Shown here one piece after another: positions 1 through 64,000 of a stretch of 64,000 bases of DNA. The stretch is from Agrococcus baldri (lineage in GTDB: Bacteria; Actinomycetota; Actinomycetes; Actinomycetales; Microbacteriaceae): contig BJUU01000002.1 in the NCBI GenBank assembly GCA_007988785.1, forward strand, positions 186,001-250,000, written 5' to 3'. Positions within the stretch are counted from its first letter, which is position 1. Each line of letters begins with the position of its first letter. Position numbers and translations under genes: made by a program. The notes beneath the pieces are model-generated. The model did no database searches and had not been told where the DNA came from. It saw nothing but the letters and a program-made list of their open reading frames with translations.

Positions 1-652
1 TGGCGCCGACGACCGCAGAGTAGAGGTCGCTCAGCGTCGACGTGATCACGCGGGCGGTGAAGGTCGAAGCATTGAACGAGTGCTCGGCGTACAGCGTCAT
101 CGAGCGGTTGAACGCCTCGACGACGACGGGGTCCGCCTCCTCGCCGAAGGTGAGCCAGAGGAAGTTCGCGGCGTAGTCGAGGTCGTCGCGCGGGTCGACG
201 GGCTCGAGCCCGCGGCGGCGGCGCTGGCCGTAGGCGACGATGGCGGGCAGCGCCGCGAACAGCCGCAGGCTGCGCTCCAGGTTCTCCTTCGGCGTGCCGA
301 CGGCGTCGAGCACGTTGCCGCTGCCGGCGGTCTCGATGGCGCCGATGGCGTCGACGGCCATGCGCACCTCGTCCATCGGGTGCGAGTCGAGCGGCAGCTG
401 GTCGATCGCAGCCTTCACCGCGGGCTGGAGGGCTCGGTGCGCGCGCTCCGCGACGCGGAACTCGGCCAGCTGCTCGTCGGTCGGCAGCTCGCCGTGCCAG
501 AGCAGGTAGGCCACCGCCTCGAACGGCTGCGTCGACGCGAGCTCCTGCACCGGGTAGCCGCGGTAGAGCAGGCTGTTGGTCTCGGGGTTGACCTTGCTGA
601 TCGACGTCTCGTCGGCGACGACTCCCGCCAGCCCCTTCTTGATGTCGCTCAT
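1..652 (-). CDS. prpC: 2-methylcitrate synthase (citrate synthase family), 3' end outside the window
   Basis: It condenses propionyl-CoA with oxaloacetate to 2-methylcitrate, the entry step of the methylcitrate cycle. About 217 N-terminal residues are visible. They begin MSDIKKGLAGVVADETSISK and continue with LYRGYPVQEL and YLLWHGELPT, typical of the methylcitrate and citrate synthase type II N-terminal domain; the C-terminal catalytic domain lies beyond the window. The ATG overlaps the prpB stop by four bases (ATGA), so it is the last visible gene of a coupled prpD-prpB-prpC operon. Assignment as methylcitrate rather than housekeeping citrate synthase rests on the neighbours. Confidence 0.9.
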   Translation of the reverse strand, partial: MSDIKKGLAGVVADETSISKVNPETNSLLYRGYPVQELASTQPFEAVAYLLWHGELPTDEQLAEFRVAERAHRALQPAVKAAIDQLPLDSHPMDEVRMAVDAIGAIETAGSGNVLDAVGTPKENLERSLRLFAALPAIVAYGQRRRRGLEPVDPRDDLDYAANFLWLTFGEEADPVVVEAFNRSMTLYAEHSFNASTFTARVITSTLSDLYSAVVGA

Positions 653-1557
653 GCTCGCTCCTTCGTGACGGTGAAATTGAAGACGCCGGAGTCGAAGCGG
701 TTGTACTCCTCGTAGTCCAGCAGGTCGTAGAGGTCGGCGCGGTGCTGCATCTCGTCGAGCCGGCCCGTGAGGTGGCCCTCGTCGATGAGCGTGTCGAGCG
801 CGCGGTCGGCCGAGCCCATCGCCATGCGCAGCAGCGACACCGGCCAGATGACGATGTTGACGCCGACCCCCGCCAGCTGCTCGACCGAGAAGAGCTCGGA
901 CTTCCCGAACTCCGTCATGTTGGCGAGGATCGGCACGTCCACCGCCTCGCGGATCGCCGCGAACTCCTCCAACGAGCGCATCGCCTCCGGGAAGATCGCG
1001 TCGGCCCCGGCATCCACCAGCGCCTTCGCGCGGTCCTTCGCCGCATCGAGCCCGTCGACCGCGGCGATGTCGGTGCGCGCCATGACGAGGAAGTGCTCGT
1101 CACGCCGTGCTTCGACGGCGGCGCGGATGCGCTTGATCGCCGTGCTCTCGTCGACCACGGCCTTGCCGTCGAGATGGCCGCAGCGCTTCGGGTTGATCTG
1201 ATCCTCGATGTGGGCGCCCGCGAGCCCGGCGTCCTCGAGCGTCTGGATCGTGCGCGCCACGTTCATCGGCTCGCCGAAGCCGGTGTCGGCGTCGATGATC
1301 GCCGGCAGCTCGGTGACGCGGGCGATCTGCTGGCCACGGCCTGCGACCTCGGTCAGCGTCGTCAGCCCGATGTCGGGCAGCCCCAGATCGGCGCTCAGCA
1401 CGGCACCCGAGATGTAGACGCCCTCGAATCCCTTGCGCTCGATGAGCCTGGCGCTCAGCGGGTTGAACGCCCCCGGGAAGCGCAGGATCTCGCCGGTCGC
1501 GAGTCGCTCGCGGAAGGCGCGCCGCTTCTCGTGCGCCGGCGTCTGCGAGTGCAGCAT
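649..1557 (-). CDS. prpB: 2-methylisocitrate lyase
   Basis: It cleaves 2-methylisocitrate to pyruvate and succinate in propionate catabolism, in the cytoplasm. The 302-residue protein is full length for the isocitrate lyase/PEP mutase superfamily. It carries the signature KRCGH at residues 124-128, with catalytic Cys126, and the Mg-binding DADTG at 89-93. Its ATG shares one base with the prpD stop (TGATG), and its own stop overlaps the prpC start. The start is fixed by that coupling and by the family N-terminus. Confidence 0.96.
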   Translation of the reverse strand: MLHSQTPAHEKRRAFRERLATGEILRFPGAFNPLSARLIERKGFEGVYISGAVLSADLGLPDIGLTTLTEVAGRGQQIARVTELPAIIDADTGFGEPMNVARTIQTLEDAGLAGAHIEDQINPKRCGHLDGKAVVDESTAIKRIRAAVEARRDEHFLVMARTDIAAVDGLDAAKDRAKALVDAGADAIFPEAMRSLEEFAAIREAVDVPILANMTEFGKSELFSVEQLAGVGVNIVIWPVSLLRMAMGSADRALDTLIDEGHLTGRLDEMQHRADLYDLLDYEEYNRFDSGVFNFTVTKERA

Positions 1558-3080
1558 CAGAAGAGCCCCTTCGGTGCCGCGGCCAGGTCGAGCAGGTCGG
1601 CCTTCGCCACGATGTTGAGCTCGCGGACCTCATCCGCCGAGAGCTCCGGCAGCCGCTGCACGAGCTCGAGGAAGCGCTCGATCTCGGCCTCCTCGAGCAC
1701 GGGCTCCGCGAGCATCCGGAACTTCTTGATGTACTGCTCGCGAGCGAACGGGCGCGCGCCGAGCGGGTGCGCATCCGCCACCGCGATCTCGTCGACCAGC
1801 TTCGTGCCGTCCTGCAGCTCGATCTCCACGCGGCCGCCGAAGGCCTTCTCCGCCGGGTCCTCCGAGTGGTAGCGGCGCGTCCACTCGGCGTCCTCGGCAG
1901 TGGTGACCTTGTTCCACAGCTCGACGGTGTCGGCGCGGCCGGCGCGCTCGGGCGTGTACGAGTCGACGTGGTGCCAGCCGCCGTCCTGCAGCGCGACAGT
2001 GAAGATGTACGGGATCGAGTGGTCGAGCGTCTCCCGCGAGGCCGTCGGGTCGTACTTCTGCGGGTCGTTCGCGCCCGAGCCGATCACGGTGTGCGTGTGG
2101 TGGCTCGTGTGGATGACGATCGCCTTGACGTTGCTCGCGTCGGCGAGCTCCGGGTGCTCGCCGTGCAGCTTGCGGGCGAGGTCGATGAGCGCCTGCGCCT
2201 GGTACTCGGCCGAGTGCTCCTTCGTGTAGCTGTCGAGGATCGCGCGCTTCGGCTCGCCCTTGGCGGGCAGCGGCACCTGGTAGCTGGCGCCCGGGCCGTC
2301 GAGCATCCAGGCGATCACGCCGTCCTCGCCCTCGTAGATCGGCGACGGCGACGTCTGCCCGCGCATGGCGCGATCGACGGCTTCGACGGCCATCTTGCCG
2401 GCGAAGGCGGGCGCGTGCGCCTTCCAGGTCGAGATCTCGCCCTTGCGGCTCTGGCGCGTGGCGGTCGTGGTGTGCAGGCCCTGGGCGATCGCCTGGTAGA
2501 TCGTCGCCGTGTCGAGGCCGAGCAGCGTGCCGATGCCTGCGGATGCGGAGGGTCCGATGTGCGCGACGTGGTCGATCTTGTGCTTGTGCAGGCAGATGGC
2601 GCGCACCAGGCTCATCTGGATCTCGTAGCCGGTCGCGATGGCACGCACGAGCGCGCGGCCGTCCGAGCCGACGTGCTGCGCGACGGCGAGGATCGGGGGG
2701 ATGTTGTCACCGGGGTGCGAGTACTCGGCGGCGAGGAAGGTGTCGTGGTAGTCGAGCTCGCGAACGGCGACGCCGTTGGCCCATGCGGCCCACTCGGGGC
2801 TGGACCTCTCGGCCGCGAGGCCGAAGATCGAGGCGCCCCGGCCGCCGGTCGAGACGGGGTGCGCGAGCGCCTGTGCGCGGGAGGCGACGATCGGGTCGCG
2901 CGTCAGCGAGGCCGCCGCGACCGAGGCGTTGTCGATGACGCGGTTGATGATCATGTCGACGACCTCGGGCTCGGCCTCCACCGGGTCGGCGGCGACCTCG
3001 GCGAGCTTCCAGGCGAGCTGCTCCTCGCGGGGCAGATCCTCTTCGCTGCGGTACACGCGGACGGGGTGCAGGACGGTCAT
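1557..3080 (-). CDS. prpD: 2-methylcitrate dehydratase (MmgE/PrpD family)
   Basis: It dehydrates 2-methylcitrate to 2-methyl-cis-aconitate. The 507-residue protein starts [12 protein letters not shown] and contains the MmgE/PrpD hallmark [18 protein letters not shown] near residue 110, then repeated alpha-helical segments. The open frame continues far upstream, but that extension is antisense to or out of frame with the GntR gene and has no family similarity. The chosen ATG overlaps the GntR stop (ATGA), giving tight translational coupling. It is second in the regulator-prpD-prpB-prpC order. Confidence 0.95.
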
Positions 3081-3787
3081 GATGTTCCTTTGCTTCGCGG
3101 GGAGCTCGAGCCGGCGCGCGCGGCCTTCGCCGCGACGTCGGCGGGCAGGGAATCGAGGATGTTCCGGAGCGCGTTGTGCAGGTGCACGTGCGTCGCGTGG
3201 GCGGCCAGGTCGCCGTTGCGGTCGGCGAGGGCCTCCGCGATGAGTCGATGCTCGGCGACCGACTCGGCCAGCCTGGTCGGCTGGTCGCGGGCGAGGCGGC
3301 GGACACGGACCAGGTGGGTGCGCACCGTGCGGAGGGCGGCTGCCAGGTAGGTGTTGTCCGCGCCCGCGTCGAGCGCCAGGTCGAATCGCGCGATGAGGGC
3401 GTAGTACGCGTCGCGACCGGCATCGCCATCGAGCTGCACGCGAGCGAACTCCTCGGCGAGCGTGGCGAACGCCGCAGCGTCCCCCCGCTGGGCTGCGAGC
3501 CGGGCAGCGGATTCCTCGAGCGCGCGTCGCAGCTCGAAGAGCTCGCGGATGTTGTCGGCGTCGACAGCGGTGACGACCATCACTCGCGGAGACTGCTGCT
3601 CGACCAAGCCGTCGGCGACCAGCTTCCTGATGGCTTCGCGCAGCGGGGTGCGGCTGACGCCGAGGCGGGCAGCCTGCTCGACCTCGCCGAGCACGGCACC
3701 CGCAGGAAGCCCGCCCGACTGGATCTCGTCGAGCAGCGTTGCGTATGCGCGATCGCTCGCCTTCGCGCTCTCCCCGATGATGCTCAC
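3077..3787 (-). CDS. GntR/FCD-family regulator of the methylcitrate operon
   Basis: This is a probable local ligand-responsive repressor of the prp genes. The N-terminal winged helix runs through about residues 10-75 and includes [15 protein letters not shown]. An all-helical FCD effector domain follows, with histidines in AEHRLI and [14 protein letters not shown] suited to metal or carboxylate binding. I chose the GTG (VSIIGES) at 3787. An in-frame ATG at 3856 would place the N-terminus inside a paired operator-like repeat at 3796-3855. It is the first gene of the operon and overlaps prpD by four bases, so it probably autoregulates. A 2-methylcitrate or propionyl-CoA-derived ligand is inference. 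Confidence 0.85.
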
Positions 3788-3795
3788 GCGGCGAG

Positions 3796-3855
3796 TGTAT
3801 GCATAATCGCGACCGAGCACCACAACTGTGCGCACATTTCGCGATTGCGTATACA
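3796..3855. promoter_or_regulatory. Paired inverted operator-like repeats upstream of the prp operon
   Basis: A 16-base element, TGTATGCATAATCGCG, lies at 3796-3811 on the plus strand. A related copy, TGTATACGCAATCGCG, lies at 3840-3855 on the minus strand. They match at 13 of 16 positions, face each other, and are 28 bp apart. Each holds an AT-rich core (TATGCATA, GTATAC) of the kind bound by FCD-type GntR dimers. The position just upstream of the regulator start suggests autoregulation. Confidence 0.5.
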
Positions 3856-3901
3856 TAGCGCTGCGCGTCGACGGTCATCGCGCAGATCCCTGGGCTGAGG
3901 C

Positions 3902-4207
3902 TCAGCCGATGACGCCGTCGCCCTCGTATCCGACGACGACGCGCGACTCCAGCAGCGGGATGATCTGCATCTTGGCGATCGACGCGAAGTGGGCGCTCTC
4001 GCGGTGCGCGGTGAACGCATCCGCGTCGTCGTAGATCTCGACGATGGTGAACACGTGGGGCCGCTCGAGATCGCGCGCGATCGAGTACGAGATGTTGCCG
4101 GGCTCCTGCCGGCTGGCCTGCGCGAGCCACGGCAGCAGCTGCGCCACCTGGTCGGCGGTGTCGGGCTTGGCGGTGTAGGTCGCGATGGCGACGTAGTGGC
4201 GGGTCAC
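3902..4207 (-). CDS. Putative antibiotic biosynthesis monooxygenase (ABM) fold protein
   Basis: This 101-residue protein has the features of the ABM/YgiN dimeric ferredoxin-like fold: an initial strand [11 protein letters not shown], a helix with [21 protein letters not shown], then a strand [21 protein letters not shown]. Such proteins oxidise quinols or act as small heme-free oxygenases, but many have no known substrate. The GTG start overlaps the upstream gene by four bases (GTGA), so the two are cotranscribed. No substrate can be assigned from sequence. Confidence 0.75.
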
Positions 4208-4647
4208 GCGGGCTCCTCCAAGGGGGCACCGCACTCGCGGCACTCTGCCGCCGCCGGCACGAGCATGAAGCAGCTCGAGCACGTCACCTCGCGCAGCTGC
4301 GGCCGCGGTGCTGCGGGCGCTGGCGAGCGGGGCGCCGATCGCGTGCTCGACCGCGGCGCGCTGCGCCGTGCCCGCTCGACCGTCGGCCGCACGCAGCGCG
4401 CCGCGGGCGTCGCCTCGCCGCGCGACTCGGCGTCGCCGGTGACGCGCTCGAGCACCCGCCCGATCCACTCGCCGACCGGCGGCCGCGTGGTGACGCCGGT
4501 CGCCGCCTGGATGCGCTCGGCCAGCTGCTGCTCGGTGATCGTCGCACCCTCGCGCCCGACCTCGAGCAGCGCATCGCGGGCGGCCGGCCACCACAGCGCC
4601 AGCGCGTCGGACTGCGAGACGTACGTGCCGTCGGCGCGGTCGGGCAT
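4204..4647 (-). CDS. Hypothetical protein with C-terminal zinc ribbon
   Basis: The 147-residue protein has an N-terminal helical segment (about 1-70, including [19 protein letters not shown]), a low-complexity Arg/Ser/Pro/Ala linker (about 85-115) and a C-terminal four-cysteine ribbon. The ribbon has CSSC and CREC pairs about 14 residues apart, so one zinc ion is likely bound. It is coupled to the downstream ABM-fold gene. I do not recognise a named family. The ribbon may mediate protein or nucleic-acid contacts. Confidence 0.65.
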
Positions 4648-4722
4648 CGTCCGGTCCTCCTCGGTGTCGGTTCCACTGCCAGCCTACGAGCCGGTGCCGG
4701 AGCGGGCGAGCCGCTGCGAGGC

Positions 4723-5571
4723 TCAGCGGCGAGCCGGCGACAGCCGGCTCGAGATGTCGCGCAGCTCGCGCGCCAGCTGCTCGACGCGACGCACGAGCTC
4801 GGGATCCGGCTCCGACACTGCCGCCTCGGCGCGCCGCGCATCGATGTCGAACACCACCCGATCGGCACGATGCCAGGTCGAGAAGTACTCCACCGGGCTG
4901 CCGCCGTCGTCGACGCTCGTGCCCTCGAGCAGCAGCAGGGGGTCGCCGGGCGACAGCGACAGCTCGGTCGCCAGCTGCTCCGATGCGGGCACCGCGCGGA
5001 TCTGCCGATGGCCTGCCGTCACCGGCACGCCGAAGCGCTCGGCGAGCACGGCGTGCAGCGAGGCATCCCGCAGCTCCGCAGCAGTCAGCCCCTCGACGAG
5101 CGTCGCGGGCAGCCAGGTGTGGATGACGGCGATCGCCTCGCCATCGGCGAAGCGCCGCCGACGGAGCGAGACCAGCCTCGCCGTGCCGAGCGCCTCCTCG
5201 GCGCGCGCATCGCGATCCTCGCCGAGCGACAGCACCTCGGTGCCGACCGAGCCCGCGTTCGTCGACAGCTGCGCCGACAGCCCCGTCATGCGCTGCACGT
5301 GGCGGTGATGCTCGTGATGCGGGGCGACGACGCTGCCTCGCCCGCGGCCGCGCAGCACGAGGCCGTCGGCCGTCATGCCCGCCATGGCCTGCCGCACGAC
5401 CGAGCGGGAGATGCCGAACTTCTGCTGGATCGCGGCCTCGGTCGGCAGCTGCGAGCCCGGCGCCAGCGTGCCGTCGGCGATGCCGGCGCGCAGCAGCTCG
5501 CTCAGCTGGACGTGCAGCGGCTCGGGTCTCGCCGGATCGACGGCATCAGCGGCGACCGCATCGATCCACAT
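4723..5571 (-). CDS. GntR/HutC-family (UTRA) transcriptional regulator
   Basis: The N-terminal winged helix (about residues 18-80, with FGISRSVVRQAMAGM) is followed by a UTRA sensor domain (about 100-250, with RRRRFADGEAIAVIHTWLP and PVEYFSTWHRADR). The 282-residue length is slightly above the family norm because of a charged C-terminal tail with coiled-coil character. It lies 41 bp downstream of the PdxA-family gene in the same direction. It is therefore the last gene of the four-carbon sugar-acid operon and its probable controller. The effector is likely a sugar acid or its phosphate, by inference. Confidence 0.88.
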   Translation of the reverse strand: MWIDAVAADAVDPARPEPLHVQLSELLRAGIADGTLAPGSQLPTEAAIQQKFGISRSVVRQAMAGMTADGLVLRGRGRGSVVAPHHEHHRHVQRMTGLSAQLSTNAGSVGTEVLSLGEDRDARAEEALGTARLVSLRRRRFADGEAIAVIHTWLPATLVEGLTAAELRDASLHAVLAERFGVPVTAGHRQIRAVPASEQLATELSLSPGDPLLLLEGTSVDDGGSPVEYFSTWHRADRVVFDIDARRAEAAVSEPDPELVRRVEQLARELRDISSRLSPARR

Positions 5572-5612
5572 GCATGACCTCCGCTCCGATCGCCCGCGTC
5601 AGCGTACCGCTC

Positions 5613-6653
5613 TCAGGCGCCCGTCTCGGGCTCGGCCTGCGCCGCGCTCCAGACGTGCTCCCACCCCGGCGCCAGCGTGGCGGCGCGCTCGAGCGAGAGC
5701 ACCAGGCTCGCCTCGCGCGCGATGCCCTGGCCCGCGATGTCGAACGCGGTGCCGTGGTCGACCGACACGCGCACGACGGGCAGCCCGACCGTGATGTTCA
5801 CGCCGTCGTCGCCGTACACCGCCTTGAAGGGGGCGTGGCCCTGGTCGTGGTAGCAGACGACAGCCAGGTTGAACTTGCCGCGCACCGCAGCGGGGATGAG
5901 CGCGTCGCCCGGCAGCGGGCCGACCGCGTTGAGCCCCTCCTCGCGGGCCGCCGCCACCGCCGGCTGCAGGATGTCGGCGTCCTCGTCGCCGAAGATGCGG
6001 TTCTCGCCCGCGTGTGGGTTGAGGCCCGCGAGGCCGATGCGCTCATCCGGCTTGCCCATCGAGCGCGCGAAGGCGCCCGCGAGCCGCAGCACGCTCAGCG
6101 TGCGCTCGAAGGTGATGTCCTCGATCGCCTGCCGCATCGACACGTGCGTGGTGAGGTGGAAGAAGTACAGCTCGCCCGCGGAGAGCACGAGCGAGTAGTT
6201 CTTGACCCCGAACTCGTGCGCGAGCAGCTCGGTGTGCCCGGGGAAGCCGTGGCCGCCCGCGTGCATCGCGGCCTTGTTGAGCGGCGCCGTCACGATGCCG
6301 TCGACCTCGCCCTCGCGGGCCAGCCGGCATGCCTCGACCACGAAGCGGTAGGCGCCGTCGCCGGCCACCGGGCTCAGCTCGCCGAGCTCGACGCCCTCGA
6401 GCGAGGGTCCGGTCTGGATCAGCTCGATCGTGCCCGGCGTGTTCGTCGCGTCGGCGACCGAGGCGATGACGCGCACCGCATCCGGGGCGCCGCCGACGCT
6501 GACGACGCCTCGCCGCATCGCCCACTCGTCGCCGATCACGACCGGCACGCAGCGCGTGCGCAGGTCGTCATGGCCGAGCAGCGACTTGGCGGTGATCTCC
6601 GGGCCGATGCCGGCCACGTCACCGAGGGTGAGCGCGAGTCTGGGGAGCGTCAT
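5613..6653 (-). CDS. PdxA-family 4-phospho-threonate/erythronate dehydrogenase
   Basis: This NAD-dependent oxidative decarboxylase belongs to the 4-hydroxythreonine-4-phosphate dehydrogenase family (346 aa). Family motifs include TLGDVAGIGPEIT at the N-terminus, TAPLNKAAMHAGGHGFPGHTE mid-protein (metal-ligand histidines) and CYHDQGHAPFKA near residue 270. I set the start at 6653, because the ORF's earlier ATG adds eleven atypical residues. The DUF1537 kinase next door makes a PdxA2-like role (oxidising 4-phospho-D-threonate or -erythronate to dihydroxyacetone phosphate) more likely than vitamin B6 synthesis. That pathway is known from characterised DtnK/PdxA2 pairs. Confidence 0.88.
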   Translation of the reverse strand: MTLPRLALTLGDVAGIGPEITAKSLLGHDDLRTRCVPVVIGDEWAMRRGVVSVGGAPDAVRVIASVADATNTPGTIELIQTGPSLEGVELGELSPVAGDGAYRFVVEACRLAREGEVDGIVTAPLNKAAMHAGGHGFPGHTELLAHEFGVKNYSLVLSAGELYFFHLTTHVSMRQAIEDITFERTLSVLRLAGAFARSMGKPDERIGLAGLNPHAGENRIFGDEDADILQPAVAAAREEGLNAVGPLPGDALIPAAVRGKFNLAVVCYHDQGHAPFKAVYGDDGVNITVGLPVVRVSVDHGTAFDIAGQGIAREASLVLSLERAATLAPGWEHVWSAAQAEPETGA

Positions 6654-6705
6654 GTGCGGATCCTTGCTACTGGGTCGGCGGTGCACGTGCTGCCGCCGGG
6701 TTCGA

Positions 6706-7983
6706 TCATGGGTGGAGGAGTTCCTGGACGATGCCGGTCACCGAGGTGATCTCGCCGAAGCCGCCGGCCTTCGTGACGACCATCGCGCCGTCGGCCGTGC
6801 CGCCCTCGAGGACGCCCAGCGGGATGCCCTCGCGGATCGCGTCGCGGATCAGCAGCGACGTCGTGCCGAGCCGGCCGAGCACCGCGCGGGCGCCCTCGCC
6901 GCCGAGCAGCATCACCGCATCCACCTCGGCACGGTCGAAGACCTGCGCCGTGATGGTCGCGAGGCTCTCGGCCACGCGCTCCGCGGTCGACGGCGCACCG
7001 GTCTCCTGCGACGGGCGCTCGAGCGGCGAGGCCACCACGACGACCTCCGGCAGCTCCGGCGACGCATCGAGCTGCTGCTGCGCCCACGCGGCGATCGCCT
7101 GGGGCCGCAGCACGTCGTCCAGCGATGGGGCGAGCCGGCGGACGCGATCCGCCGGCAGCGCCTGCAGCAGGTGCTCGGCCTGCGCGCGCGACACCTCGTG
7201 GAGCGAGCTCACGACGACGACGATGCGGCGGATGCTGCGCTCGTCGTCCGTGCGCGACGCCCGGGCCGCAGACCACACGTGCGACATCGCCGCGGCGAGT
7301 CCGGCCGCGCCGACGGGGATCGCGCGCGGCCCGAGCAGGGCGACGGCCTCGGCGAGCCGGGCGAGATCGGCGTCGGCGACCGCGTCGACCACGACCGTCC
7401 GCCCGCCGGCACCGGCGGCCTCGAGCATCGCCGCGTTCGACGCCGCGGACTCGGCGCCGAGCCGCAGCGCGACGCTGCCCGGCAGCAGCTCCGAGAACGC
7501 GCTCGTCGTCACCGGCGTGACGGGGTCGGTGCCCGCCGGGCCCGTGTGCACGCCGGCGCCGTGCACCAGGAGCTCGCCGGCCTCGACCGTGCGCCCCATC
7601 GCGGGATACGCGGGGCACACGACGGCGAAGGCGCCCGGATGCTCGCTCGACCAGGCATCGAGCGCGCCGCGGAGCTGCCCGAGCACCGAGCCCCGCATGG
7701 TGGAGTCGATCTTGACGAAGATGCGCCGCGCGCCCGCCTCGCGCAGGCCGGTCACCGCCTCGGCGGTCGACGCGCGGGCGTCCTCCTGGCTCTGCGCCCT
7801 GGCGTCGGTGACGACCGCGACGACCGACCCGAACGCCGCGCCGCCGTCGCGCGTCGGTGCCAGCGTCAGCCGCGCCTGCCAGCCGTCGCGGGCGAACTGG
7901 ACGGCGGAGTCGGTCGCTCCCGTCAGGTCATCGGCGGCGATGCCCGCTGGGACCGCACGCGCGACCGTGAACTGCTGCCGCAT
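6706..7983 (-). CDS. Four-carbon acid sugar kinase (DUF1537 family, DtnK/OtnK-like)
   Basis: It is an ATP-dependent kinase for D-threonate, D-erythronate or related acids, 425 aa. The N-terminal substrate domain shows AADDLTGATDSAVQF near residue 20 and KIDSTMRGSVLGQL near 100. The C-terminal nucleotide domain shows LLGGEGARAVLGRLG and AMVVTKAGGFG near the end, the usual family signature. It sits between the permease (3 bp away) and the PdxA-family gene, giving import, phosphorylation and oxidation in order. Exact substrate stereochemistry cannot be read from sequence. Confidence 0.9.
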   Translation of the reverse strand: MRQQFTVARAVPAGIAADDLTGATDSAVQFARDGWQARLTLAPTRDGGAAFGSVVAVVTDARAQSQEDARASTAEAVTGLREAGARRIFVKIDSTMRGSVLGQLRGALDAWSSEHPGAFAVVCPAYPAMGRTVEAGELLVHGAGVHTGPAGTDPVTPVTTSAFSELLPGSVALRLGAESAASNAAMLEAAGAGGRTVVVDAVADADLARLAEAVALLGPRAIPVGAAGLAAAMSHVWSAARASRTDDERSIRRIVVVVSSLHEVSRAQAEHLLQALPADRVRRLAPSLDDVLRPQAIAAWAQQQLDASPELPEVVVVASPLERPSQETGAPSTAERVAESLATITAQVFDRAEVDAVMLLGGEGARAVLGRLGTTSLLIRDAIREGIPLGVLEGGTADGAMVVTKAGGFGEITSVTGIVQELLHP

Positions 7984-7986
7984 CCG

Positions 7987-9015
7987 TCACACCGTCTTCG
8001 ACTCGGCGATCTCCCCGCCGGCGCCCGCCTCGGGCTCGGATTCGACCAGCCCTCCCTGCCGCTTGAGCACCCACGCGGCCAGCAGCGGCGCCAGGACCGC
8101 GGAGACGAGCACCGCCGAGGCGACCTGCGCGGTCGCGACCTCCATGTAGGGCGCGAAGCTCGGGTCGGCGGCGGCGATGATCGCCGGCGTCGCGATGGCG
8201 TTGCCGGCGGTCGTCGCCGAGGCGATGCCGATGCCCGACTGCTTGCCGCGGCGCAGGATCCACCGGTAGCCGAAGTAGGCGAAGGTGCCGGTGACGAGCA
8301 CGGCAACGACGCCGACGAGCAGGCCGGTGAGGCCGCCGGTGACCACGTTGCCGAGGTTGATGCCGGTGCCCAGCGCGAAGGCGAAGAACGGGATGACGAT
8401 GTTGGGGACCGGACGCATGATCTCGGTCCAGCGCGCGTCGAGGTTGCCGACGATCACGCCCGCGAGCAGCGGGATGACCGCTGCGAGCAGGAGCGTGAAG
8501 GGGATGTCGGCGAGGCCGGCGGCGCCCAGGAACAGCATGGAGAAGAAGGGGCCGTCGTTGATGGCGGAGGCCATGTAGGCGCCGCGGTCGGTGTTGTTCC
8601 CGTAGCGGCCGGTGAAGGCCAGCCAGAGGCCGCCGTTGCTGTTGTCCATGATGACGATGAGCGCCAGGATCGAGACGCCGAGCACGCCGTCGAGGCCGGT
8701 GAAGCTGCCGAGGATGACGACGAGCGTCGCGGGGATGATCGACTTCGTCAGCAGGATGGTGCCGGTCGTCGCCAGCACCGGGCCGGAGGTCTTGAGCGTG
8801 ATCTGCATGCCGGTCGCGAAGATCAGCACGCCGATGAGCGGCAGGGCGCTGTCCTTGAACAGCGCGGTGGTGAAGTTGCCCATCTCCAGGAAGGCCGGGA
8901 AGAAGGTGCCGACGATCGATCCCAGGATCAGCGGGATCAGCATGAGCCCGCCGGGGATCTTGTTCATGCCGTCGAACAGGGGGACGCGACTCTTGATCTG
9001 CGATTCGGCTGCCAT
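7987..9015 (-). CDS. KdgT-family sugar-acid permease (2-keto-3-deoxygluconate permease type)
   Basis: The 342-residue membrane protein has about ten hydrophobic segments. Family landmarks are IPGGLMLIPLILG near the N-terminus, IVIMDNSNGGLWLAF near residue 130 and GIASATTAGNAIATPAIIAA near residue 260. I chose the ATG at 9015, preceded by AGGAG seven bases upstream; the longer frame lacks support. It leads the DUF1537 kinase/PdxA operon, so it probably imports a threonate- or erythronate-like acid instead of, or besides, ketodeoxygluconate. Use of a KdgT transporter with this kinase pair is notable. Confidence 0.9.
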   Translation of the reverse strand: MAAESQIKSRVPLFDGMNKIPGGLMLIPLILGSIVGTFFPAFLEMGNFTTALFKDSALPLIGVLIFATGMQITLKTSGPVLATTGTILLTKSIIPATLVVILGSFTGLDGVLGVSILALIVIMDNSNGGLWLAFTGRYGNNTDRGAYMASAINDGPFFSMLFLGAAGLADIPFTLLLAAVIPLLAGVIVGNLDARWTEIMRPVPNIVIPFFAFALGTGINLGNVVTGGLTGLLVGVVAVLVTGTFAYFGYRWILRRGKQSGIGIASATTAGNAIATPAIIAAADPSFAPYMEVATAQVASAVLVSAVLAPLLAAWVLKRQGGLVESEPEAGAGGEIAESKTV

Positions 9016-9067
9016 GGCGAATCTCCTACCTGGGTGACTGGGGCGACTCTGGCCCACGTGCTGGAAA

Positions 9068-9118
9068 GTACCTACTTAGAGTACCTACACAGCGTACGGC
9101 CTGCGGGACGCCTGTCAA
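9068..9118 (-). promoter_or_regulatory. Promoter and direct-repeat operator of the sugar-acid operon
   Basis: On the minus strand a consensus -35 TTGACA (9113-9118) is followed by a 16-bp spacer and TACGCT (9091-9096). Two identical 8-mers, GTAGGTAC, lie at 9081-9088 and 9068-9075, 13 bp apart, immediately downstream of the -10. A bound regulator would block transcription start. GT and AC ends are typical of GntR-family half-sites, so the UTRA regulator at the end of the operon is the obvious candidate. Confidence 0.65.
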
Positions 9119-9167
9119 GCGCCGCCGCGATCGCGCCAGCTCGAGCGCGCGAGCCATAGGCTCAGGC

Positions 9168-10361
9168 ATGGCCGCTCCCCGCTTCCTCGACCTCGCCGAT
9201 CCCGCCTTCGACGTCACCGCATCCGCCGTGCATGCAGCGCGGGACGAGAGCTGGGTCGCCGAGACGCCCTACGGCTGGGCGATCCTGCGCTTCGAGGAGG
9301 GCACGGCGCTGCTGAAGGATCGCCGCTTCCGGCAGGGCAACGACAAGTGGCCCGACCAGAACGGCATCCACGACGGGCCGTGGCGCGAGTGGTGGCAGGA
9401 GACGCTGCTGAGCCTCGACGGCGACGACCACCTGCGGCTGCGGCGGCTGCTCGGGCCGGCGTTCCGCATGAAGACGATCGAGGCCATGCGCCCGCGCTTC
9501 CAGGCGCTCGCGAACGAGCTGATCGACGGCTTCGCGGGCCGCGGCGAGGTCGAGTTCGTGAGCGAGTTCGCCGAGCCCTACTCCTCGCGCATCCTCTGCA
9601 TGCTGCTCGGCCTGCCCGACGACGAGTGGCCGCGGGTCGCCCACTGGGCCGACGACCTCGGCAAGTCGTTCGGCATCAACGTGCGCCGCGACCTGCCGCG
9701 CATCGAGGCTGCCCTCGAGGGCCTCACCGGCTACATCGAGCAAGTCGTCGCCGATCGGCAGGCGCAGCCGCGCGACGACCTCGTCAGCACCCTCATCGCC
9801 GCGCACGAGGGGTCGGATGCGCTCAGTCGCCGAGAGCTGTCGGTCGCGCTGGTCTTCCTCGCGTTCGCGGGCATGGAGACGACCCGCAACCAGCTGGGAC
9901 TCGCGGTGCAGACCTTCCTCGCGCATCCGGAGCAGTGGCGGCTCATGGCCGAGCGGCCCGAGCTCGGCGCGCGCGCCGTCGAGGAGGTCATGCGCGTCAA
10001 CCCGACGGTCACCTGGGTGACGCGCGAGGCCCGGGAGGACGTCGACCTGCACGGCCTGCGCATCCCCGCCGGCGGCATCGTGCAGGTGCTCTCGCACGCG
10101 ACCGGCACCGACCCGCGCGCGATGGCCGAGCACGTGCCGTTCGACATCACCGTCGACGACCGGCCGCTGCACTCGGGCTTCGGCGGCGGCGTGCACCACT
10201 GCCTCGGCCACTTCGTCGCCCGCACCGACATGGCGGTCGCGCTGCCGCTGCTGGCGCAGCGGATGCCGGATGTCGAGGCCGCCGGCCCGGGCGAATGGCT
10301 GCCGGTCTCGGGCAACACGGGGCCGATCCGCTTCCCGTTGTGGTTCACGCCGGAGGGGTGA
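9168..10361 (+). CDS. Cytochrome P450
   Basis: This 397-residue soluble bacterial P450 has its main motifs intact. The I-helix is AGMETT (234-239), the K-helix ExxR is E273-R276, and the heme-binding loop is FGGGVHHCLGH (338-348) with axial Cys345. The helix-C HLRLRR at 88-93 contacts heme propionates. The I-helix has Glu instead of the commoner Asp before the Thr pair. No ferredoxin or reductase gene adjoins it, so electron donors are elsewhere. Substrate cannot be inferred. It is monocistronic, divergent from the KdgT operon and convergent with the SDR gene. Confidence 0.95.
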   Translation: MAAPRFLDLADPAFDVTASAVHAARDESWVAETPYGWAILRFEEGTALLKDRRFRQGNDKWPDQNGIHDGPWREWWQETLLSLDGDDHLRLRRLLGPAFRMKTIEAMRPRFQALANELIDGFAGRGEVEFVSEFAEPYSSRILCMLLGLPDDEWPRVAHWADDLGKSFGINVRRDLPRIEAALEGLTGYIEQVVADRQAQPRDDLVSTLIAAHEGSDALSRRELSVALVFLAFAGMETTRNQLGLAVQTFLAHPEQWRLMAERPELGARAVEEVMRVNPTVTWVTREAREDVDLHGLRIPAGGIVQVLSHATGTDPRAMAEHVPFDITVDDRPLHSGFGGGVHHCLGHFVARTDMAVALPLLAQRMPDVEAAGPGEWLPVSGNTGPIRFPLWFTPEG

Positions 10362-10406
10362 GCGACGCCCCCGCGGGAGCGCCCTCATGGCCCGGCGTGA
10401 CCGCGG

Positions 10407-11363
10407 TCAGGGCGTCGGCATGCCGCCGTTCACGTTGAGCGTCTCGCCGATCACGTAGCTCGACTCGGGCGAGGCGAGGAACACGTAGGCGGGCGCGAGC
10501 TCGGTGGGCTGGCCGGCGCGGCCGAGCGGCGTCGACTGGCCGAACGTCGGCAGCTCCTCCTTCGGCTGGCCGTCGGTCGGCTGCAGCGGGGTCCAGATCG
10601 GCCCCGGCGCGACGGCGTTCACGCGGATGCCCTTCGGCGCGAGCTGCTGCCCCATGCTCTTCGTGAAGCTGTTGATCGCCGCCTTCGTCGAGGCGTAGTC
10701 GACCAGCACCTCCGGCGCCATGTACGCCACGATCGACGTCGTGTTGATGATCGTGGAGCCGGGCTGCAGGTGCGCCAGCGCCGCCTTCGTGATGCGGAAC
10801 ATCGCGAAGACGTTGACCTCGTAGGTCTGCACGAGCTGCTCGTCGGGCAGCTCCGCGAGGCTCTTCTGCGCGATCTGCTTGCCCGCGTTGTTCACCAGGA
10901 TGTCGAGCCCGCCCAGGCCGGCCACCGCATCCGCCACCGACGACTCGCAGAAGGCCTTGTCGGTGAGGTCGCCGGGCAGCAGCACGGCGGTGCGGCCGGC
11001 CTCCTCGACGATGCGCTTGATCTCCTGCGCGTCGGGCTCCTCGGCGGGCAGGTAGGTGATCGCGACGTCGGCGCCCTCGCGCGCGAACGCGATGGCGACG
11101 GCCGCGCCGATGCCCGAGTCGCCGCCGGTGATGAGCGCCCTGCGCCCCTCGAGGCGGCCCGTGCCGCGGTAGGAGAACTCGCCGCGGTCGCTCTTGGGCA
11201 GCAGCTTCGCGTCGAGGCCGGGCTCGGGCTGATCCTGCTCGGGCGGCTCGATGACGGGGTATCGGGTGACGGGGTTCTGGAAGGCCAGCTGGTCGGTGGT
11301 CTCGCGGTTCGCGTCGTCGGCGCTCGCGTCGCCGCTGCCGGTGCTCGTGCTCTGGTCGGTCAT
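10407..11363 (-). CDS. SDR-family oxidoreductase (YghA/general-stress type)
   Basis: The 318-residue protein has a 65-residue hydrophilic N-terminal extension and then a classical short-chain dehydrogenase core. It has TGGDSGIG (79-86) for NAD(P), NNAGKQ, and the catalytic YASTKAA motif. The long N-terminus with PVTRYPVIEPPEQDQPEPGLD is typical of stress-associated YghA/YhdF-like reductases. I chose the start at 11363, which has GGAG upstream. A role in detoxifying aldehydes or ketones under stress is inferred from the family. Confidence 0.9.
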   Translation of the reverse strand: MTDQSTSTGSGDASADDANRETTDQLAFQNPVTRYPVIEPPEQDQPEPGLDAKLLPKSDRGEFSYRGTGRLEGRRALITGGDSGIGAAVAIAFAREGADVAITYLPAEEPDAQEIKRIVEEAGRTAVLLPGDLTDKAFCESSVADAVAGLGGLDILVNNAGKQIAQKSLAELPDEQLVQTYEVNVFAMFRITKAALAHLQPGSTIINTTSIVAYMAPEVLVDYASTKAAINSFTKSMGQQLAPKGIRVNAVAPGPIWTPLQPTDGQPKEELPTFGQSTPLGRAGQPTELAPAYVFLASPESSYVIGETLNVNGGMPTP

Positions 11364-11448
11364 GTCCGCTCCTCGTGCCTCGGGTTCCGGGCTTGCCACG
11401 CTAGTGACATTGGGGCGCGAGCGACACCGTCGACGGCGAATGACGCCC

Positions 11449-12429
11449 TCAGCGTACGAGCAGCAGCTTGCCGCCCGGCGCCTCGGGCGAGCCCATCAGC
11501 TCGTGCGCCCGCCCGGCCTCGGCGAGCGGCACCGTCGCGCCGATCACCGGCCGCAGCTGGTCGGCGGCGAAGCGCGGCCAGACCCGCTCGCGCACCTGCC
11601 GCACGACCTCGGCCTTCGAGCCGCGGCCACCGGTGCGCGGCCGCGCGCGCAGCGTCATCGCGCGCAGCGTCACGCGCCGCTGCATGAGCCTGCGCAGGTC
11701 GACCTCGGCCCTCGTGCCTCCCTGCACGGCGATGACCGTGAGCACGCCGTCGAGCGCGAGCGCGTCGAGGTTGCGGTCGAGGTAGTCGGCGCCGATCACG
11801 TCGAGCACGAAGCCCGCGCCGCGGCCGTCGGTGGCGGCCTTGACAATCTCGACGAAGTCCTCACTGCGGTAATCGATCACGATCTCGGCGCCGAGCCCGG
11901 CGCTCAGCCCGCGGTGCCGAGCGCTCGCGGTCGCAGCGACCCGCCAGCCGAGCGCCCGCAGCAGCTGGATCGCCATCGTGCCGATGCCGCCGGAGCCGCC
12001 GTGCACGAGCGCGAGCTCGCCGGCATCGGGCTCGGGCAGCTCGCGGATCGCGCTCCACACCGTGCACACGGCCTCGGGCAGCGCGGCGGCATGCGCGAGC
12101 GAGACGCCCTCGGGCACCGGCAGCAGCTGCGTCGCCGGCACGGCGACCCGCTCGGCGTAGCCGCCGCCGGCGAGCAGCGCGCACACCTCGTCGCCGACGG
12201 CCCAGCCGGTGACGCCCTCGCCCAGCTCGACGATCGTGCCCGAGCACTCGAGCCCCAGCACATCCGACTCGCCTGCGGGCGCCGGGTACTTGCCGGCACG
12301 CTGCATCAGGTCGGCGCGATTCACCGCGGCCGCCGCGACCTCGACGATCACCTCGCCGACACCGGCGACCGGATCCGTGGCATCCGCCCACGTCATCGGC
12401 CCATCGACCTCGAACTGCATCGCCTTCAT
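11449..12429 (-). CDS. Zinc-independent quinone oxidoreductase (NADPH:quinone reductase, MDR superfamily)
   Basis: The 326-residue protein begins MKAMQFEVDG and shows the GroES-like domain (VNRADLMQRAGKYP, LGLECSGTIVELG) followed by a Rossmann domain with VHGGSGGIGTMAIQL. It lacks the cysteine and histidine zinc ligands of alcohol dehydrogenases, which points to the QOR/PIG3 subgroup. GGGGAG lies upstream of the chosen ATG. It follows the SDR gene on the same strand with an 85-bp gap and may be separately transcribed. It probably reduces quinones or enones with NADPH. Confidence 0.9.
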   Translation of the reverse strand: MKAMQFEVDGPMTWADATDPVAGVGEVIVEVAAAAVNRADLMQRAGKYPAPAGESDVLGLECSGTIVELGEGVTGWAVGDEVCALLAGGGYAERVAVPATQLLPVPEGVSLAHAAALPEAVCTVWSAIRELPEPDAGELALVHGGSGGIGTMAIQLLRALGWRVAATASARHRGLSAGLGAEIVIDYRSEDFVEIVKAATDGRGAGFVLDVIGADYLDRNLDALALDGVLTVIAVQGGTRAEVDLRRLMQRRVTLRAMTLRARPRTGGRGSKAEVVRQVRERVWPRFAADQLRPVIGATVPLAEAGRAHELMGSPEAPGGKLLLVR

Positions 12430-12581
12430 GCTGTGCTCCCCTCTCTCCTGCATCCTGCCTGGTCGCACTCCAGGGCGCTCGGGGCGGTCTTCGCTCAGGC
12501 GCTCGCGCGGCGGCAGGCATCAGGCGAGGTCGCCGCCGCGTCGGTCACTCTCGCAAGGCGCGAAGAGGTCGACCCTGCGCT

Positions 12582-13718
12582 TCAGGTCACAGAGGCAAAG
12601 CGATCGATCCCGAAGCGTGAGAGTGACCAGTGGCGATTGCCGAGCACGAGCTCATCAGCCACGCACGAAGCGAGGTGCGCGGAGAGCGTGACCCCGCTGT
12701 GCGTCCCGATCGCATAGATCTGGTTCGACTCGTCGATCCAGTCGGCGATCGTCAGGCCGTCTTCCGGAAGCACCCTCGTCCCGAGAGCGACCGACTCGGT
12801 CGCGGCGGCACGGAGCGACGGGTACAGCCGACGGGCTCGTTCGAGCAGCAGCTCGGGAACCGACCAGATCTCCGGGTCGTTGAGGCCCCACCTGCCGCCC
12901 GTCGGGTGATCAGCGAACGTGACACCGCCATTTCGGCCCGGCCGCACCGCGATGCCCACGGCTCGCACGAAATGACGCGGACCCTTCGTCACCGGGCCGG
13001 TGCTGCTGATGATTCCCACAGACGCGCCAGAGCTGCCCGCAGCAAGGGCGTTCTCGTTGGGATCGACGACTGGGAACTCGAAGCCGGCAGAGTGCAGGAT
13101 CGCTTTGGTGCCGTTTCCCGCTGCGAGAACGATGACGTCAGCCTCGTGCGAGCTCTCCGCACCGGAAGGTGAGACCGTACGAATCAGTGCACCGTCGATC
13201 TCCGTGACCCGCTCGAACGGGAAGTAGCGGACTCCCTGCGCGATCGCTCGATCCAGCAGGGTGAAGCACATCGTGGGGACGTCGAGCCAGCCCTCGCGGG
13301 GGTAGATGGCTCCGGCCAGCACGACGCGCTCGTCGAGGTCGGGCTCGAGCTCGAGCACCTCACTGCGGGTCAGCATCCGTGCGCCGTATTCGCCCAGCCC
13401 CACGTTCGCCACATTGCGCTCGAGCTGTGTCGCCTCGTCGACGGAACTCGCGATCTGCATCATGCCCGTCTGGTGGAACCAGCGGTCCCCTCGCGCGGCG
13501 GCTCTCTCATGGGCCTGGAGGCCAAGGAAGTTGAGCATGCTGTACTCCTCAGGCTCCTTGCCGTTCGCGTTGATCCACGCGAACGTCGCGGCGCTCGTGC
13601 CTGACCCCGCCTCAGCCGCGTCGACGAGCGAGACCGGGTGCCCGCGCCGAGAGAGCTCCTCTGCGAGCGCACAGCCGACGATTCCCGCGCCGACGACGAT
13701 GAACGTTCTCTTGGACAT
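12582..13718 (-). CDS. FAD-dependent amino acid/amine oxidase (DAO family)
   Basis: The 378-residue protein has an N-terminal FAD-binding motif, VVGAGIVGCALAEELSRRG (residues 8-26), and a D-amino-acid/sarcosine/glycine oxidase fold. A second FAD contact is AADVIVLAAGNGTKAI-like near 200, and the C-terminus has YAIGTHSGVTLSAHLA. It lies 12 bp after the ABC ATPase gene, the last member of an uptake operon for a polar amino acid. It likely oxidises the imported compound (a D-amino acid, N-methyl amino acid or opine). The substrate is unknown. Confidence 0.87.
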   Translation of the reverse strand: MSKRTFIVVGAGIVGCALAEELSRRGHPVSLVDAAEAGSGTSAATFAWINANGKEPEEYSMLNFLGLQAHERAAARGDRWFHQTGMMQIASSVDEATQLERNVANVGLGEYGARMLTRSEVLELEPDLDERVVLAGAIYPREGWLDVPTMCFTLLDRAIAQGVRYFPFERVTEIDGALIRTVSPSGAESSHEADVIVLAAGNGTKAILHSAGFEFPVVDPNENALAAGSSGASVGIISSTGPVTKGPRHFVRAVGIAVRPGRNGGVTFADHPTGGRWGLNDPEIWSVPELLLERARRLYPSLRAAATESVALGTRVLPEDGLTIADWIDESNQIYAIGTHSGVTLSAHLASCVADELVLGNRHWSLSRFGIDRFASVT

Positions 13719-13730
13719 CTCCGCTGCTCT

Positions 13731-14531
13731 CTACCGTGCCTCGGAGGGCGCCAGCGTCCCGACCGAAGCGAAGAACTTCCTTGCGCGTGGCGTGGAAGGC
13801 GTGTGGATGATCTGCGCCGGCGCACCGCGTTCGACAACGCGACCGGCGTCCATCATCACGATCTCGTCGGCGACCTCCTCCGCGAAGCGCATCTCATGCG
13901 TGACGACGAGCATGGTCGAACCCGCGTCTGCCAGGCCCCGCATCACCGCCAGCACCTCATTCACGAGTTCCGGATCGAGCGCGCTCGTCGGCTCGTCGAA
14001 GAGCAGGATCTGCGGTTCCATCGCCAGCGCCCTCGCAATGGCGACGCGTTGCTGCTGCCCGCCGGAGAGCTCGCTCGGGTAGTGATCGGCGCGGTCACCG
14101 AGGCCGACCTGCTCCAGATACCTCCTGGCCGCGCCGTGGGCGGTCTTCTTGTTCGTCCGGCGCACGAGCATCGGGCCAGCCGCAACGTTCTCAAGCGCGG
14201 TGTAGTTCGGGAAGAGGTTGAAGTGCTGGAACACCATCCCGAAGTTGAGCGTCTGCCGTCGGGCGACGGCAGCCTTGACCGGCACCCGGTGGCCCCGGCG
14301 GAGCTCATGGCCGATCATCTGGCCGCGAAGGAAGATCGCGCCTCCGTCGAGGCTCTCCATCATGTTCACCGTGCGCAGCAACGTGCTCTTGCCAGATCCC
14401 GACGGCCCGACGATGCAGGTGACAGATCCAGCCTCGATGTCGAGGCTGACGTCGTCCACCGCCTTGAGGTCTCCGAAGTGCTTGCTGACGTGCACCAGTC
14501 GCAGCAGGGTCTCGTTCTCAGTGGCCGACAT
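13731..14531 (-). CDS. Polar amino acid ABC transporter ATP-binding protein
   Basis: The 266-residue ATPase has Walker A GPSGSGKST (42-50), the ABC signature LSGGQQQR (155-162) and Walker B LLFDEP (176-181), the layout of GlnQ/HisP-type importers. It overlaps the permease gene by 14 bp and precedes the FAD oxidase by 12 bp. It energises uptake through the adjacent permease and lipoprotein. Substrate specificity lies in the binding protein and is not readable here. Confidence 0.95.
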   Translation of the reverse strand: MSATENETLLRLVHVSKHFGDLKAVDDVSLDIEAGSVTCIVGPSGSGKSTLLRTVNMMESLDGGAIFLRGQMIGHELRRGHRVPVKAAVARRQTLNFGMVFQHFNLFPNYTALENVAAGPMLVRRTNKKTAHGAARRYLEQVGLGDRADHYPSELSGGQQQRVAIARALAMEPQILLFDEPTSALDPELVNEVLAVMRGLADAGSTMLVVTHEMRFAEEVADEIVMMDAGRVVERGAPAQIIHTPSTPRARKFFASVGTLAPSEAR

Positions 14532-15471
14532 TGGCGGTTCCCGTCGTAGCAGTTGCTTGGACTGACGTCATCTTCTTCGTCGACCGCCGCGCGAAACCGC
14601 GGCCGAACCGCTTCTCGAGCCTCGACTGACCGACCATGGCAAGGCTGGTCAGGACGAGGTACCAGATGACCGCGACGGTGAGCAGCGGGATCGTCTCGAA
14701 GTTTCGGGCGTAGATCGTCTGGACGGTCGTGAGCAGCTCCGTGTAGCCGATGACCGAGACGAGCGAGGTGCTCTTGAAGATCGTGATGACCTCGTTCGCC
14801 ATAGACGGCGTGATCACTCGGATCAGCTGGGGGCCGAGGATCTTCTGGTACGCGAGCCTCGGTGGCAGCCCCAGTGCCCTGCACGCCTCGAACTGCCCGG
14901 ACTGCAGCGAGAGCACACCGCCCCGGATGATCTCTGCCGAGTACGCACCCAGGTAGATCGCCAGCCCGATGATCGCCGCACTGAAGCGGGAGATCAACTC
15001 GTTCGTCGGCACTTCGAAGATCGGAGGCAGGAACGGGATCCCGATGCCGAGGCGCGGCACGAGGGCTCCCCAGAAGAAGACGAGGAGCAGCATCACCAAT
15101 GGCGGCATCGCCCGCATCAGCCAGATGTAGAGGAGCGCGAAGGTCCGCAGGACCACCAGCCTCGACATCCGGCACCACGCGGTGAAGACGCCGAGGATCA
15201 ACCCGAGCACCGTCGTCAGCACCGTCAGGACGATCGTGTTCAGGAGGCCGGTGAGGATGACCTGGCTGAACAGGTAGGAGAAGACGAGGTCCCAGTTCCA
15301 GTTGTCATTGAAGATGAGGAGCTCGATCAGCACGAGGCCGACGAAGACGGCCAGAGCGATGCTCAGCCAGGAGCCGACGCCCACCCGCTGCTTGATGGGC
15401 AGTGCGGCGACGGACTGTCCGGATACGTCGTCGACGGGTATGCCGCGCGTCGTGGGAGGCGCGGCGGTCAT
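14518..15471 (-). CDS. Polar amino acid ABC transporter permease (HisM/GlnP type)
   Basis: This is a 317-residue inner-membrane permease with about six membrane segments. Family features are LLNTIVLTVLTTVLGLILG near residue 90 and the EAA loop SLQSGQFEACRALGLPPRLAYQKILGP near residue 210. The C-terminus is basic (RRSTKKM). A single permease gene implies a homodimer. It overlaps the binding-protein gene by four bases (ATGA), giving coupled translation. Confidence 0.95.
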   Translation of the reverse strand: MTAAPPTTRGIPVDDVSGQSVAALPIKQRVGVGSWLSIALAVFVGLVLIELLIFNDNWNWDLVFSYLFSQVILTGLLNTIVLTVLTTVLGLILGVFTAWCRMSRLVVLRTFALLYIWLMRAMPPLVMLLLVFFWGALVPRLGIGIPFLPPIFEVPTNELISRFSAAIIGLAIYLGAYSAEIIRGGVLSLQSGQFEACRALGLPPRLAYQKILGPQLIRVITPSMANEVITIFKSTSLVSVIGYTELLTTVQTIYARNFETIPLLTVAVIWYLVLTSLAMVGQSRLEKRFGRGFARRSTKKMTSVQATATTGTANVGH

Positions 15472-16382
15472 TCGTCGCGCTCCATGGAGATGTCGCTGTT
15501 GATGGGCAGCTCCGGCATGGCGGAGTCTTCAAGGCCCCACTTCGCCATGATCGCCCCGTAGGTGCCGTCCTCGACGAGATGCATCAACGCGGCGTGCAGG
15601 GCGTCGCGAAGCTCCGGGTCGTCCTTGTGGACACCGATCCCGAGCACACTCACGTGCTCCTCGTAGACGATCGTGAACGATTCCGGGCTGGTCATGACGT
15701 TGTACGCCATCTGCGGGTGGTCGCCCCAGAACGCGTCGGCCTCGCCGCTCCGCACGGAGAGGATGCCGGCCGCTGCGTCGCTGTAGCCGTTGAGCATGAC
15801 TTCCGGCGCGCCTGACTCAGCACAGTCCGCGGCCACCGATTCGAGGCTCGCCTGCTGCGATGTGCCGCGTGCGTAGCCCACACTCATGCCGCACAGATCC
15901 TCGAGCGTGATCTCGTCCTGCTCGAACTCGGGCGATGCGACGATCGCGGTGCCGTTGCGCATGTAGTCGATGAAGTCGATGTGCGTCTGTCGCTCGACGA
16001 AGTCGGCCACCGAGGCGATCAGATCGAAGCGCTTCGCCTCGAGTCCGGGCACCATGGCATCGAACGTGCCTTCCTGGAACTGCGCCTCCGTGTCGAGCAC
16101 CTGCGCAGCAGCGCGGAGGAGGTCGGGATTGAGGCCGACGATCTCGCCGTTCTCGTCCACGAACTTGATGGGCTCGACATCCGGATTGATCGAGATGACG
16201 ATGCCGTTCTCGCGGTACTGCTCAGGCAGCATCGCGGCGATCTCGTCCACCGACTCGACCGAGGCGAGGATGTCCTCGTCCGTCGTCGGCTCGCTGGCAC
16301 CCTCGATCGTCGGATTGGCGCATCCGGTCAACAGGCCGACCAGTGCTACGCCTGCCATCGCGCCCATGAGCTTGCGGTTCAT
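15468..16382 (-). CDS. Amino acid ABC transporter substrate-binding lipoprotein
   Basis: The 304-residue protein has a signal peptide with lipobox LLTGC (Cys21), so it is lipid-anchored outside the membrane. The mature part is a type II periplasmic binding fold (SBP family 3), with GIVISINPDVEPIKFVDENG, GTFDAMVPGLEAKRFDLI and ADAFWGDHPQMAYN. A strong GGAGGT lies five bases before the ATG. It is the first structural gene after the GntR regulator (58-bp gap) and delivers the substrate to the permease and ATPase. The ligand is probably a small amino acid or amine. Confidence 0.93.
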   Translation of the reverse strand: MNRKLMGAMAGVALVGLLTGCANPTIEGASEPTTDEDILASVESVDEIAAMLPEQYRENGIVISINPDVEPIKFVDENGEIVGLNPDLLRAAAQVLDTEAQFQEGTFDAMVPGLEAKRFDLIASVADFVERQTHIDFIDYMRNGTAIVASPEFEQDEITLEDLCGMSVGYARGTSQQASLESVAADCAESGAPEVMLNGYSDAAAGILSVRSGEADAFWGDHPQMAYNVMTSPESFTIVYEEHVSVLGIGVHKDDPELRDALHAALMHLVEDGTYGAIMAKWGLEDSAMPELPINSDISMERDE

Positions 16383-16440
16383 GATTTACCTCCATTGGTA
16401 AGTTCCCCGGCACAAGACCGGAGCTTGCTGTCTGGCTGGG

Positions 16441-17160
16441 TCAGATCGGTCGCGCGTCCGCGTCCGAATACTCGATGTAGAAGTCGATCGCTCCCGGGCG
16501 CAGGTAATACGCAGTGGATTCAGCGATCCGGCCGTCGGGCTGCCACATCACTCGCCGACGCTTGAGCACGGGGACCCCGGCCTCGATCTCGAGGAGCGTC
16601 GCGATCGGGTCCTCGAGCAGCACGGGGTCGAAGTACATCCGAGAGCGCGCGATCGACACCCCGCGCTCCGCGAAGTATCGACGGATCGTCGCTGTGGCGA
16701 GATCCTCGTCGAGCAGGTCCGGAGCGAGTCGGAACGGGATCACCGCGATCTCCACTACGAGTGGTTCGTCCGTTGCCAGGTCGTGGCGTACGCGGGTCAC
16801 CTCCACCACCGGCTCATCCGGCTCGACGTCGGACAGCTCGACCTGCGCCTTGCCCGCCGGAACGACAGCCGCCGACACGACCTTGATGGTTCCCGGGATC
16901 TCCGTCGCCCCGACGTGCGGGTCGACCGAGCGCATCACGTTGACCTGGAGGGCTCCCTGCGAGACGTGTGTTCCGACTCGTCTGCGACGGACGACGAGGC
17001 CCGCCTGCGCGAGATCGTTCAACACACGCTGCGCGACGGACCGGCTGACTCCGTGCGACTGCTGGAGCTCCGCTTCGGTGGGCACCTTCGCCCCGGGAGG
17101 GAGTTCGCCCGACGTGATGCGAGCCTCGAGGTCCGCTCTGATCTGCTGGTGCTGCGCCAT
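16441..17160 (-). CDS. GntR/UTRA-family regulator of the amino-acid uptake operon
   Basis: The 239-residue protein has a winged helix at about 5-70 (HGVSRSVAQRVLNDLAQAGLV) and a UTRA effector domain from about 80 onward (VEVTRVRHDLATDEPLVVE). I chose the ATG at 17160. The upstream in-frame ATG at 17181 lies inside the spacer of the promoter at 17173-17201. That promoter would start transcription only a few bases before 17160, so translation may be leaderless. It probably represses itself and the SBP-permease-ATPase-oxidase genes. Confidence 0.87.
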   Translation of the reverse strand: MAQHQQIRADLEARITSGELPPGAKVPTEAELQQSHGVSRSVAQRVLNDLAQAGLVVRRRRVGTHVSQGALQVNVMRSVDPHVGATEIPGTIKVVSAAVVPAGKAQVELSDVEPDEPVVEVTRVRHDLATDEPLVVEIAVIPFRLAPDLLDEDLATATIRRYFAERGVSIARSRMYFDPVLLEDPIATLLEIEAGVPVLKRRRVMWQPDGRIAESTAYYLRPGAIDFYIEYSDADARPI

Positions 17161-17172
17161 CGCCACGAAATG

Positions 17173-17201
17173 ACCATACATAAAATCAATAGACCGGTCA
17201 A
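17173..17201 (-). promoter_or_regulatory. Promoter of the GntR/ABC/oxidase operon with an internal palindrome
   Basis: On the minus strand a -35 TTGACC (17196-17201), a 17-bp spacer and a -10 TATGGT (17173-17178) are visible. The -35 overlaps the perfect 8-bp palindrome GACCGGTC at 17192-17199, a plausible repressor site. The predicted start of transcription lies about 6 bases from the chosen ATG of the regulator. Confidence 0.55.
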
Positions 17202-17355
17202 ATGAGCGAGCAGCCGCATCCCGAACTTTCGCTCAAGAATCGAACATCTGCTTGATGCGCAAGGTTTGCCTGCACTACGTTCGGCACGAACAATCACCGC
17301 GCGACAGAGACACCTCCCAGCGCGATCGGAACGCATCACGTGACTGGGAGATCGC

Positions 17356-19098
17356 ATGCCGCTGCACGCACCTACACCCGAACCCGCTACGCCGGCTGCT
17401 GTTGGGCGCAGGCGCGCTCGCTTCGCGCCGCTCGCGATCGGCGCCGTCCTGCTCGGCCTCATCGGCGCGATCCTGACCCCCGTCGCGCCAGCGGACGCCG
17501 CCGTGCCCAGCAAGCACGACTGGATCGGCGGCAAGGATCTCTACGCCACGAGCGTGCTGATGTCGCAGCGGCTGGGCACCGCGAGCACCGTCTATCTCAC
17601 CTCCGGCGAGTCCGGCGGCGATGCACTGGCCGTGCCGCCCGCAGCAGCCGCGGCCGATGCTCACGTGCTCATGGTGCGCCGCGATTCCGTTCCGTCCGTC
17701 GTCGAGCGAGAGCTGCGACGGCTCAACCCGCGCTACGTGAACCTCGTCGGCGCATCGGACGTCCTGAGCGGCCGCCTCTGGGCCGACGTGCGCTCGATCC
17801 TGCCGCGCGCCAGCATCTACCGCGTCGGCAAGCGCGACCGCGTCGACTCGGCGCTGCAGCTCGCGGACCACGTCGTGCGCGACAACGGATACCTCACGAC
17901 GGCGTTCATCATCGGCCGCAACGGGTACTCCGACGGCCTCGCGACCGGCAACGTCGCGGCGCGCATGGGTGCCGCGCTCATCCCGGCGATGGGTGACCCG
18001 GCCGCCTGGGCGAGCCGTGTCGCGCCTCGCCTCCGAGACCTCGGTCAGGTCTTCTTCATCGGAAGCTCCTCCGTGCTGCCGACCGCGTATCTCGATGAGC
18101 TCGACTGGCGGATCTCCGGCCAGGTCGAGCGCATCGCCGGCAAGGATCGCTATCGCACCAACGCAGCGGTGATCCAGCGATTCGTGCACGGCATCAGCGC
18201 CGACCACCTCTTCCTCGTCGCGGGCAACGGCCACGGGGACACGATCGGTGCCTCGCTACTGGCAGCAGAGCAGAACTCCGTGATGATGCTCTCGGGCCGC
18301 TCCTGCCACGACCACACCGCCGTGCCCCAGCAGATCGATCGGCTCGCCGTGAGTAAGGTCACCGGCATCGGCACCAAGTTCTGGATCACGTCGAACGCCC
18401 TGCGCGCCAAGATCTGCGGCTCGGGCTACTACGCCGGTACGACCACGCGCTTCGCACCCGGGACACAGCATCTGACGAATGTCGCGGAGGCCACCACGTT
18501 CACCCGCGAGCAGCGCCTTGCCGGCAGCCGGTACGGCACGTTCCAGGGCGGGACGATCTCCGGGCGCGCGGGGGTCCACACGATCGCGCTGCCACCAGGG
18601 GCTCACTGGGGCGTGCTGCAGGCCACCTTCCGACCCGACGAAGAGTGGGGTTCGTTCTCGGTCGAGACGAGGGATGCTTCGCTCGCGCTCCAGGCCATCC
18701 CGATCCACGACTTCGGGGATGCGTTCAACGGAACGGGACTGCTGAGCACGACCGATCGCCTCGATCCGCCCCGCTACGTGCGAGTCGACGCCGACGGCAG
18801 CTGGACGCTGACCGTGCGCGACATGCGGCACGCACCCATGCTGCGCTGGTCCGGCAACGACGACGCGATCGGACTGTACGGCGGGCGCGAAGCATGGATC
18901 ACCGCGACCGCCGTGGTCGACAGCGTCAGTGTCACGGAAGAGCACTTCCTGTACTACTCCGACCTCTGGCTGGATGCCGATCGAGGAGAGAGCGTCAGCG
19001 GCACGCTGATGCGCGGGCCCTCGATCGTGGTCGTCGACGCCGAGTCCTTCGAGACCGGCGAGGCCGATCGATGGCGCATCTCGGTGCGGACGAAGTAG
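17356..19098 (+). CDS. Secreted cell-wall-binding repeat 2 (CWB2) protein A
   Basis: This is a 580-residue secreted protein. Its signal peptide (hydrophobic core about 26-45) ends near ADAAVPS. Three CWB2 domains follow (about 55-155, 157-255 and 258-350). Landmarks are WIGGKDLYATSVLMSQ, IIGRNGYSDGLATGNVAA and AGKDRYRTNAAVI. The remaining 220 residues form an unrecognised, beta-rich C-terminal domain. CWB2 triplets anchor actinobacterial and clostridial surface proteins non-covalently to wall polymers. GGGAG precedes the ATG. A close paralogue lies at 41203-42918. It is monocistronic with its own terminator. Confidence 0.9.
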   Translation: MPLHAPTPEPATPAAVGRRRARFAPLAIGAVLLGLIGAILTPVAPADAAVPSKHDWIGGKDLYATSVLMSQRLGTASTVYLTSGESGGDALAVPPAAAAADAHVLMVRRDSVPSVVERELRRLNPRYVNLVGASDVLSGRLWADVRSILPRASIYRVGKRDRVDSALQLADHVVRDNGYLTTAFIIGRNGYSDGLATGNVAARMGAALIPAMGDPAAWASRVAPRLRDLGQVFFIGSSSVLPTAYLDELDWRISGQVERIAGKDRYRTNAAVIQRFVHGISADHLFLVAGNGHGDTIGASLLAAEQNSVMMLSGRSCHDHTAVPQQIDRLAVSKVTGIGTKFWITSNALRAKICGSGYYAGTTTRFAPGTQHLTNVAEATTFTREQRLAGSRYGTFQGGTISGRAGVHTIALPPGAHWGVLQATFRPDEEWGSFSVETRDASLALQAIPIHDFGDAFNGTGLLSTTDRLDPPRYVRVDADGSWTLTVRDMRHAPMLRWSGNDDAIGLYGGREAWITATAVVDSVSVTEEHFLYYSDLWLDADRGESVSGTLMRGPSIVVVDAESFETGEADRWRISVRTK

Positions 19099-19117
19099 GC
19101 CCGCCCCGTCGATGGTC

Positions 19118-19152
19118 GAACGGCGCCGCCTCCTTGAGGGGCGGCGCCGTTC
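19118..19152 (+). terminator. Rho-independent-like terminator after CWB2 protein A
   Basis: A perfect 13-bp stem, GAACGGCGCCGCC at 19118-19130 and its complement at 19140-19152, has a 9-base loop. It lies 20 bp after the stop codon. There is no long U-tract, as is common in high-GC actinobacteria. It can also serve the convergent amidohydrolase operon. Confidence 0.8.
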
Positions 19153-19170
19153 TCTGCGCAGCGTGCGGCG

Positions 19171-20664
19171 TCAGCCCTGAGCGCCCGATCCAGCCGACTG
19201 CGGTGCCTGCGTCTCGTAGGCGTCGTGCGTCGAGCTGTCGCGGTAGTCGGTGTACATGTACGGGTTGTCGAGCACCTTGGTCGCCGGGATGTCGGGGTTC
19301 ATGCCGGCGCGCCAGGTCTCCTCGCCGAGCGTCGAGCGCAGGTGCTCGACGGTGTCCTCGAGCTTCGCGCGCAGCGCCGGGATGTCGGCGCCGACGAGCT
19401 TGCCCTCGTGCTTCTTCACGTCGCCGCCGACGAGCACGGTGTGCACGTCGCCGCGCCCCGCCTGCATGGCGATGTGCCCGTAGGGGTTGACGATCGGGAA
19501 CATCGTCGGCGAGTTGTCGTTCTTCAGCAGCACCACGTCGGCGAGCTTGCCGACCTCGAGCGAGCCGAGCTCCGCCTCCTTGCCGACCGCCTTCGCGCCG
19601 CCGCGCGTCGCCCAGTCGACGACGTGCTGCGAGCGCAGGTGCGAGTGCGTGATCGTCTCGCCCTTCTCGTGGGCCGACAGGTGCTCCCACGAGCGGTCGG
19701 CGCCGAGCGTCGTGCGCATGGCCGAGAAGAGGTCGGCGCTGAACCAGGCGCTGGTGTCGACCGACAGGGAGACGGGGATGTCGTGCTCGCGCAGCGCGTG
19801 CGAGGGCGGGTAGCCCTGGCCGCAGCTCTGCTCGCTCTCGGTCGAGAGCGACACGATGCCGCCGGTCGCCGCGATGCGCTGGTACGAGTCCTGCCCAAGC
19901 GTCGCCGCGTGCACGTAGACCGTGCCCGGCTCCATGAAGCCGTGCTCGTGCATCAGCCGCACGCCGTCGTCGTTCGTCGCACCCCAGACGCCCGCGTGGG
20001 TCGTGACGCGAACGTCGAGCTCGCGCGCCACCTCGAATGCGGGCTTCTCGGGGAACGCCGGGTCACCGGTGACGTCGAACGCGAGCTGCACGCCGGCCAG
20101 GCGGGAGTCACCGATCGCCTGCTCGACCACGCGGCGGTAGGCCGGGTCGGCCGTCCACTCCCACGGCCCGGCGAAGATGTTGCCGAAGCCCATCACGTAG
20201 CGGCCGGGCGCCGTCACCAGCGCGTCGATCGCCGCTTCGGCGTGCTCGACCGACTGCAGCCCGTGCGACCAGTCGACCGTGGTGGTGATGCCCGACTCGA
20301 TCGCGTCGAGCGTGCTGAGCGCGTTGCCGGCCCAGTAGTCCTGCGGGCGGAACGCCTTGCCGTGCTCGAGGTAGTACCAGACGAAGTACTGCGTCAGCGT
20401 CCAGTCCGAGCCGTAGGCGCGCATCGCCGTCTGCCACATGTGGCGGTGGGAGTCGATCATGCCGGGCATCACGATGCCGCCGGTGGCGTCGATCTCGAAG
20501 GTGCCGTCCGGCACCGTCAGGTCGTTGCCGATCGCGGCGATCTTGCCGTCGACGACGAGCACATCGGATGCGTCGTGGACGGTACGGGCGTCGTCCATCG
20601 TGACGACGGTGCCGCGGCGGAAGACGATGGGGCGGCCCGCTTCGGGCACCTGGGTGGTGGTCAT
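19171..20664 (-). CDS. Cyclic amidohydrolase (cytosine deaminase/triazine hydrolase type)
   Basis: This 497-residue metal-dependent hydrolase belongs to the amidohydrolase superfamily. It shows the strand-1 HxH (IDSHRHMWQT), the beta-5 and beta-6 histidines (THAGVWG and VHAATL) and the beta-8 aspartate (SVDTSAWFS). This is the mononuclear deaminase/chlorohydrolase pattern, as in AtzA, TrzN and guanine deaminases. It is the last gene, 61 bp after LigA, of the ring-cleavage operon. It may therefore deaminate or dechlorinate a nitrogen heterocycle or amino-aromatic before ring opening. A GTG three bases upstream is an alternative start. Confidence 0.87.
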   Translation of the reverse strand: MTTTQVPEAGRPIVFRRGTVVTMDDARTVHDASDVLVVDGKIAAIGNDLTVPDGTFEIDATGGIVMPGMIDSHRHMWQTAMRAYGSDWTLTQYFVWYYLEHGKAFRPQDYWAGNALSTLDAIESGITTTVDWSHGLQSVEHAEAAIDALVTAPGRYVMGFGNIFAGPWEWTADPAYRRVVEQAIGDSRLAGVQLAFDVTGDPAFPEKPAFEVARELDVRVTTHAGVWGATNDDGVRLMHEHGFMEPGTVYVHAATLGQDSYQRIAATGGIVSLSTESEQSCGQGYPPSHALREHDIPVSLSVDTSAWFSADLFSAMRTTLGADRSWEHLSAHEKGETITHSHLRSQHVVDWATRGGAKAVGKEAELGSLEVGKLADVVLLKNDNSPTMFPIVNPYGHIAMQAGRGDVHTVLVGGDVKKHEGKLVGADIPALRAKLEDTVEHLRSTLGEETWRAGMNPDIPATKVLDNPYMYTDYRDSSTHDAYETQAPQSAGSGAQG

Positions 20665-20725
20665 CACATGCTCCTCTTCGAGAATGTCTGCCGTGGATCG
20701 GAGGCGATCCGGCTGGGGGTTGGGG

Positions 20726-21103
20726 TCAGAGCGCGACGGAGGGGTACTGCTTGCCGATCCAGTGCGAGAGCTTGTCGCGGTACTCCTTCTGGAACGCGAG
20801 CGGGCCGCTGCTCGTCATGTAGTCCTCCTCGTAGATGCCGATGAAGATCGTCAGCGTGAGGAAGTAGTGCGCGCCCATCTCGAACAGCCCGACGTAGTCG
20901 TGCTCCACGAGCATCCGGCGCTCCTCGGCGGAGAGCGTGACGACGCTCGAGCGCTCGACCGTCTGGCCCCACGGGCCGAGGTACGGCGCCATCTCCGCCT
21001 CCCAGCGCGCGACCATGGCCTCCGGGTCGGCCTTGTAGGCCGCCAGCAGCACGGGGTCGCGGTCGATCTGGAAGAGGAACCGGTTGACGGCGTACTTGCT
21101 CAT
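20726..21103 (-). CDS. Extradiol ring-cleavage dioxygenase small subunit (LigA-like)
   Basis: The 125-residue protein starts MSKYAVNRFLFQIDRDP and has the compact all-helical LigA fold (LVEHDYVGLFEMGAHYF in the second half). In protocatechuate 4,5-dioxygenase the alpha subunit caps the active site of LigB. The ATG overlaps the LigB stop by four bases, so subunits are coordinately made. The upstream continuation of this frame is antisense noise over LigB. The order LigB then LigA is opposite to the usual ligAB. Confidence 0.88.
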   Translation of the reverse strand: MSKYAVNRFLFQIDRDPVLLAAYKADPEAMVARWEAEMAPYLGPWGQTVERSSVVTLSAEERRMLVEHDYVGLFEMGAHYFLTLTIFIGIYEEDYMTSSGPLAFQKEYRDKLSHWIGKQYPSVAL

Positions 21104-21993
21104 GCCGCCGCCTCCTTCCTGTGCTCGGCCTTCCTGGGGTCGCCATCCGGGTACCACGTCATGTACATCTCGCGCGTGTGGTAGAGATCGAGGTCGTCGA
21201 CGTACGCCGCCTTCTCGGGGCCGGCGATGCCGAGCATGAGGATGAGGTCGAGGAAGCCGGGGGTGGCGTTGCCCGAGGTCGACATCGACTCCCACGTGAC
21301 GTTCTCGAGGATCGACTCGATGTCGCCGTTCGCGAGCCACTCGATGGCCTGCACATCCCACTCGGGGTCGGGGCCGTGCTCCTCGAACATGCGCGGGCCG
21401 CCGAGCTCGAGCGAGAGGTGGCCGCTGCCGATCGCCGCGACGCGCTTGTCGCTCGGGAACTCGTCGATGATCTCGCGGATGGCCCGGCCGAGGTCGTAGA
21501 AGCGCTTCGGGCTGGGCAGCGGGGGCGCGAAGATGTTCGTGTAGATCGGCACGATCGGCAGGTCGCCGTCCGGCCGGGTCGTGATGATCGGGCAGATGAT
21601 GGAGTGGTCGATCTTCAGCTCGCTCGAGACCGAGAAGTCGAAGCCGCGATCGAGCAGGCCCTGGAACATGAACCCGGAGAGCTCCTCGTGCCCCTCGAGC
21701 TCGTAGGTCGGCATGCCGAACTCGCGGATCTCGTTGTAGAACGTCGCGTCGTACCGCGCCTGCTTGCCGATCAGGAACGTCGGATAGTTGTCGTAGAAGA
21801 ACTGGTGGAAGTGGTCGGAGCCCACCATCACCAGCAGCTCGGGCTCCGCGGCCGTCAGGGTCTCGCGGTAGGCCTCGACCTTCGACTTCCACTCGGCCGC
21901 CTGCGGCATCTGCTCTTCGGGCGGCGTGAGCTCGGTGGCCTTGTAGAAGAAGGGGTGGTGCGTCGTCGCGAGCACCGCAGACAGGGTGGCCAT
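21100..21993 (-). CDS. Class III extradiol ring-cleavage dioxygenase catalytic subunit (LigB-like)
   Basis: This 297-residue Fe(II) dioxygenase is of the LigB superfamily. His12 (in TTHHPFFY) and His61 (in GSDHFHQFF) fit the iron ligands, and His192 (in GSGHLSLELGG) fits the acid-base histidine. The substrate is likely a catechol carboxylate or gallate-like diol, but the protein is only family-level similar. GGAGAG precedes the ATG. It lies 36 bp after the citryl-CoA-lyase-like gene. Confidence 0.88.
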   Translation of the reverse strand: MATLSAVLATTHHPFFYKATELTPPEEQMPQAAEWKSKVEAYRETLTAAEPELLVMVGSDHFHQFFYDNYPTFLIGKQARYDATFYNEIREFGMPTYELEGHEELSGFMFQGLLDRGFDFSVSSELKIDHSIICPIITTRPDGDLPIVPIYTNIFAPPLPSPKRFYDLGRAIREIIDEFPSDKRVAAIGSGHLSLELGGPRMFEEHGPDPEWDVQAIEWLANGDIESILENVTWESMSTSGNATPGFLDLILMLGIAGPEKAAYVDDLDLYHTREMYMTWYPDGDPRKAEHRKEAAA

Positions 21994-22029
21994 GCATCTC
22001 TCCTTTGAGCGTTCGTGGGTGCGGTCGGT

Positions 22030-22824
22030 TTACGGGGCCGGGGGCACGTAGGTGGCGTTGCGGTCGACCTCGGCGTAGATCGCCGGGCCGACGGGGTGCT
22101 GCTGCTCCTCGGCGAGGTGGCCGATGAGCCCGGCGGTGCGAGCCAGCAGCGCGAAGCCGCGCAGCAGGCCGAGCGGGAGGCCGGCGTCGGCGAGCGAGGC
22201 GCCGGCGACGCCCGCGCCGTTGAGCGGCAGGGTGCGCCCGAGCACCTCCGGGTGCACGCGGCCGATGGCCTCGAACAGCGACAGATGGGGGCCGAAGACC
22301 TCGGCCTCGCGGGCGATCTGGAACATCACCGGCGTGCGCGGGTCGCCCTGCTTGTGCACGGGGTGGCCGAGGCCGGGGACCTTGCGCCCTTCGGACTTGG
22401 CCTTCTCCAGCACGTCGCGGGCGACCGCATCCCAGTCGTCCTCCGAGTAACCGGAGGTGTCGCCCAGCGCTGCGATGCTCGCCGCCAGGAACTGGCCTGT
22501 GTCCTCCGTCACGCCCAGGAAGCGCGAGCCGCCGCCCAGCAGGCCGGACGCGATCGCGCCCTGGATCGACTCGGGTGCCGAGTAGTACGTCATGCGGGCG
22601 GCGATGGCCGTGGGCGTGTAGCCGTGGTCGGCGAGCGAGACGAGCGCCGCCTCGAACACGCGCAGCTGGCCGGGCGTGGGCCTGCGCTTGGTGGCGAGCC
22701 AGTAGGCGAGCTCGCCGAAGCTCACCTTGCCCAGCACCTCGTCGGCCAGGTCGAGGCCCAGCAGCTGGATGCGATCGGTGGTGGATGTGCCGATGCCGGT
22801 CGGGTAGGAGCGCTCGTCGCTCAT
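22030..22824 (-). CDS. Citryl-CoA lyase-like short citrate synthase-family protein
   Basis: This 264-residue protein is a shortened citrate synthase-fold enzyme. It retains the catalytic-histidine motif VPGLGHPVHKQGDPR (about residues 150-164) and a C-terminal GLLRGFALLARTAGLIGHLAEE helix. Stand-alone members cleave citryl-CoA or related 3-hydroxyacyl-CoA thioesters to acetyl-CoA and an oxoacid. It overlaps the CoA-transferase gene by four bases (ATGA). The pair suggests CoA activation of a citrate-like ring-cleavage product followed by retro-Claisen cleavage; this is inference. Confidence 0.8.
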   Translation of the reverse strand: MSDERSYPTGIGTSTTDRIQLLGLDLADEVLGKVSFGELAYWLATKRRPTPGQLRVFEAALVSLADHGYTPTAIAARMTYYSAPESIQGAIASGLLGGGSRFLGVTEDTGQFLAASIAALGDTSGYSEDDWDAVARDVLEKAKSEGRKVPGLGHPVHKQGDPRTPVMFQIAREAEVFGPHLSLFEAIGRVHPEVLGRTLPLNGAGVAGASLADAGLPLGLLRGFALLARTAGLIGHLAEEQQHPVGPAIYAEVDRNATYVPPAP

Positions 22825-24011
22825 GCCGTGGTCTCCTGCTCTGCTCGGGTGGCCAGCCAGGCGCGCAGCTCGTCGGCGTGCTCGCCGAGCGTGGGCGGCG
22901 GCAGCCGGTACTGGGGCTTGGTCTTCGAGAACGTGATTGCGTTGCGGATCATCGGCACCGCCCGGTCGCCCTCGCCGACCGTCACGACCGGCTCGAGGCC
23001 GAGCCGCTCGGCGAGCTGCACGCCGCCGTCGATCGTCTGGATCGGACCGCATGCGATGCCTGCCGCAGTGAGGCGGTCGAACCACTCGGCGATGGTCGCC
23101 GTGCTCAGCGCCTCGACGAGGATGGGCCGCAGCGCGTCGCGGTGCACGTTCCGCCCGTCGGTGGTCTGGAATCGCTCGTCGTCGAGCACCTCGGGGATGC
23201 CGAGCGCTTCCGCGAGCGCCGCGAACTGCCGGTCGTTGGCCGCCACGACGATGATCTCGCCGTCGGATGCGGGCAGCGGCTCGTAGGGGAACAGGCTCGG
23301 ATGCGCGTTGCCCATCCGGAACGGCACGGTGTCACCGGCAACATATGTCGAGGAGTGGTTCGCCATGCCGGCCAGCGCCGTCGAGAGCAGGTTGACCTCG
23401 ACGCGCTGCCCCTCGCCCGTGCGGTCACGGTGGCGGAGGGCGGAGAGGATGCCGATGACCGACTGCAGGCCGCTCATGATGTCGAAGACCGAGACGCCGG
23501 ATCGGTAGGCGGGGCCATCCTTGTCGCCCGTGAGGCTCATGAGGCCCGACATCGCCTGCACGATCAGGTCGTAGCCTGGCAGGCCGGCGCCGCCCGCGCC
23601 GCCGAAGCCCGTGATCGAGGCGTAGACGACCGCGGGGTTCTCCTTCGCGACGCTCTCGTAGTCGAGCCCGAACTTCTCGAGGCCGCCGGGCTTGAAGTTC
23701 TCGATCACCACGTCGGCCCGTCGCGCGAGCTCCTGGGCGAGCGCGCGGTCGTCCTCGTCGCGGAAGTCGAGGATCAGGTCGCGCTTGTTGCGGTTGATGC
23801 CGAGGTAGTAGGTGGAGACGCCGTCGCGCTCGGGCGGGCGCCAGCCGCGCGTCTCGTCGCCGATCGGCGCCTCGACCTTGATCACGTCGGCGCCGAAGTC
23901 TCCCAGGATCTGCGTCGCGAAGGGCCCGGCGAGCACCCGCGAGAAGTCGGCCACGAGCAGGCCGTCCAGCGGCCCGACGGGGGTCGCGGATGCAGCACTC
24001 GCCTCGGTCAT
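22821..24011 (-). CDS. CaiB/BaiF (family III) CoA-transferase
   Basis: The 396-residue protein has the family N-terminus LLVADFSRVLAGPFATQILGDFGADVIKVE and the conserved aspartate region PGYDLIVQAMSGLMSLTG, where the Asp forms the acyl-anhydride intermediate. It transfers CoA to a carboxylic acid. It is coupled at both ends: ATGA with the lyase-like gene downstream and with the MFS gene upstream. It is expected to activate the operon's pathway intermediate. Confidence 0.92.
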   Translation of the reverse strand: MTEASAASATPVGPLDGLLVADFSRVLAGPFATQILGDFGADVIKVEAPIGDETRGWRPPERDGVSTYYLGINRNKRDLILDFRDEDDRALAQELARRADVVIENFKPGGLEKFGLDYESVAKENPAVVYASITGFGGAGGAGLPGYDLIVQAMSGLMSLTGDKDGPAYRSGVSVFDIMSGLQSVIGILSALRHRDRTGEGQRVEVNLLSTALAGMANHSSTYVAGDTVPFRMGNAHPSLFPYEPLPASDGEIIVVAANDRQFAALAEALGIPEVLDDERFQTTDGRNVHRDALRPILVEALSTATIAEWFDRLTAAGIACGPIQTIDGGVQLAERLGLEPVVTVGEGDRAVPMIRNAITFSKTKPQYRLPPPTLGEHADELRAWLATRAEQETTA

Positions 24012-25264
24012 GCCGTCTTCCTCCTGATCATCTGGTCGGTGCGCACCAGCAGCATCAGCAGCGCTCCGACGACGGAGACGCCGACCACCTGCACGAGGCC
24101 GGCGCCCGCCCAGCCGAGCGCGCCGACCAGAGCCCCGAAGATCGTGCCTGAGAAGGCTGCCGCGACGTAGTACGTCAGGACGAAGATGCCCTGCCCGCGG
24201 CCGACACGCTCAGGGCGCACCGAGCGCTGCAGCGCCGTCGAGATGTTCGTGAACAGGCCGCCGCTCGCGAACGCGCCGATCAGGAACGAGAGCACGTACT
24301 GCAGCACCGGCTCGGTCGCGGTCGTGTACATCGGCCACGCGACGAGCGCGGTGCCGACGAAGCTCACCAGCAGCACCCACTTCTGCGGGAAGCGGTCGCC
24401 GAGGTAGCCGAACAGCAGCGCGAGCATCGCGCCGAGGCCGCCCATGGCCACCGCCAGGCTCGACTGTCCCGGGTCGAAGCCCAGTGACTCGGTGAGGAAG
24501 GTCGGGTAGAGGCCGAGGTAGCCGTAGAAGACGACGCCCGCGAGAGCTGCGCCGAGCCCGAGCACCGCGGTGTTGCGGTTGAGCAGCGTGCTCGGCATGA
24601 AGTCGAAGGCGTCGGCGGCGTCGATGCCGCCGCGACCCGCAGACGCCTCGGACATGTCGCGCTTCACGAAGATCGAGATGAGCAGCGCCATCACCACGCC
24701 CAGCAGCGCGAAGAGGATGAAGGGCGCGCGCCAGGTGCCGAAGTCCGTCGCGAAGGGCACGCCGATCAGCGGCCCGAGGAAGATGCCGGCGCCGAACGCG
24801 ACGCCCACGAACCCGGCGGCGAATGCGCGGCGGTGGAAGAAGAAGGCACCGATGATCGCGTAGAGCGCGGTGGCCTGCACGCCCTCGCCGATGCCCGAGA
24901 GCAAGCGGTACGCGGCCATGTCCCAGAAGCCCTGCGAGACCGCCACGAGGCCGGTGCCGAGCGAGAAGACGATGACGCTGCCGAGCACGATCGACTTGCG
25001 CGAGAAGCGGTCGACCAGGAAGCCGGCGAGGAAGCCGGCGATCGCGAGCCCGAGCGTGAAGCTCGTCGCGAGGAACCCCGATTCGACCAGCGTGAGGCCG
25101 AGCTCTTCGCGGATCTGCGGCAGCAGCGGGTAGAACACCTGCCGGTCCATGGCGTTGAGCATCCAGGACGCGCACAGCACGGCGAAGCCGATGCCGATGA
25201 GCAGCGGCGAGAGCCTCTTCGCCGGCGTGGTGACGCTCGGCGAGCCGTCGGTGACAGTGGTCAT
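24008..25264 (-). CDS. MFS transporter, probable aromatic/organic acid uptake
   Basis: This 418-residue permease has twelve predicted membrane segments. The loop 2-3 signature is present as AGFLAGFLVDRFSRKS (about 75-90), and a second repeat GYLGDRFPQKWV occurs near residue 290. The N- and C-termini are cytoplasmic. It is the first gene of the ring-cleavage operon and overlaps the CoA-transferase gene, so it likely imports the operon's substrate (an anionic aromatic or heteroaromatic acid). Confidence 0.9.
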   Translation of the reverse strand: MTTVTDGSPSVTTPAKRLSPLLIGIGFAVLCASWMLNAMDRQVFYPLLPQIREELGLTLVESGFLATSFTLGLAIAGFLAGFLVDRFSRKSIVLGSVIVFSLGTGLVAVSQGFWDMAAYRLLSGIGEGVQATALYAIIGAFFFHRRAFAAGFVGVAFGAGIFLGPLIGVPFATDFGTWRAPFILFALLGVVMALLISIFVKRDMSEASAGRGGIDAADAFDFMPSTLLNRNTAVLGLGAALAGVVFYGYLGLYPTFLTESLGFDPGQSSLAVAMGGLGAMLALLFGYLGDRFPQKWVLLVSFVGTALVAWPMYTTATEPVLQYVLSFLIGAFASGGLFTNISTALQRSVRPERVGRGQGIFVLTYYVAAAFSGTIFGALVGALGWAGAGLVQVVGVSVVGALLMLLVRTDQMIRRKTA

Positions 25265-25284
25265 GCGTGTTCTCCCTTGAACCG

Positions 25285-25301
25285 TGTCCGCTGGTCGGAC
25301 A
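25285..25301. promoter_or_regulatory. 17-bp inverted-repeat operator upstream of the MFS gene
   Basis: TGTCCG-5-CGGACA is a perfect inverted repeat, located between the -10 box and the MFS start. A further half-site, CGGACA, lies at 25315-25320. Palindromes of this size are typical of IclR-family (PcaU/PobR) targets, and an IclR gene adjoins. Confidence 0.6.
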
Positions 25302-25336
25302 TCACGCCGTCAGGCGGACATCCGGAATCCAAGGTG

Positions 25337-25366
25337 ATGCTAGCCGCACGCGCGGCGGAGTGTCAA
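25337..25366 (-). promoter_or_regulatory. Promoter of the ring-cleavage operon
   Basis: A consensus -35 TTGACA (25361-25366) and -10 TAGCAT (25337-25342) are separated by 18 bp on the minus strand. Transcription would start near 25330, placing the CGGACA palindrome inside the leader. Confidence 0.7.
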
Positions 25367-25412
25367 CGAGACGGCGGTTGCGCCATGGCGGCGGGCGCTG
25401 CGGGCAGCCCGC

Positions 25413-26204
25413 CTACGCGATGTCGGCGGGGATGCGCGTGCGGAGTGCGTGGTCGACGCTGAGGTCGGCCGCGGCCCGCAGGAGGTGCGGAAGGTGCTCG
25501 TCCTGCAGGCGCTCGAGGCTCGTCTCGGCGGCGTGGGCATTGACGTTGATGGCGGCGAAGACCGTGCCGTCCGCCCGCCGGATCGGTGCGGCGACCGATC
25601 GGATCGCGGGCGCGAGCTGCTGGTCCGAGATCGCCCATCCCTGCGAGCGCACCTGCGCGAGCACGGCGTCGAGCTCGTCGCGGCTCGGGTGCCAGGTGGG
25701 CTCGACGCCGGATCGTGACGGGGTCGCGAGCACCTCGTCGACCTCTTCGCGCGAAAGGCTCGCGAGCAGCACCTTGCCCAGCGAGGTCTGCGCCGCCGGG
25801 AACCTGGTGCCGACCGCGACCGAGAGCGTGACGAGCTTCGGCACGGCGACGCGGGCCACGTAGACGACATCGGAGCCATCGAGCTGCGCGATCGACGACG
25901 ACTCGTCGGTGTGGTGGACGAGCTCGCGCAGTCGCGGCATCGCCGCCTGCCAGAAGTCACCGCCGCTGAAGTACGCGACGCCCAGCTCGAGCACGCGCGG
26001 CGTCAGCTCGAAGCGCCCCTCATCGGCCACGACGTAGCCGATCTGCTGCAGCGTGATGAGGATGCGGCGGGCGGTGGGCCGCGCGAGGCCGGAGCGCTGC
26101 GCGACCTCGGCGAGGGTCTGCGTCGGCGCACCGTGGAAGGAGCGCACGACATCGAAGCCTCGCGCGATCGCCTCGACGAAGTCGGGGCTCGTTCTCTCGC
26201 GCAT
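25413..26204 (-). CDS. IclR-family regulator (PcaR/PobR subgroup)
   Basis: The 263-residue protein has an N-terminal winged helix (about 12-75, including TLAEVAQRSGLARPTARRIL) and an IclR effector domain (RFPAAQTSLGKVLLASL, near residue 140). Similar proteins control protocatechuate and 4-hydroxybenzoate operons. The start at 26204 has GGAAGGA upstream; the longer frame is unsupported. It is upstream of and codirectional with the ring-cleavage operon, with a 148-bp gap holding that operon's promoter. It probably activates or represses in response to the aromatic substrate. Confidence 0.92.
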   Translation of the reverse strand: MRERTSPDFVEAIARGFDVVRSFHGAPTQTLAEVAQRSGLARPTARRILITLQQIGYVVADEGRFELTPRVLELGVAYFSGGDFWQAAMPRLRELVHHTDESSSIAQLDGSDVVYVARVAVPKLVTLSVAVGTRFPAAQTSLGKVLLASLSREEVDEVLATPSRSGVEPTWHPSRDELDAVLAQVRSQGWAISDQQLAPAIRSVAAPIRRADGTVFAAINVNAHAAETSLERLQDEHLPHLLRAAADLSVDHALRTRIPADIA

Positions 26205-26264
26205 CGCAGTCCTTCCGCATCGGCCCTGCCGGGTCGGCTCAGTGTAGTCGCGCCGCACTGTCGG

Positions 26265-26293
26265 TTGACGCGCGCGAGCGGGCCGATTATTCT
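26265..26293 (+). promoter_or_regulatory. Promoter of the DoxX gene
   Basis: TTGACG (26265-26270), 17 bp, TATTCT (26288-26293) on the plus strand. Confidence 0.65.
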
Positions 26294-26303
26294 GCGGACG
26301 ATC

Positions 26304-26318
26304 GTACGCTCTGCGTAC
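26304..26318. promoter_or_regulatory. 15-bp palindrome between DoxX promoter and ribosome site
   Basis: GTACGC-TCT-GCGTAC is a perfect inverted repeat just downstream of the predicted start of DoxX transcription and upstream of the divergent IclR gene. It is a good candidate for the IclR autoregulatory site or a DoxX-specific repressor site. Confidence 0.5.
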
Positions 26319-26343
26319 ACCGCGACGAAGCGAAGGACGTCTG

Positions 26344-26862
26344 ATGGAAACGGATCTCGGTCTACTCGTGCTCAGGCTCGCCCTCGCGGCGCTGCTCGCC
26401 GGCCACGCGTGCCAGAAGCTCTTCGGCTGGTTCCGGGGCCGTGGGATCGCGGGCACGGCACCGCTGTTCGAGGCGGACGGCGTGCGACCGGGCCGACTCA
26501 TGGTGGCCGCGGCCGCGCTGAGCGAGCTGGCCGGCGCCGCACTGCTCGCGCTCGGGCTCGCCACCCCGCTGGCAGCCGCGATCGTCGTCGGTGCGATGGC
26601 GGTCGCGATCTCGACGCTGTGGCCGAAGGGCGTGTGGGCGCACCTGGGCGGGTTCGAGGTGCCGCTCGCCTACGCGATCGTCGCGTTCGCGCTCGCCATC
26701 ACCGGGCCCGGAGCGCTGTCGATCGACGCGCTCCTGCCGTGGCAGCTGCACGGGCCGCTGTGGGCGATCGGCGCCGCCGTGCTCGCGCTGACCGTCGCCT
26801 CGCCGCTGCTGGTCATGGTGGCGCGGCACCGCCGCGACGCCGCGGCCGGCGCCCAGGCCTGA
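26344..26862 (+). CDS. DoxX-family membrane protein
   Basis: This 172-residue protein has four or five membrane helices. It shows the DoxX landmarks LRLALAALLAGHACQKLFGWF near the N-terminus and AALSELAGAALLALGLATPL. DoxX-like proteins are linked to membrane redox and sulfur-stress systems, but many are uncharacterised. It is divergent from the IclR regulator and convergent with the PEBP gene, six bases away. Confidence 0.88.
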   Translation: METDLGLLVLRLALAALLAGHACQKLFGWFRGRGIAGTAPLFEADGVRPGRLMVAAAALSELAGAALLALGLATPLAAAIVVGAMAVAISTLWPKGVWAHLGGFEVPLAYAIVAFALAITGPGALSIDALLPWQLHGPLWAIGAAVLALTVASPLLVMVARHRRDAAAGAQA

Positions 26863-26867
26863 CGGCA

Positions 26868-27317
26868 CTACCGCGAGTACGTGCCCACGATGCGGTTCTG
26901 CTCGAGCACCGCGTCGCCGTACGCGTCGAGAAACTCCTCGCGGCTCGGCTCACCCTCGACCGGCCGCGAGAGCGCGTAGACCCAGAAGTAGTAGCGGTGG
27001 TCGCCGTGGCCGACGGGTGGCCGCGGGCCCATCCAGGCGGCATCCCCCGCCGAGTTCGTGCCGACGCGGGCGGCGCTCGGGTCGACATCGCCGCTCTCGG
27101 CGGGCGGGCCGTAGAGCAGCCAGTGCGTGAAGCCGTGCGGCATCGGCGCATCCGGGTCGTGCATGATCACCGCGAGCTCGACCGCATCCGCCGGCACACC
27201 GTGCACCGCCAGCCGCGGCTGCTGGTTGCCGCCCTCGACGGCGATGCGGTCGGGGATGCGCCCGCCCACCTCGAAGGCGTCGGTCGTGATCGACAGGTCG
27301 GCGACGGTGATGCCCAT
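26868..27317 (-). CDS. YbhB/YbcL-family (PEBP, Raf-kinase-inhibitor-like) protein
   Basis: The 149-residue protein shows the phosphatidylethanolamine-binding fold. Key segments are AVIMHDPDAPMPHGFTHWLLY (ligand pocket) and GHGDHRYYFWVYAL. I chose the start at 27317 because earlier in-frame codons encode a disordered stretch. The molecular function of bacterial members is poorly defined. It is probably cytoplasmic and monocistronic. Confidence 0.9.
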   Translation of the reverse strand: MGITVADLSITTDAFEVGGRIPDRIAVEGGNQQPRLAVHGVPADAVELAVIMHDPDAPMPHGFTHWLLYGPPAESGDVDPSAARVGTNSAGDAAWMGPRPPVGHGDHRYYFWVYALSRPVEGEPSREEFLDAYGDAVLEQNRIVGTYSR

Positions 27318-27451
27318 GGTGTGCGCTCCTTCGGCTCGGTGCTCCTCGACGGTGGCATCGCATGGCGGCTCGTGCAAGCCCGGCATGCTGCGCCGCCTTG
27401 CGCGCCGGCCGCGCACGCGCAATCGTGGGCAGAGACACCCGGGGGGCAACG

Positions 27452-27994
27452 ATGAGCGACGCGCGACCGACCAGGCCCGACCAGACGCGCGCCGACGCAT
27501 CCGACGCCCACGACCACCTCGCCGCCTACCTCAACGAGCACCTGCTCGCGAGCGAGGGCGGGCTGCATGCCTTCCGCGCCGCCGCGCGCACCTGGGAGGG
27601 CACGCCCCACGAGCGGACGCTGCTCGCGCTCGCCGACGAGATCGCCCGCGACCGCAAGGATCTGGCGGTGCTCATCGACCGCCTCGGCTACCGCCCCGCC
27701 GGCTGGAAGCGCCTGCTCACGCTCGCCTTCCGCGCGGGCGGCAGCGCCAACCCCATCAACTTCCTGCGCATGCGCGGCGGCTCGATGGCGCAGCTCGAGC
27801 TCGACGTGCTCACCGGCATGGTGCGCGCGAAGCTGTCGATGTGGGATGCGCTGCTCGAGCTGGCCGAGGACGACGCCCGGTTCGACGGGCGGATGCTGCA
27901 GGCGCTGCGCCGGCGGGCCGAGCAGCAGATCACCGAGTTGCAGAACCTCGCGCGGTCGACAGTGCGCGCGCGCTTCCTGCCGGGGGCCCCGTGA
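27452..27994 (+). CDS. Hypothetical helical protein coupled to an FAD oxidoreductase
   Basis: This 180-residue protein is predicted to be largely alpha-helical and resembles a four-helix ferritin-like bundle: AHDHLAAYLNEHLLASEGGLH, ALADEIARDRKDLAVLID, GSMAQLELDVLTGMVRAKLSMW. I could not place it in a named family. I chose the ATG at 27452. The stop overlaps the next gene's GTG (GTGA), so a functional link with the oxidoreductase is likely. Confidence 0.7.
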   Translation: MSDARPTRPDQTRADASDAHDHLAAYLNEHLLASEGGLHAFRAAARTWEGTPHERTLLALADEIARDRKDLAVLIDRLGYRPAGWKRLLTLAFRAGGSANPINFLRMRGGSMAQLELDVLTGMVRAKLSMWDALLELAEDDARFDGRMLQALRRRAEQQITELQNLARSTVRARFLPGAP

Positions 27995-29403
27995 CCACCG
28001 CGACGATCGTCGGCGCCGGCCCCAACGGGCTCACCGCCGCCGCCGTCCTCGCCCGCGCTGGCCTCGACGTGACCGTGCTCGAGCGGCTCGACCACGTCGG
28101 CGGCGCCAGCGCGAGCGCCCCCGCCTTCGGCGACCAGGCGCTCATCGACCTCGGCGCGGCGGCGCATCCCTTCGGCGTCACGAGCGCCGCCTTCCGCGCG
28201 CTCGACCTCGAGCAGCACGGCCTCGAGTGGGTGCACGCCGACTACCCGATGGCGCACCCGCTGCCCGGAGGCCGGGCCGCCATCCTGCACCGCGACGCCG
28301 AGCAGACCGCCCGCGAGCTCGGCGTCGACCGCTACGCGTGGCTGCGGCTGCACGCGCCCGCGACCGAGGATCCCTACGCGACTGCCGAGAGCATCCTCTC
28401 CCCCATTCTCCCCTGGCCGACGCGCCCGCTGCACCTCGCGCGCATCGGCGTGCGCGGCGCCTGGCCGACGAGCATGCTCGCGCCGGCCGTGTTCCGCTCC
28501 GGCGCGGCGCAGGCGCTGTTCGCGGGCAACGCCACGCACGCGACGCTGCCGCTCGGCATGCCGCTCACGAGCGCCTTCGGCATCGCGTTCGGCGGCGTCG
28601 GGCACTCGGCCGGCTGGCCGTTCGCGAAGGGCGGGTCGCAGGCGGTGCCGGATGCGCTGCGTCGCGTCGCAGAGGCCGCCGGCGCCCGCGTCGAGACCGG
28701 CGTCGACGTCACCGACCTGCGCGAGATCACCACCGACCTCGTGCTGCTCGACGTGACGCCGCGCCAGCTGCTGCGGCTCGCCGGCGACCGGCTCGAGCGC
28801 CTCTACGCGCAGCGCATGCTGCGCTGGAGGTACGGCCCGGCCGTGTCGAAGCTCGACCTGCTGCTCGACGGCCCCGTGCCGTGGGCGGACGAGCGCGTCG
28901 CGCGCGCCGGCTCGGTGCACGTGGGCGGCACGCTGCGCGAGATCGCCGCCGCCGAGCACGACGTGGCCGCCGGCCGCATGCCCCAGCGGCCCTTCGTGCT
29001 GCTCACGCAGCCGACGGTCGCCGACCCCGAGCGGGCACCCGCCGGGAAGCACATCGTGTGGGCCTACGCGCACGTGCCGCACGGCTGGCCCGGCGACGCA
29101 TCCGCCCACATCGAGGCGCAGATCGAGCGCTACGCGCCGGGCTTCGCCGAGCGGGTGCTCGAGCGGCGCCCCTCGCCGCCCGCCGCGCTCGAGCTCTGGA
29201 ACCCGAACCTGGTCGGCGGCGCGATCGGCGGCGGCTCGATCGGCGGCACGCAGCAGCTGCTGCGACCACGACCGCTGCGCCCCTACCGGGTGCCGATCGA
29301 CGGGCGCGTCTTCCTGTGCTCGTCGTCGACCCCGCCCGGCGGCGGCGTGCACGGCATGGCCGGGTGGCACGCGGCGCACGCGGCGCTGCGGGATCTGCGC
29401 TGA
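27991..29403 (+). CDS. FAD/NAD(P)-dependent oxidoreductase (phytoene desaturase-like)
   Basis: The 470-residue protein begins with an FAD-binding dinucleotide motif, TIVGAGPNGLTAAAVLARAG, and continues LDVTVLERLDHVGGASAS. The C-terminal region has the flavin contact segment RVFLCSSSTPPGGGVHGMAG, typical of the phytoene dehydrogenase/COG1233 superfamily. The GTG start overlaps the upstream stop. Nearby genes show no carotenoid pathway, so a distinct lipid or isoprenoid substrate is likely. Confidence 0.88.
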   Translation: MTTATIVGAGPNGLTAAAVLARAGLDVTVLERLDHVGGASASAPAFGDQALIDLGAAAHPFGVTSAAFRALDLEQHGLEWVHADYPMAHPLPGGRAAILHRDAEQTARELGVDRYAWLRLHAPATEDPYATAESILSPILPWPTRPLHLARIGVRGAWPTSMLAPAVFRSGAAQALFAGNATHATLPLGMPLTSAFGIAFGGVGHSAGWPFAKGGSQAVPDALRRVAEAAGARVETGVDVTDLREITTDLVLLDVTPRQLLRLAGDRLERLYAQRMLRWRYGPAVSKLDLLLDGPVPWADERVARAGSVHVGGTLREIAAAEHDVAAGRMPQRPFVLLTQPTVADPERAPAGKHIVWAYAHVPHGWPGDASAHIEAQIERYAPGFAERVLERRPSPPAALELWNPNLVGGAIGGGSIGGTQQLLRPRPLRPYRVPIDGRVFLCSSSTPPGGGVHGMAGWHAAHAALRDLR

Positions 29404-29445
29404 GCGGAGGCCGCCCGAGATCGGGCGGCACGAGGGAGGTGAGCG

Positions 29446-30913
29446 ATGGACTGGGCGGCGATCACCACCTGGCTCGACGCCCCGCACGCCGAGCTCGCCC
29501 GGCAGGTGCTGCAGCGCGGCACGGCCGCCATCTTCGCGATCGCGTTCCTCTCGACCCTGCTGCAGTTCCCGGCGCTCACCGGCGAGCGCGGGCTCCTGCC
29601 CGCCCCCCCGGGCGATCGCCGCCGGGGCGCTGCGCGGCCAGCCCAGCATCTTCCGCTGGCACTACTCCGATGCACTGCTGCGCATCCTCTGCCTCGCCTG
29701 CATCGCGATCGCGCTCACCCTCGTCGCGGGCCTGCCGCAGCTCGGCCCGCCGTGGCTGCCGATGCTCGCGTTCCTGACGCTCTGGATCGTCTACCTCTCG
29801 ATCCTGCCGATCGGCCAGGTCTTCTACGGCTTCGGCTGGGAGCTGCTGCTGTGCGAGGCGGGCTTCCTCGTCGCCTTCCTCGGCTCGAACGCCACCGCGC
29901 CGCCGATGCTGACGCTGCTGCTCATCGTGTGGCTGGTGTTCCGGCTCGAGTTCGGCGCCGGCATGATCAAGATCCGCGGCGGCCGCGAGTGGCGCGACCT
30001 GACGGCGCTCACCTACCACCACGAGACGCAGCCGATGCCGGGCCCGCTCAGCCGCACCGCGCACCTGCTGCCGCGCTGGTTCCACAAGGGCGAGGTGCTC
30101 GGCAACCACGTCGCGCAGCTGGCGGTGCCGTGGCTGCTGCTCGCGATGCTCATCCCGCACCCGGTCGCCGCCGCCGTCGCGAGCGCCGCCGCCGCAGTAG
30201 TCATCCTCACGCAGCTGTGGCTCGTGCTGACCGGCAACTTCGCCTGGCTCAACTGGATCACCATCGTGCTCGCCTTCGCCGCCGTCGACGACCGCGCCGT
30301 CGCGTGGCTCCTGCCCGCCCTGCCCGCTGACCACCCGTACGCGCCCACGCCGCTGTGGTGGGGCATCCTCGTCGCCCTCGTCTTCCTCGCCTACGCGTGG
30401 ATCTCGGTGCCCGCGGTGCGCAACCTCGCCTCGCGCCGGCAGCTCATGAACGCCTCGTTCAACCGGCTGCGGCTCGCGAACGCCTACGGCGCCTTCGGCA
30501 CGGTCACGAAGCGGCGCGACGAGATCGTCATCGAGGGCCGCAGCGATCAGCGCGTCGATGACGACGACGGATGGGTGGAGTACGGCTTCAAGGGCAAGCC
30601 CGGCGACGTGCGGCGCGTGCCGGGGTGGTTCGCGCCGTACCACCTGCGGCTCGACTGGCTCATGTGGTTCCTGGCGCTCGGCTCGCACGGGCCGTGGTTC
30701 AGGGTGCTGCTGCAGCGGCTGCTCGAGGCCGACCCGGCGACGCTGCGGCTGCTGGGCCGCGATCCCTTCGGCGGCGAGCGGCCGGCGGCCGTGCGGGCGC
30801 GCGTCTACCGCTACCGCTTCGCCACCCGTGCCGAGCGCCGCGAGACGGGGCAGGTGTGGATGCGCGAGGATCGCGGGCTGCTGGTCGAGCCGGTGGGGCT
30901 GCGCGGCGACTGA
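29446..30913 (+). pseudogene. Lipase maturation factor family gene with a single-base frameshift
   Basis: The first 54 codons read in one frame (MDWAAITTWLDAPHAELARQ onward). After a run of seven C at 29603-29609 the frame must shift by one base to continue as RAIAAGALRGQPSIFRWHYSD and then to MLAFLTLWIVYLSILPIG and the C-terminus. Removing one C gives an uninterrupted 488-residue multi-helix membrane protein of the lipase maturation factor (LMF) family. LMF proteins help fold secreted lipases. It could be a sequencing error, a true decay event, or slippage-based phase variation. The rest of the gene shows no other lesion. Confidence 0.85.
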
Positions 30914-31068
30914 CGGCGCGCCCGGTGCAGGCTCAGCCGACCCGCGGCCGCGCCTCGACGAGGTCGGCGAGCAGGGCACGGCCCTGCGCGCCCCCGGGAT
31001 GCTCGAGTCGGGCGTCGATGCCCCGCGGCTACACTTGCCGCACGCTCCCCGACGGCGATCGGAGCCGC

Positions 31069-32397
31069 ATGTCCGCGTGGAAGGACGAGCGCGACGCCTC
31101 GCGCCTGCTGGTCGAGCGCGCCCACGAGGAGCTGCTCGCCGGCAACGCCGACGACCCGCGGCTCGCCGCCGTGCGCCCGCTCGTGCGCGACTCCTGGAGC
31201 CGCTCGCTCACGAGCCTCGCCGGTGCCGAGGGCGCCCCGCCGCTCGAGCTCGACGGCGACGAGCTGGTCGCCTACCGCTCGGCCCACCCGCTCGCCGGCG
31301 CCCTCGACGTGATCCGCTCGCTGCTGCTGCCCGGCGACGCGCTCGACTCCGGCGTCGCGGTGGCGGTGGGGGATGCCTCCGGTCGCCTCCTGTGGGTCGA
31401 GGGCGATCGGCGCGTGCGCACCATGACCGGCTCGATGGGCTTCGTCGAGGGCGCGAACTGGTCGGAGGCCGCGGTCGGCACGTCGGCGCCCGGCACCGCG
31501 CTCGCGCTCGACCGCCCCGTGCAGATCCGCGGCCCCGAGCACTACAACCGGCTGGTGCAGCCCTGGTCGTGCACGGCGGCCCCGCTGCGCGACCCCGAGA
31601 CGGGCCGCATCCTGGGCGTGCTCGACGTCACCGGCGGCGCCGAGGCCGCCACCGCGCAGGCGCAGCTGCTGGTCGACGCGACCGCCCGCGCCGTCGAGGC
31701 CGAGCTGCTCGTCACGCGGCTGCGGCAGCGCGCCGAGCCGCCCCGGCGCATCCGCACCGCCACGATCCTGCGCACGGCCAAGCCCGCGCCCGCCGCCGTG
31801 CTGCGCGTGCTGGGGCGCGACCTCGCGACGCTCGAGCTGCCCGGCGCGGGAGAGCAGGGGCCGGGCGGCGAGCGCAGCATCGAGCTGAGCCTGCGCCATG
31901 CCGAGCTGCTGCTCGTGCTCGCCACGCACCGGCAGGGGCTCTCGGGCGATCGCCTCGCAGAGCTCGTCTACGGCGAGCCCGGCTCCGACTCGCTGCGGCC
32001 CGAGATGGTGCGCCTCAAACGGGTGCTGGCCGACGCCGCGCCGCACCTCGTGCCCGCGTCGCGGCCGTACCGGCTCGAGGCGCCGCTCGAGACCGACCTG
32101 CAGCAGATGCTGTCGCTGCTCGACCGCGGCGCGCACCGGGTGGCGCTCGCCGCCTACCCGGGCGACGCCCTGCCCGCCTCCCGCGCGCCCGGCGTCGAGG
32201 AGCTGCGCGAGACCGCCAGGGCCGCGCTGCGCGAGGCGATCATGGCCGAGGCGAGCGTCGACGTGCTGCTCGCCTTCGCCGACACCGACGCCGGAGCCGA
32301 CGACGTCGAGCTGCTGCGGCAGTGCCTGCGGATGCTGCCGGCCCGGTCGCCGAGACGGGCGGGCCTGGTGGCGCGGGTCGAGAGGCTCGAGGGCTGA
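31069..32397 (+). CDS. GAF-domain transcriptional regulator
   Basis: The 442-residue protein has an N-terminal GAF-type sensory region (about 60-210, including [20 protein letters not shown] and [20 protein letters not shown]). C-terminal segments follow, possibly DNA-binding ([20 protein letters not shown] near 300, a winged-helix-like segment). It lacks the sigma-54 AAA domain of AcoR. GGAG precedes the ATG. It is upstream of an aldehyde dehydrogenase and DUF779, a module known in actinobacteria, and probably senses an aldehyde or alcohol. Confidence 0.8.
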
Positions 32398-32512
32398 CGC
32401 TCGCGCTGGCCGAGAGGCCATGCAACGAGGCGCAACGTTCGCCTGCGTAGCGTGCCGGGCATTCGCAGCGCCGCGCACGCGGCGCGTCATGCAGCGTCAA
32501 GGGAGACCGATC

Positions 32513-34123
32513 ATGACCATCGTCGAGGACGACGTCCAGACCGGCGGCAGCACCGCATCCGCCCCCACCACTGCCCCGGGTACCGGCAAGGACAGCAGCG
32601 GCGCCTACCTCGCGCCCGGCACCGAGGGATCGGTCGCCAGCTATCGCGCGCGCTACGGCCACTACATCGGCGGCGAGTTCGTCGAGCCCGCGAAGGGCCT
32701 CTACTTCGAGAACATCACGCCCGTCACCGGCAAGCCCTTCTGCGAAGTGGGTCGCGGCACGAGCGAGGACATCGACCGCGCCGTCGACACCGCCTGGAAG
32801 GCGTTCGAGGGCTGGAAGCGCACCAGCCCCACGGAGCGCTCGAACATCCTGCACCGGATCGCCGACCGCCTCGAGGCCAACCTCGAGCTGATCGCGGTCG
32901 CCGAGAGCTGGGAGAACGGCAAGCCGGTGCGCGAGACGCTCGCGGCCGACATCCCGCTGATGGTCGATCACTTCCGCTACTTCGCGGGCGTGCTGCGGGC
33001 GCAGGAGGGCTCGCTCTCGCAGCTCGACGGCGACACCGTCGCCTACCACTTCCACGAGCCGCTGGGCGTCGTCGGCCAGATCATCCCGTGGAACTTCCCG
33101 CTGCTCATGGCCACCTGGAAGCTCGCGCCCGCGCTCGCCGCCGGCAACTGCGTGGTGCTGAAGCCCGCCGAGCAGACGCCCGCGTCGATCCTGCTGGTGA
33201 TGGAGCTCATCGGCGACCTGCTGCCCGCCGGCGTCGTCAACGTCGTGAACGGCTTCGGCATCGAGGCCGGGGCGCCGCTCGCGCAGCACCCGCGCATCCG
33301 CAAGGTCGCCTTCACCGGTGAGACCACCACCGGGCGCCTCATCATGCAGTACGCGTCGCAGAACCTCATCCCCGTCACGCTTGAGCTGGGCGGCAAGAGC
33401 CCGAACGTGTTCTTCGAGGATGTCGCGCGCGACACCGGCGACAGCTACTACGACAAGGCGCTCGAGGGCTTCGCGCTCTTCGCGCTCAACAACGGCGAGG
33501 TGTGCACGTGCCCGAGCCGCGCGCTCATCCAGGGCTCGATCTACGACCGGCTGCTCGGCGACGGGCTCGAGCGGGTCGGCCGCATCAAGCAGGGCAATCC
33601 GCTCGACCCGACCACGATGATCGGCGCGCAGGCCTCGAACGACCAGCTCGAGAAGATCCTCAGCTACATCGACATCGGCAAGGAGGGCGGCGCGAAGCTG
33701 CTCACCGGCGGCGAGCGGGTCGACCTGGGCGGCGAGCTCTCGGGCGGCTACTACGTGGCGCCGACGGTCTTCGAGGGCACGAACGACATGCGCATCTTCC
33801 AGGAGGAGATCTTCGGGCCGGTGCTGTCGGTCACGCGGTTCAGCGACTTCGACGACGCGATCTCGATCGCGAACGACACGCTCTACGGCCTCGGCGCCGG
33901 CGTCTGGAGCCGCTCTGGCGACATCGCCTACCGCGCCGGTCGGGCGATCGAGGCGGGCCGGGTGTGGACGAACACCTACCACCAGTACCCGGCGCACGCG
34001 GCGTTCGGCGGCTACAAGCAGTCGGGCATCGGGCGCGAGAACCACCTGAAGATGCTCGAGCACTACCAGCAGACGAAGAACCTGCTGGTCTCCTACGCAG
34101 ACGGGCCGATGGGCTTCTTCTGA
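32513..34123 (+). CDS. NAD-dependent aldehyde dehydrogenase (acetaldehyde/broad-range type)
   Basis: The 536-residue protein has a 40-residue acidic/Ser-Thr N-terminal extension before the ALDH core. It contains [20 protein letters not shown], catalytic base region LELGGKSP and the nucleophile Cys331 (in [11 protein letters not shown]), with a second cysteine two residues on. GGGAG lies upstream of the ATG. It is followed by DUF779 after a 14-bp intercistronic hairpin. It oxidises aldehydes to acids. The exact substrate is not given by sequence. Confidence 0.94.
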
Positions 34124-34129
34124 TCGACG

Positions 34130-34174
34130 GGCGGGTCCCTGGCGATCGACGCCCCGTCTTGCCAGGGACCCGCC
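34130..34174 (+). other. Intercistronic hairpin between ALDH and DUF779
   Basis: GGCGGGTCCCTGGC at 34130-34143 pairs perfectly with 34161-34174 around a 17-base loop. It lies 6 bp after the ALDH stop and 30 bp before the DUF779 ATG. It may partially terminate or stabilise the ALDH mRNA, giving more enzyme than accessory protein. Confidence 0.7.
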
Positions 34175-34203
34175 TCACCAACCCCAGCCAGCAGGAGGTC
34201 GAG

Positions 34204-34611
34204 ATGGGTGCATCCGCCACCCCCGAGAGGGTCGCGATCACGGATGCCGCGGCCGGCATGGTGCGGCAGCTCACGGCCCAGCACGGCCCGCTCATGTTCC
34301 ACCAGTCGGGCGGCTGCTGCGACGGCTCGTCGCCCATGTGCTTCCCCGTCGGCATGTTCATCACGGGCGCGGGCGACGTGCGGCTGGGCACCGTCGACGC
34401 GGGCCTCGACGACCCGGTCGAGGTCTTCATGTCGGCCGCGCAGTTCGAGTACTGGAAGTTCACGCACCTCACGATCGACATCGTGCCGGGCCGCGGCGCC
34501 GGCTTCTCGGTCGAGGGCCCGACCGGGATGCGGTTCCTGATCCGGTCGCGGATGCTCACCGACGACGAGCTCGAGCACTTCGGGCTGCTCGTGCCGCCGG
34601 CAGGCGGCTGA
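34204..34611 (+). CDS. DUF779 family protein
   Basis: The 135-residue protein carries the conserved GGCCDGSSPMC motif (about residues 37-47), which may bind a metal or redox cofactor. DUF779 genes are regularly next to aldehyde dehydrogenases with GAF regulators, as here. A strong AGGAGG precedes the ATG. Its biochemical role is unknown. It may assist ALDH assembly or redox protection. Confidence 0.88.
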   Translation: MGASATPERVAITDAAAGMVRQLTAQHGPLMFHQSGGCCDGSSPMCFPVGMFITGAGDVRLGTVDAGLDDPVEVFMSAAQFEYWKFTHLTIDIVPGRGAGFSVEGPTGMRFLIRSRMLTDDELEHFGLLVPPAGG

Positions 34612-34614
34612 GGC

Positions 34615-35811
34615 TCAGGCCTCCGGGTCCTGGCCCGCCGCCCAGTCGATCCGCTCGCGGATCGCGCGCAGCGCGAAGACCACCGAGGCGAGCCCCGACT
34701 GCGGCTCGGCGGTGTCGATCACCCGGCGGTAGAGCGCGTCGATCTGCTCCTCGGAGGCGGCGGATGCGGCCGGCACGTCGCCGCGGTCGTGCCACGCGTG
34801 CAGGTGCCCGGCCAGCGCGCCGATGGCATCGGCGGCGAGGTGTCGCTCGTCGTGCTCGATGCTGATGCCCATCGGGTGCTCCCACGCGGTGCTCGCGACC
34901 GCGTCGAGCACGTCCTCCATGCGGTGCACGACGGCGCGCAGCGCCGTCATCGCGCGCTCGTCGACGTCGAGGTCGTGACGGTGCCACAGCATCCGCAGGT
35001 TGAAGCGCCGCGCCTCGCGCGCCTCCGTCACCTGGCGGTCGAGCCGGTCGACGCCCTGCCGGAGCTCTTGCCCCCAGCCGGCCCAGTCCTCGCGCTCGGG
35101 CGGCCAGTCGCCGCGCATCGTGTCGGCGAGCACGTCGACGCGGCCGGCGAGGTCGGCGACCGCCTCGCGGATGTGCCGACGGGTCTCGCGGTCGTAGAGC
35201 GCCGGCAGCACGAGCGCGTTCGCCAGCACCCCCACGCCCATGCCGAGAGCGAACTGGCCGACGTAGCCGATGGCGTAGCCGTCGGGATTGGCACCGCCGA
35301 AGAGGATGACGAGCACCGCCACCACGGGCACGACCGGTGCGCCCTGGCTGAACCTCGGCACGCCGTGCAGCAGCACCGAGACGACGCCGATGAGGCCGAT
35401 CTCGAGGATGCCGTTCCACTCGAGCCTGATCGTCGCGAGGCCGAGCACCGCGCCGACCGTCATGCCGATGCCCTGCTGCAGCGCAGTGCGCCCGATCGCG
35501 AAGACGGTCGTGCCGACCGCGACGAAGGCGCCGAGCGGCGCGGCGTAGGCGTAGTTCGTCAGCTCGCCGCCCATCTGGTTGCCGATCAGCCAGGCGAGCA
35601 TCGCGGCGATCGCGGTGCGCACGGCGATCGCGACGCGGAACAGCGGCAGCGCGCGCTTGACCTCGCGCCCTGCGACCTTGGCCCCCTCCTTCGCCTGGGG
35701 GGTGATCGACCCGATGACGCGGTCGATGCCGGCATCGGATGCGGCGCCGCTCTTCGCGGGCTCGTCAGGCTGCTCGGGTGGTTGCTCGGGTGGTTGCTCG
35801 GCTCGGGCCAC
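34615..35811 (-). CDS. FUSC-type aromatic acid exporter/inner-membrane protein
   Basis: The 398-residue protein has a disordered N-terminus with PEQP-type repeats, then about six membrane helices in a compact block (IAVRTAIAAMLAWLIG, LGAFVAVGTTVFAIG, LIGVVSVLLHGV, VVPVVAVLVILFGG), and a long cytoplasmic helical C-terminus (about 230-398). This is the FUSC/ArAE layout. I chose the GTG at 35811. The stop is 3 bp beyond the DUF779 stop (convergent). It may export organic acids, by inference from the family. Confidence 0.78.
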   Translation of the reverse strand: MARAEQPPEQPPEQPDEPAKSGAASDAGIDRVIGSITPQAKEGAKVAGREVKRALPLFRVAIAVRTAIAAMLAWLIGNQMGGELTNYAYAAPLGAFVAVGTTVFAIGRTALQQGIGMTVGAVLGLATIRLEWNGILEIGLIGVVSVLLHGVPRFSQGAPVVPVVAVLVILFGGANPDGYAIGYVGQFALGMGVGVLANALVLPALYDRETRRHIREAVADLAGRVDVLADTMRGDWPPEREDWAGWGQELRQGVDRLDRQVTEAREARRFNLRMLWHRHDLDVDERAMTALRAVVHRMEDVLDAVASTAWEHPMGISIEHDERHLAADAIGALAGHLHAWHDRGDVPAASAASEEQIDALYRRVIDTAEPQSGLASVVFALRAIRERIDWAAGQDPEA

Positions 35812-35910
35812 GGCCCCACGGTAGTCCGACCGGGGGCTTTGTAGACTCGCCGGATCGACGACGACACCCGCCCCGCCCATCCGCCCCTCGCATCCGGTGC
35901 GACGTGGTCG

Positions 35911-36675
35911 GTGCTCGTGCGCGACGCGGCCAGCGGCGAGGTGCTGCTCGAGCGCTCGCCCGAGGTGCGTCTGTCGACGGCGTCGGTGCCGAAGCTGCTG
36001 CTGCTCATCGCGTGCGCGGCGGCGATCGAGGCGGGTGAGCTCGACCCGGGCGAGCTGCTCGACCGCGGCTCGGTGCCGTCGGTCGGCGACTCGGGGCTGT
36101 GGCAGCACCTCGGGCAGCAGGCGCTGTCGGTGGCGGATGCCGCGGCGCTCGTCGGCGCGGTCAGCGACAACCTCGCGACCAACGTGCTGCTCGCCCGCAT
36201 CGGGCTCGAGGCGGTGTCGCGCGAAGCCGCGAGGCTCGGCATCCGTGACGTGCACCTGCACGACGCGGTGCGCGATGCGCGCGGGCCGACGCATCCGCCG
36301 CGGCTGAGCAGTGCGTCTGCGGCGGGTCTGGTCGACATGCTGACCCGGCTCTCGGCGGGCGAGCTGGGCTCGGCGGCGGTGAGCGAGCGCGTGCTGGGCT
36401 GGATGCGGCACTCGGTCGACCTGAGCATGGTCGCTTCGGCGTTCGGGCAGGATCCGCTCGCGCACGGCGGTGACGCCCCGCAGCTCTTCGTGAAGACCGG
36501 CACCGATGCGGGCGTGCGGGCGGATGCGGGCGTGGTGCGGGCTGCAGACCGCACGCTCGTCTACGCGGCGATCGCCAACTGGCCCGCCGACGTCGACGCG
36601 ACCGGCGAGGTGCTCGCGTCGATGCGCGGGATCGGCGAACTCGTGCGCGCGGCCGTCGAGGGCGATCGCGGCTGA
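35911..36675 (+). CDS. Beta-lactamase-like serine hydrolase
   Basis: The 254-residue protein has all three class A serine-enzyme motifs: SVPK (Ser25-Lys28), SDN (in AVSDNLATN) and KTG (in FVKTGTDAG). It lacks a signal peptide, so it may act in the cytoplasm or its start may be mis-set. The GTG at 35911 leaves an unusually short N-terminus. The frame stays open upstream to a stop at 35842 with no ATG, GTG or TTG; only an ATC at 35854 follows a TAGACT box. Function could be peptide hydrolysis or esterase activity rather than resistance. Confidence 0.8.
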   Translation: MLVRDAASGEVLLERSPEVRLSTASVPKLLLLIACAAAIEAGELDPGELLDRGSVPSVGDSGLWQHLGQQALSVADAAALVGAVSDNLATNVLLARIGLEAVSREAARLGIRDVHLHDAVRDARGPTHPPRLSSASAAGLVDMLTRLSAGELGSAAVSERVLGWMRHSVDLSMVASAFGQDPLAHGGDAPQLFVKTGTDAGVRADAGVVRAADRTLVYAAIANWPADVDATGEVLASMRGIGELVRAAVEGDRG

Positions 36676-36720
36676 GCCGCGCGGCCGCTGTAGGTGACGG
36701 CCGGCGCCCGCAGACGTGAA

Positions 36721-36751
36721 ACGGGGCCGCCCCCGGTTGGGACGGCCCCGT
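36721..36751. terminator. Bidirectional hairpin between the serine hydrolase and the 63-aa ORF
   Basis: ACGGGGCCG (36721-36729) pairs perfectly with 36743-36751 around a 13-base loop. It can terminate both the plus-strand hydrolase and the minus-strand small ORF. Confidence 0.7.
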
Positions 36752-36760
36752 GCGCTGCGC

Positions 36761-36952
36761 TCATACGAGCAGCTGGCGTGCGAGCGAGTCGAGCCGGTGC
36801 TGCTCGCGCGATTCGAGGGCGTCCTCGTAGGCGCGTGCTTCGCGGCGGCGCTGGTCGTCGAGCTCGGCCCCGAGGGCCCAGCGGGCGAGCAGCTGCGATG
36901 CGCTCAGTGCAGCCCTGCGCGTGGCAGGCAGCTGATGAGTCGAATACAACAT
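36761..36952 (-). CDS. Small basic protein of 63 residues, unknown function
   Basis: It starts MLYSTHQLPATRRAALSASQ and ends SLARQLLV. It is rich in Ala, Leu and Arg and predicted to be alpha-helical, with charged heptads in EARAYEDALESREQHRLDS suggesting a coiled coil. No family is recognised. Upstream are two 12-bp palindromes at 36973-37009. Downstream is a strong hairpin. Its Shine-Dalgarno is weak. It may be a real small gene, or part of the leader transcript begun at the promoter at 37337. Confidence 0.45.
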   Translation of the reverse strand: MLYSTHQLPATRRAALSASQLLARWALGAELDDQRRREARAYEDALESREQHRLDSLARQLLV

Positions 36953-36972
36953 GGTGTTCTGCTTTCTGGCAT

Positions 36973-36984
36973 GGCGATATCGCC
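36973..36984. repeat. Perfect 12-bp palindrome GGCGATATCGCC
   Basis: It lies 21 bp upstream of the 63-residue ORF start. A sister palindrome sharing the 10-bp core GCGATATCGC lies at 36998-37009, centre-to-centre 25 bp. Probable dual operator. Confidence 0.6.
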
Positions 36985-36997
36985 CCAGCATTGGGCA

Positions 36998-37009
36998 TGC
37001 GATATCGCA
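36998..37009. repeat. Perfect 12-bp palindrome TGCGATATCGCA
   Basis: It shares the core GCGATATCGC with the palindrome at 36973-36984. A 25-bp spacing (about two and a half helical turns) would put two bound dimers on opposite faces of the DNA. Confidence 0.6.
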
Positions 37010-37233
37010 GGATGAATTGCGAGTTGATTGCGCGCTGAATAGCACCCGAAAAGAGGTGCGGATGCGCGAATTGCGACAGGCACGTCGCCAGACGACCGAA
37101 GGACGGTCGCGGTGAGCGCGCGTCGCTGATCAGCGATCGGTGATGGAGGAAGGCGCAGGGTTAGCAAGCCTGCTGTGGCCTGGCAGCTGCGGAGTCGAGA
37201 CGGCTCCGCGGCGTTCAGCCGCTGCGCTCTTCG
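37010..37233 (-). other. Structured, AT-richer leader-like region
   Basis: No convincing gene is seen. Reading on the minus strand after the micro-ORF stop, there are competing hairpins. One at 37208-37222 has a 5-bp stem (GCGGC/GCCGC). The other pairs 37189-37194 with 37204-37209 (GCGGAG/CTCCGC). They share bases and exclude each other. Further hairpins are at 37123-37136 (14-bp palindrome TCGCTGATCAGCGA) and 37093-37109. The layout resembles an attenuator, but no target gene is evident other than the 63-residue ORF. Confidence 0.45.
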
Positions 37234-37290
37234 CTAGCAGACCCCGCCCGCAAGAAGGGCTCCAGCAGAGTGGATGATCGTGTCAAACAT
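37234..37290 (-). CDS. 18-codon micro-ORF (MFDTIIHSAGALLAGGVC), possible leader peptide
   Basis: The 57-base ORF encodes an 18-residue peptide with a hydrophobic, Gly-rich second half and a C-terminal cysteine. A perfect AAAGGAGG (37299-37306) lies eight bases upstream of the ATG, the strongest ribosome site seen in the window, and a sigma-70-like promoter lies at 37337-37364. Downstream are mutually exclusive hairpins. It could be a regulatory leader peptide, a secreted or modified peptide, or a small membrane peptide. Its presence is sequence-based; function is unknown. Confidence 0.6.
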   Translation of the reverse strand: MFDTIIHSAGALLAGGVC

Positions 37291-37336
37291 CGCGAGCTCC
37301 TCCTTTCTCGTAGGCGTGGAAGTTCACGACCACGAA

Positions 37337-37364
37337 GATATAACGCGGGCACGGCGAATTGCAA
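37337..37364 (-). promoter_or_regulatory. Promoter of the 18-codon micro-ORF
   Basis: On the minus strand TTGCAA (37359-37364) and TATATC (37337-37342) are separated by 16 bp. The region is AT-richer than its surroundings. Transcription would start near 37330, leaving a 40-base leader. Confidence 0.55.
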
Positions 37365-37476
37365 GCGGATTCACAAACTTTTTCGACGCGTTTCCGAATG
37401 GGCTCATTTGTACCCCGATCGGACAGCCTGTGGAGAGCGCCGGTGCGCTCCCGGCACGGTCGCGTAACCTGCCCGC

Positions 37477-37998
37477 ATGCTCGGTCGGATCACGTCTGGT
37501 GTCGCGCTCGCTTCGATGGCGGCGCTGGTGCTCGTCGGATGCACGCCTGGGCCGAGCGAGGAAGAAGTGGTCGGAGAGGCACGCGCGACCTGGGAACAGT
37601 TCCTCGGCCACCTGAATGAGTACAGCGCCAACCCAGCTGACGCGGACAGGCAACAGCTCATGCGCGTCGCCGACCCTGCCGTGGCCGACGGCCAGATGCA
37701 GGTCTTCGAGCAAGCATCGGCGGCGGGCATCCACGCGGAGGGTGCTCGGGTTACGGCTGATTTCACCGCCGTTCAATCGAACGACAATGCCCAGACGGTT
37801 TCGGCGGTTGTGTGCGTCGACGTATCCGGCGAGCGGGTGATAGCTGCCGACGGCACTGACGTCACCGATGCCGATCGACCGTCGCAGGTCGCGTACGAGC
37901 TGATGTTTGACCGCGCGGATAGCGAGGACGACTCGAACCTCTTGATCACGTCCTACGCGGAAGCCACCGATGCACTGGCTGAGAACCCATGCTCTTGA
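37477..37998 (+). CDS. Putative lipoprotein
   Basis: The 173-residue protein has a signal peptide and lipobox LVGC (Cys22), followed by an acidic domain (EEEVVGEARATWEQFLGHLNEY) and a small alpha/beta region with conserved-looking SAVVCVDVSGERVIAADG. It is anchored on the outer face of the membrane. The next gene overlaps its 3' end by 10 bases, so the two form a pair common in related genomes. The role is unknown. Confidence 0.75.
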   Translation: MLGRITSGVALASMAALVLVGCTPGPSEEEVVGEARATWEQFLGHLNEYSANPADADRQQLMRVADPAVADGQMQVFEQASAAGIHAEGARVTADFTAVQSNDNAQTVSAVVCVDVSGERVIAADGTDVTDADRPSQVAYELMFDRADSEDDSNLLITSYAEATDALAENPCS

Positions 37999-38831
37999 TC
38001 GCCACAGTGATGGTGGGCATATCGCTGATGCCCATGATCGGAGCTGACGACTCAGACGCGCCGCCGCCGGCATTCTTCACAAGCGACGAACTGGTCGCGG
38101 GTGCGGCGCGCAACTCGAGCGGGAACGATGGCGGCCATGATTCTGGCGCTCCCGAAGCTGGCACCCGCGCTTCAACGGGCCCCACCGGCCACTACACCCC
38201 GCCCGCCGCGACCCCCAACCGCCTCGCGCCGTGCCAGACGTGGATCGACGCTGCAGCGCTCTGCTTCCGCACCTCGATCGACGAGCTCGGCGACGCGCCC
38301 GCAGATCCCGCGGAGCCCGCCGCCGCGGCGCCTGCTGAGCCTGAAGCGCGCCCCATCACGATGAGCGACATCGAGCGGTTCACGCCGATCGTCGGCGAGC
38401 TTGTGGTCGAGCCCGAGGGGTGGGGCGTCGTCGGCACGCCGACCAACTTCTACGCGACCGCCGAGTCGCACACGATGGACGGCGAGCTGTTCGACACCGC
38501 GATCCAGGTGCGCTGGACGCCCAGCGGCTACCGCTTCGACTACGGCGATGGCACGGTCGAGGAGTCCGAGACGTCCGGCTCCGCCTGGCGCGGCACCGAA
38601 GACTCGTGGACCGAGACGGCCACGAGCCACACGTACGATTCCCGCGATGACGTCACCGCATCCGTCACCGTCGTCTTCACGGCAGAGGTCAACGCCGGCG
38701 GCGGCTGGTTCGCGGTGCCCGGCACCCTACCCGTCGAGGCGCCGGGCGTGAGCGTCAAGGTCTTCGAGGTCGACACCGTGCTGACGAACGGCGACTGCAT
38801 GGCCAACCCCAACGCTGCAGGCTGCGGCTGA
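37989..38831 (+). CDS. Secreted protein with PKD-like C-terminal region
   Basis: The 280-residue protein has a short hydrophobic N-terminus (about 1-18), a Pro/Ala-rich linker (about 100-120) and a C-terminal PKD-like beta-sandwich. The WTPSGYRFDYGDGTVEE segment carries the YxDGT motif of PKD folds, followed by DSRDDVTASVTVVF. Cysteines at CQTWIDAAALC and CMANPNAAGC may form disulfides. It overlaps the lipoprotein gene and is probably exported with it. It may be a surface interaction protein. Confidence 0.72.
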   Translation: MLLIATVMVGISLMPMIGADDSDAPPPAFFTSDELVAGAARNSSGNDGGHDSGAPEAGTRASTGPTGHYTPPAATPNRLAPCQTWIDAAALCFRTSIDELGDAPADPAEPAAAAPAEPEARPITMSDIERFTPIVGELVVEPEGWGVVGTPTNFYATAESHTMDGELFDTAIQVRWTPSGYRFDYGDGTVEESETSGSAWRGTEDSWTETATSHTYDSRDDVTASVTVVFTAEVNAGGGWFAVPGTLPVEAPGVSVKVFEVDTVLTNGDCMANPNAAGCG

Positions 38832-38833
38832 CG

Positions 38834-39043
38834 CTACTCCGCGGGTGGACGCGGCGACTCGCCCTCGCCCTCATCGCGCGTGCCGCTCACGCCGAAGGCA
38901 GCGCCGAGCGCGATGCCGATCGCACCCCCGACCCCCATCCACAGCGACAGGTTGTCCTGCGCGACACCGATCGCCGCTCCGATCGCGATGCCGATCGCGA
39001 CGCAGACGCCCATCGACGCGTACTCGTTGCGCTTGCCGGCCAT
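38834..39043 (-). CDS. Small two-helix membrane protein
   Basis: The 69-residue protein has two glycine-rich membrane helices (SMGVCVAIGIAIGAAIGVA and MGVGGAIGIALGAAFGV) and an acidic/Pro C-terminal tail (DEGEGESPRPPAE). Glycine-zipper patterns suggest self-association. The start is uncertain: a GGAGG lies only one base from this ATG, and an upstream in-frame ATG at 39079 would add twelve residues. It is convergent with the PKD-like gene. Confidence 0.55.
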   Translation of the reverse strand: MAGKRNEYASMGVCVAIGIAIGAAIGVAQDNLSLWMGVGGAIGIALGAAFGVSGTRDEGEGESPRPPAE

Positions 39044-39114
39044 GCCTCCACGGTGGGCACCCGCGACCCGGCCGTGCATCCGCCGCGTGAGGGAGATCGC
39101 CGTAGAGTCGCCGC

Positions 39115-40098
39115 ATGACGACGACCTCGCCCGGCTGGGGCATCCTCGGCGCCGGCCGCATCGCCCATATGTTCGCCCGCGACCTCGCCCTCGGCGGCCA
39201 CCGCATCGCCGCCGTCGGCAGCCGCGACGCCGACCGCGCCCGCGCCTTCGCCGCCGAGCACCGCATCCCGAACGTGCACACCGGCTACGAGGCGCTCGTC
39301 GCCGACCCCGAGGTCGACGTCGTCTACATCGCCACCCCGCACTCGCACCACCTCGAGCACGCCCTGCTCGCGATCGAGGCCGGCAAGCACCTGCTCATCG
39401 AGAAGGCGTTCACGACCACCGGCGACGACGCGCAGACCCTCGTCGACGCCGCCCGCGCCAAGGGCGTGTTCGTCATGGAGGCCATGTGGACGCGCTTCCT
39501 GCCCACCATGGCGACCGTCCGCGAACGCATCGCCGCCGGCGACCTCGGCGAGCTCGTCAGCGTCACCGCAGACCATTCGCAGGTGCTCGACCTCTCCCCC
39601 GGCAGCCGCCTCATCGAGCCGGCGCTCGGCGGCGGCGCGCTGCTCGACCTCGGCGTCTACTGCGTCTCGCTCGCGCACGCGCTCCTCGGCCCGGTCACGC
39701 GCATCCGTGCCTCCGGCACCGTCGATGACGCGGGCATCGACCACCGCGGCGCCGCGATCCTCGAGCATGAGGGCGGGCGGATGTCCACCGTCACGTTCTC
39801 GATGGAGACGCTCGGTTCGAACCGTGCCACGATCGTCGGCACCGAGGGCGTCATCGAGCTCAGCCCCTCGTTCTACGAGTGGATCGGGTTCTCGCGGCGC
39901 TCGAACGCCGCCGGCGCGCGCGTGGTCGAGACGTACGAGCCGGCCGTCGACGGTCGCGGCATGCAGTTCCAGGCCGCCGAGGTCGAGCGCTGCATCGCCG
40001 CCGGGCTGCTCGAGAGCGAGCTGCTGCCGCTCGGCGAGTCGGTCGCGATCATGCGCGCGATGGACGAGATCGCCCGGCAGCTGCGCGCCGGCGACTGA
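39115..40098 (+). CDS. Gfo/Idh/MocA-family oxidoreductase
   Basis: This 327-residue NAD(P)-dependent dehydrogenase has the Rossmann motif GILGAGRIAHMF (9-20) and a C-terminal substrate domain. The canonical EKP loop is EKA here (96-98). The catalytic Lys97 is conserved but the Pro is replaced, which is less usual. Substrate is probably a sugar or inositol-like compound, not readable from the sequence. It is monocistronic. Confidence 0.88.
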   Translation: MTTTSPGWGILGAGRIAHMFARDLALGGHRIAAVGSRDADRARAFAAEHRIPNVHTGYEALVADPEVDVVYIATPHSHHLEHALLAIEAGKHLLIEKAFTTTGDDAQTLVDAARAKGVFVMEAMWTRFLPTMATVRERIAAGDLGELVSVTADHSQVLDLSPGSRLIEPALGGGALLDLGVYCVSLAHALLGPVTRIRASGTVDDAGIDHRGAAILEHEGGRMSTVTFSMETLGSNRATIVGTEGVIELSPSFYEWIGFSRRSNAAGARVVETYEPAVDGRGMQFQAAEVERCIAAGLLESELLPLGESVAIMRAMDEIARQLRAGD

Positions 40099-40151
40099 CG
40101 AAGATGCGGATCGCGCTTGCGCTGTGCTCGCGCGCGAGCTACTGTCTCGTT

Positions 40152-40174
40152 TATCGATATACCGATGAACGATA
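40152..40174. promoter_or_regulatory. Inverted repeat operator upstream of the membrane-protein/Xre pair
   Basis: TATCG (40152-40156), a 13-bp gap and CGATA (40170-40174) form an inverted repeat. The first half lies in the palindrome TATCGATA. It is 10 bp from the ATG and could be the Xre repressor's own operator. Confidence 0.5.
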
Positions 40175-40183
40175 GGGGCAGTC

Positions 40184-40846
40184 ATGAGCAAGGTGGACTT
40201 CGGCCGCAGCGTCGGCCTGGTGCTCGGCCGCGGCGGTCTCATCGCCGTCATCGCTGTCACCCTGATCGGGTTGCTGTGGACGTTGGTGATCGCACTGCTG
40301 CACATCGTGCATTCGATCAACAGCAACCCCTCGTACGACGTGCTGGTCGCGAGCCCGATCGATGTGCGGCCCGACATCGTCGCGGACGCGGAGATCCAGT
40401 ACGCGACGGTCATCTTCACGCCGACGAACCCGGACGCGGCCGCGCTGCTGCTCGAGTCCATCGGCGTCGGCTCGCGCTATGCCGTCGGCATGCTCGCCGG
40501 GATCGTGCTCATCTGGCTCGCCGTGCAACTGCTGCGCAGGCGCAGCTTCGGCATCGGCACGGCCATCGCACTCGGGGTGCTCGCCGTCGCGATGCTCACC
40601 ACCTCGGTCGCTGCCCCGATGCTCGAGGCGCAGGCGGTCGTGACCGCAGTCGACGCCGCGGGCGTGCCGACGGAGCCGTCGACCCCGACCTTCGGCGAGA
40701 GCGACGAGACCTGGGTCGTGCCGCCGACACCCCACTGGCAGAGCTTCGACTTCTCGCTGCTGGCCCTGGGCGTGGTCACGGGCCTCGCCTCGCTGCTGCT
40801 CGGCCGTGCCTCGCGCCTCCAGGAGGAGACGAGGGGGCTCATCTGA
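40184..40846 (+). CDS. Four-helix membrane protein (DUF2975-like) paired with an Xre repressor
   Basis: The 220-residue protein has four membrane helices: two N-terminal-half segments (LIAVIAVTLIGLLWTLVIAL and GMLAGIVLIWLAVQLL), one near 130 (LGVLAVAMLTTSVAA) and one near 200. It has the layout of DUF2975 proteins, which often pair with a small HTH regulator. Its stop overlaps the Xre start (TGATG). A sensor or anti-repressor role for the membrane protein is inferred. Confidence 0.7.
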   Translation: MSKVDFGRSVGLVLGRGGLIAVIAVTLIGLLWTLVIALLHIVHSINSNPSYDVLVASPIDVRPDIVADAEIQYATVIFTPTNPDAAALLLESIGVGSRYAVGMLAGIVLIWLAVQLLRRRSFGIGTAIALGVLAVAMLTTSVAAPMLEAQAVVTAVDAAGVPTEPSTPTFGESDETWVVPPTPHWQSFDFSLLALGVVTGLASLLLGRASRLQEETRGLI

Positions 40847-41073
40847 TGGCCCGCAGGACAGACGACGCCACGGGCGTGCACTGCCGGCTCGACGAGCTGC
40901 TGGAGGAGCGCGGCATGACGCTCACCGAGCTCAGCCGCACCGTCGACATCACCTTCGCCAACCTCTCGGCGCTCAAGAACGATCGCGGCCGTGCCATCCG
41001 CTTCTCGACGCTCACCGCGATCTGCGCCGCGCTCGACTGCGAGATCGGCGAGCTGCTGGTGCTGAGCGACTGA
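40846..41073 (+). CDS. Cro/CI (Xre)-family small repressor
   Basis: This 75-residue protein is almost only a helix-turn-helix (LDELLEERGMTLTELSRTVDITFANLSALK). Such short regulators (YozG type) pair with DUF2975 membrane proteins in many bacteria. It probably represses its own operon through the operator at 40152. Translation is coupled to the membrane-protein gene. Confidence 0.85.
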   Translation: MARRTDDATGVHCRLDELLEERGMTLTELSRTVDITFANLSALKNDRGRAIRFSTLTAICAALDCEIGELLVLSD

Positions 41074-41202
41074 TACCGAACCGTGACCCAAGAGCTTCAA
41101 GTTGTGCTTGAGGGTTTGATACTGTCGGCGCGACGACGAGCATCGACGGATCCGGCCGGCGGTCGTCCCCAGCATCCCCGGATCTGTCCCGAGGTGTCGA
41201 CG

Positions 41203-42918
41203 ATGACCACCGATCCCCGCGCCCCGCGCGCCCGCGCGACCCGACGCATCCGCACCCTGCTCGCCGGGGTGCTCACCGCCGCGACCGCGCTCACCGGCCT
41301 GGCGCTCTCGACGCCGCAGCCGGCGCATGCCGCTCCCACGGCAGCGCCGTCATGGATCGGCGGCAAGGATCTCTACGCGACGAGCGCGCTGATGTCGCAG
41401 CAGCTGCCGCGCAGCAGCACCGTCTACCTGACCTCCGGCGAATCCGGCGGCGACGCCCTCGCGGTGCCGCCCGCCGCGGTCGCGGCCGGCGCGCACGTGC
41501 TGATGGTGCGGCGCGACTCCGTGCCCGCGTCCGTCGAGGCGCAGCTGCGCCGCCTCAACCCGCGCTACGTCAACGTGGTCGGCGCGAGGAACGTGCTGAG
41601 CGACGCCCTCTGGCGCGACGTGCGCAGCATCCTGCCGCGCGCATCCATCTACCGGGTCGGCCTCAACGCCGGCGACCGCGTCGACAGCGCGCTCGCGCTC
41701 GCCGGCCACATCAAGCGCGACAACGGCCGGCTCGACACCGTCTTCGTGATCGGTCGCAACGGGTACTCGGACGGGCTCGCGAGCGGCAACGTGGCGGCGC
41801 GCATCGGCGGCGCGATCATTCCCGCGATGGGCGACGCCACCGCCTGGGCGCGCAAGGTCGCGCCGCTGCTCAACGGCACACGGCACGTCGTGTTCGTCGG
41901 CGCCGGCAGCGTGCTGCCGCAGTCGTACTGGAACGCGCTCGACCGCATCCTCAGCCTGGACGTCGCGATGGAGCGGCTCGCCGGCCCCGACCGCTACGCG
42001 ACCAACGCACGCGTGATCGAGGCGTTCGTCGGCGGCATCAGCGCGCCGCACGTCTACCTCGTGGCGGGCAACGGGCACGGCGACACCGTCGGCGCCTCGG
42101 TGCTCGCGGCCCGGCAGGACTCGATCATGATGCTCTCCGGCCGCTACTGCCACGACCACGAGGCGATCCCCTCGCAGGTCGACTGGTTCGACGCATCCCG
42201 CGTCATCGGCATCGGCACCAAGTTCTGGATCACCAAGGATGCGCTGCAGCTGCGGATGTGCGGCGGCGGGTACTGGGAGGACTGGGCGTTCGACTACGAC
42301 GCGGGGGCTGTGCTGGCGCAACCGATGGCGCCTGCCGCGAGCTTCTCCCGGCCGCAGCTCGCTGCGGGCCGGGCGCTCGGCACCTTCCCCGGTTCGCAGA
42401 TCCGAGGGACCGGCCCGATGCTCGTCGGGCTGCCGATGGGCGTCGCGAATCCCTACGTCACGTTCGAGCACGACGGCGCGGCCGCCTCGAGAGTCACCGC
42501 GCTCGACGAGAACCTCGCCGGTGGCACCTTCGCGATCGGCTCGGGGTCATCCGGGCCGTTCTCGGGCACCGCGCTCGTCCGCGCCAACCATCCGATCGTC
42601 TATCTGCGGGTCGAGGCGCCCGGCCCCTGGGAGCTGCGGGTGCAGGACGCGCGGCACATGCCGGTGATCGGCTCCGGCAGCCGCCTGGAGGGTCAGGGCC
42701 GAATGGTGGCGCTCTACGAGGGCCCGAAGACGAAGATCAGCATCGACACCGGCCGCGGCAGTGCGGCGATGTACTCGCAATGGCTGTGGACGACCCAGCC
42801 GCGCACGCGCTCGACGCTGACGACCTTCGACGGCGAGTTCTGGCTGCAGGGCGGCCCGCAGATCGTGAGCATCGAGCACTGGGATCCGCGTGATCCCTGG
42901 ACGGTGCGGGTGCGCTGA
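41203..42918 (+). CDS. Secreted cell-wall-binding repeat 2 (CWB2) protein B
   Basis: The 571-residue paralogue of the protein at 17356-19098 has a signal peptide (core about 20-38) and three CWB2 domains starting WIGGKDLYATSALMSQ. The C-terminal third is related in layout but diverged. I chose the ATG at 41203, which has GAGGTG upstream; the earlier frame is antisense-like. The two copies share blocks of nucleotide identity, for example in their first repeat. Confidence 0.9.
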   Translation: MTTDPRAPRARATRRIRTLLAGVLTAATALTGLALSTPQPAHAAPTAAPSWIGGKDLYATSALMSQQLPRSSTVYLTSGESGGDALAVPPAAVAAGAHVLMVRRDSVPASVEAQLRRLNPRYVNVVGARNVLSDALWRDVRSILPRASIYRVGLNAGDRVDSALALAGHIKRDNGRLDTVFVIGRNGYSDGLASGNVAARIGGAIIPAMGDATAWARKVAPLLNGTRHVVFVGAGSVLPQSYWNALDRILSLDVAMERLAGPDRYATNARVIEAFVGGISAPHVYLVAGNGHGDTVGASVLAARQDSIMMLSGRYCHDHEAIPSQVDWFDASRVIGIGTKFWITKDALQLRMCGGGYWEDWAFDYDAGAVLAQPMAPAASFSRPQLAAGRALGTFPGSQIRGTGPMLVGLPMGVANPYVTFEHDGAAASRVTALDENLAGGTFAIGSGSSGPFSGTALVRANHPIVYLRVEAPGPWELRVQDARHMPVIGSGSRLEGQGRMVALYEGPKTKISIDTGRGSAAMYSQWLWTTQPRTRSTLTTFDGEFWLQGGPQIVSIEHWDPRDPWTVRVR

Positions 42919-42921
42919 GCC

Positions 42922-43206
42922 TCAGCTCGCGGCTGCCGCCTCGCGGGCGGCGATGCGGGCCTGCACCTCTGGCCGGCGCAGCGGCGGCACCGTCTTCGGC
43001 GGCTGCCGCCGCTCGGGCAGGTCGTCGAGCAGGTGCTGCGTGATGTGCGCGACCTCGGCGACGGCGCGCTCGAAGGCCTCTCGCGTGCGGTCGGTCGGAT
43101 GCGTGATGCCTGTGACCTTGCGGACGTACTGACGGGCAGCGGCCTCGACCTCGGTGTCGTCGGCGGCGGGCTCGAGCCCGCGGAGGATCGTGATGTTCCT
43201 GCACAT
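42922..43206 (-). CDS. DUF2277 family protein
   Basis: The 94-residue protein starts MCRNITILRG and has EAAARQYVRKVTGIT and EAFERAVAEVAHIT, the DUF2277 hallmarks; members of this family are predicted to bind nucleic acids. The ATG at 43206 is chosen for the MCRN start. It is convergent with CWB2 protein B. Function is unknown. Confidence 0.88.
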   Translation of the reverse strand: MCRNITILRGLEPAADDTEVEAAARQYVRKVTGITHPTDRTREAFERAVAEVAHITQHLLDDLPERRQPPKTVPPLRRPEVQARIAAREAAAAS

Positions 43207-43395
43207 GGCAGCCACGGTAGTCGGCATGGATGGTGGGCGGGAGGGTGCATCTGACGCACGAACAGGGGGTGAGCACGGGCATCGGATCGCCGCACGATGT
43301 TCTCCACAGGTTCCGCGCTCTCCCCGACGCGTGTGGGCGGTGCTCGATACTCTGTTCCCAACAGACATTCGAGGCTGTGACGCGAGGAGGCGGAC

Positions 43396-45096
43396 ATGTC
43401 GGTGGTCGAGCGGGCAGCGATGGCGGTCGAAGCCGCCCGCGCCGCCTTCGCCGACGCCGGCGAGCTCGCCGCCGCGACCCAGCAGGACGTCGTCGACCTG
43501 CTCGCGATGAGCGCTGAGCTCGGCCGCATCGCCGACGCCCAGCGGGTGCGGCTCGCGGGCGCCGTCGCCGAGCGCTCTCGCGTGGCGGACGATTCGTCGA
43601 TCTGCCGCGTGCTCGGCGCGCGGAGCGCCAACGCCGCGCTCGCATCCGCCTTCGGCATCCGCGGCAGCGACGCCGCCTCGCTGCTGTCGATGGCCGCCGC
43701 GACGAGCGCCGCGGTGGGCGTCAGCGGGCAGGACATCCCCGTCCCCTACCCGCGCCTCGCAGCCGCGCTCGACGACGGCGAGCTCTCGCTCGCGCAGGCT
43801 CGCGCCATCGTCACCACGCTCGCCCCCGCCGTGCCGAACGCCGATCTCGAGCAGCTCGCCTGGGCGGAGGGCCTGCTCGTCGATGCGGCGACCGCGCCCG
43901 AGGCGCCGCTCACCCCCGAGCTGCTCGTGGTGCAGGCCCGCGCCTATGCTGCCGTGCTCGACCCCGACGGCGTGCTGCCGAACGCCGAGCGGCAGCAGGC
44001 GGAGCGCGAGTTCTCGCTGCGCGAGCTGGCCAACGGCAGCTTCCTCGGCAAGGGCACCTTCACGCCCGAGGGCGGCTCCGCGCTGAAGGCGGTGCTGGAT
44101 GCCAACACCGCCCCGCGCGTGCGCGTGCGGTTCACCGACGACGAGTGCGAGGGCGCAGCCGAGCCCGAGATCCCCGCCGACGACCGCACCACCAAGCAGA
44201 AGCGGCACGACGCGCTCGTCGCGATGGCAGAGGCATACGCCGCCTCCGGCGCGGGCTCGGTGGCGGGCGGCGAGGTGCCGCGGCTCGTGTTGACCGGCAC
44301 CATCGAGGCCTTCGACGCCTACGTGCGCGGCATCGAGCACCCCGACCGTGCGCTCACCGTCGAGCACACCGGCAGCATCGTGCCGATCGAGACCGCCGAT
44401 CGGCTGCTCTGCGACGGCGTCGTGCAGCGCGCCGTGCTCGACGCCGAAGGCCACGTGCTCGACCTGGGTCGTGAGCAGCGCCTCTTCAGCGCTGCACAGC
44501 GCCGGGCCCTCGCCCTGCAGTACGGCGGATGCGCGACACCCGGCTGCGGGTTCCCCGTCGCCTGGACCGAAGCCCACCACGTCGTGTGGTGGTCGCGCGG
44601 CGGCCGGACCGACACGAAGTACGGGATCCTGCTCTGCAAGCACTGCCACTCGGAGGTGCACGCCGGGCGGCTGCTGATCGTCGGCACTCCCGGCCACTGG
44701 CGGGTCGTTCCGCAGCTGCGGCCGAACGACCGCTACGCCCGGGTCCACCGCACGGGCCGCCCGCTGCAGACCTCCACGCGCCCCCGCACTGCGGGCTCGC
44801 ACGCGCCGCCGCCGCTGGCCGTGAAGCTTCCCGACGCCGTGGTGCCGCCGGTCGAGCCAGCGATGCCGGTCGAGCCAGCGATCCCGGTCGAGCCAGCGAT
44901 GCCGGTCCAGCCAGTGATGCCGGCCGCGACCACGCGATTCGGCGGGGCGTTCGCGTCGCCCGCCGCGCATCGCGCGGCCGGGCCGGTCGAGGCGCAGCTG
45001 CGACGACGGCTGCGCACCAGCCGACGGTCGCGGGCGAGGCCGTGCCCGCCCGCCTTCGACCGGCCGCCGACGCCGCAGCTCGTGCTGCGCACCTGA
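43396..45096 (+). CDS. DUF222/HNH endonuclease
   Basis: The 566-residue protein has a DUF222 N-terminal region (about 1-350, helical) and an HNH nuclease module near 375-425 with AHHVVWWSRGG and CKHCHSEVH. Four Cys in CATPGC and CKHC probably bind a structural zinc. The C-terminus has a PV-EPAMP repeat encoded by a 4 x 18-bp tandem array. DUF222/HNH genes are abundant in actinobacteria and sometimes mobile-like. GAGGAGG lies upstream of the ATG. No intein or phage context is present. Confidence 0.9.
   Translation: MSVVERAAMAVEAARAAFADAGELAAATQQDVVDLLAMSAELGRIADAQRVRLAGAVAERSRVADDSSICRVLGARSANAALASAFGIRGSDAASLLSMAAATSAAVGVSGQDIPVPYPRLAAALDDGELSLAQARAIVTTLAPAVPNADLEQLAWAEGLLVDAATAPEAPLTPELLVVQARAYAAVLDPDGVLPNAERQQAEREFSLRELANGSFLGKGTFTPEGGSALKAVLDANTAPRVRVRFTDDECEGAAEPEIPADDRTTKQKRHDALVAMAEAYAASGAGSVAGGEVPRLVLTGTIEAFDAYVRGIEHPDRALTVEHTGSIVPIETADRLLCDGVVQRAVLDAEGHVLDLGREQRLFSAAQRRALALQYGGCATPGCGFPVAWTEAHHVVWWSRGGRTDTKYGILLCKHCHSEVHAGRLLIVGTPGHWRVVPQLRPNDRYARVHRTGRPLQTSTRPRTAGSHAPPPLAVKLPDAVVPPVEPAMPVEPAIPVEPAMPVQPVMPAATTRFGGAFASPAAHRAAGPVEAQLRRRLRTSRRSRARPCPPAFDRPPTPQLVLRT
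44848..44919 (+). repeat. Four tandem 18-bp repeats in the HNH gene
   Basis: CCGGTCGAGCCAGCGATG repeats at 44848, 44866, 44884 and 44902; unit 2 has one change and unit 4 has two. It encodes PVEPAM-like hexapeptides in a Pro-rich linker. The number of units could vary by slippage. Confidence 0.9.
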
Positions 45097-45147
45097 GCGC
45101 GGGCGGCTCGCGGTCGCCTGTGCTCGGTACCCGGGCCGACGACCGGG

Positions 45148-45993
45148 TCAGGACTCCTTCGTGATCTCGACCGAGACGAACAGCTGGCTCTTCGCCGCGC
45201 CCGCATAGACGCCGCGCAGCGGCGGCACGTCGTTGTAGTCGCGGCCGAGCCCCACCTTCACGTGGCGCTCGCCGATGTCGATGAGGTTCGTCGGATCCCA
45301 CGCGTTCCACTCGCCCGTGAACCACTCCACCCAGGCGTGCGACTCACCGCGGATCGTCTCGCCGATCTGCGCATCCGGCTTCGGGTGCAGGTAGCCGGAG
45401 ACGTAGCGCGCCGGGATCCCGACCGCGCGCAGCGCACCGATCGTGATGTGCGCGATGTCCTGGCACACGCCCTTGCGGCTCGGCCATGCCTCCGAGGCCA
45501 GCGTGTGGACGTGCGTGACGCCCGACATGTACTCCATCTGCTCGCCGACCATCCGCGCGATCGCCGCCGCGGCGACGCCCGGCGACTCCGACGCATCCGC
45601 GATCTCACGAGCGGCCGTCACCAGATCGTCGGTCGGCCGCGTGCGCACCGTCTGGCCCAGCTGCTCGACGTACTGCGTGGCGCGCTGCGCCACCTTCTCG
45701 AGCTGCTCCCACGACAGGTCGCGCCCGCCCGTGAGCCGCGGCCGCACCTCGACGAGCGACGTCGCCGTCAGCTGCAGCTCGGTGTGCGGCGCGAGCACGT
45801 CGAACGACACGACCGTCGTGCCCCAGTAGTCCTCGTAGGTGTTCACCGAGGTGTTGGGGCGGATGTCGAGGTTCGAGTAGATGACGAACTGGCCGTCGCT
45901 CGTCGACGGCAGCATGCGCGACTCGTTGTAGCTCGCGACGGCCGGCTGCTCGTAGCGGTAGCCGGTGGTGTGGCGGATGCGGATGCGGCTCAC
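45148..45993 (-). CDS. Transglutaminase-like family protein (triad partner)
   Basis: The 281-residue protein has an N-terminal beta-strand domain and a transglutaminase core with catalytic Cys in WPSRKGVCQDIAH, His in RGESHAWVEWF and Asp in NAWDPTNLI, all three present. The GTG start overlaps the alpha-E stop by four bases (GTGA), and GGGAGG lies upstream. Such transglutaminases form a conserved triad with circularly permuted ATP-grasp and alpha-E proteins. They may cleave or join isopeptide bonds, by inference. Confidence 0.9.
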   Translation of the reverse strand: MSRIRIRHTTGYRYEQPAVASYNESRMLPSTSDGQFVIYSNLDIRPNTSVNTYEDYWGTTVVSFDVLAPHTELQLTATSLVEVRPRLTGGRDLSWEQLEKVAQRATQYVEQLGQTVRTRPTDDLVTAAREIADASESPGVAAAAIARMVGEQMEYMSGVTHVHTLASEAWPSRKGVCQDIAHITIGALRAVGIPARYVSGYLHPKPDAQIGETIRGESHAWVEWFTGEWNAWDPTNLIDIGERHVKVGLGRDYNDVPPLRGVYAGAAKSQLFVSVEITKES

Positions 45994-46922
45994 GATGCCT
46001 CCCTCGTCCAGGCGGGCATGTTGTGGGTGGGGAAGTAGCGCTCCCTGACCGCGTTCGAGACGGCGGTCGTGGTCGTCTGCACCTTGTCCATCACCGTCGG
46101 CAGGTCGTCGATGATCTCCTGGATCGGCCGGAACTCGAGCTCCGCGCGGATCTGCCCGAGCATCCGCTCTGCCGCACCGATGTAGCCGACGCGCTCGCGC
46201 CGCGGCTCGATGTCCTCCAGGCACTGCTCGGCGCCCCGCACCGAGAACAGGATCGACCGCGGGAACAGCCGGTCGAGCAGCAGGAACTCGGCCGCGTTCG
46301 TGCTCGACGGCACGCCCCGGTAGGTGCGCAAGTAGGCCTCGTACGCGCCCACCGAGCGCAGGATCGTCGTCCACGACGGCCCGCTCGCCTCGGTCAGCGC
46401 ACGGGTCGCGAGCAGCCGCGCCACCATGTCGGCGCGCTCGATGTAGCGGCCGAGCGTGAAGAAGCTCCACGCGTCGTCGCGGCTCGAGGTGGCATCGGCC
46501 ATGCCGCTCGCGAGCGCCGCCCGCTCGCGCACCCAGCCGAACATCTGGTGCACCTGCTCGTTGTTCACGCGCCGCGGCATGTTCGCGTAGGTCGCGTTCA
46601 GCACCTCCCACAGCTCGGTCGAGATCGTCTCGCGGGCGCGGCGGGCGTTCTCGCGCGCCGCGTTCACCGAGTAGGCGATCGACGCCGTGTTCGTGCGGTC
46701 GATCGCGAGGATGCCCACGACATCGGTGCGGGTGAGCTTGCGCTCGGGCGGGGCGTCGTGGCCCATGACGCCGAGCATGGCGCGGCACGCGGTGTCCTCA
46801 TCCACCGCGACATCCTCGAGCAGCAGCTGCAGGTAGACGTCGAGGATGCGCGCGGTGCCGTCGGCGCGCTCGATGTAGCGGCCGATCCAGAACAGGCTCT
46901 CGGCGATGCGGCTGAGCATCAT
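45990..46922 (-). CDS. Alpha-E (DUF403) domain protein (triad partner)
   Basis: The 310-residue all-helical protein starts MMLSRIAESLFWIGRYIERA and has the second repeat FFTLGRYIERADMVARLLATR, the DUF403/alpha-E signature. It overlaps both neighbours by four bases. The domain has no known enzymatic motif and may be a scaffold or carrier for the ATP-grasp partner. Confidence 0.92.
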   Translation of the reverse strand: MMLSRIAESLFWIGRYIERADGTARILDVYLQLLLEDVAVDEDTACRAMLGVMGHDAPPERKLTRTDVVGILAIDRTNTASIAYSVNAARENARRARETISTELWEVLNATYANMPRRVNNEQVHQMFGWVRERAALASGMADATSSRDDAWSFFTLGRYIERADMVARLLATRALTEASGPSWTTILRSVGAYEAYLRTYRGVPSSTNAAEFLLLDRLFPRSILFSVRGAEQCLEDIEPRRERVGYIGAAERMLGQIRAELEFRPIQEIIDDLPTVMDKVQTTTTAVSNAVRERYFPTHNMPAWTREAS

Positions 46923-48616
46923 GGCTGCTCACCTCCTGCTGAATCGGACGGTCTCGAGACGCGTGCGCCTGCGGCGCGCGCTCCTCGACCGGCGAAGGCC
47001 TGCTGCTGCTCCTCGGCCTGGCCGGTGCGGCGCGGGGCGTCCTGCGGCGACTGGTCCTGCGGATGCTCGCTGCCGGTGATCACGCTGATGGGCCTGGTCA
47101 TCGGCTCACCGGAGGCGCCGAACTCGGCGTCGTGGTCGACCACCGGGATCTGCTCGCGAGCGCCGGCGATCACCCAGGTGTCCTTCGAGCCGCCGCCCTG
47201 CGACGAGTTCACCACCAGCTGCCCCTCCGGCAGCGCGACCCGGGTCAGACCGCCCGGCAGCACCCAGACATCCTTCCCGTCGTTGACGGCGAAGGGGCGC
47301 AGGTCGACGTGGCGGGGGCGCACGCCGTCCTCCACGAGCGTCGGGATGGTGCTCAGCTGCACCACGGGCTGCGCGATCCAGCCGCGCGGGTCGTCGAGCA
47401 GCCGCTGCTTGAGCGCCTCGAGCTCCTCGGGCGTCGCGTCGGGACCGACCACGAGGCCCTTGCCGCCCGAGCCGTCGACGGGCTTCACCACCAGCTCGTG
47501 GAGGCGGTCGACGACCTCCTCGAGCGCACCCGGATCCTCGAGCCGCCAGGTGTCGACGTTCTTGAGGATCGGCTCCTCCGACAGGTAGTAGCGGATGAGC
47601 TCCGGCACGTAGGTGTAGACGAGCTTGTCGTCGGCGATGCCGTTGCCCACCGCGTTCGCGATCGTCACGTTGCCGAGCCGGGCGGCGAGCATGAGGCCGG
47701 GGCTGCCCAGCATCGAGTCGCCGCGGAACTGCAGCGGGTCGAGGTAGTCGTCGTCGACGCGGCGGTAGATGACGTCGACGCGCGCCGGCCCCTCCGTCGT
47801 GCGCATGTAGACGCGGCCGCCGCTCGTGAACAGGTCGCGGCCCTCGACGAGCTCGACGCCCATCAGGCGCGCGAGCAGCGTGTGCTCGAAGTAGGCCGAG
47901 TTGTAGACGCCCGGGGTGAGCACCACGACGCGCGGGTCGTCGACGCCGGCGGGCGCCGCGGCGCGCAGCGCCTGCAGCAGCTTGTCGCAGTAGTCGCCCA
48001 CCGGGCGCACCCGCATCGACGAGAACATCTCGGGCAGTGTCTGCGCGATCACGCGCCGGTTCGACATCACGTAGGAGACGCCGGAGGGCACGCGCACGTT
48101 GTCCTCCAGCACCCGCCACTCGCCCTCCTGATCGCGGATCAGATCGATGCCCGAGACGTGGATGCGCACGCCGTTCGCGCCCACCACGCCGGCCGCCTGC
48201 CGGTGGAAGTGGATCGAGGTGCTGATCAGCCTGGCGGGGATGATGCCGTCCTCCACCGCCCGCTGCGGGCCGTACATGTCGGCCAGGAACGCCTCGAGCG
48301 CCCGCACGCGCTGCTGCACGCCGGCCTCGACGTGCTTCCAGTCGGCCGCGGTGATGATGCGCGGGATGGCGTCGAGCGGGAAGGGCCGCTCCTCCCCCGC
48401 GAAGTCGAAGGTCACGCCCTGGGCCAGGTAGGAGGAGGCGAGCGCGTCGGCGCGCTCGCGCAGCTCATCCTTCGTCAGCTCGGACAGCGCGTCGTGCAGC
48501 GGCGCGTACGAGCCGCGCGGCGCCCCCGACTCCTCGAACATCTCATCCCACGGCTTGCCCTCGCGCGTGCGTGCTGTCGCGAAGGGCTTGTCGTAGTCGT
48601 CGAACAGATCGCCCAT
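46919..48616 (-). CDS. Circularly permuted ATP-grasp family protein (triad partner)
   Basis: The 565-residue protein is a type 2 circularly permuted ATP-grasp. The segments HVSGIDLIRDQEGEWRVLEDNVRVPSG, DPRVVVLTPGVYNSAYFEH and VVKPVDGSGGKGLVVGPD are expected ATP- and carboxylate-binding regions. It is first in the triad and likely forms amide or thioester bonds, perhaps ligating a peptide-like product. The C-terminal 60 residues are disordered and basic. The biochemical product of this triad is still unclear. Confidence 0.9.
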   Translation of the reverse strand: MGDLFDDYDKPFATARTREGKPWDEMFEESGAPRGSYAPLHDALSELTKDELRERADALASSYLAQGVTFDFAGEERPFPLDAIPRIITAADWKHVEAGVQQRVRALEAFLADMYGPQRAVEDGIIPARLISTSIHFHRQAAGVVGANGVRIHVSGIDLIRDQEGEWRVLEDNVRVPSGVSYVMSNRRVIAQTLPEMFSSMRVRPVGDYCDKLLQALRAAAPAGVDDPRVVVLTPGVYNSAYFEHTLLARLMGVELVEGRDLFTSGGRVYMRTTEGPARVDVIYRRVDDDYLDPLQFRGDSMLGSPGLMLAARLGNVTIANAVGNGIADDKLVYTYVPELIRYYLSEEPILKNVDTWRLEDPGALEEVVDRLHELVVKPVDGSGGKGLVVGPDATPEELEALKQRLLDDPRGWIAQPVVQLSTIPTLVEDGVRPRHVDLRPFAVNDGKDVWVLPGGLTRVALPEGQLVVNSSQGGGSKDTWVIAGAREQIPVVDHDAEFGASGEPMTRPISVITGSEHPQDQSPQDAPRRTGQAEEQQQAFAGRGARAAGARVSRPSDSAGGEQP

Positions 48617-48764
48617 GGGGGCGAGCCTAAGCGACGCGGCTGAGGCCCGCCGCTCACCGGGCGCGAGCGACGCGCTCGTCCGGCTGCCCTGGGCCCGTGC
48701 ACCGCGCGGTGGGCCGGTCTCTGCGGCCGGCCGAGCGATGTCGCCCGGCGGCTACCGTTGACGC

Positions 48765-49289
48765 ATGCCGATGCCCTGCCCCGACGAGCTCGCGCGCGCC
48801 GAGTCGCTCATCTCGATCACGCCCGACTTCCCGCAGCCGGGCATCCTCTTCCGCGACATCGCGCCGGTGCTGAGCGATGCGGATGCGCTGCACGCGGTCA
48901 CACAGGCGCTCGCCGCCCCGTTCGAGCACGGCTTCGACCTCGTCGCGGGCGTCGAGGCGCGCGGGTTCCTGCTCGCGGGCGCGGTCGCGACCGCCACCGG
49001 CACGGGGCTGCTGCCCATCCGCAAGGCGGGCAAGGTGCCGCGACCCGACGCATCCGTCGACTACGCCCTCGAGTACGGCATCGCGACGATCGAGGCCTCC
49101 GGCGACCTGACCGGCAGGCGGGTGCTGCTCGTCGACGACGTGCTCGCCACGGGCGGCACGCTGCGGGCGGCCATCTCGCTCGTCGAGCAGCTCGGCGGCA
49201 CGGTCGCGGGCGTCGCCGTCGTGCTCGAGCTCGCCGAGCTCGGCGGCCGCGACGCGGTGCCGGAGGCGCACGCGGTCTTCGCCGCCTGA
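48765..49289 (+). CDS. apt: Adenine phosphoribosyltransferase
   Basis: It converts adenine and PRPP to AMP in purine salvage. The 174-residue protein has the APRT N-terminus ITPDFPQPGILFRDIAPVL and the PRPP loop VLLVDDVLATGGTL (about 120-133), both intact. It is monocistronic and divergent from the ATP-grasp triad. Confidence 0.95.
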   Translation: MPMPCPDELARAESLISITPDFPQPGILFRDIAPVLSDADALHAVTQALAAPFEHGFDLVAGVEARGFLLAGAVATATGTGLLPIRKAGKVPRPDASVDYALEYGIATIEASGDLTGRRVLLVDDVLATGGTLRAAISLVEQLGGTVAGVAVVLELAELGGRDAVPEAHAVFAA

Positions 49290-49300
49290 GCTCGCGAGCC

Positions 49301-50554
49301 TCAGCGGTCGCCGCCAATCAGGGGCCATGGCCGGTCGGGCACGCCGTCCTCGTTCATGTCGCGCGACCGCGCGCGTCTCGCGTCCCGCCGCAGCTCGATC
49401 GCGGCGAGCACGGCGGCGACGCCCGAGCCGAGGATGATGGCGAGCTTGGCCGCATCCGTGTGCACCGCATCGGTGAAGGAGAGCTCGGCGATCAGCAGCG
49501 AGACGGTGAAGCCGATGGCGGTGAGCAGCGCGATCGGCCGCAGGTCGCGCAGGCCGATGCCGTCGGGCAGCCGCAGCGGCGTCAGCCGGGTGACGAGGGC
49601 GGTGACACCGAGCACGCCGACGACCTTGCCGACGATCAGCCCCAGCATCACCGCAAGCGCGACGGGCTGGCCGATGAGCCCGCCGACGCCCGCGCCGCCG
49701 ACGCTCACCCCGGCCGAGAAGAATGCGAACACCGGCAGCGCGAGCGCGGTGGACACGGGCCGCACGAGGTGCTCGTAGCGCTGCGTGCGCGGCTGCGCCT
49801 CGCCGTGCAGGGCGCTCGCGGGCACCACGGCGCCGAGCAGGACGGCCGCGACGGTGGCGTGCACGCCCGCCTCGTGCATGAGCGCCCACGCGACGACGGC
49901 GAGCGGCAGCAGCAGCCACCAGCGGGCCCAGCGCGTGCGCACGAGCAGCGCGAACCCGGCGACCGCCGCGAGCGAGCCCAGCAGGGCGAGCAGGGTGATC
50001 TCGGCGGTGTAGAACACCGCGATGACAACGATCGCCAGCAGATCGTCGACCACCGCGAGCGTCAGCAGGAAGGTGCGCAGCGGCACCGGGAGGCCGCGGC
50101 CGAACACGGCCAGGATCGCGAGCGCGAAGGCGATGTCGGTCGCCGTCGGGATGGCCCAGCCGCGCAGCGCCGCGTCGTCGCCGGAGATCGCGATGACGAT
50201 CACGAAGATGACGGCGGGCGTCACCATGCCGCCGATGGCCGCCAGCACGGGCACGGCCGCCTCGCGGGGCTGCCGGAGCCCGCCCGCCACGATCTCGTGC
50301 TTGAGCTCCACCCCCACCACGAAGAAGAAGATCGCGAGCAGGCCGTCGGCGGCCCAGGTCGAGAGCGACAGGTCGAGGTGCAGCGCCGCCGGCCCGACGA
50401 CCGTGTCGGAGAGCGCCGCGTAGCCCTCCCGCCACGGCGAGTTCGCCCAGAGCAGGGCGAGCGCCGCCGCGATGAGCAGCAGCACGCCGCTCGTGGTCTC
50501 GAGCCGGAGCGCGGCGCCGAACCGGGCGCGGCGGGTCAGGGGAGGAGTGTGCAC
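49301..50554 (-). CDS. nhaA: Na+/H+ antiporter NhaA
   Basis: The 417-residue membrane protein has eleven to twelve helices and the conserved core ATDIAFALAIL and VVDDLLAIVVIAVF, whose adjacent Asp pair binds and exchanges Na+ and H+. I chose the GTG at 50554, which has GAGAGG five bases upstream; the longer frame to 50617 has no ribosome site. It is convergent with apt. It helps sodium and pH homeostasis. Confidence 0.93.
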   Translation of the reverse strand: MHTPPLTRRARFGAALRLETTSGVLLLIAAALALLWANSPWREGYAALSDTVVGPAALHLDLSLSTWAADGLLAIFFFVVGVELKHEIVAGGLRQPREAAVPVLAAIGGMVTPAVIFVIVIAISGDDAALRGWAIPTATDIAFALAILAVFGRGLPVPLRTFLLTLAVVDDLLAIVVIAVFYTAEITLLALLGSLAAVAGFALLVRTRWARWWLLLPLAVVAWALMHEAGVHATVAAVLLGAVVPASALHGEAQPRTQRYEHLVRPVSTALALPVFAFFSAGVSVGGAGVGGLIGQPVALAVMLGLIVGKVVGVLGVTALVTRLTPLRLPDGIGLRDLRPIALLTAIGFTVSLLIAELSFTDAVHTDAAKLAIILGSGVAAVLAAIELRRDARRARSRDMNEDGVPDRPWPLIGGDR

Positions 50555-50677
50555 AGGGGCCTCTCGGATCGCCACCACTGCGAGATCTCGCAGCGAGCCG
50601 ACCAGGCTTCCCGGCACACCACGACCAGTCTACCGGCCGCCGCGAGCGGAGGTCGGGCCGACCGATAGCGTCGAGGC

Positions 50678-52702
50678 ATGCCCGACGACGCGCGCTTCCA
50701 CGACTTCACCGACATCGAGGGGCTGCTGCGGGTGCCGCGGCTCGCGAGCGTCGCGGCCTCGCCCGGGGGACGTGCGGTCGCGGCGATCCAGCAGGCCGAC
50801 GAGCACGGCGCGCGCATGGTGTCGTCGCTGTGGGAGCTCGACCCGACCGGCGAGCGCGAGGCGCAGCGGCTCACCTGGTCGGCGAAGGGCGAGAGCGCGC
50901 CGCGCTTCGCGCCCGACGGCGCGCTGCTGTTCTCCTCTGCCCGGCCCGATCCGACCGGCGACGCGGACGACGACGCGGCGGCGATCTGGCGGCTGCCCGA
51001 GCGCGGGGAGGCGCACGTGGTCGCCTCGGCGCCCGGCGGCCTGACGCTCGCGGGCGTCGCCGCCGACGGCACGCTGCTCGCGACCACCGAGGTGCTCGCC
51101 GGCGGCACGCTCGAGGGCGACGCCGAGGCGCGCGCCGCGCGCAAGCACGCGAAGCGCACCGCCATCTGGCACACCGGCATGCCCATCCGGCACTGGGATC
51201 ACGAGGTCTCCGACGTCAGCCCCCGGCTCGTGCTGGTGAGCCCCGAGGGCGAGCTGCGCGAGCTCACACCGGGTGCCGACACGGTCAGCCTGCTGAACGC
51301 ATCCGCCGACCTCTCGCCCGACGGCCGCCGCGTCGCGACGACCTGGATGACGCGGCAGGCCGGCGGCGAGACCCGCACCGCGATCGCGCTCATCGACGTG
51401 CAGCCGCGGCGCCGGCGGACGCTGCTGCGCGCGACGGCCGCGCACCAGTGGTCGGGGCCCCGCTTCTCGCCCGACGGGGACCGCATCGCCGTGACGCGGC
51501 TCACCGCATCCAGCCCGTCCGACACGAGCTACGACTTCCTCGAGATCCACCCGATCGGCGGCGGCGAGCCGGTGGCGGTCGACGTGGGCGACGTGACGAT
51601 CGGCGAGTACCGCTGGCTGGACGCCGATCGGCTGCTGGTCGCCGGCGACCTGCACTCGCGCGGGGCGGTGCTGCTGGTGGATGCGCGCACGGGCAGGGCG
51701 CGCACGCTCGTCGACGACGCGGTCTACGCGTCGCTCGCGCCGGCCGGCGACGGCAGCGCCGTGCTCGCGCTGCGCAGCGACATGGCGACGCCGGCGCGAC
51801 CGGTGCGACTGCCCCTGCAGGTGCGCGGGCGGGGCGGCGCGCGGCCGGTCGCGCTGCGCGCGCCCGGCGAGATCGGCGCGCTGCCGGGCAGGCTCGAGTG
51901 GATCGAGACCGACGTGGACGGCGTCGTGGTGGGCGGATGGCTGTGCACGCCGAAGGCTGCCAGCACCGCGGAGCCCGCGCCGGTGATGCTGTGGATCCAC
52001 GGCGGGCCGCACGGCTCCTACAACGCCTGGAGCTGGCGCTGGAACCCGTGGCTCGCCGTCGCCCGCGGCTACGCCGTGCTGCTGCCCGACCCGGCGATGT
52101 CGACCGGCTACGGGCACGCCGGCCTCAACCGCGGCTGGCCGCGGCTCGCGGATGTCGTCTGGCGCGAGTGCGAGGCCCTGCTCGACCGGGTGCTGCGGCG
52201 GGCCACGCTCGACGGCGAGCGCACGGCGCTGCTGGGCGCCTCGTTCGGCGGCTACATGACCAACTGGATCGCCGGGCACTCCGACCGCTTCGACGCGATC
52301 GTGACGCACGCCGGGCTCTGGGCGCTCGACCAGCAGCACGCGACGACCGATGCCGCGGCGCTGAAGGTGCGCGTGCACGGCCACCCCGACCTGCTGCCCG
52401 ACTGGTACCGGGCCTACTCGCCGCACCACCACGCATCCGCCATCACCACGCCGATGCTCATCACGCACGGCAACCGCGACTACCGCGTGCCCGTGAGCGA
52501 GGCGCTGCGCATGTGGTGGGATCTCGTCTCGGCCTGGCCTGGCGCGCCCGGCACCATGCCGCACCGCTTCCTGCAGCTGACCGACGAGAACCACTGGGTG
52601 CTGCGCCCCTCGAACGCGGTCACCTGGAACGAGACGGCGCTCGCCTTCTGCGACCAGCACGTGCGCGGCGGCGCGCCGGTGCCGGACGCGCTGCCCTGGT
52701 GA
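50678..52702 (+). CDS. S9-family prolyl oligopeptidase-type peptidase
   Basis: The 674-residue serine peptidase has an N-terminal beta-propeller (about 1-400) and a C-terminal alpha/beta-hydrolase domain. The catalytic triad is Ser522 (GASFGGY), Asp601 (NRDYRVP) and His639 (DENHW). There is no signal peptide. A 48-bp near-duplicate of its 3' end lies at 54126-54173. It probably degrades short oligopeptides in the cytoplasm. Confidence 0.92.
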   Translation: MPDDARFHDFTDIEGLLRVPRLASVAASPGGRAVAAIQQADEHGARMVSSLWELDPTGEREAQRLTWSAKGESAPRFAPDGALLFSSARPDPTGDADDDAAAIWRLPERGEAHVVASAPGGLTLAGVAADGTLLATTEVLAGGTLEGDAEARAARKHAKRTAIWHTGMPIRHWDHEVSDVSPRLVLVSPEGELRELTPGADTVSLLNASADLSPDGRRVATTWMTRQAGGETRTAIALIDVQPRRRRTLLRATAAHQWSGPRFSPDGDRIAVTRLTASSPSDTSYDFLEIHPIGGGEPVAVDVGDVTIGEYRWLDADRLLVAGDLHSRGAVLLVDARTGRARTLVDDAVYASLAPAGDGSAVLALRSDMATPARPVRLPLQVRGRGGARPVALRAPGEIGALPGRLEWIETDVDGVVVGGWLCTPKAASTAEPAPVMLWIHGGPHGSYNAWSWRWNPWLAVARGYAVLLPDPAMSTGYGHAGLNRGWPRLADVVWRECEALLDRVLRRATLDGERTALLGASFGGYMTNWIAGHSDRFDAIVTHAGLWALDQQHATTDAAALKVRVHGHPDLLPDWYRAYSPHHHASAITTPMLITHGNRDYRVPVSEALRMWWDLVSAWPGAPGTMPHRFLQLTDENHWVLRPSNAVTWNETALAFCDQHVRGGAPVPDALPW

Positions 52703-52705
52703 GCC

Positions 52706-53500
52706 TCAGGCCGTGACGAACGGCTGCGCCACCTCGCAGCGGAAGGGCGCACCGTGCAGGTACAGCTCGCGCGGCGGACCGGCCGGCGTGCGGCCGTCGC
52801 GCGCGGCCGCCGCCCGCACCGCCTCGAACGAGCGCAGGATCGTGGGGAACTGCACGTCGCCGTAGGGCACCGCCACCCAGGCCTCCTCGCCTGCCTCCTC
52901 CGTCGCGTCGGCCACGCCCGCGTCGAGCAGCGGCACGCGCACCTCGACGGGGCCGTCCGACTCCCAGCTGACCTCGCCGTGGTACGCGACGACGAGCGGA
53001 GCGCCACCGTCGACGGCGCTGCCGGCGCGCTGCGTCAGCGAGGCGGCGAGCCGCTCGATGTGCGAGGGCAGATCGGCGGCGGTGGTGCGGATGCGCTGCA
53101 CCACGAAGGCCCGAGGAGGCGTCGCGCGGACGCGCACCGCTGCATCGCTCACGGCATCGGCGGCCGCCCGGCCTCGGGCGAGGTCGTCGAGCATGGCGAC
53201 GGAGCGCTCGTGCGCTCGGTCGAGCTCTGCCCGGTAGGCCTGCACGAGCCGCTGCCGCTCCGGCGGGTCGGCGTCGAGCATCGCCGCGATGCGCTCGAGC
53301 GGCACGCCCGCGCGCCGCAGCAGTGCGATCTCGCGGGCGCGAGCCGCCTGCGAGCGCACGTAGTAGCGGTAGCCGGTGTAGCCGTCGACGACGTCGGGCA
53401 GCAGCAGACCCCGACGCTCGTACAGGCGCAGCGCCTTCGGCGACAGCCACGTGATGCGGCTGAACTCGCCGATCGGCATGCGCACGTCGCGTTCGGTCAT
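52706..53500 (-). CDS. MerR-family regulator with GyrI-like effector domain
   Basis: The 264-residue protein has a MerR winged helix (MPIGEFSRITWLSPKALRLYERRGLL) and a C-terminal GyrI-like ligand domain (about 120-264). This is the layout of the BmrR/TipA-type multidrug sensors. It overlaps the next gene by four bases. The ligand is unknown and may be hydrophobic or cationic. Confidence 0.85.
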   Translation of the reverse strand: MTERDVRMPIGEFSRITWLSPKALRLYERRGLLLPDVVDGYTGYRYYVRSQAARAREIALLRRAGVPLERIAAMLDADPPERQRLVQAYRAELDRAHERSVAMLDDLARGRAAADAVSDAAVRVRATPPRAFVVQRIRTTAADLPSHIERLAASLTQRAGSAVDGGAPLVVAYHGEVSWESDGPVEVRVPLLDAGVADATEEAGEEAWVAVPYGDVQFPTILRSFEAVRAAAARDGRTPAGPPRELYLHGAPFRCEVAQPFVTA

Positions 53501-53988
53501 CGCAGCAAGTATGCGACCTCGACCTCCCAGCGACTCCGATCGGGCTCGGCCTGCGGGTCGGTGAGGAACTGCTCGGTGCGCGCCGCCCAGTGGATGCCGT
53601 CGCCGCGCTCGTCGATCGCGAGCTCGAGGCCCTGCACCGCTGCCCAGTCCCACAGCTGCCGGTGGATGTCGGCGAGCGCGTCGGGGCCGCCTTCGGGCCG
53701 CGCGACCAGGTAGCGGCCCGCGGGCAGCGTGCCGGTGGCGAAGCCGGCGCCCAGATCGCGCTCGTGGGCGACGGGGACCGACACGGTGATGTCCATCGGA
53801 TCCTCGGCCCGCTGCAGCCGGTGGTACTGGTAGATCGGGCCGCCGAGCGGTGCGGTGCCGTCAGCCGCGAGCGCCGCGTAGATGCGCGGCACGTGCGCGT
53901 TCGCCTCCGCCCACCGGGCCAGCTCTGCCCGCATCGTCACGCCCACCCACGGGCGCCCGGCCCAGGTCTCGACCGCGAACTCCACCAT
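53497..53988 (-). CDS. Stand-alone GyrI-like effector-binding protein
   Basis: The 163-residue protein has the GyrI/SOUL-like fold with FAVETWAGRPWVGVTMRAELAR and PAGRYLVARPEGGPDALADIHRQLWDW. AGGAGAG precedes the ATG. It overlaps and is transcribed with the MerR gene, which carries a related domain. It may bind the same drug or toxin or inhibit its target. A freestanding partner alongside a MerR that already has such a domain is unusual. Confidence 0.8.
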   Translation of the reverse strand: MVEFAVETWAGRPWVGVTMRAELARWAEANAHVPRIYAALAADGTAPLGGPIYQYHRLQRAEDPMDITVSVPVAHERDLGAGFATGTLPAGRYLVARPEGGPDALADIHRQLWDWAAVQGLELAIDERGDGIHWAARTEQFLTDPQAEPDRSRWEVEVAYLLR

Positions 53989-54125
53989 CGCTCTCTCCTC
54001 TCGCCTGCAGGCACGTCGTGCCCGTCGAGAGCAGTCGACCGCGTGCCCCTGGGGCAAGGTCAAGCGGTGCGGTGCGCGGCGGCGGATGCGCACAGTCCGG
54101 GATCCTGGATGCGCGGTTCCTGGGC

Positions 54126-54173
54126 GGCGCGCCCGGCACCATGGCGCACCGGTTCCGACAGCTGACCGACGAG
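54126..54173 (+). pseudogene. Decayed 48-bp copy of the S9 peptidase 3' end
   Basis: It matches 52541-52588 at 44 of 48 bases and in the same frame, encoding GAPGTMAHRFRQLTDE where the intact gene has GAPGTMPHRFLQLTDE. Similarity ends before the catalytic His and does not extend upstream. It lies between the GyrI-like gene and the ALDH gene. Confidence 0.75.
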
Positions 54174-54185
54174 CACGGCGATGGC

Positions 54186-55601
54186 TCAGCGGGCGATCGA
54201 GATGGTCTGCTCCTCGACGAACGCGAGGTAGCCGCTCATGCCGCCCTCGCGGCCGATGCCGCTGCCGCCGAAGCCGCCGAACGGCACCTCCGGCGTGTTG
54301 GGGGCGCCGTTGTTGATGCCCACGATCCCGATCCGCAGCCGCTCCGCGAGCGCCTCGGCCGCGATGACGTCGACGCCGCAGACGTAGCCGGCGAGCCCCA
54401 CGCCCCAGCCGTTGACCTCCTCGACGAGCGCATCCTCGTCGACGAACGACCTCAGCGCGATCACCGGCCCGAAGACCTCCCGATCCCACAGCTCGCTCTC
54501 GCCGTCGCAGTCCACGAGCGCGGCGGCGACGTACGTGCCGGTGCTCGGGCCGTCCATGCCTCGCACGACGGCAGCGCCCGCCTCCGCCGCCTGTCCGATG
54601 AGCTGCTCGAGGCGAATGGCCGCGGACGCGTCGATCATCGGACCCAGCTGCGCGTCGGCGTCCTCCGGTGCCCCCGGGCGTACGGTGCGGATGCGCTCGG
54701 AGAGGGCCGCCCACACCGCGTCGCGCTGGGAGGTGTGCACGAAGACGTTGTTCGCGGCGATGCACGATTCGCCGTTGTTGCGCAGCTTGGCGACGAGCAG
54801 GTGCTCGACCGCATCCGACACGTCGGCGTCGGCACGGATGATGAAGGGGGCACGACCGCCGAGCTCGAGCACGGCGCGCGTGCTGCTGGCCGCAGCTCGG
54901 GCGCCGACCTGCTGGCCGACCGCTGTCGAGCCGGTGAAGGTGACAGCCGCGACCTGCGGGTGATCGATGAGCGCGGTCGCGACCTCCGGCCCGCCCATGA
55001 CGGCACCGATGACCCCGGCGGGCAGGTGCCGCTCGCACAGCGCGACGAGCCGGTCGGCTGAGACCGGCGTGCGCTCGCTCGCCTTCAGCACCGTCGGGCA
55101 ACCGGCAGCTATCGACGCCGCGATCTTGCGCGCGGGGATCGAGAGGGGGAAGTTCCATGTGCCGAGCGCGGCGACGACCCCGACCGGGTGGTGCCGCACG
55201 CGGAAGCGGCGCATCGGGGTGACGTAGCCGCTCTCTTGCTCAGCGATCACCGCAGCGTCTGCGAACCAGTCGAAGTAGCGGGCGGAGAAGCCGACCTCGG
55301 CCTCGGCCTCCGGTACCCGCTTGCCCGACTCGGCGGCGATGATGGATCCGAGCTCCGCCGTCATGGTGCGGAGCTCCGCCGCGATGGCGCGCAGTGCTGC
55401 CGCGCGATCGCGCGCGGGCGTGGCGCCCCAGTCGGCGCGAGCAGCCGATGCCGCAGCGACGGCGCGGTCGACGACTCCGGCGTCCACCCACCCGGCCTGG
55501 GCGAACGCGGTGCCGTCGGCGGCTCGGACGACGGCGTGCGCAGTGCCGGGCTCGGTCGCGCCCGCGATGCGGGCGCCAGGAACGGTCATCGTGGCGGTCA
55601 T
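54186..55601 (-). CDS. NAD-dependent aldehyde dehydrogenase (succinate/aldo-semialdehyde type)
   Basis: The 471-residue protein has WNFPLSIPARKIAASIAAG, the active-site motif LELGGRAPF and catalytic Cys in NNGESCIAANN. It begins MTATMTVPGARI. The ATG overlaps the enolase-superfamily stop by four bases. It is the last gene of the minus-strand branch of the carbohydrate-acid island and may oxidise a semialdehyde produced upstream. Confidence 0.93.
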   Translation of the reverse strand: MTATMTVPGARIAGATEPGTAHAVVRAADGTAFAQAGWVDAGVVDRAVAAASAARADWGATPARDRAAALRAIAAELRTMTAELGSIIAAESGKRVPEAEAEVGFSARYFDWFADAAVIAEQESGYVTPMRRFRVRHHPVGVVAALGTWNFPLSIPARKIAASIAAGCPTVLKASERTPVSADRLVALCERHLPAGVIGAVMGGPEVATALIDHPQVAAVTFTGSTAVGQQVGARAAASSTRAVLELGGRAPFIIRADADVSDAVEHLLVAKLRNNGESCIAANNVFVHTSQRDAVWAALSERIRTVRPGAPEDADAQLGPMIDASAAIRLEQLIGQAAEAGAAVVRGMDGPSTGTYVAAALVDCDGESELWDREVFGPVIALRSFVDEDALVEEVNGWGVGLAGYVCGVDVIAAEALAERLRIGIVGINNGAPNTPEVPFGGFGGSGIGREGGMSGYLAFVEEQTISIAR

Positions 55602-56734
55602 GCTGCGCTCCTCGAGGTCTCTGCGATCTGGTGGTAGGCGACGCGCTCGGCGTCGAGGTCGGCGACCAGGCCCGCCACGCGCGACGCGAGCATGCTCCCT
55701 TCGTCGTCGAGCGCGAAGCCTTCGGTGACGAGGCCGTCGCGCAGCGCATTGTCGCGCACGTCGAGCTCGATCCAGCCGGCGTGCTCGAAGGCGGTCGCGA
55801 TCGCGAGGGATGCGCGCAGGCCGATCGCACCGGCGTACCAGTGCGGGCTCACCCGACAGGCTCCGTCGAGGACACCGGCGAGCACCGCGGCGGTCGTGAT
55901 GCCTCCCGACTTCGCCGGGTCGGGCTGGATGTGCGCGACGCCGGGCACAGCGGCGAGCGCCGTCAGGTCGTCGATGCCGTAGGTGTTCTCCCCTGCGGCG
56001 AGCGCGATGCCGGTGGCCTCGTGCAGTCGGGCGAGCGCGGCTCGATCCTGCGACTCGAAGGGCTCCTCGAGCCATTCGACGCCTTCGTCGACGAGGATGC
56101 GCGCTTGGCGCTCGGCCTCCGGGTGGCTCCAGGCGCAGTTGGCGTCGGCGAAGATGCGCAGGGCCGGCGCCGAGCGGCGGATCGCCGCGATCGTGGCTCG
56201 GTCGACCTCGTCGCCGAAGCCGACCTTGGCCTTCACGGCGGTGATGCCACGACTCGCCGCGAGCTCGCTGAGCTCCTCAACGCGCGTGGGGCCGATGCCA
56301 CTGGCATAGACGGGCGCGGCCGCGCGCGCGTCGCCCAGCAGCGCGCCGACCGGCATGCCGGCGATCCGCCCGCGGAGATCCCACAGCGCGAGGTCGATCG
56401 CGCTCATCGCCTGCCAGATCGGCCCGCGTGCGCCCCACTGGCGCCCGACGCCCGCGAGCGTCGCGGTCATGCGCTCGAGCACGGCAGCCGGATCCGTCAC
56501 GTCGGTGCCCAGCACGAGCGGTGCGACGCCGTCGAGGATCGTCGCGGTGCGCTCGGCCGGCGCCCACTCGGGGTAGTTGATCCAGCTCTCGCCGACGCCG
56601 ATCTTGCCGTCGGCGTGCACCTCGACCAGGCACATTCGCCGTGACGTCAGGCGTGCGAACGACATCGGGATCGGCTCGACCAGCGGTGCCGTCAGGATGC
56701 GGACGACGATCCGGTCGGCGATCAGCCCGGTCAT
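55598..56734 (-). CDS. Mandelate racemase/muconate lactonizing enzyme family protein
   Basis: This 378-residue enolase-superfamily enzyme has the KxK motif VKAKVG, metal-ligand DANCAW and WLEEPF, AAGEN and a catalytic His region SPHWYAGAIG. This pattern fits acid-sugar dehydratases or racemases. It is coupled to the beta-hydroxyacid dehydrogenase gene and the ALDH gene. The substrate is probably an aldonate or other sugar acid. Confidence 0.9.
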   Translation of the reverse strand: MTGLIADRIVVRILTAPLVEPIPMSFARLTSRRMCLVEVHADGKIGVGESWINYPEWAPAERTATILDGVAPLVLGTDVTDPAAVLERMTATLAGVGRQWGARGPIWQAMSAIDLALWDLRGRIAGMPVGALLGDARAAAPVYASGIGPTRVEELSELAASRGITAVKAKVGFGDEVDRATIAAIRRSAPALRIFADANCAWSHPEAERQARILVDEGVEWLEEPFESQDRAALARLHEATGIALAAGENTYGIDDLTALAAVPGVAHIQPDPAKSGGITTAAVLAGVLDGACRVSPHWYAGAIGLRASLAIATAFEHAGWIELDVRDNALRDGLVTEGFALDDEGSMLASRVAGLVADLDAERVAYHQIAETSRSAA

Positions 56735-57597
56735 CGGCCGCCGGTCGATCGGGCGCGGTAGAGCTCCTGCACGGCTCCGGTGTCGGCGCGGCCGTGACCG
56801 AGCTCGACCGCAGCGGCGTTGATGGCTCCGACGGCCTCAGCCACCGGCGCCGCCGCGCCGAGGTCGCGTGCGAGCTGCAGCGCGAGGCGGTTGTCCTTCT
56901 CGAGCAGCTCGAGCATGAAGGCAGGCTCGTAGTCGTCGGCGAGCAGCTTGGGCGCGAGCTCTCGGAAGAGGTTGGAGACGGTGGCTGCGCCCGATTCGGC
57001 GACCGTGCGCACGAAGACCTCGGGGTCGACGCCCGCGAGTCGGCAGATGGTGAGCGCCTCGGCCGTGACGGCGTTGATGGCGCCGAACATCAGGTTGTTC
57101 AGCAGCTTCACCGTCGACCCGGCACCGACGTCGCCCACTCGCACGACCGACTTGGCCACGGCTCCCTCGAGCACCGTCCTGGCGATGTCGACCGCCGCGG
57201 TGTCGCCGCCGACGGGCAGCGTCCACGCGCCGATCCTGTCGGGGCGCCCGAGCACGGGCGCATCGAGGTAGGCGACACCGCGGTCGGCCAGCAGGGCTGC
57301 GGCCTCCCGTGCGGTGCCCGGATCGATCGTCGACAGATCGGCGACGACCGCTCCGCGTGCGTCGGCCAGCGGCCCGCGTGCGGTCTCGAGCACGTGCTCG
57401 GGTCGCGGCACGGAGACCACGACGAACTCCGCACCCTGGAGCGCCGTAGTCGCGTCGTCGTGCACGTCGATCCCGATCGTCGCGCCTCGCGCGGCCGCGG
57501 ACGGATCGAAGCCGCGCACCTCGTGGCCGACGTCGGCGAGCGCCCGCGCGATGCGGCCGCCCATCGTGCCGAGTCCCATGACCGTCACTCGCGTCAT
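56731..57597 (-). CDS. NAD-binding beta-hydroxyacid dehydrogenase (3-hydroxyisobutyrate/tartronate-semialdehyde type)
   Basis: The 288-residue protein has a Rossmann motif VMGLGTMGGRIARAL (about 6-20) and the catalytic Lys in GAGSTVKLLNNLMFGAINAV. It reduces or oxidises small beta-hydroxyacids. It overlaps the enolase-superfamily gene and the GntR gene by four bases each. It completes a dehydratase-dehydrogenase-ALDH set. Confidence 0.9.
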   Translation of the reverse strand: MTRVTVMGLGTMGGRIARALADVGHEVRGFDPSAAARGATIGIDVHDDATTALQGAEFVVVSVPRPEHVLETARGPLADARGAVVADLSTIDPGTAREAAALLADRGVAYLDAPVLGRPDRIGAWTLPVGGDTAAVDIARTVLEGAVAKSVVRVGDVGAGSTVKLLNNLMFGAINAVTAEALTICRLAGVDPEVFVRTVAESGAATVSNLFRELAPKLLADDYEPAFMLELLEKDNRLALQLARDLGAAAPVAEAVGAINAAAVELGHGRADTGAVQELYRARSTGGR

Positions 57598-58307
57598 CGC
57601 TGCTCCTGTTCCTGGTGGTCATCATGGTCATCGTGCTCGTCGACGGCGGCGTGCAGGCTCTCGCGCAGGCGGGCGATGTGCTCGCGCGCCACGCGCTCGG
57701 CCACCGCCCCGTCGCCGCTGCGGATCGCGTCGAGGATGGCTCGGTGCTCGGCGATCGCCTGCGGCATGCCGCCCCCGCGCCGCGACGTCGTCGCCATCGC
57801 GAGCCGGATCTGACCCTGCAGGTGGTCGAGCGACCCGGCCAGGCTGGGGTTGCCCGCCGCCTCGCGGATGCGCTGGTGGAACTCGCCGTCGAGCTCTATG
57901 TGCCGAGCCCCGTCACCGGCCTCGACCGCGTGCCGGTGCTGCTCCCAGAGCTGCTCGAGGGCGTCGACCCAGGCTTGATCGGCGCGCTCGGTCGCGCGGC
58001 GCACCGCCAGTCCCTCGAGCACCTCGCGGATGTCGTACAGCTGGACGAGCGCGGCGAGATCGATGTGGGAGACGACGGCACCGCGATTGGGCACGGCCTG
58101 CGCCAGCCCTTCGTGCTGGATGCGCGCGATCGCCTCGCGCGCCGGGCTGCGGCTGATCTCGAGCTGCCGAGCGATCTCCGGCACGGAGAGGCGCGTGCCG
58201 GGCGGCAGCTCGTGATTGAGGATCGCGTCGCGCAGCACGGTGTAGGCCTGCTCGGCCAGCCCGTCGCCTCGCGCGAGGCCTGCCGTGACCAGCGGCTGAT
58301 CGACCAT
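57594..58307 (-). CDS. GntR/FCD-family regulator of the carbohydrate-acid island
   Basis: The 237-residue protein has a winged helix (about 18-80, with LEISRSPAREAIARIQHEG) and an FCD effector domain. Histidines in ARHIELDGEFHQRI and AIAEHRAIL are candidate metal ligands. The C-terminal tail is His/Asp/Gln-rich (DEHDDHDDHQEQEQ). AAGGAGG precedes the ATG. It is divergent from the sugar ABC operon across a 93-bp gap with two palindromes and probably controls both. Confidence 0.9.
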   Translation of the reverse strand: MVDQPLVTAGLARGDGLAEQAYTVLRDAILNHELPPGTRLSVPEIARQLEISRSPAREAIARIQHEGLAQAVPNRGAVVSHIDLAALVQLYDIREVLEGLAVRRATERADQAWVDALEQLWEQHRHAVEAGDGARHIELDGEFHQRIREAAGNPSLAGSLDHLQGQIRLAMATTSRRGGGMPQAIAEHRAILDAIRSGDGAVAERVAREHIARLRESLHAAVDEHDDHDDHQEQEQR

Positions 58308-58332
58308 GGTTGCCTCCTTGCTCTCCGTCAGA

Positions 58333-58342
58333 TTACATGTAA
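58333..58342. promoter_or_regulatory. Palindromic operator TTACATGTAA
   Basis: This 10-bp palindrome lies in the divergent region between the GntR gene and the ABC operon. It resembles FCD-type GntR sites. Confidence 0.55.
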
Positions 58343-58362
58343 CATGCTGCATGCACAACGAA

Positions 58363-58378
58363 CGTGCATCGATGCACG
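58363..58378. promoter_or_regulatory. 16-bp perfect palindrome upstream of the sugar ABC operon
   Basis: CGTGCATCGATGCACG is a perfect 16-bp inverted repeat 22 bp before the ABC permease ATG. Together with TTACATGTAA it could let the GntR protein control both directions. Confidence 0.6.
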
Positions 58379-58400
58379 CCGACACCGACGCGGGGATCCC

Positions 58401-59390
58401 ATGGCCGACCGACTGCAGGACGCCGAGAGCATCGAGCTCGCCGCCGTGCCGGTCGGGCCTGAGCGCCCGCACGAGGTTCGGCGTACCGGTCGGCGACGCG
58501 GCAGCCGCGTGGGTCGCAGCTCCGTCGCCCGCTTCGTGCCGTGGTGGTTCGCAGCGCCGGCCGTCCTGCTGTTCGCGGTGCTGATGATCTGGCCGAGCGT
58601 CGACGGTGTCATCCTGGCCTTCCACGACTGGAACGGCGTCGACCCGCAGCGCGAGTTCGTCGGCCTCGAGAACCTCATCGAGGTGTTCACGCACCCGATG
58701 GCCTTCGGCGCCGTGCTCCGCACGCTCCTGATCGCCTTCACGCTGCTCGTGACCCGCAACGTGCTCGGCCTGCTGCTGGCCCTGGCCCTGAACACGTCGG
58801 TGAAGAGCCGCGTCCTGCTGCGCACCGTCTTCTTCGCGCCGGCCGTCATGTCGAGCGTCGTGCTCGGCTACACCTACAAGTTCATCTTCGGCTCCGACGG
58901 CCCGGTGAACCAGACGCTGCGAGCGCTCGGGGCAGAGAGCGTGCCCAACTGGCTCGGCGAGCCGACGCTCGCGATCGGCGTGATCATCTTCGTCATCACC
59001 TGGCAGACCGTCGGCAGCGCGATGGTGATCTACCTCGCCGGGCTGCAGAGCATCCCGCAGGACGTGCTGGAGGCGGCGAGCATCGACGGCGCGGGTGCGT
59101 TCCGGCGCTTCTTCAGCGTCTCACTGCCCTATCTGGCGCCGGCGATCACCGTGAACATGGTGCTCACGCTCATCACCGGGCTGCGCGTGTTCGACGACGT
59201 GTACGTGCTCACCGGCGGCGGGCCCGCGAACCAGACGCAGACCATCTCGACGCTGCTCGTGCAGGAGGCGTTCGCCTTCGGCGACTACGGCACCGCCGCG
59301 GCGCTCGCGGTCGTGCTGAGCGTCCTCATCGCGGCGCTCACGGCAGTGCAGTTCCGCTTCCTCAAGCGACAGCGGGGGCTCGGCTCGTGA
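58401..59390 (+). CDS. Carbohydrate ABC transporter permease 1 (MalF type)
   Basis: The 329-residue protein starts at the ATG at 58401 with a basic, disordered N-terminus before the first helix (FAAPAVLLFAVLMIWP). About six membrane helices follow. The EAA loop is LEAASIDGAGAFRRFFSVSLP near residue 220. The stop overlaps the second permease (GTGA). It forms the import channel with permease 2. Confidence 0.93.
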   Translation: MADRLQDAESIELAAVPVGPERPHEVRRTGRRRGSRVGRSSVARFVPWWFAAPAVLLFAVLMIWPSVDGVILAFHDWNGVDPQREFVGLENLIEVFTHPMAFGAVLRTLLIAFTLLVTRNVLGLLLALALNTSVKSRVLLRTVFFAPAVMSSVVLGYTYKFIFGSDGPVNQTLRALGAESVPNWLGEPTLAIGVIIFVITWQTVGSAMVIYLAGLQSIPQDVLEAASIDGAGAFRRFFSVSLPYLAPAITVNMVLTLITGLRVFDDVYVLTGGGPANQTQTISTLLVQEAFAFGDYGTAAALAVVLSVLIAALTAVQFRFLKRQRGLGS

Positions 59391-60208
59391 ACCGCTACAC
59401 CTGGCGCACCGGCACCCTCGAGGTGCTCATGATCGTGCTCGCGGCGGTCTTCGCCATCCCCTTCTATGTCATCGTGAACGTCGCGTTCCAGGAGCCGCAT
59501 TCGCAGCAGTCGGCAATGGTGCCCACGTTCCCGCCCAACCTCGAGTCGGTCGGCATCGCCTGGTTCGACGGCGGGCTGGGCGCGGCGCTCATCAACAGCG
59601 CGCTCGTCACCGTCGTCTCGAGCGTCATCGTCATCGCGGTGTCGTCGCTCGCGAGCTACTACATCGCCCGGGCGATGGGCGGACTCTCCCGCATGCTCTC
59701 CATCGCGTTCATCGGCGGGCTCATGCTGCCGCTCCAGCTCGCGACGCTGCCGCTCTACGTGATCGTGCGGAACCTGGGCCTGATGGGCACCATCTGGGGC
59801 CTCGTGCTCGTCTACTCAGCGCTGTTCCTCCCCTTCTCGATCTTCCTGTACACGATGTTCCTGCGGTCGGTGCCGATGGAGTTCGAGGAGAGCGCGCAGA
59901 TCGACGGCTGCGGCCCGCTGACGACCTTCTGGCACGTCGTCTTCCCGCTCGTCCGTCCGGTCACGGTCACCGTGCTCATCCTCAACGGCATCGGCATGTA
60001 CAACGACTTCTTCACGCCGCTGCTGTACCTCTCCGGCAGCGGGCAGCAGACCGTCACCGTGGCGATCACATCGTTCGTGGGCGTGTACGTGACGCAATGG
60101 CCGGTCGTCTTCAGCGGCCTGCTGCTCGCGTCGATCCCCGTGCTCATCGCCTTCATCGCCGCCCAGAAGCAGATCATCGGCGGCTTCGCGGGCGGCCTCA
60201 AGGGCTGA
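59387..60208 (+). CDS. Carbohydrate ABC transporter permease 2 (MalG type)
   Basis: The 273-residue protein starts with a coupled GTG and has six helices. The EAA loop is EFEESAQIDGCGPLTTFWHVVFP near residue 170. It pairs with permease 1. The C-terminus ends GGFAGGLKG, as in MalG proteins. No ATPase gene is in this operon, so a shared MsiK-type ATPase encoded elsewhere is expected. Confidence 0.94.
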   Translation: MNRYTWRTGTLEVLMIVLAAVFAIPFYVIVNVAFQEPHSQQSAMVPTFPPNLESVGIAWFDGGLGAALINSALVTVVSSVIVIAVSSLASYYIARAMGGLSRMLSIAFIGGLMLPLQLATLPLYVIVRNLGLMGTIWGLVLVYSALFLPFSIFLYTMFLRSVPMEFEESAQIDGCGPLTTFWHVVFPLVRPVTVTVLILNGIGMYNDFFTPLLYLSGSGQQTVTVAITSFVGVYVTQWPVVFSGLLLASIPVLIAFIAAQKQIIGGFAGGLKG

Positions 60209-60246
60209 CCCGGCAATCCCATCCACACCAGCAAGGAGACGCGACA

Positions 60247-61536
60247 ATGAAGCGCAGCACCCTCATCGCGATCGGCACCGTGGGCCTGATGGCCCTGGCC
60301 GGCTGCAGCACCACGCCGACGCCGCAGAGCGGCGACGGCTCCGACGGCCAGGACGACCAGGGCGGGCTCAGCGGCGAGCTCTCGTTCCTCTCGCCCTGGA
60401 CGCAGGCGCAGACCGCGCCGATGATCGAGGCGTACGCCGAGGAGAACCCCGATGCCACGATCAACGTCACCTACATCGCCGGGAACGAGAACGCGCAGCA
60501 GCTGCTCGCGACCCAGCTCGCCGCCGGCAACGCGCCCGACGTCTTCTACCTGAACCCCGGTGCCGGTTCGCCGACCTCCGTCGGCGTGCTGGGTGAGGCC
60601 GGCTACCTCGCCGACCTGACCGAGCAGGAGTGGGCCGCCGACCTCGAGGAGCCCTACCGCTCCTTCCTCAGCCATGACGGCGCCGTCTACGCCTACCCGT
60701 CGACGATCTTCGGCATCGGCGCCATGTACAACCAGACGATGCTCGACGAGGCCGGGCTCGAGGCGCCGCAGACGTGGAGCGACCTGCTCGCCTTCTGCGG
60801 CGACGCCACCGAGGCGGGCCACCCGGCGTTCGTGCTCGGTGCGGGCGCCGTCTGGATCAACGCCGTCATCCCCTACGCCCTCGCGTCGACCCTCGTCGAC
60901 AGCCAAGACCCCGACTTCGAGGCGGGCGTCGGCACCGAGACCGACTTCACCGACAGCGAGTGGGTGACCGTGCTCGAGCAGTACGGCGAGATGGTCGAGG
61001 CCGGTTGCTTCCAGGAGAACCCGACGGGCACCGACGGCCCCTCGACGTGGGGCATCGCCGGTGCCGGCGAGGTCTTCGGGGTCGTCGCGCCGGGCGCTCT
61101 GCTCTCCGAGGTGCAGGCGGCAGCGGCCGAGGGCGCCGAGTTCATGATGCACGCGCTGCCCGCGACCGACGACGCTTCCGAGACGACGATGCCCGTGAGC
61201 CTCTCGTCGACGCTGGGCGTCAACGCCGCCTCCGAGTCCCCCGAGCTCGCCCTCGACTTCGTCAACTGGCTCTCGGCGAGCGAGCAGCTCGCGATGATCG
61301 CCTCCCTGCAGGCCGGCGCAGTGCCGACGATCGCGAGCGACGACTTCGAGGCTCCCGCGGCCATCGCGGTGGTCGAGGAGCTCTCCTCCGCCGGCCGCAC
61401 GACGCCCGTGCCCGACCTGTCATGGCCGAACCCCGAGGTGCAGGCAGCGCTGCAGAGCGGTGCGCAGGGCATGCTGCTCGGATCGAGCACGCCCCAGCAG
61501 GTCACCGAGGCCATGCAGGCCGCGGCCACGCAGTGA
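60247..61536 (+). CDS. Carbohydrate ABC transporter substrate-binding lipoprotein
   Basis: The 429-residue protein has a lipobox LAGC (Cys20) and a Ser/Gly/Asp-rich linker to residue 45, then a type I SBP fold of family 1 (LSFLSPWTQAQTAPMIEAYA, APDVFYLNPG, VYAYPSTIFGIGAMYNQTML). GGAG lies upstream of the ATG. It is followed by a strong hairpin before the GH78 gene, which should give more binding protein than enzyme. Confidence 0.94.
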   Translation: MKRSTLIAIGTVGLMALAGCSTTPTPQSGDGSDGQDDQGGLSGELSFLSPWTQAQTAPMIEAYAEENPDATINVTYIAGNENAQQLLATQLAAGNAPDVFYLNPGAGSPTSVGVLGEAGYLADLTEQEWAADLEEPYRSFLSHDGAVYAYPSTIFGIGAMYNQTMLDEAGLEAPQTWSDLLAFCGDATEAGHPAFVLGAGAVWINAVIPYALASTLVDSQDPDFEAGVGTETDFTDSEWVTVLEQYGEMVEAGCFQENPTGTDGPSTWGIAGAGEVFGVVAPGALLSEVQAAAAEGAEFMMHALPATDDASETTMPVSLSSTLGVNAASESPELALDFVNWLSASEQLAMIASLQAGAVPTIASDDFEAPAAIAVVEELSSAGRTTPVPDLSWPNPEVQAALQSGAQGMLLGSSTPQQVTEAMQAAATQ

Positions 61537-61543
61537 CAGAACC

Positions 61544-61573
61544 GGGTGGGGGGCCGTGCGCGGCTCCCCACCC
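61544..61573 (+). other. Intercistronic hairpin between the binding protein and GH78
   Basis: A 12-bp stem with one G-U pair (61544-61555 with 61562-61573) and a 6-base loop begins 7 bp after the stop. It is a likely partial terminator or mRNA-stabilising element. Confidence 0.7.
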
Positions 61574-61593
61574 GCATACCTCCGGAGGATGCG

Positions 61594-63780
61594 ATGACTG
61601 ACCAGGTCGCAGCGGCCCCCGGGCCGCTGGATCCGATCTCGCTCGGCGCGGCGTGGATCACGAGTGCGGAGCACCGCGCGACGGGCGTGGCGCTCCCGGT
61701 GCTGGCGACGGTCGTCGACGTGCCTGCCGGCGTGCGGCTCGCGACGTTGCACATCGCCACGCTCGGCGTGCTGCGCGCGACGATCGACGGTCGTCCGGTC
61801 TCGTCCGATGTGCTCGAGCCGGGCTATGCCGACTGGCGGACCGAGGCGGAGCATGTCGTGTGGGACGTGACGGCGCTCCTGCCGCCCGGCCGCCATGTGC
61901 TGCGACTGGATCTGGGCGGCGGCATGTATCGCTCGCTGCCGGACGAGCGTCGCTGGGTGAAGGTCATCACTGATCTCGGCGATATCGCGGTTGCCGCCGC
62001 TCTGGAGCTCGACGGCGAACCGCACACCCTGACCGGCGGGGACTGGCGGGCGACGACCGGAGCGACTCTCCACTCCGGTTTCATCGGGGGCGAGGACTAC
62101 GACGCTCGGCTCGAGCCGAGCGCCTCGACTGACGGCATCGCGGCCTGGCCGCGGGCCGTACCGGCCGTCGTCCCCGCCGGCCTCAGGCTCGTGGCGAAGG
62201 CGACGCCACCCATCCGCGTCGTCGCCACGCTGCCCGCCGAGAGCATCACCCGCGTCGGCAAGGCGCTCGTCGTCGACTTCGGGCAGAACGCCGCCGGATG
62301 GCCGGTCATCGAACTGCCTGCCGACGCACATGTGCGCCTGCGCCCGGCCGAGCTGCTGCTCGAGGACGGCGGCGTCGACGTCCGCACCGAGGGATGGGGG
62401 CCCGTCTTCCACACGGTCACCACGCAGCAGCCGATGACCTGGCGCCCGTCATACATGTACAACGGGCTTCGCTACCTCGAGGTGCTCGGGCTCGACGAGC
62501 TCGATCGGGACTCCGTGCAGCTCGAGGTGCTCGCGGCGGCCGTGCCGGACGCGAGCGGATTCACGTCCTCCGACGAGCGGCTCGACGCGATCTGGCGCAT
62601 CACGCGCCATGCGATCCGCTCGAACATGTTCTCAGTGTTCACCGACTGTCCGCAGCGCGAGAAGCTCGGCTACCTCGAGCAGATCCACCTCCTGCACGAC
62701 CTCCTCGTGCGCACGTACGCGTGCGAGCCCATCCTCGACCGGATGCTCGAGCTCGCGATCGGCGCGCAGCGCCCGGACGGCTCGATCGGGCTCTACGCGC
62801 CCGAGTGGCAGGAGTTCCCCGACCCGTGGCGCGGCGATCCGAACTGGGGCGGCACGGTCGTGCTGCTCGCGCACGCCCGCCATCGGGCGACCGGTGACAC
62901 CGCGCCCCTCGCCCGATCCCTCGAGGCGATGCTGAGGTACACCGACTTCCTGCTCGCCGATCGCGACCCCGACGGCATCGCCCGCTACGGCCTCGGCGAC
63001 TTCAACGGCGCCTCGGTGCGGAAGTTCCGCAACGTGCCGCTCGTTTCGACCGCGACGCTGCACAAGCTGCTGCGACGCACGGCGGATGCGGCGTGCCTGC
63101 TGGGCGAGACCGCCACCGCCGAGCGGCTGCTGGCGGCAGCAGAGGAAGTCGCGATGGACTTCGCGCGCGAGTTCTGCGGCCGCGATGGCAGCATCGGCGG
63201 CAACGGCATAGCCGAGCTCGTCTTCGCCCTCGACGCCGGCCTGGCCCCGGCGGACACCATCGACCGCATCGACGAGCAGATCCGCGCTGCCGGGCACGTG
63301 CTGGATGTCGGCGAGGTCGCGATGGCCTTCCTCGTCGAGCAGCTCGCGACAGCCGGCAGGCACGAGACCCTGCTCGGCATCACGCGCGTGACGGACGCAC
63401 CGAGCTACGGCTACATGCTCGCGCACGGCGCCACGACGCTCACCGAGACCTGGGACGGGCCGACCTTCGGCTTCAGCCAGAACCACTTCATGAACGGCGC
63501 GATCGCCACCTGGTTCCACGAGCACATCGTGGGCATTCGACAGCGGGAGCGCACGATCGGGTGGGAGGCACCGCTCATCGCCCCCGCGCCCGTCGGGGAT
63601 CTGACGCATGCGTCCGGCTGGTACGACGCGCCCGGCGGCCGCATCGCCGTCGAGTGGCGCATCGACGCCGGCCGGTTCTGCCTCACCGGCACCGCACGGC
63701 AAGCGACCGTGCGGATGCCCTCCGGCGCCGAGCATGCCGTCACGGGAGCCTTCGACCTCCAGGAGCCGATCGACCGATGA
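61594..63780 (+). CDS. Alpha-L-rhamnosidase-like glycoside hydrolase (GH78)
   Basis: The 728-residue protein has N-terminal beta-sandwich domains (about 1-330) and an (alpha/alpha)6 barrel. Signature segments are FTDCPQREKLGYLEQ (about 348-362) and the C-terminal SQNHFMNGAIATWFHEH region, both GH78-like. It has no signal peptide, so it probably acts inside the cell on imported rhamnosides or similar glycosides. A CGGAGG precedes the ATG. The stop overlaps the next gene (ATGA). Confidence 0.85.
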   Translation: MTDQVAAAPGPLDPISLGAAWITSAEHRATGVALPVLATVVDVPAGVRLATLHIATLGVLRATIDGRPVSSDVLEPGYADWRTEAEHVVWDVTALLPPGRHVLRLDLGGGMYRSLPDERRWVKVITDLGDIAVAAALELDGEPHTLTGGDWRATTGATLHSGFIGGEDYDARLEPSASTDGIAAWPRAVPAVVPAGLRLVAKATPPIRVVATLPAESITRVGKALVVDFGQNAAGWPVIELPADAHVRLRPAELLLEDGGVDVRTEGWGPVFHTVTTQQPMTWRPSYMYNGLRYLEVLGLDELDRDSVQLEVLAAAVPDASGFTSSDERLDAIWRITRHAIRSNMFSVFTDCPQREKLGYLEQIHLLHDLLVRTYACEPILDRMLELAIGAQRPDGSIGLYAPEWQEFPDPWRGDPNWGGTVVLLAHARHRATGDTAPLARSLEAMLRYTDFLLADRDPDGIARYGLGDFNGASVRKFRNVPLVSTATLHKLLRRTADAACLLGETATAERLLAAAEEVAMDFAREFCGRDGSIGGNGIAELVFALDAGLAPADTIDRIDEQIRAAGHVLDVGEVAMAFLVEQLATAGRHETLLGITRVTDAPSYGYMLAHGATTLTETWDGPTFGFSQNHFMNGAIATWFHEHIVGIRQRERTIGWEAPLIAPAPVGDLTHASGWYDAPGGRIAVEWRIDAGRFCLTGTARQATVRMPSGAEHAVTGAFDLQEPIDR

Positions 63781-64000
63781 CCGTCATCCCATCCCCGTTG
63801 CACGCGCACACCGGCGCGACCGCGCTCGCGCTCGACGCGATCGCGCCACACGGCTTCGACGACGCGGCCGTCGAGCAGGTGTCGCGCTGGGCCCAGGTAC
63901 ACGCCGATGGCGTACCCATCGTGCTCCGCCGGCCGCAGCGAGACCCGGCAGCCGCTGCCGCGGAGCTCCCGGCCATGCACCCGAGCGGCGTGCCCGTGGA
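63777..64000 (+). CDS. Unrecognised protein, 3' end outside the window
   Basis: About 74 residues are visible, beginning MTVIPSPLHAHTGATALALD. The ATG overlaps the GH78 stop (ATGA), so it belongs to the glycoside operon. I do not recognise a family. A second glycoside hydrolase or an accessory enzyme is plausible from context only. Confidence 0.6.
   Translation, partial: MTVIPSPLHAHTGATALALDAIAPHGFDDAAVEQVSRWAQVHADGVPIVLRRPQRDPAAAAAELPAMHPSGVPV

Follow-up and report, generated by a model that had tools for sequence, protein, structure and literature searches.

A conserved micro-ORF ahead of a small Agrococcus gene, a probable leader ORF whose codons can pair with its own ribosome site

The window (the whole stretch of 64,000 nucleotides of Agrococcus DNA analysed here) contains an 18-codon micro-ORF with an outstanding ribosome site. 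The question raised by this locus is whether the micro-ORF encodes a working peptide, or whether it is translated, or folded, for the sake of a gene downstream. Based on sequence comparison across the genus, we put at roughly 70% the probability that the micro-ORF is a cis-acting translated leader ORF controlling a downstream gene, whose small product is predicted to be helical. It probably serves as a regulatory switch for that gene and not to make a working peptide.

The micro-ORF, the small gene and their occurrence in Agrococcus

The micro-ORF (37234..37290, minus strand) comprises 18 codons and a TAG, with its ATG at 37290-37288 and the stop ending at 37234, and its product would be MFDTIIHSAGALLAGGVC. 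The Shine-Dalgarno sequence AAAGGAGG (37299..37306, minus strand) is located 8 nt 5' of the ATG. When both strands of the 64 kb were counted this was the sole copy, compared to a mean of 0.2 expected from 200 Markov-1 simulations; the same number of simulations gave an expectation of 0.01 for AAAGGAGG followed by an ATG at 4-10 nt and at least 17 codons. The first-pass annotation, which had named no strand and had singled out the micro-ORF for its ribosome site, was therefore confirmed on this point. The sigma-70-like promoter that it described was upheld in part: TTGCAA and TATATC are present with 16 nt between them (37337..37364, minus strand, TTGCAA from 37364 and TATATC to 37337), and by eye the -35 CTTGC was retained in 17/20 aligned relatives and the -10 TATA[CT]CT in 14/20, but when 36650-37480 was scanned with a strict sigma-70 consensus, zero sites were returned and this pair was not picked up.

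Downstream of an untranslated leader, 281 nt after the micro-ORF stop, lies the gene for a 63-aa protein (36761..36952, minus strand), preceded by a weak Shine-Dalgarno sequence, AGAAAG (36967-36962), and followed by a GC-rich hairpin (36721..36751, minus strand), a likely terminator that was seen in the sequence and missed by a T-run scan. The 63-aa protein had no match in Pfam and a close relative of it had none in NCBIfam or PHROGs; its predicted structure is a single long helix (mean pLDDT 85, pTM 0.46). The convergent downstream neighbour matched Pfam Beta-lactamase2, and the divergent upstream neighbour, which had no Pfam match, looks like a lipoprotein judged by its N-terminus. Many relatives carry, next to the element, DNA that matches this neighbour and the gene following it (37477-38831), with far lower similarity for the lipoprotein-like gene than for the other.

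The micro-ORF, leader and small gene were found in the same order in 23 of the 24 Agrococcus genomes searched. Across these 23 genomes the leader headed by the micro-ORF measures 205-364 nt and is followed by a gene for a protein of 63-68 aa. This constant position ahead of the same small gene supports a leader role, one of those suggested in the first-pass annotation. Among 60 genomes searched, the small protein was present in 20, every one of the window's genus, and the leader DNA was found in 17. Two covariance models were used, R1, which holds the sequence and the hairpin over the ribosome site (the lock hairpin, below) and was built from 20 micro-ORF regions, and R2, built from 22 sequences. 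R1 matched genomes G009 and G021 (E 2.2e-4) and R2 matched G023 (E 2.7e-5), all three missed by the protein and DNA searches. Each of these copies has a 17-codon ORF (MFMTTTCTGPALVSGIR twice; MFMTASCIGPALVSGTH) and, 382-398 nt from the micro-ORF ATG, a 68-aa ORF starting MSTISQPLRLAA. An apparent absence from these three genomes, and the co-loss argument built on it, was dropped once R1 and R2 had revealed the divergent copies. Two further weak matches in these genomes, L093 and L099, sit within seemingly ordinary genes. The single Agrococcus miss was G010, a genome 65% complete, in which searches with the protein, the DNA and the R1 and R2 models gave no convincing match.

Outside Agrococcus the element was not recognised in searches with filters, each run on a sample of the family numbering 299 to 398 genomes, nor among those weak matches that were inspected. 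A protein profile (A1) gave 4 extra-genus matches in 398 family genomes (E 9.8e-4 to 3.7e-3), which is about chance level, and the 2 of the 4 that were inspected had no such gene. A wider profile (A8) gave 6 in 349 genomes, the best at E 2.8e-4, with only L058 among them inspected. The pattern of Shine-Dalgarno sequence and start was found in 6 of 299 genomes, all of them Agrococcus. With R1 and an E limit of 0.1, matches turned up in 18 extra-genus genomes among 398, where chance would give about 40; the arrangement was absent from the 6 of the 18 inspected (L092, L094-L097 and L111), the last of which carries an 11-codon ORF ahead of a gene resembling an alpha/beta hydrolase. The three extra-genus matches of R2 in 349 genomes (E 0.0024-0.009) were all inspected and lacked the arrangement, as did L110 and L112 from an R2 search of 10 genomes. 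If confirmed, the leader would offer a handle on an orphan protein carried by 23 of 24 genomes in one genus.

Conservation of the reading frame and of the peptide

We compared the 23 copies for signs of translation and of a conserved product. In all 23, the position of the ORF start varies by at most 3 nt and that of its stop by at most one codon. The start is ATG in 22; the exception, L014, has a GTG 3 nt before the position and an ATG 3 nt after it, both in frame. The stop is TAG in 21, TAA in one (one codon early) and TGA in one, and the peptides are 17-21 aa long. By eye, insertions and deletions between homologous start and stop were multiples of three (-3, +3 and +9 nt), whereas indels of 1-2 nt were common in the flanks, which argues that the frame is kept. 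Since start, frame and stop position are all maintained, translation itself looks selected.

The same did not hold for the amino acids. The pN/pS ratio was determined in nine pairs chosen for little overlap on the tree, which are not strictly independent, and was 1.05 for the micro-ORF (95% 0.75-1.54; 153 codon pairs) compared to 0.51 for the small downstream gene (0.43-0.60; 561 codon pairs). With eight pairs, the ratio was 0.98 for the micro-ORF, 0.89 for its C-terminal half, and 1.07 and 1.39 when the two alternative frames were read. Changes counted on the tree numbered 46/41/52 at the three codon positions, so that a coding signal for the whole ORF was not clear; in the C-terminal half alone, third-position changes were more numerous. 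The synonymous-substitution bias across relatives, which the first-pass annotation had proposed to look for, was thus absent, and this speaks against a functional peptide; the signalling role that it had entertained found no support. Neither did its suggestion of a modified C-terminal cysteine, because the last residue of the 23 peptides is Ser in 8, Arg in 8, Cys in only 4, His in 2 and Ala in 1. The micro-ORF therefore looks, from these comparisons, like one whose translation is under selection while its amino acids drift.

We weighed these data against the reading in which the peptide of 17-21 aa is itself a functional product (a signal, a regulator or a modified peptide) of a two-gene small-protein operon. 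The strong ribosome site and the conserved start and stop would be expected of such a gene, and a C-terminal half resembling ALLPGGV, the same half in which third positions change more, recurs in most of the 23 peptides. However, the pN/pS of the micro-ORF, even in that half, is above that of the neighbouring gene, the cysteine is seldom last, and the conserved half is largely the stretch that can pair with the ribosome site. By eye, L091 and L104 swap amino acids in the codons of the hairpin loop and are identical in the paired stretch. Taken with these points, a functional peptide is unlikely. Two kinds of leader in which the peptide matters were considered as well. The locus did not resemble an amino-acid attenuator: in the 23 peptides the recurrent amino-acid runs go no further than Leu-Leu, the gene downstream belongs to no known family, and the window's leader showed no terminator-like site. 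For an arrest peptide of the ermCL or tnaC type, no synonymous bias was seen over the ORF, but the pairing of the C-terminal half would obscure a short stalling motif there.

RNA pairing over the ribosome site and in the leader

The ribosome site of the micro-ORF can be closed by a hairpin of 14 pairs, which we call the lock. Its 5' arm, AAGGAGG-A-GCUCGCG (37291..37305, minus strand), covers the ribosome site up to the start, and its 3' arm (37252..37267, minus strand) takes in the third position of micro-ORF codon 8 and the whole of codons 9-13, reading CGC-UG-GAGCCCUUCUU in many relatives. The N-terminal codons form the variable hairpin loop and the codons after them the arm. Among 20 sequences, 92.5% of 279 cells were paired, with 10 to 14 of the 14 pairs formed in each sequence, compared to 47-58% when the arms were slid as a control. 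Eight double-change cells were counted at 4 pairs, a number reached in 0 of 500 shuffles, and the covariation score was 0.170 versus 0.123 +/- 0.008 in shuffles. The double changes were G-C to A-U in L016-L018 and C-G to U-A in L014, and further G-C to A-U in L005, L017 and L018 and A-U to G-C in L019; as some of the carriers are sisters, they represent about five separate events, judged from the tree. The count of double-change cells rose to 9 once L091 and L098 were added, in an alignment fitted to the model. The weak points of the lock are its outermost pair, broken in 7/20 sequences, and an inner pair, broken in 5/20.

Folding of full leaders gave the ribosome site of the micro-ORF a mean probability of being unpaired of 0.14-0.39. 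The lock was not more stable than dinucleotide shuffles in the 12 sequences compared (z -1.12 to +1.90), which counts against the leader ORF reading. The 72-nt piece of the window folds another way, and its full leader does show the lock helix. The ribosome site can also pair with the 5' UTR sequence CGTGAACTTCC (37318..37328, minus strand) in an alternative helix I, for which 90.4% of 198 cells were paired in 20 sequences and covariation was weak; by eye, this helix was not formed in L016-L018. Covariation was slight for a hairpin III in the C-terminal half of the micro-ORF.

Beyond the micro-ORF, the untranslated leader (36953..37233, minus strand) holds a branched domain (37153..37227, minus strand) that begins 6 nt after the micro-ORF stop. 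Its stem P1 (37227-37223 with 37157-37153) encloses P2, P3 (37208-37190) and P4 (37181-37166), and a further stem-loop, P5 (36974..37008, minus strand), lies immediately 5' of the ribosome site of the small gene. For P1-P5 in 15 sequences, 93.3% of cells were paired, compared to 31-44% in slid controls, and 25 double-change cells were counted, compared to 8.7 +/- 2.3 in shuffles; the structure was derived from the alignment on which it was then tested, which favours it. All the double changes were in P1-P4, with 18 of the 25 in P3; P5 was paired in 96.7% of cells with zero double changes. The branched domain was not seen in L016-L018, a further point against that reading; in these three the sequence of P5 differs and, by eye, pairs again. 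No Rfam family reached its gathering score in the window, and none matched up to E 1 in 36680-37420, the leader region, in which no known aptamer was thus found.

These structures raise the alternative that the locus is a folded RNA (a thermometer, a ligand switch or a small RNA) in which the ORF is incidental or a mere output. The lock and the branched domain both covary, and the ordinary stability of the lock is no objection, since switches can work without being exceptionally stable. We nevertheless regard this alternative as improbable, given that the start and stop of the ORF stay in place in 23/23 genomes, that the length of the hairpin loop changes in multiples of three, and that Rfam offers no match. 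The smallest type I toxins have a size range that includes the micro-ORF peptide, and the hiding of the ribosome site in predicted folds would fit such a toxin, but the micro-ORF peptides seem no more than mildly hydrophobic and are free to drift, and they are tied in 23/23 to a downstream gene under purifying selection, which makes this reading very improbable.

A micro-ORF kept for its translation and its RNA pairing, with a peptide that drifts, would be a warning for small-protein catalogues that equate conservation with peptide function. If confirmed, it would also add an actinobacterial leader family that has no Rfam match.

The proposed mechanism and its likeness to known leaders

Under the leader ORF reading, the 14-bp lock, with codons 8-13 as its 3' arm, could shut the ribosome site and start of the micro-ORF, and the entry of a ribosome into the micro-ORF and its completion would decide how the leader folds. 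A ribosome is quoted as covering about 12 nt downstream of the translated codon (PMC4833913), and on this footprint one standing on the stop codon would reach into the 5' arm of P1 and cover some or all of it. Owing to the C-rich stretch further on, Rho may terminate transcription before the small gene is reached. What would count in this scheme is translating the ORF, and the peptide would not matter. We infer that the small gene is gated, on or off, by whether the micro-ORF is translated.

The composition of the leader is suggestive, though only that, of Rho-dependent attenuation. The C/G ratio was 1.41 in the window's leader and 1.24-1.70 in 23/23 leaders, compared to 1.01 +/- 0.16 in random 281-nt stretches of the window, the one background against which the C excess was measured; 1.5% of such stretches had a C/G as high as the window's leader, and 4.6% matched its best 78 nt. 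A rho gene scored over the cut-off in the window's genome. A point against the leader ORF reading is that a T-run scan found no terminator-like site in the region. The Rho-dependent version of the leader ORF reading is held tentatively, at somewhat less than even odds. To our knowledge, Rho-linked leader ORFs in Actinobacteria have been studied mostly in mycobacteria.

The toiL uORF of topAI-yjhQP in E. coli, as described in PMC12121999, hides the site at which ribosomes would enter the next gene and is linked to Rho termination. The Agrococcus element resembles it in having a short leader ORF upstream of a gene, a hairpin that masks a ribosome site and, as proposed here, a link to Rho with the position of the ribosome rather than the peptide as the signal (PMC12121999). 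It differs in that the codons of the micro-ORF can mask their own ribosome site, whereas toiL is described as masking that of the downstream gene (PMC12121999). When the stop region was blocked in silico in 20 leaders, the openness of the small gene's ribosome site went up in 10, down in 7 and was unchanged in 3, so that, unlike toiL, no consistent unmasking of the downstream site was seen, and a toiL-like direct opening of that site was left unsupported.

Closer to Agrococcus, the metE and ppe2 leaders of M. tuberculosis are reported to carry translated uORFs (PMC11260477), and the peptide of uORF2 in the pe20 Mbox is reported as conserved (PMC12810186). As far as these reports describe them, the three leaders share with ours an actinobacterial leader ORF, a ribosome site that can be masked and a genus-specific uORF; Rho termination is shown or proposed for them and proposed for the Agrococcus leader (PMC11260477, PMC12810186). 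Unlike the M. tuberculosis leaders, the Agrococcus leader has no known aptamer by Rfam, and unlike that of pe20 Mbox uORF2, its peptide is not conserved (PMC12810186). The Corynebacterium ilvB-II uORF is described as encoding a peptide enriched in amino acids of the operon's pathway (PMC10272879). There too a conserved RNA motif turned out to carry a uORF and attenuation of transcription was proposed (PMC10272879). In Agrococcus, by contrast, the controlled gene would be an orphan, and Leu-Leu is the longest amino-acid run to recur. The element was absent from the top-ranked literature on small proteins, leader peptides and uORFs in Agrococcus and Microbacteriaceae, by title and the start of the abstract, and our literature search returned no leader peptide with a coding sequence that hides the ribosome site from which it is translated.

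The leader ORF reading may be taken one step further. Selection on codons 8-13 might act on their pairing, which shuts the ribosome site of the ORF they belong to, and not on their amino acids. The ORF would then sense how easily initiation occurs and drive a structured attenuator ahead of the gene for the helical protein, an orphan specific to the genus. We consider this self-locking possible, with the odds tilted against it. If true, it would define an undescribed regulatory RNA family in which a coding sequence is kept by pairing and the peptide is neutral.

Several features of the region were observed besides. P5 is made up of two near-identical palindromes, TGCGATATCGCA and GGCGATATCGCC (37009-36973), which as DNA could be an operator for a dimeric regulator. 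In the leaders of the divergent species (L091, L098 and L104), another palindrome, GCATTCGCGAATGC, occurs twice before the small gene, roughly at the place that P5 holds in the others. Many of the aligned leaders contain altered versions of the block GCAATTCGCGCATCCGCA (37074-37057), part of which is present twice in L002 and L003. Elsewhere in the window, the ORF at 43396-45096, presumably encoding a protein that resembles DUF222/HNH-endonuclease (13E12-type) proteins, carries PVEPAMPVEPAIP-like repeats towards its C-terminus.
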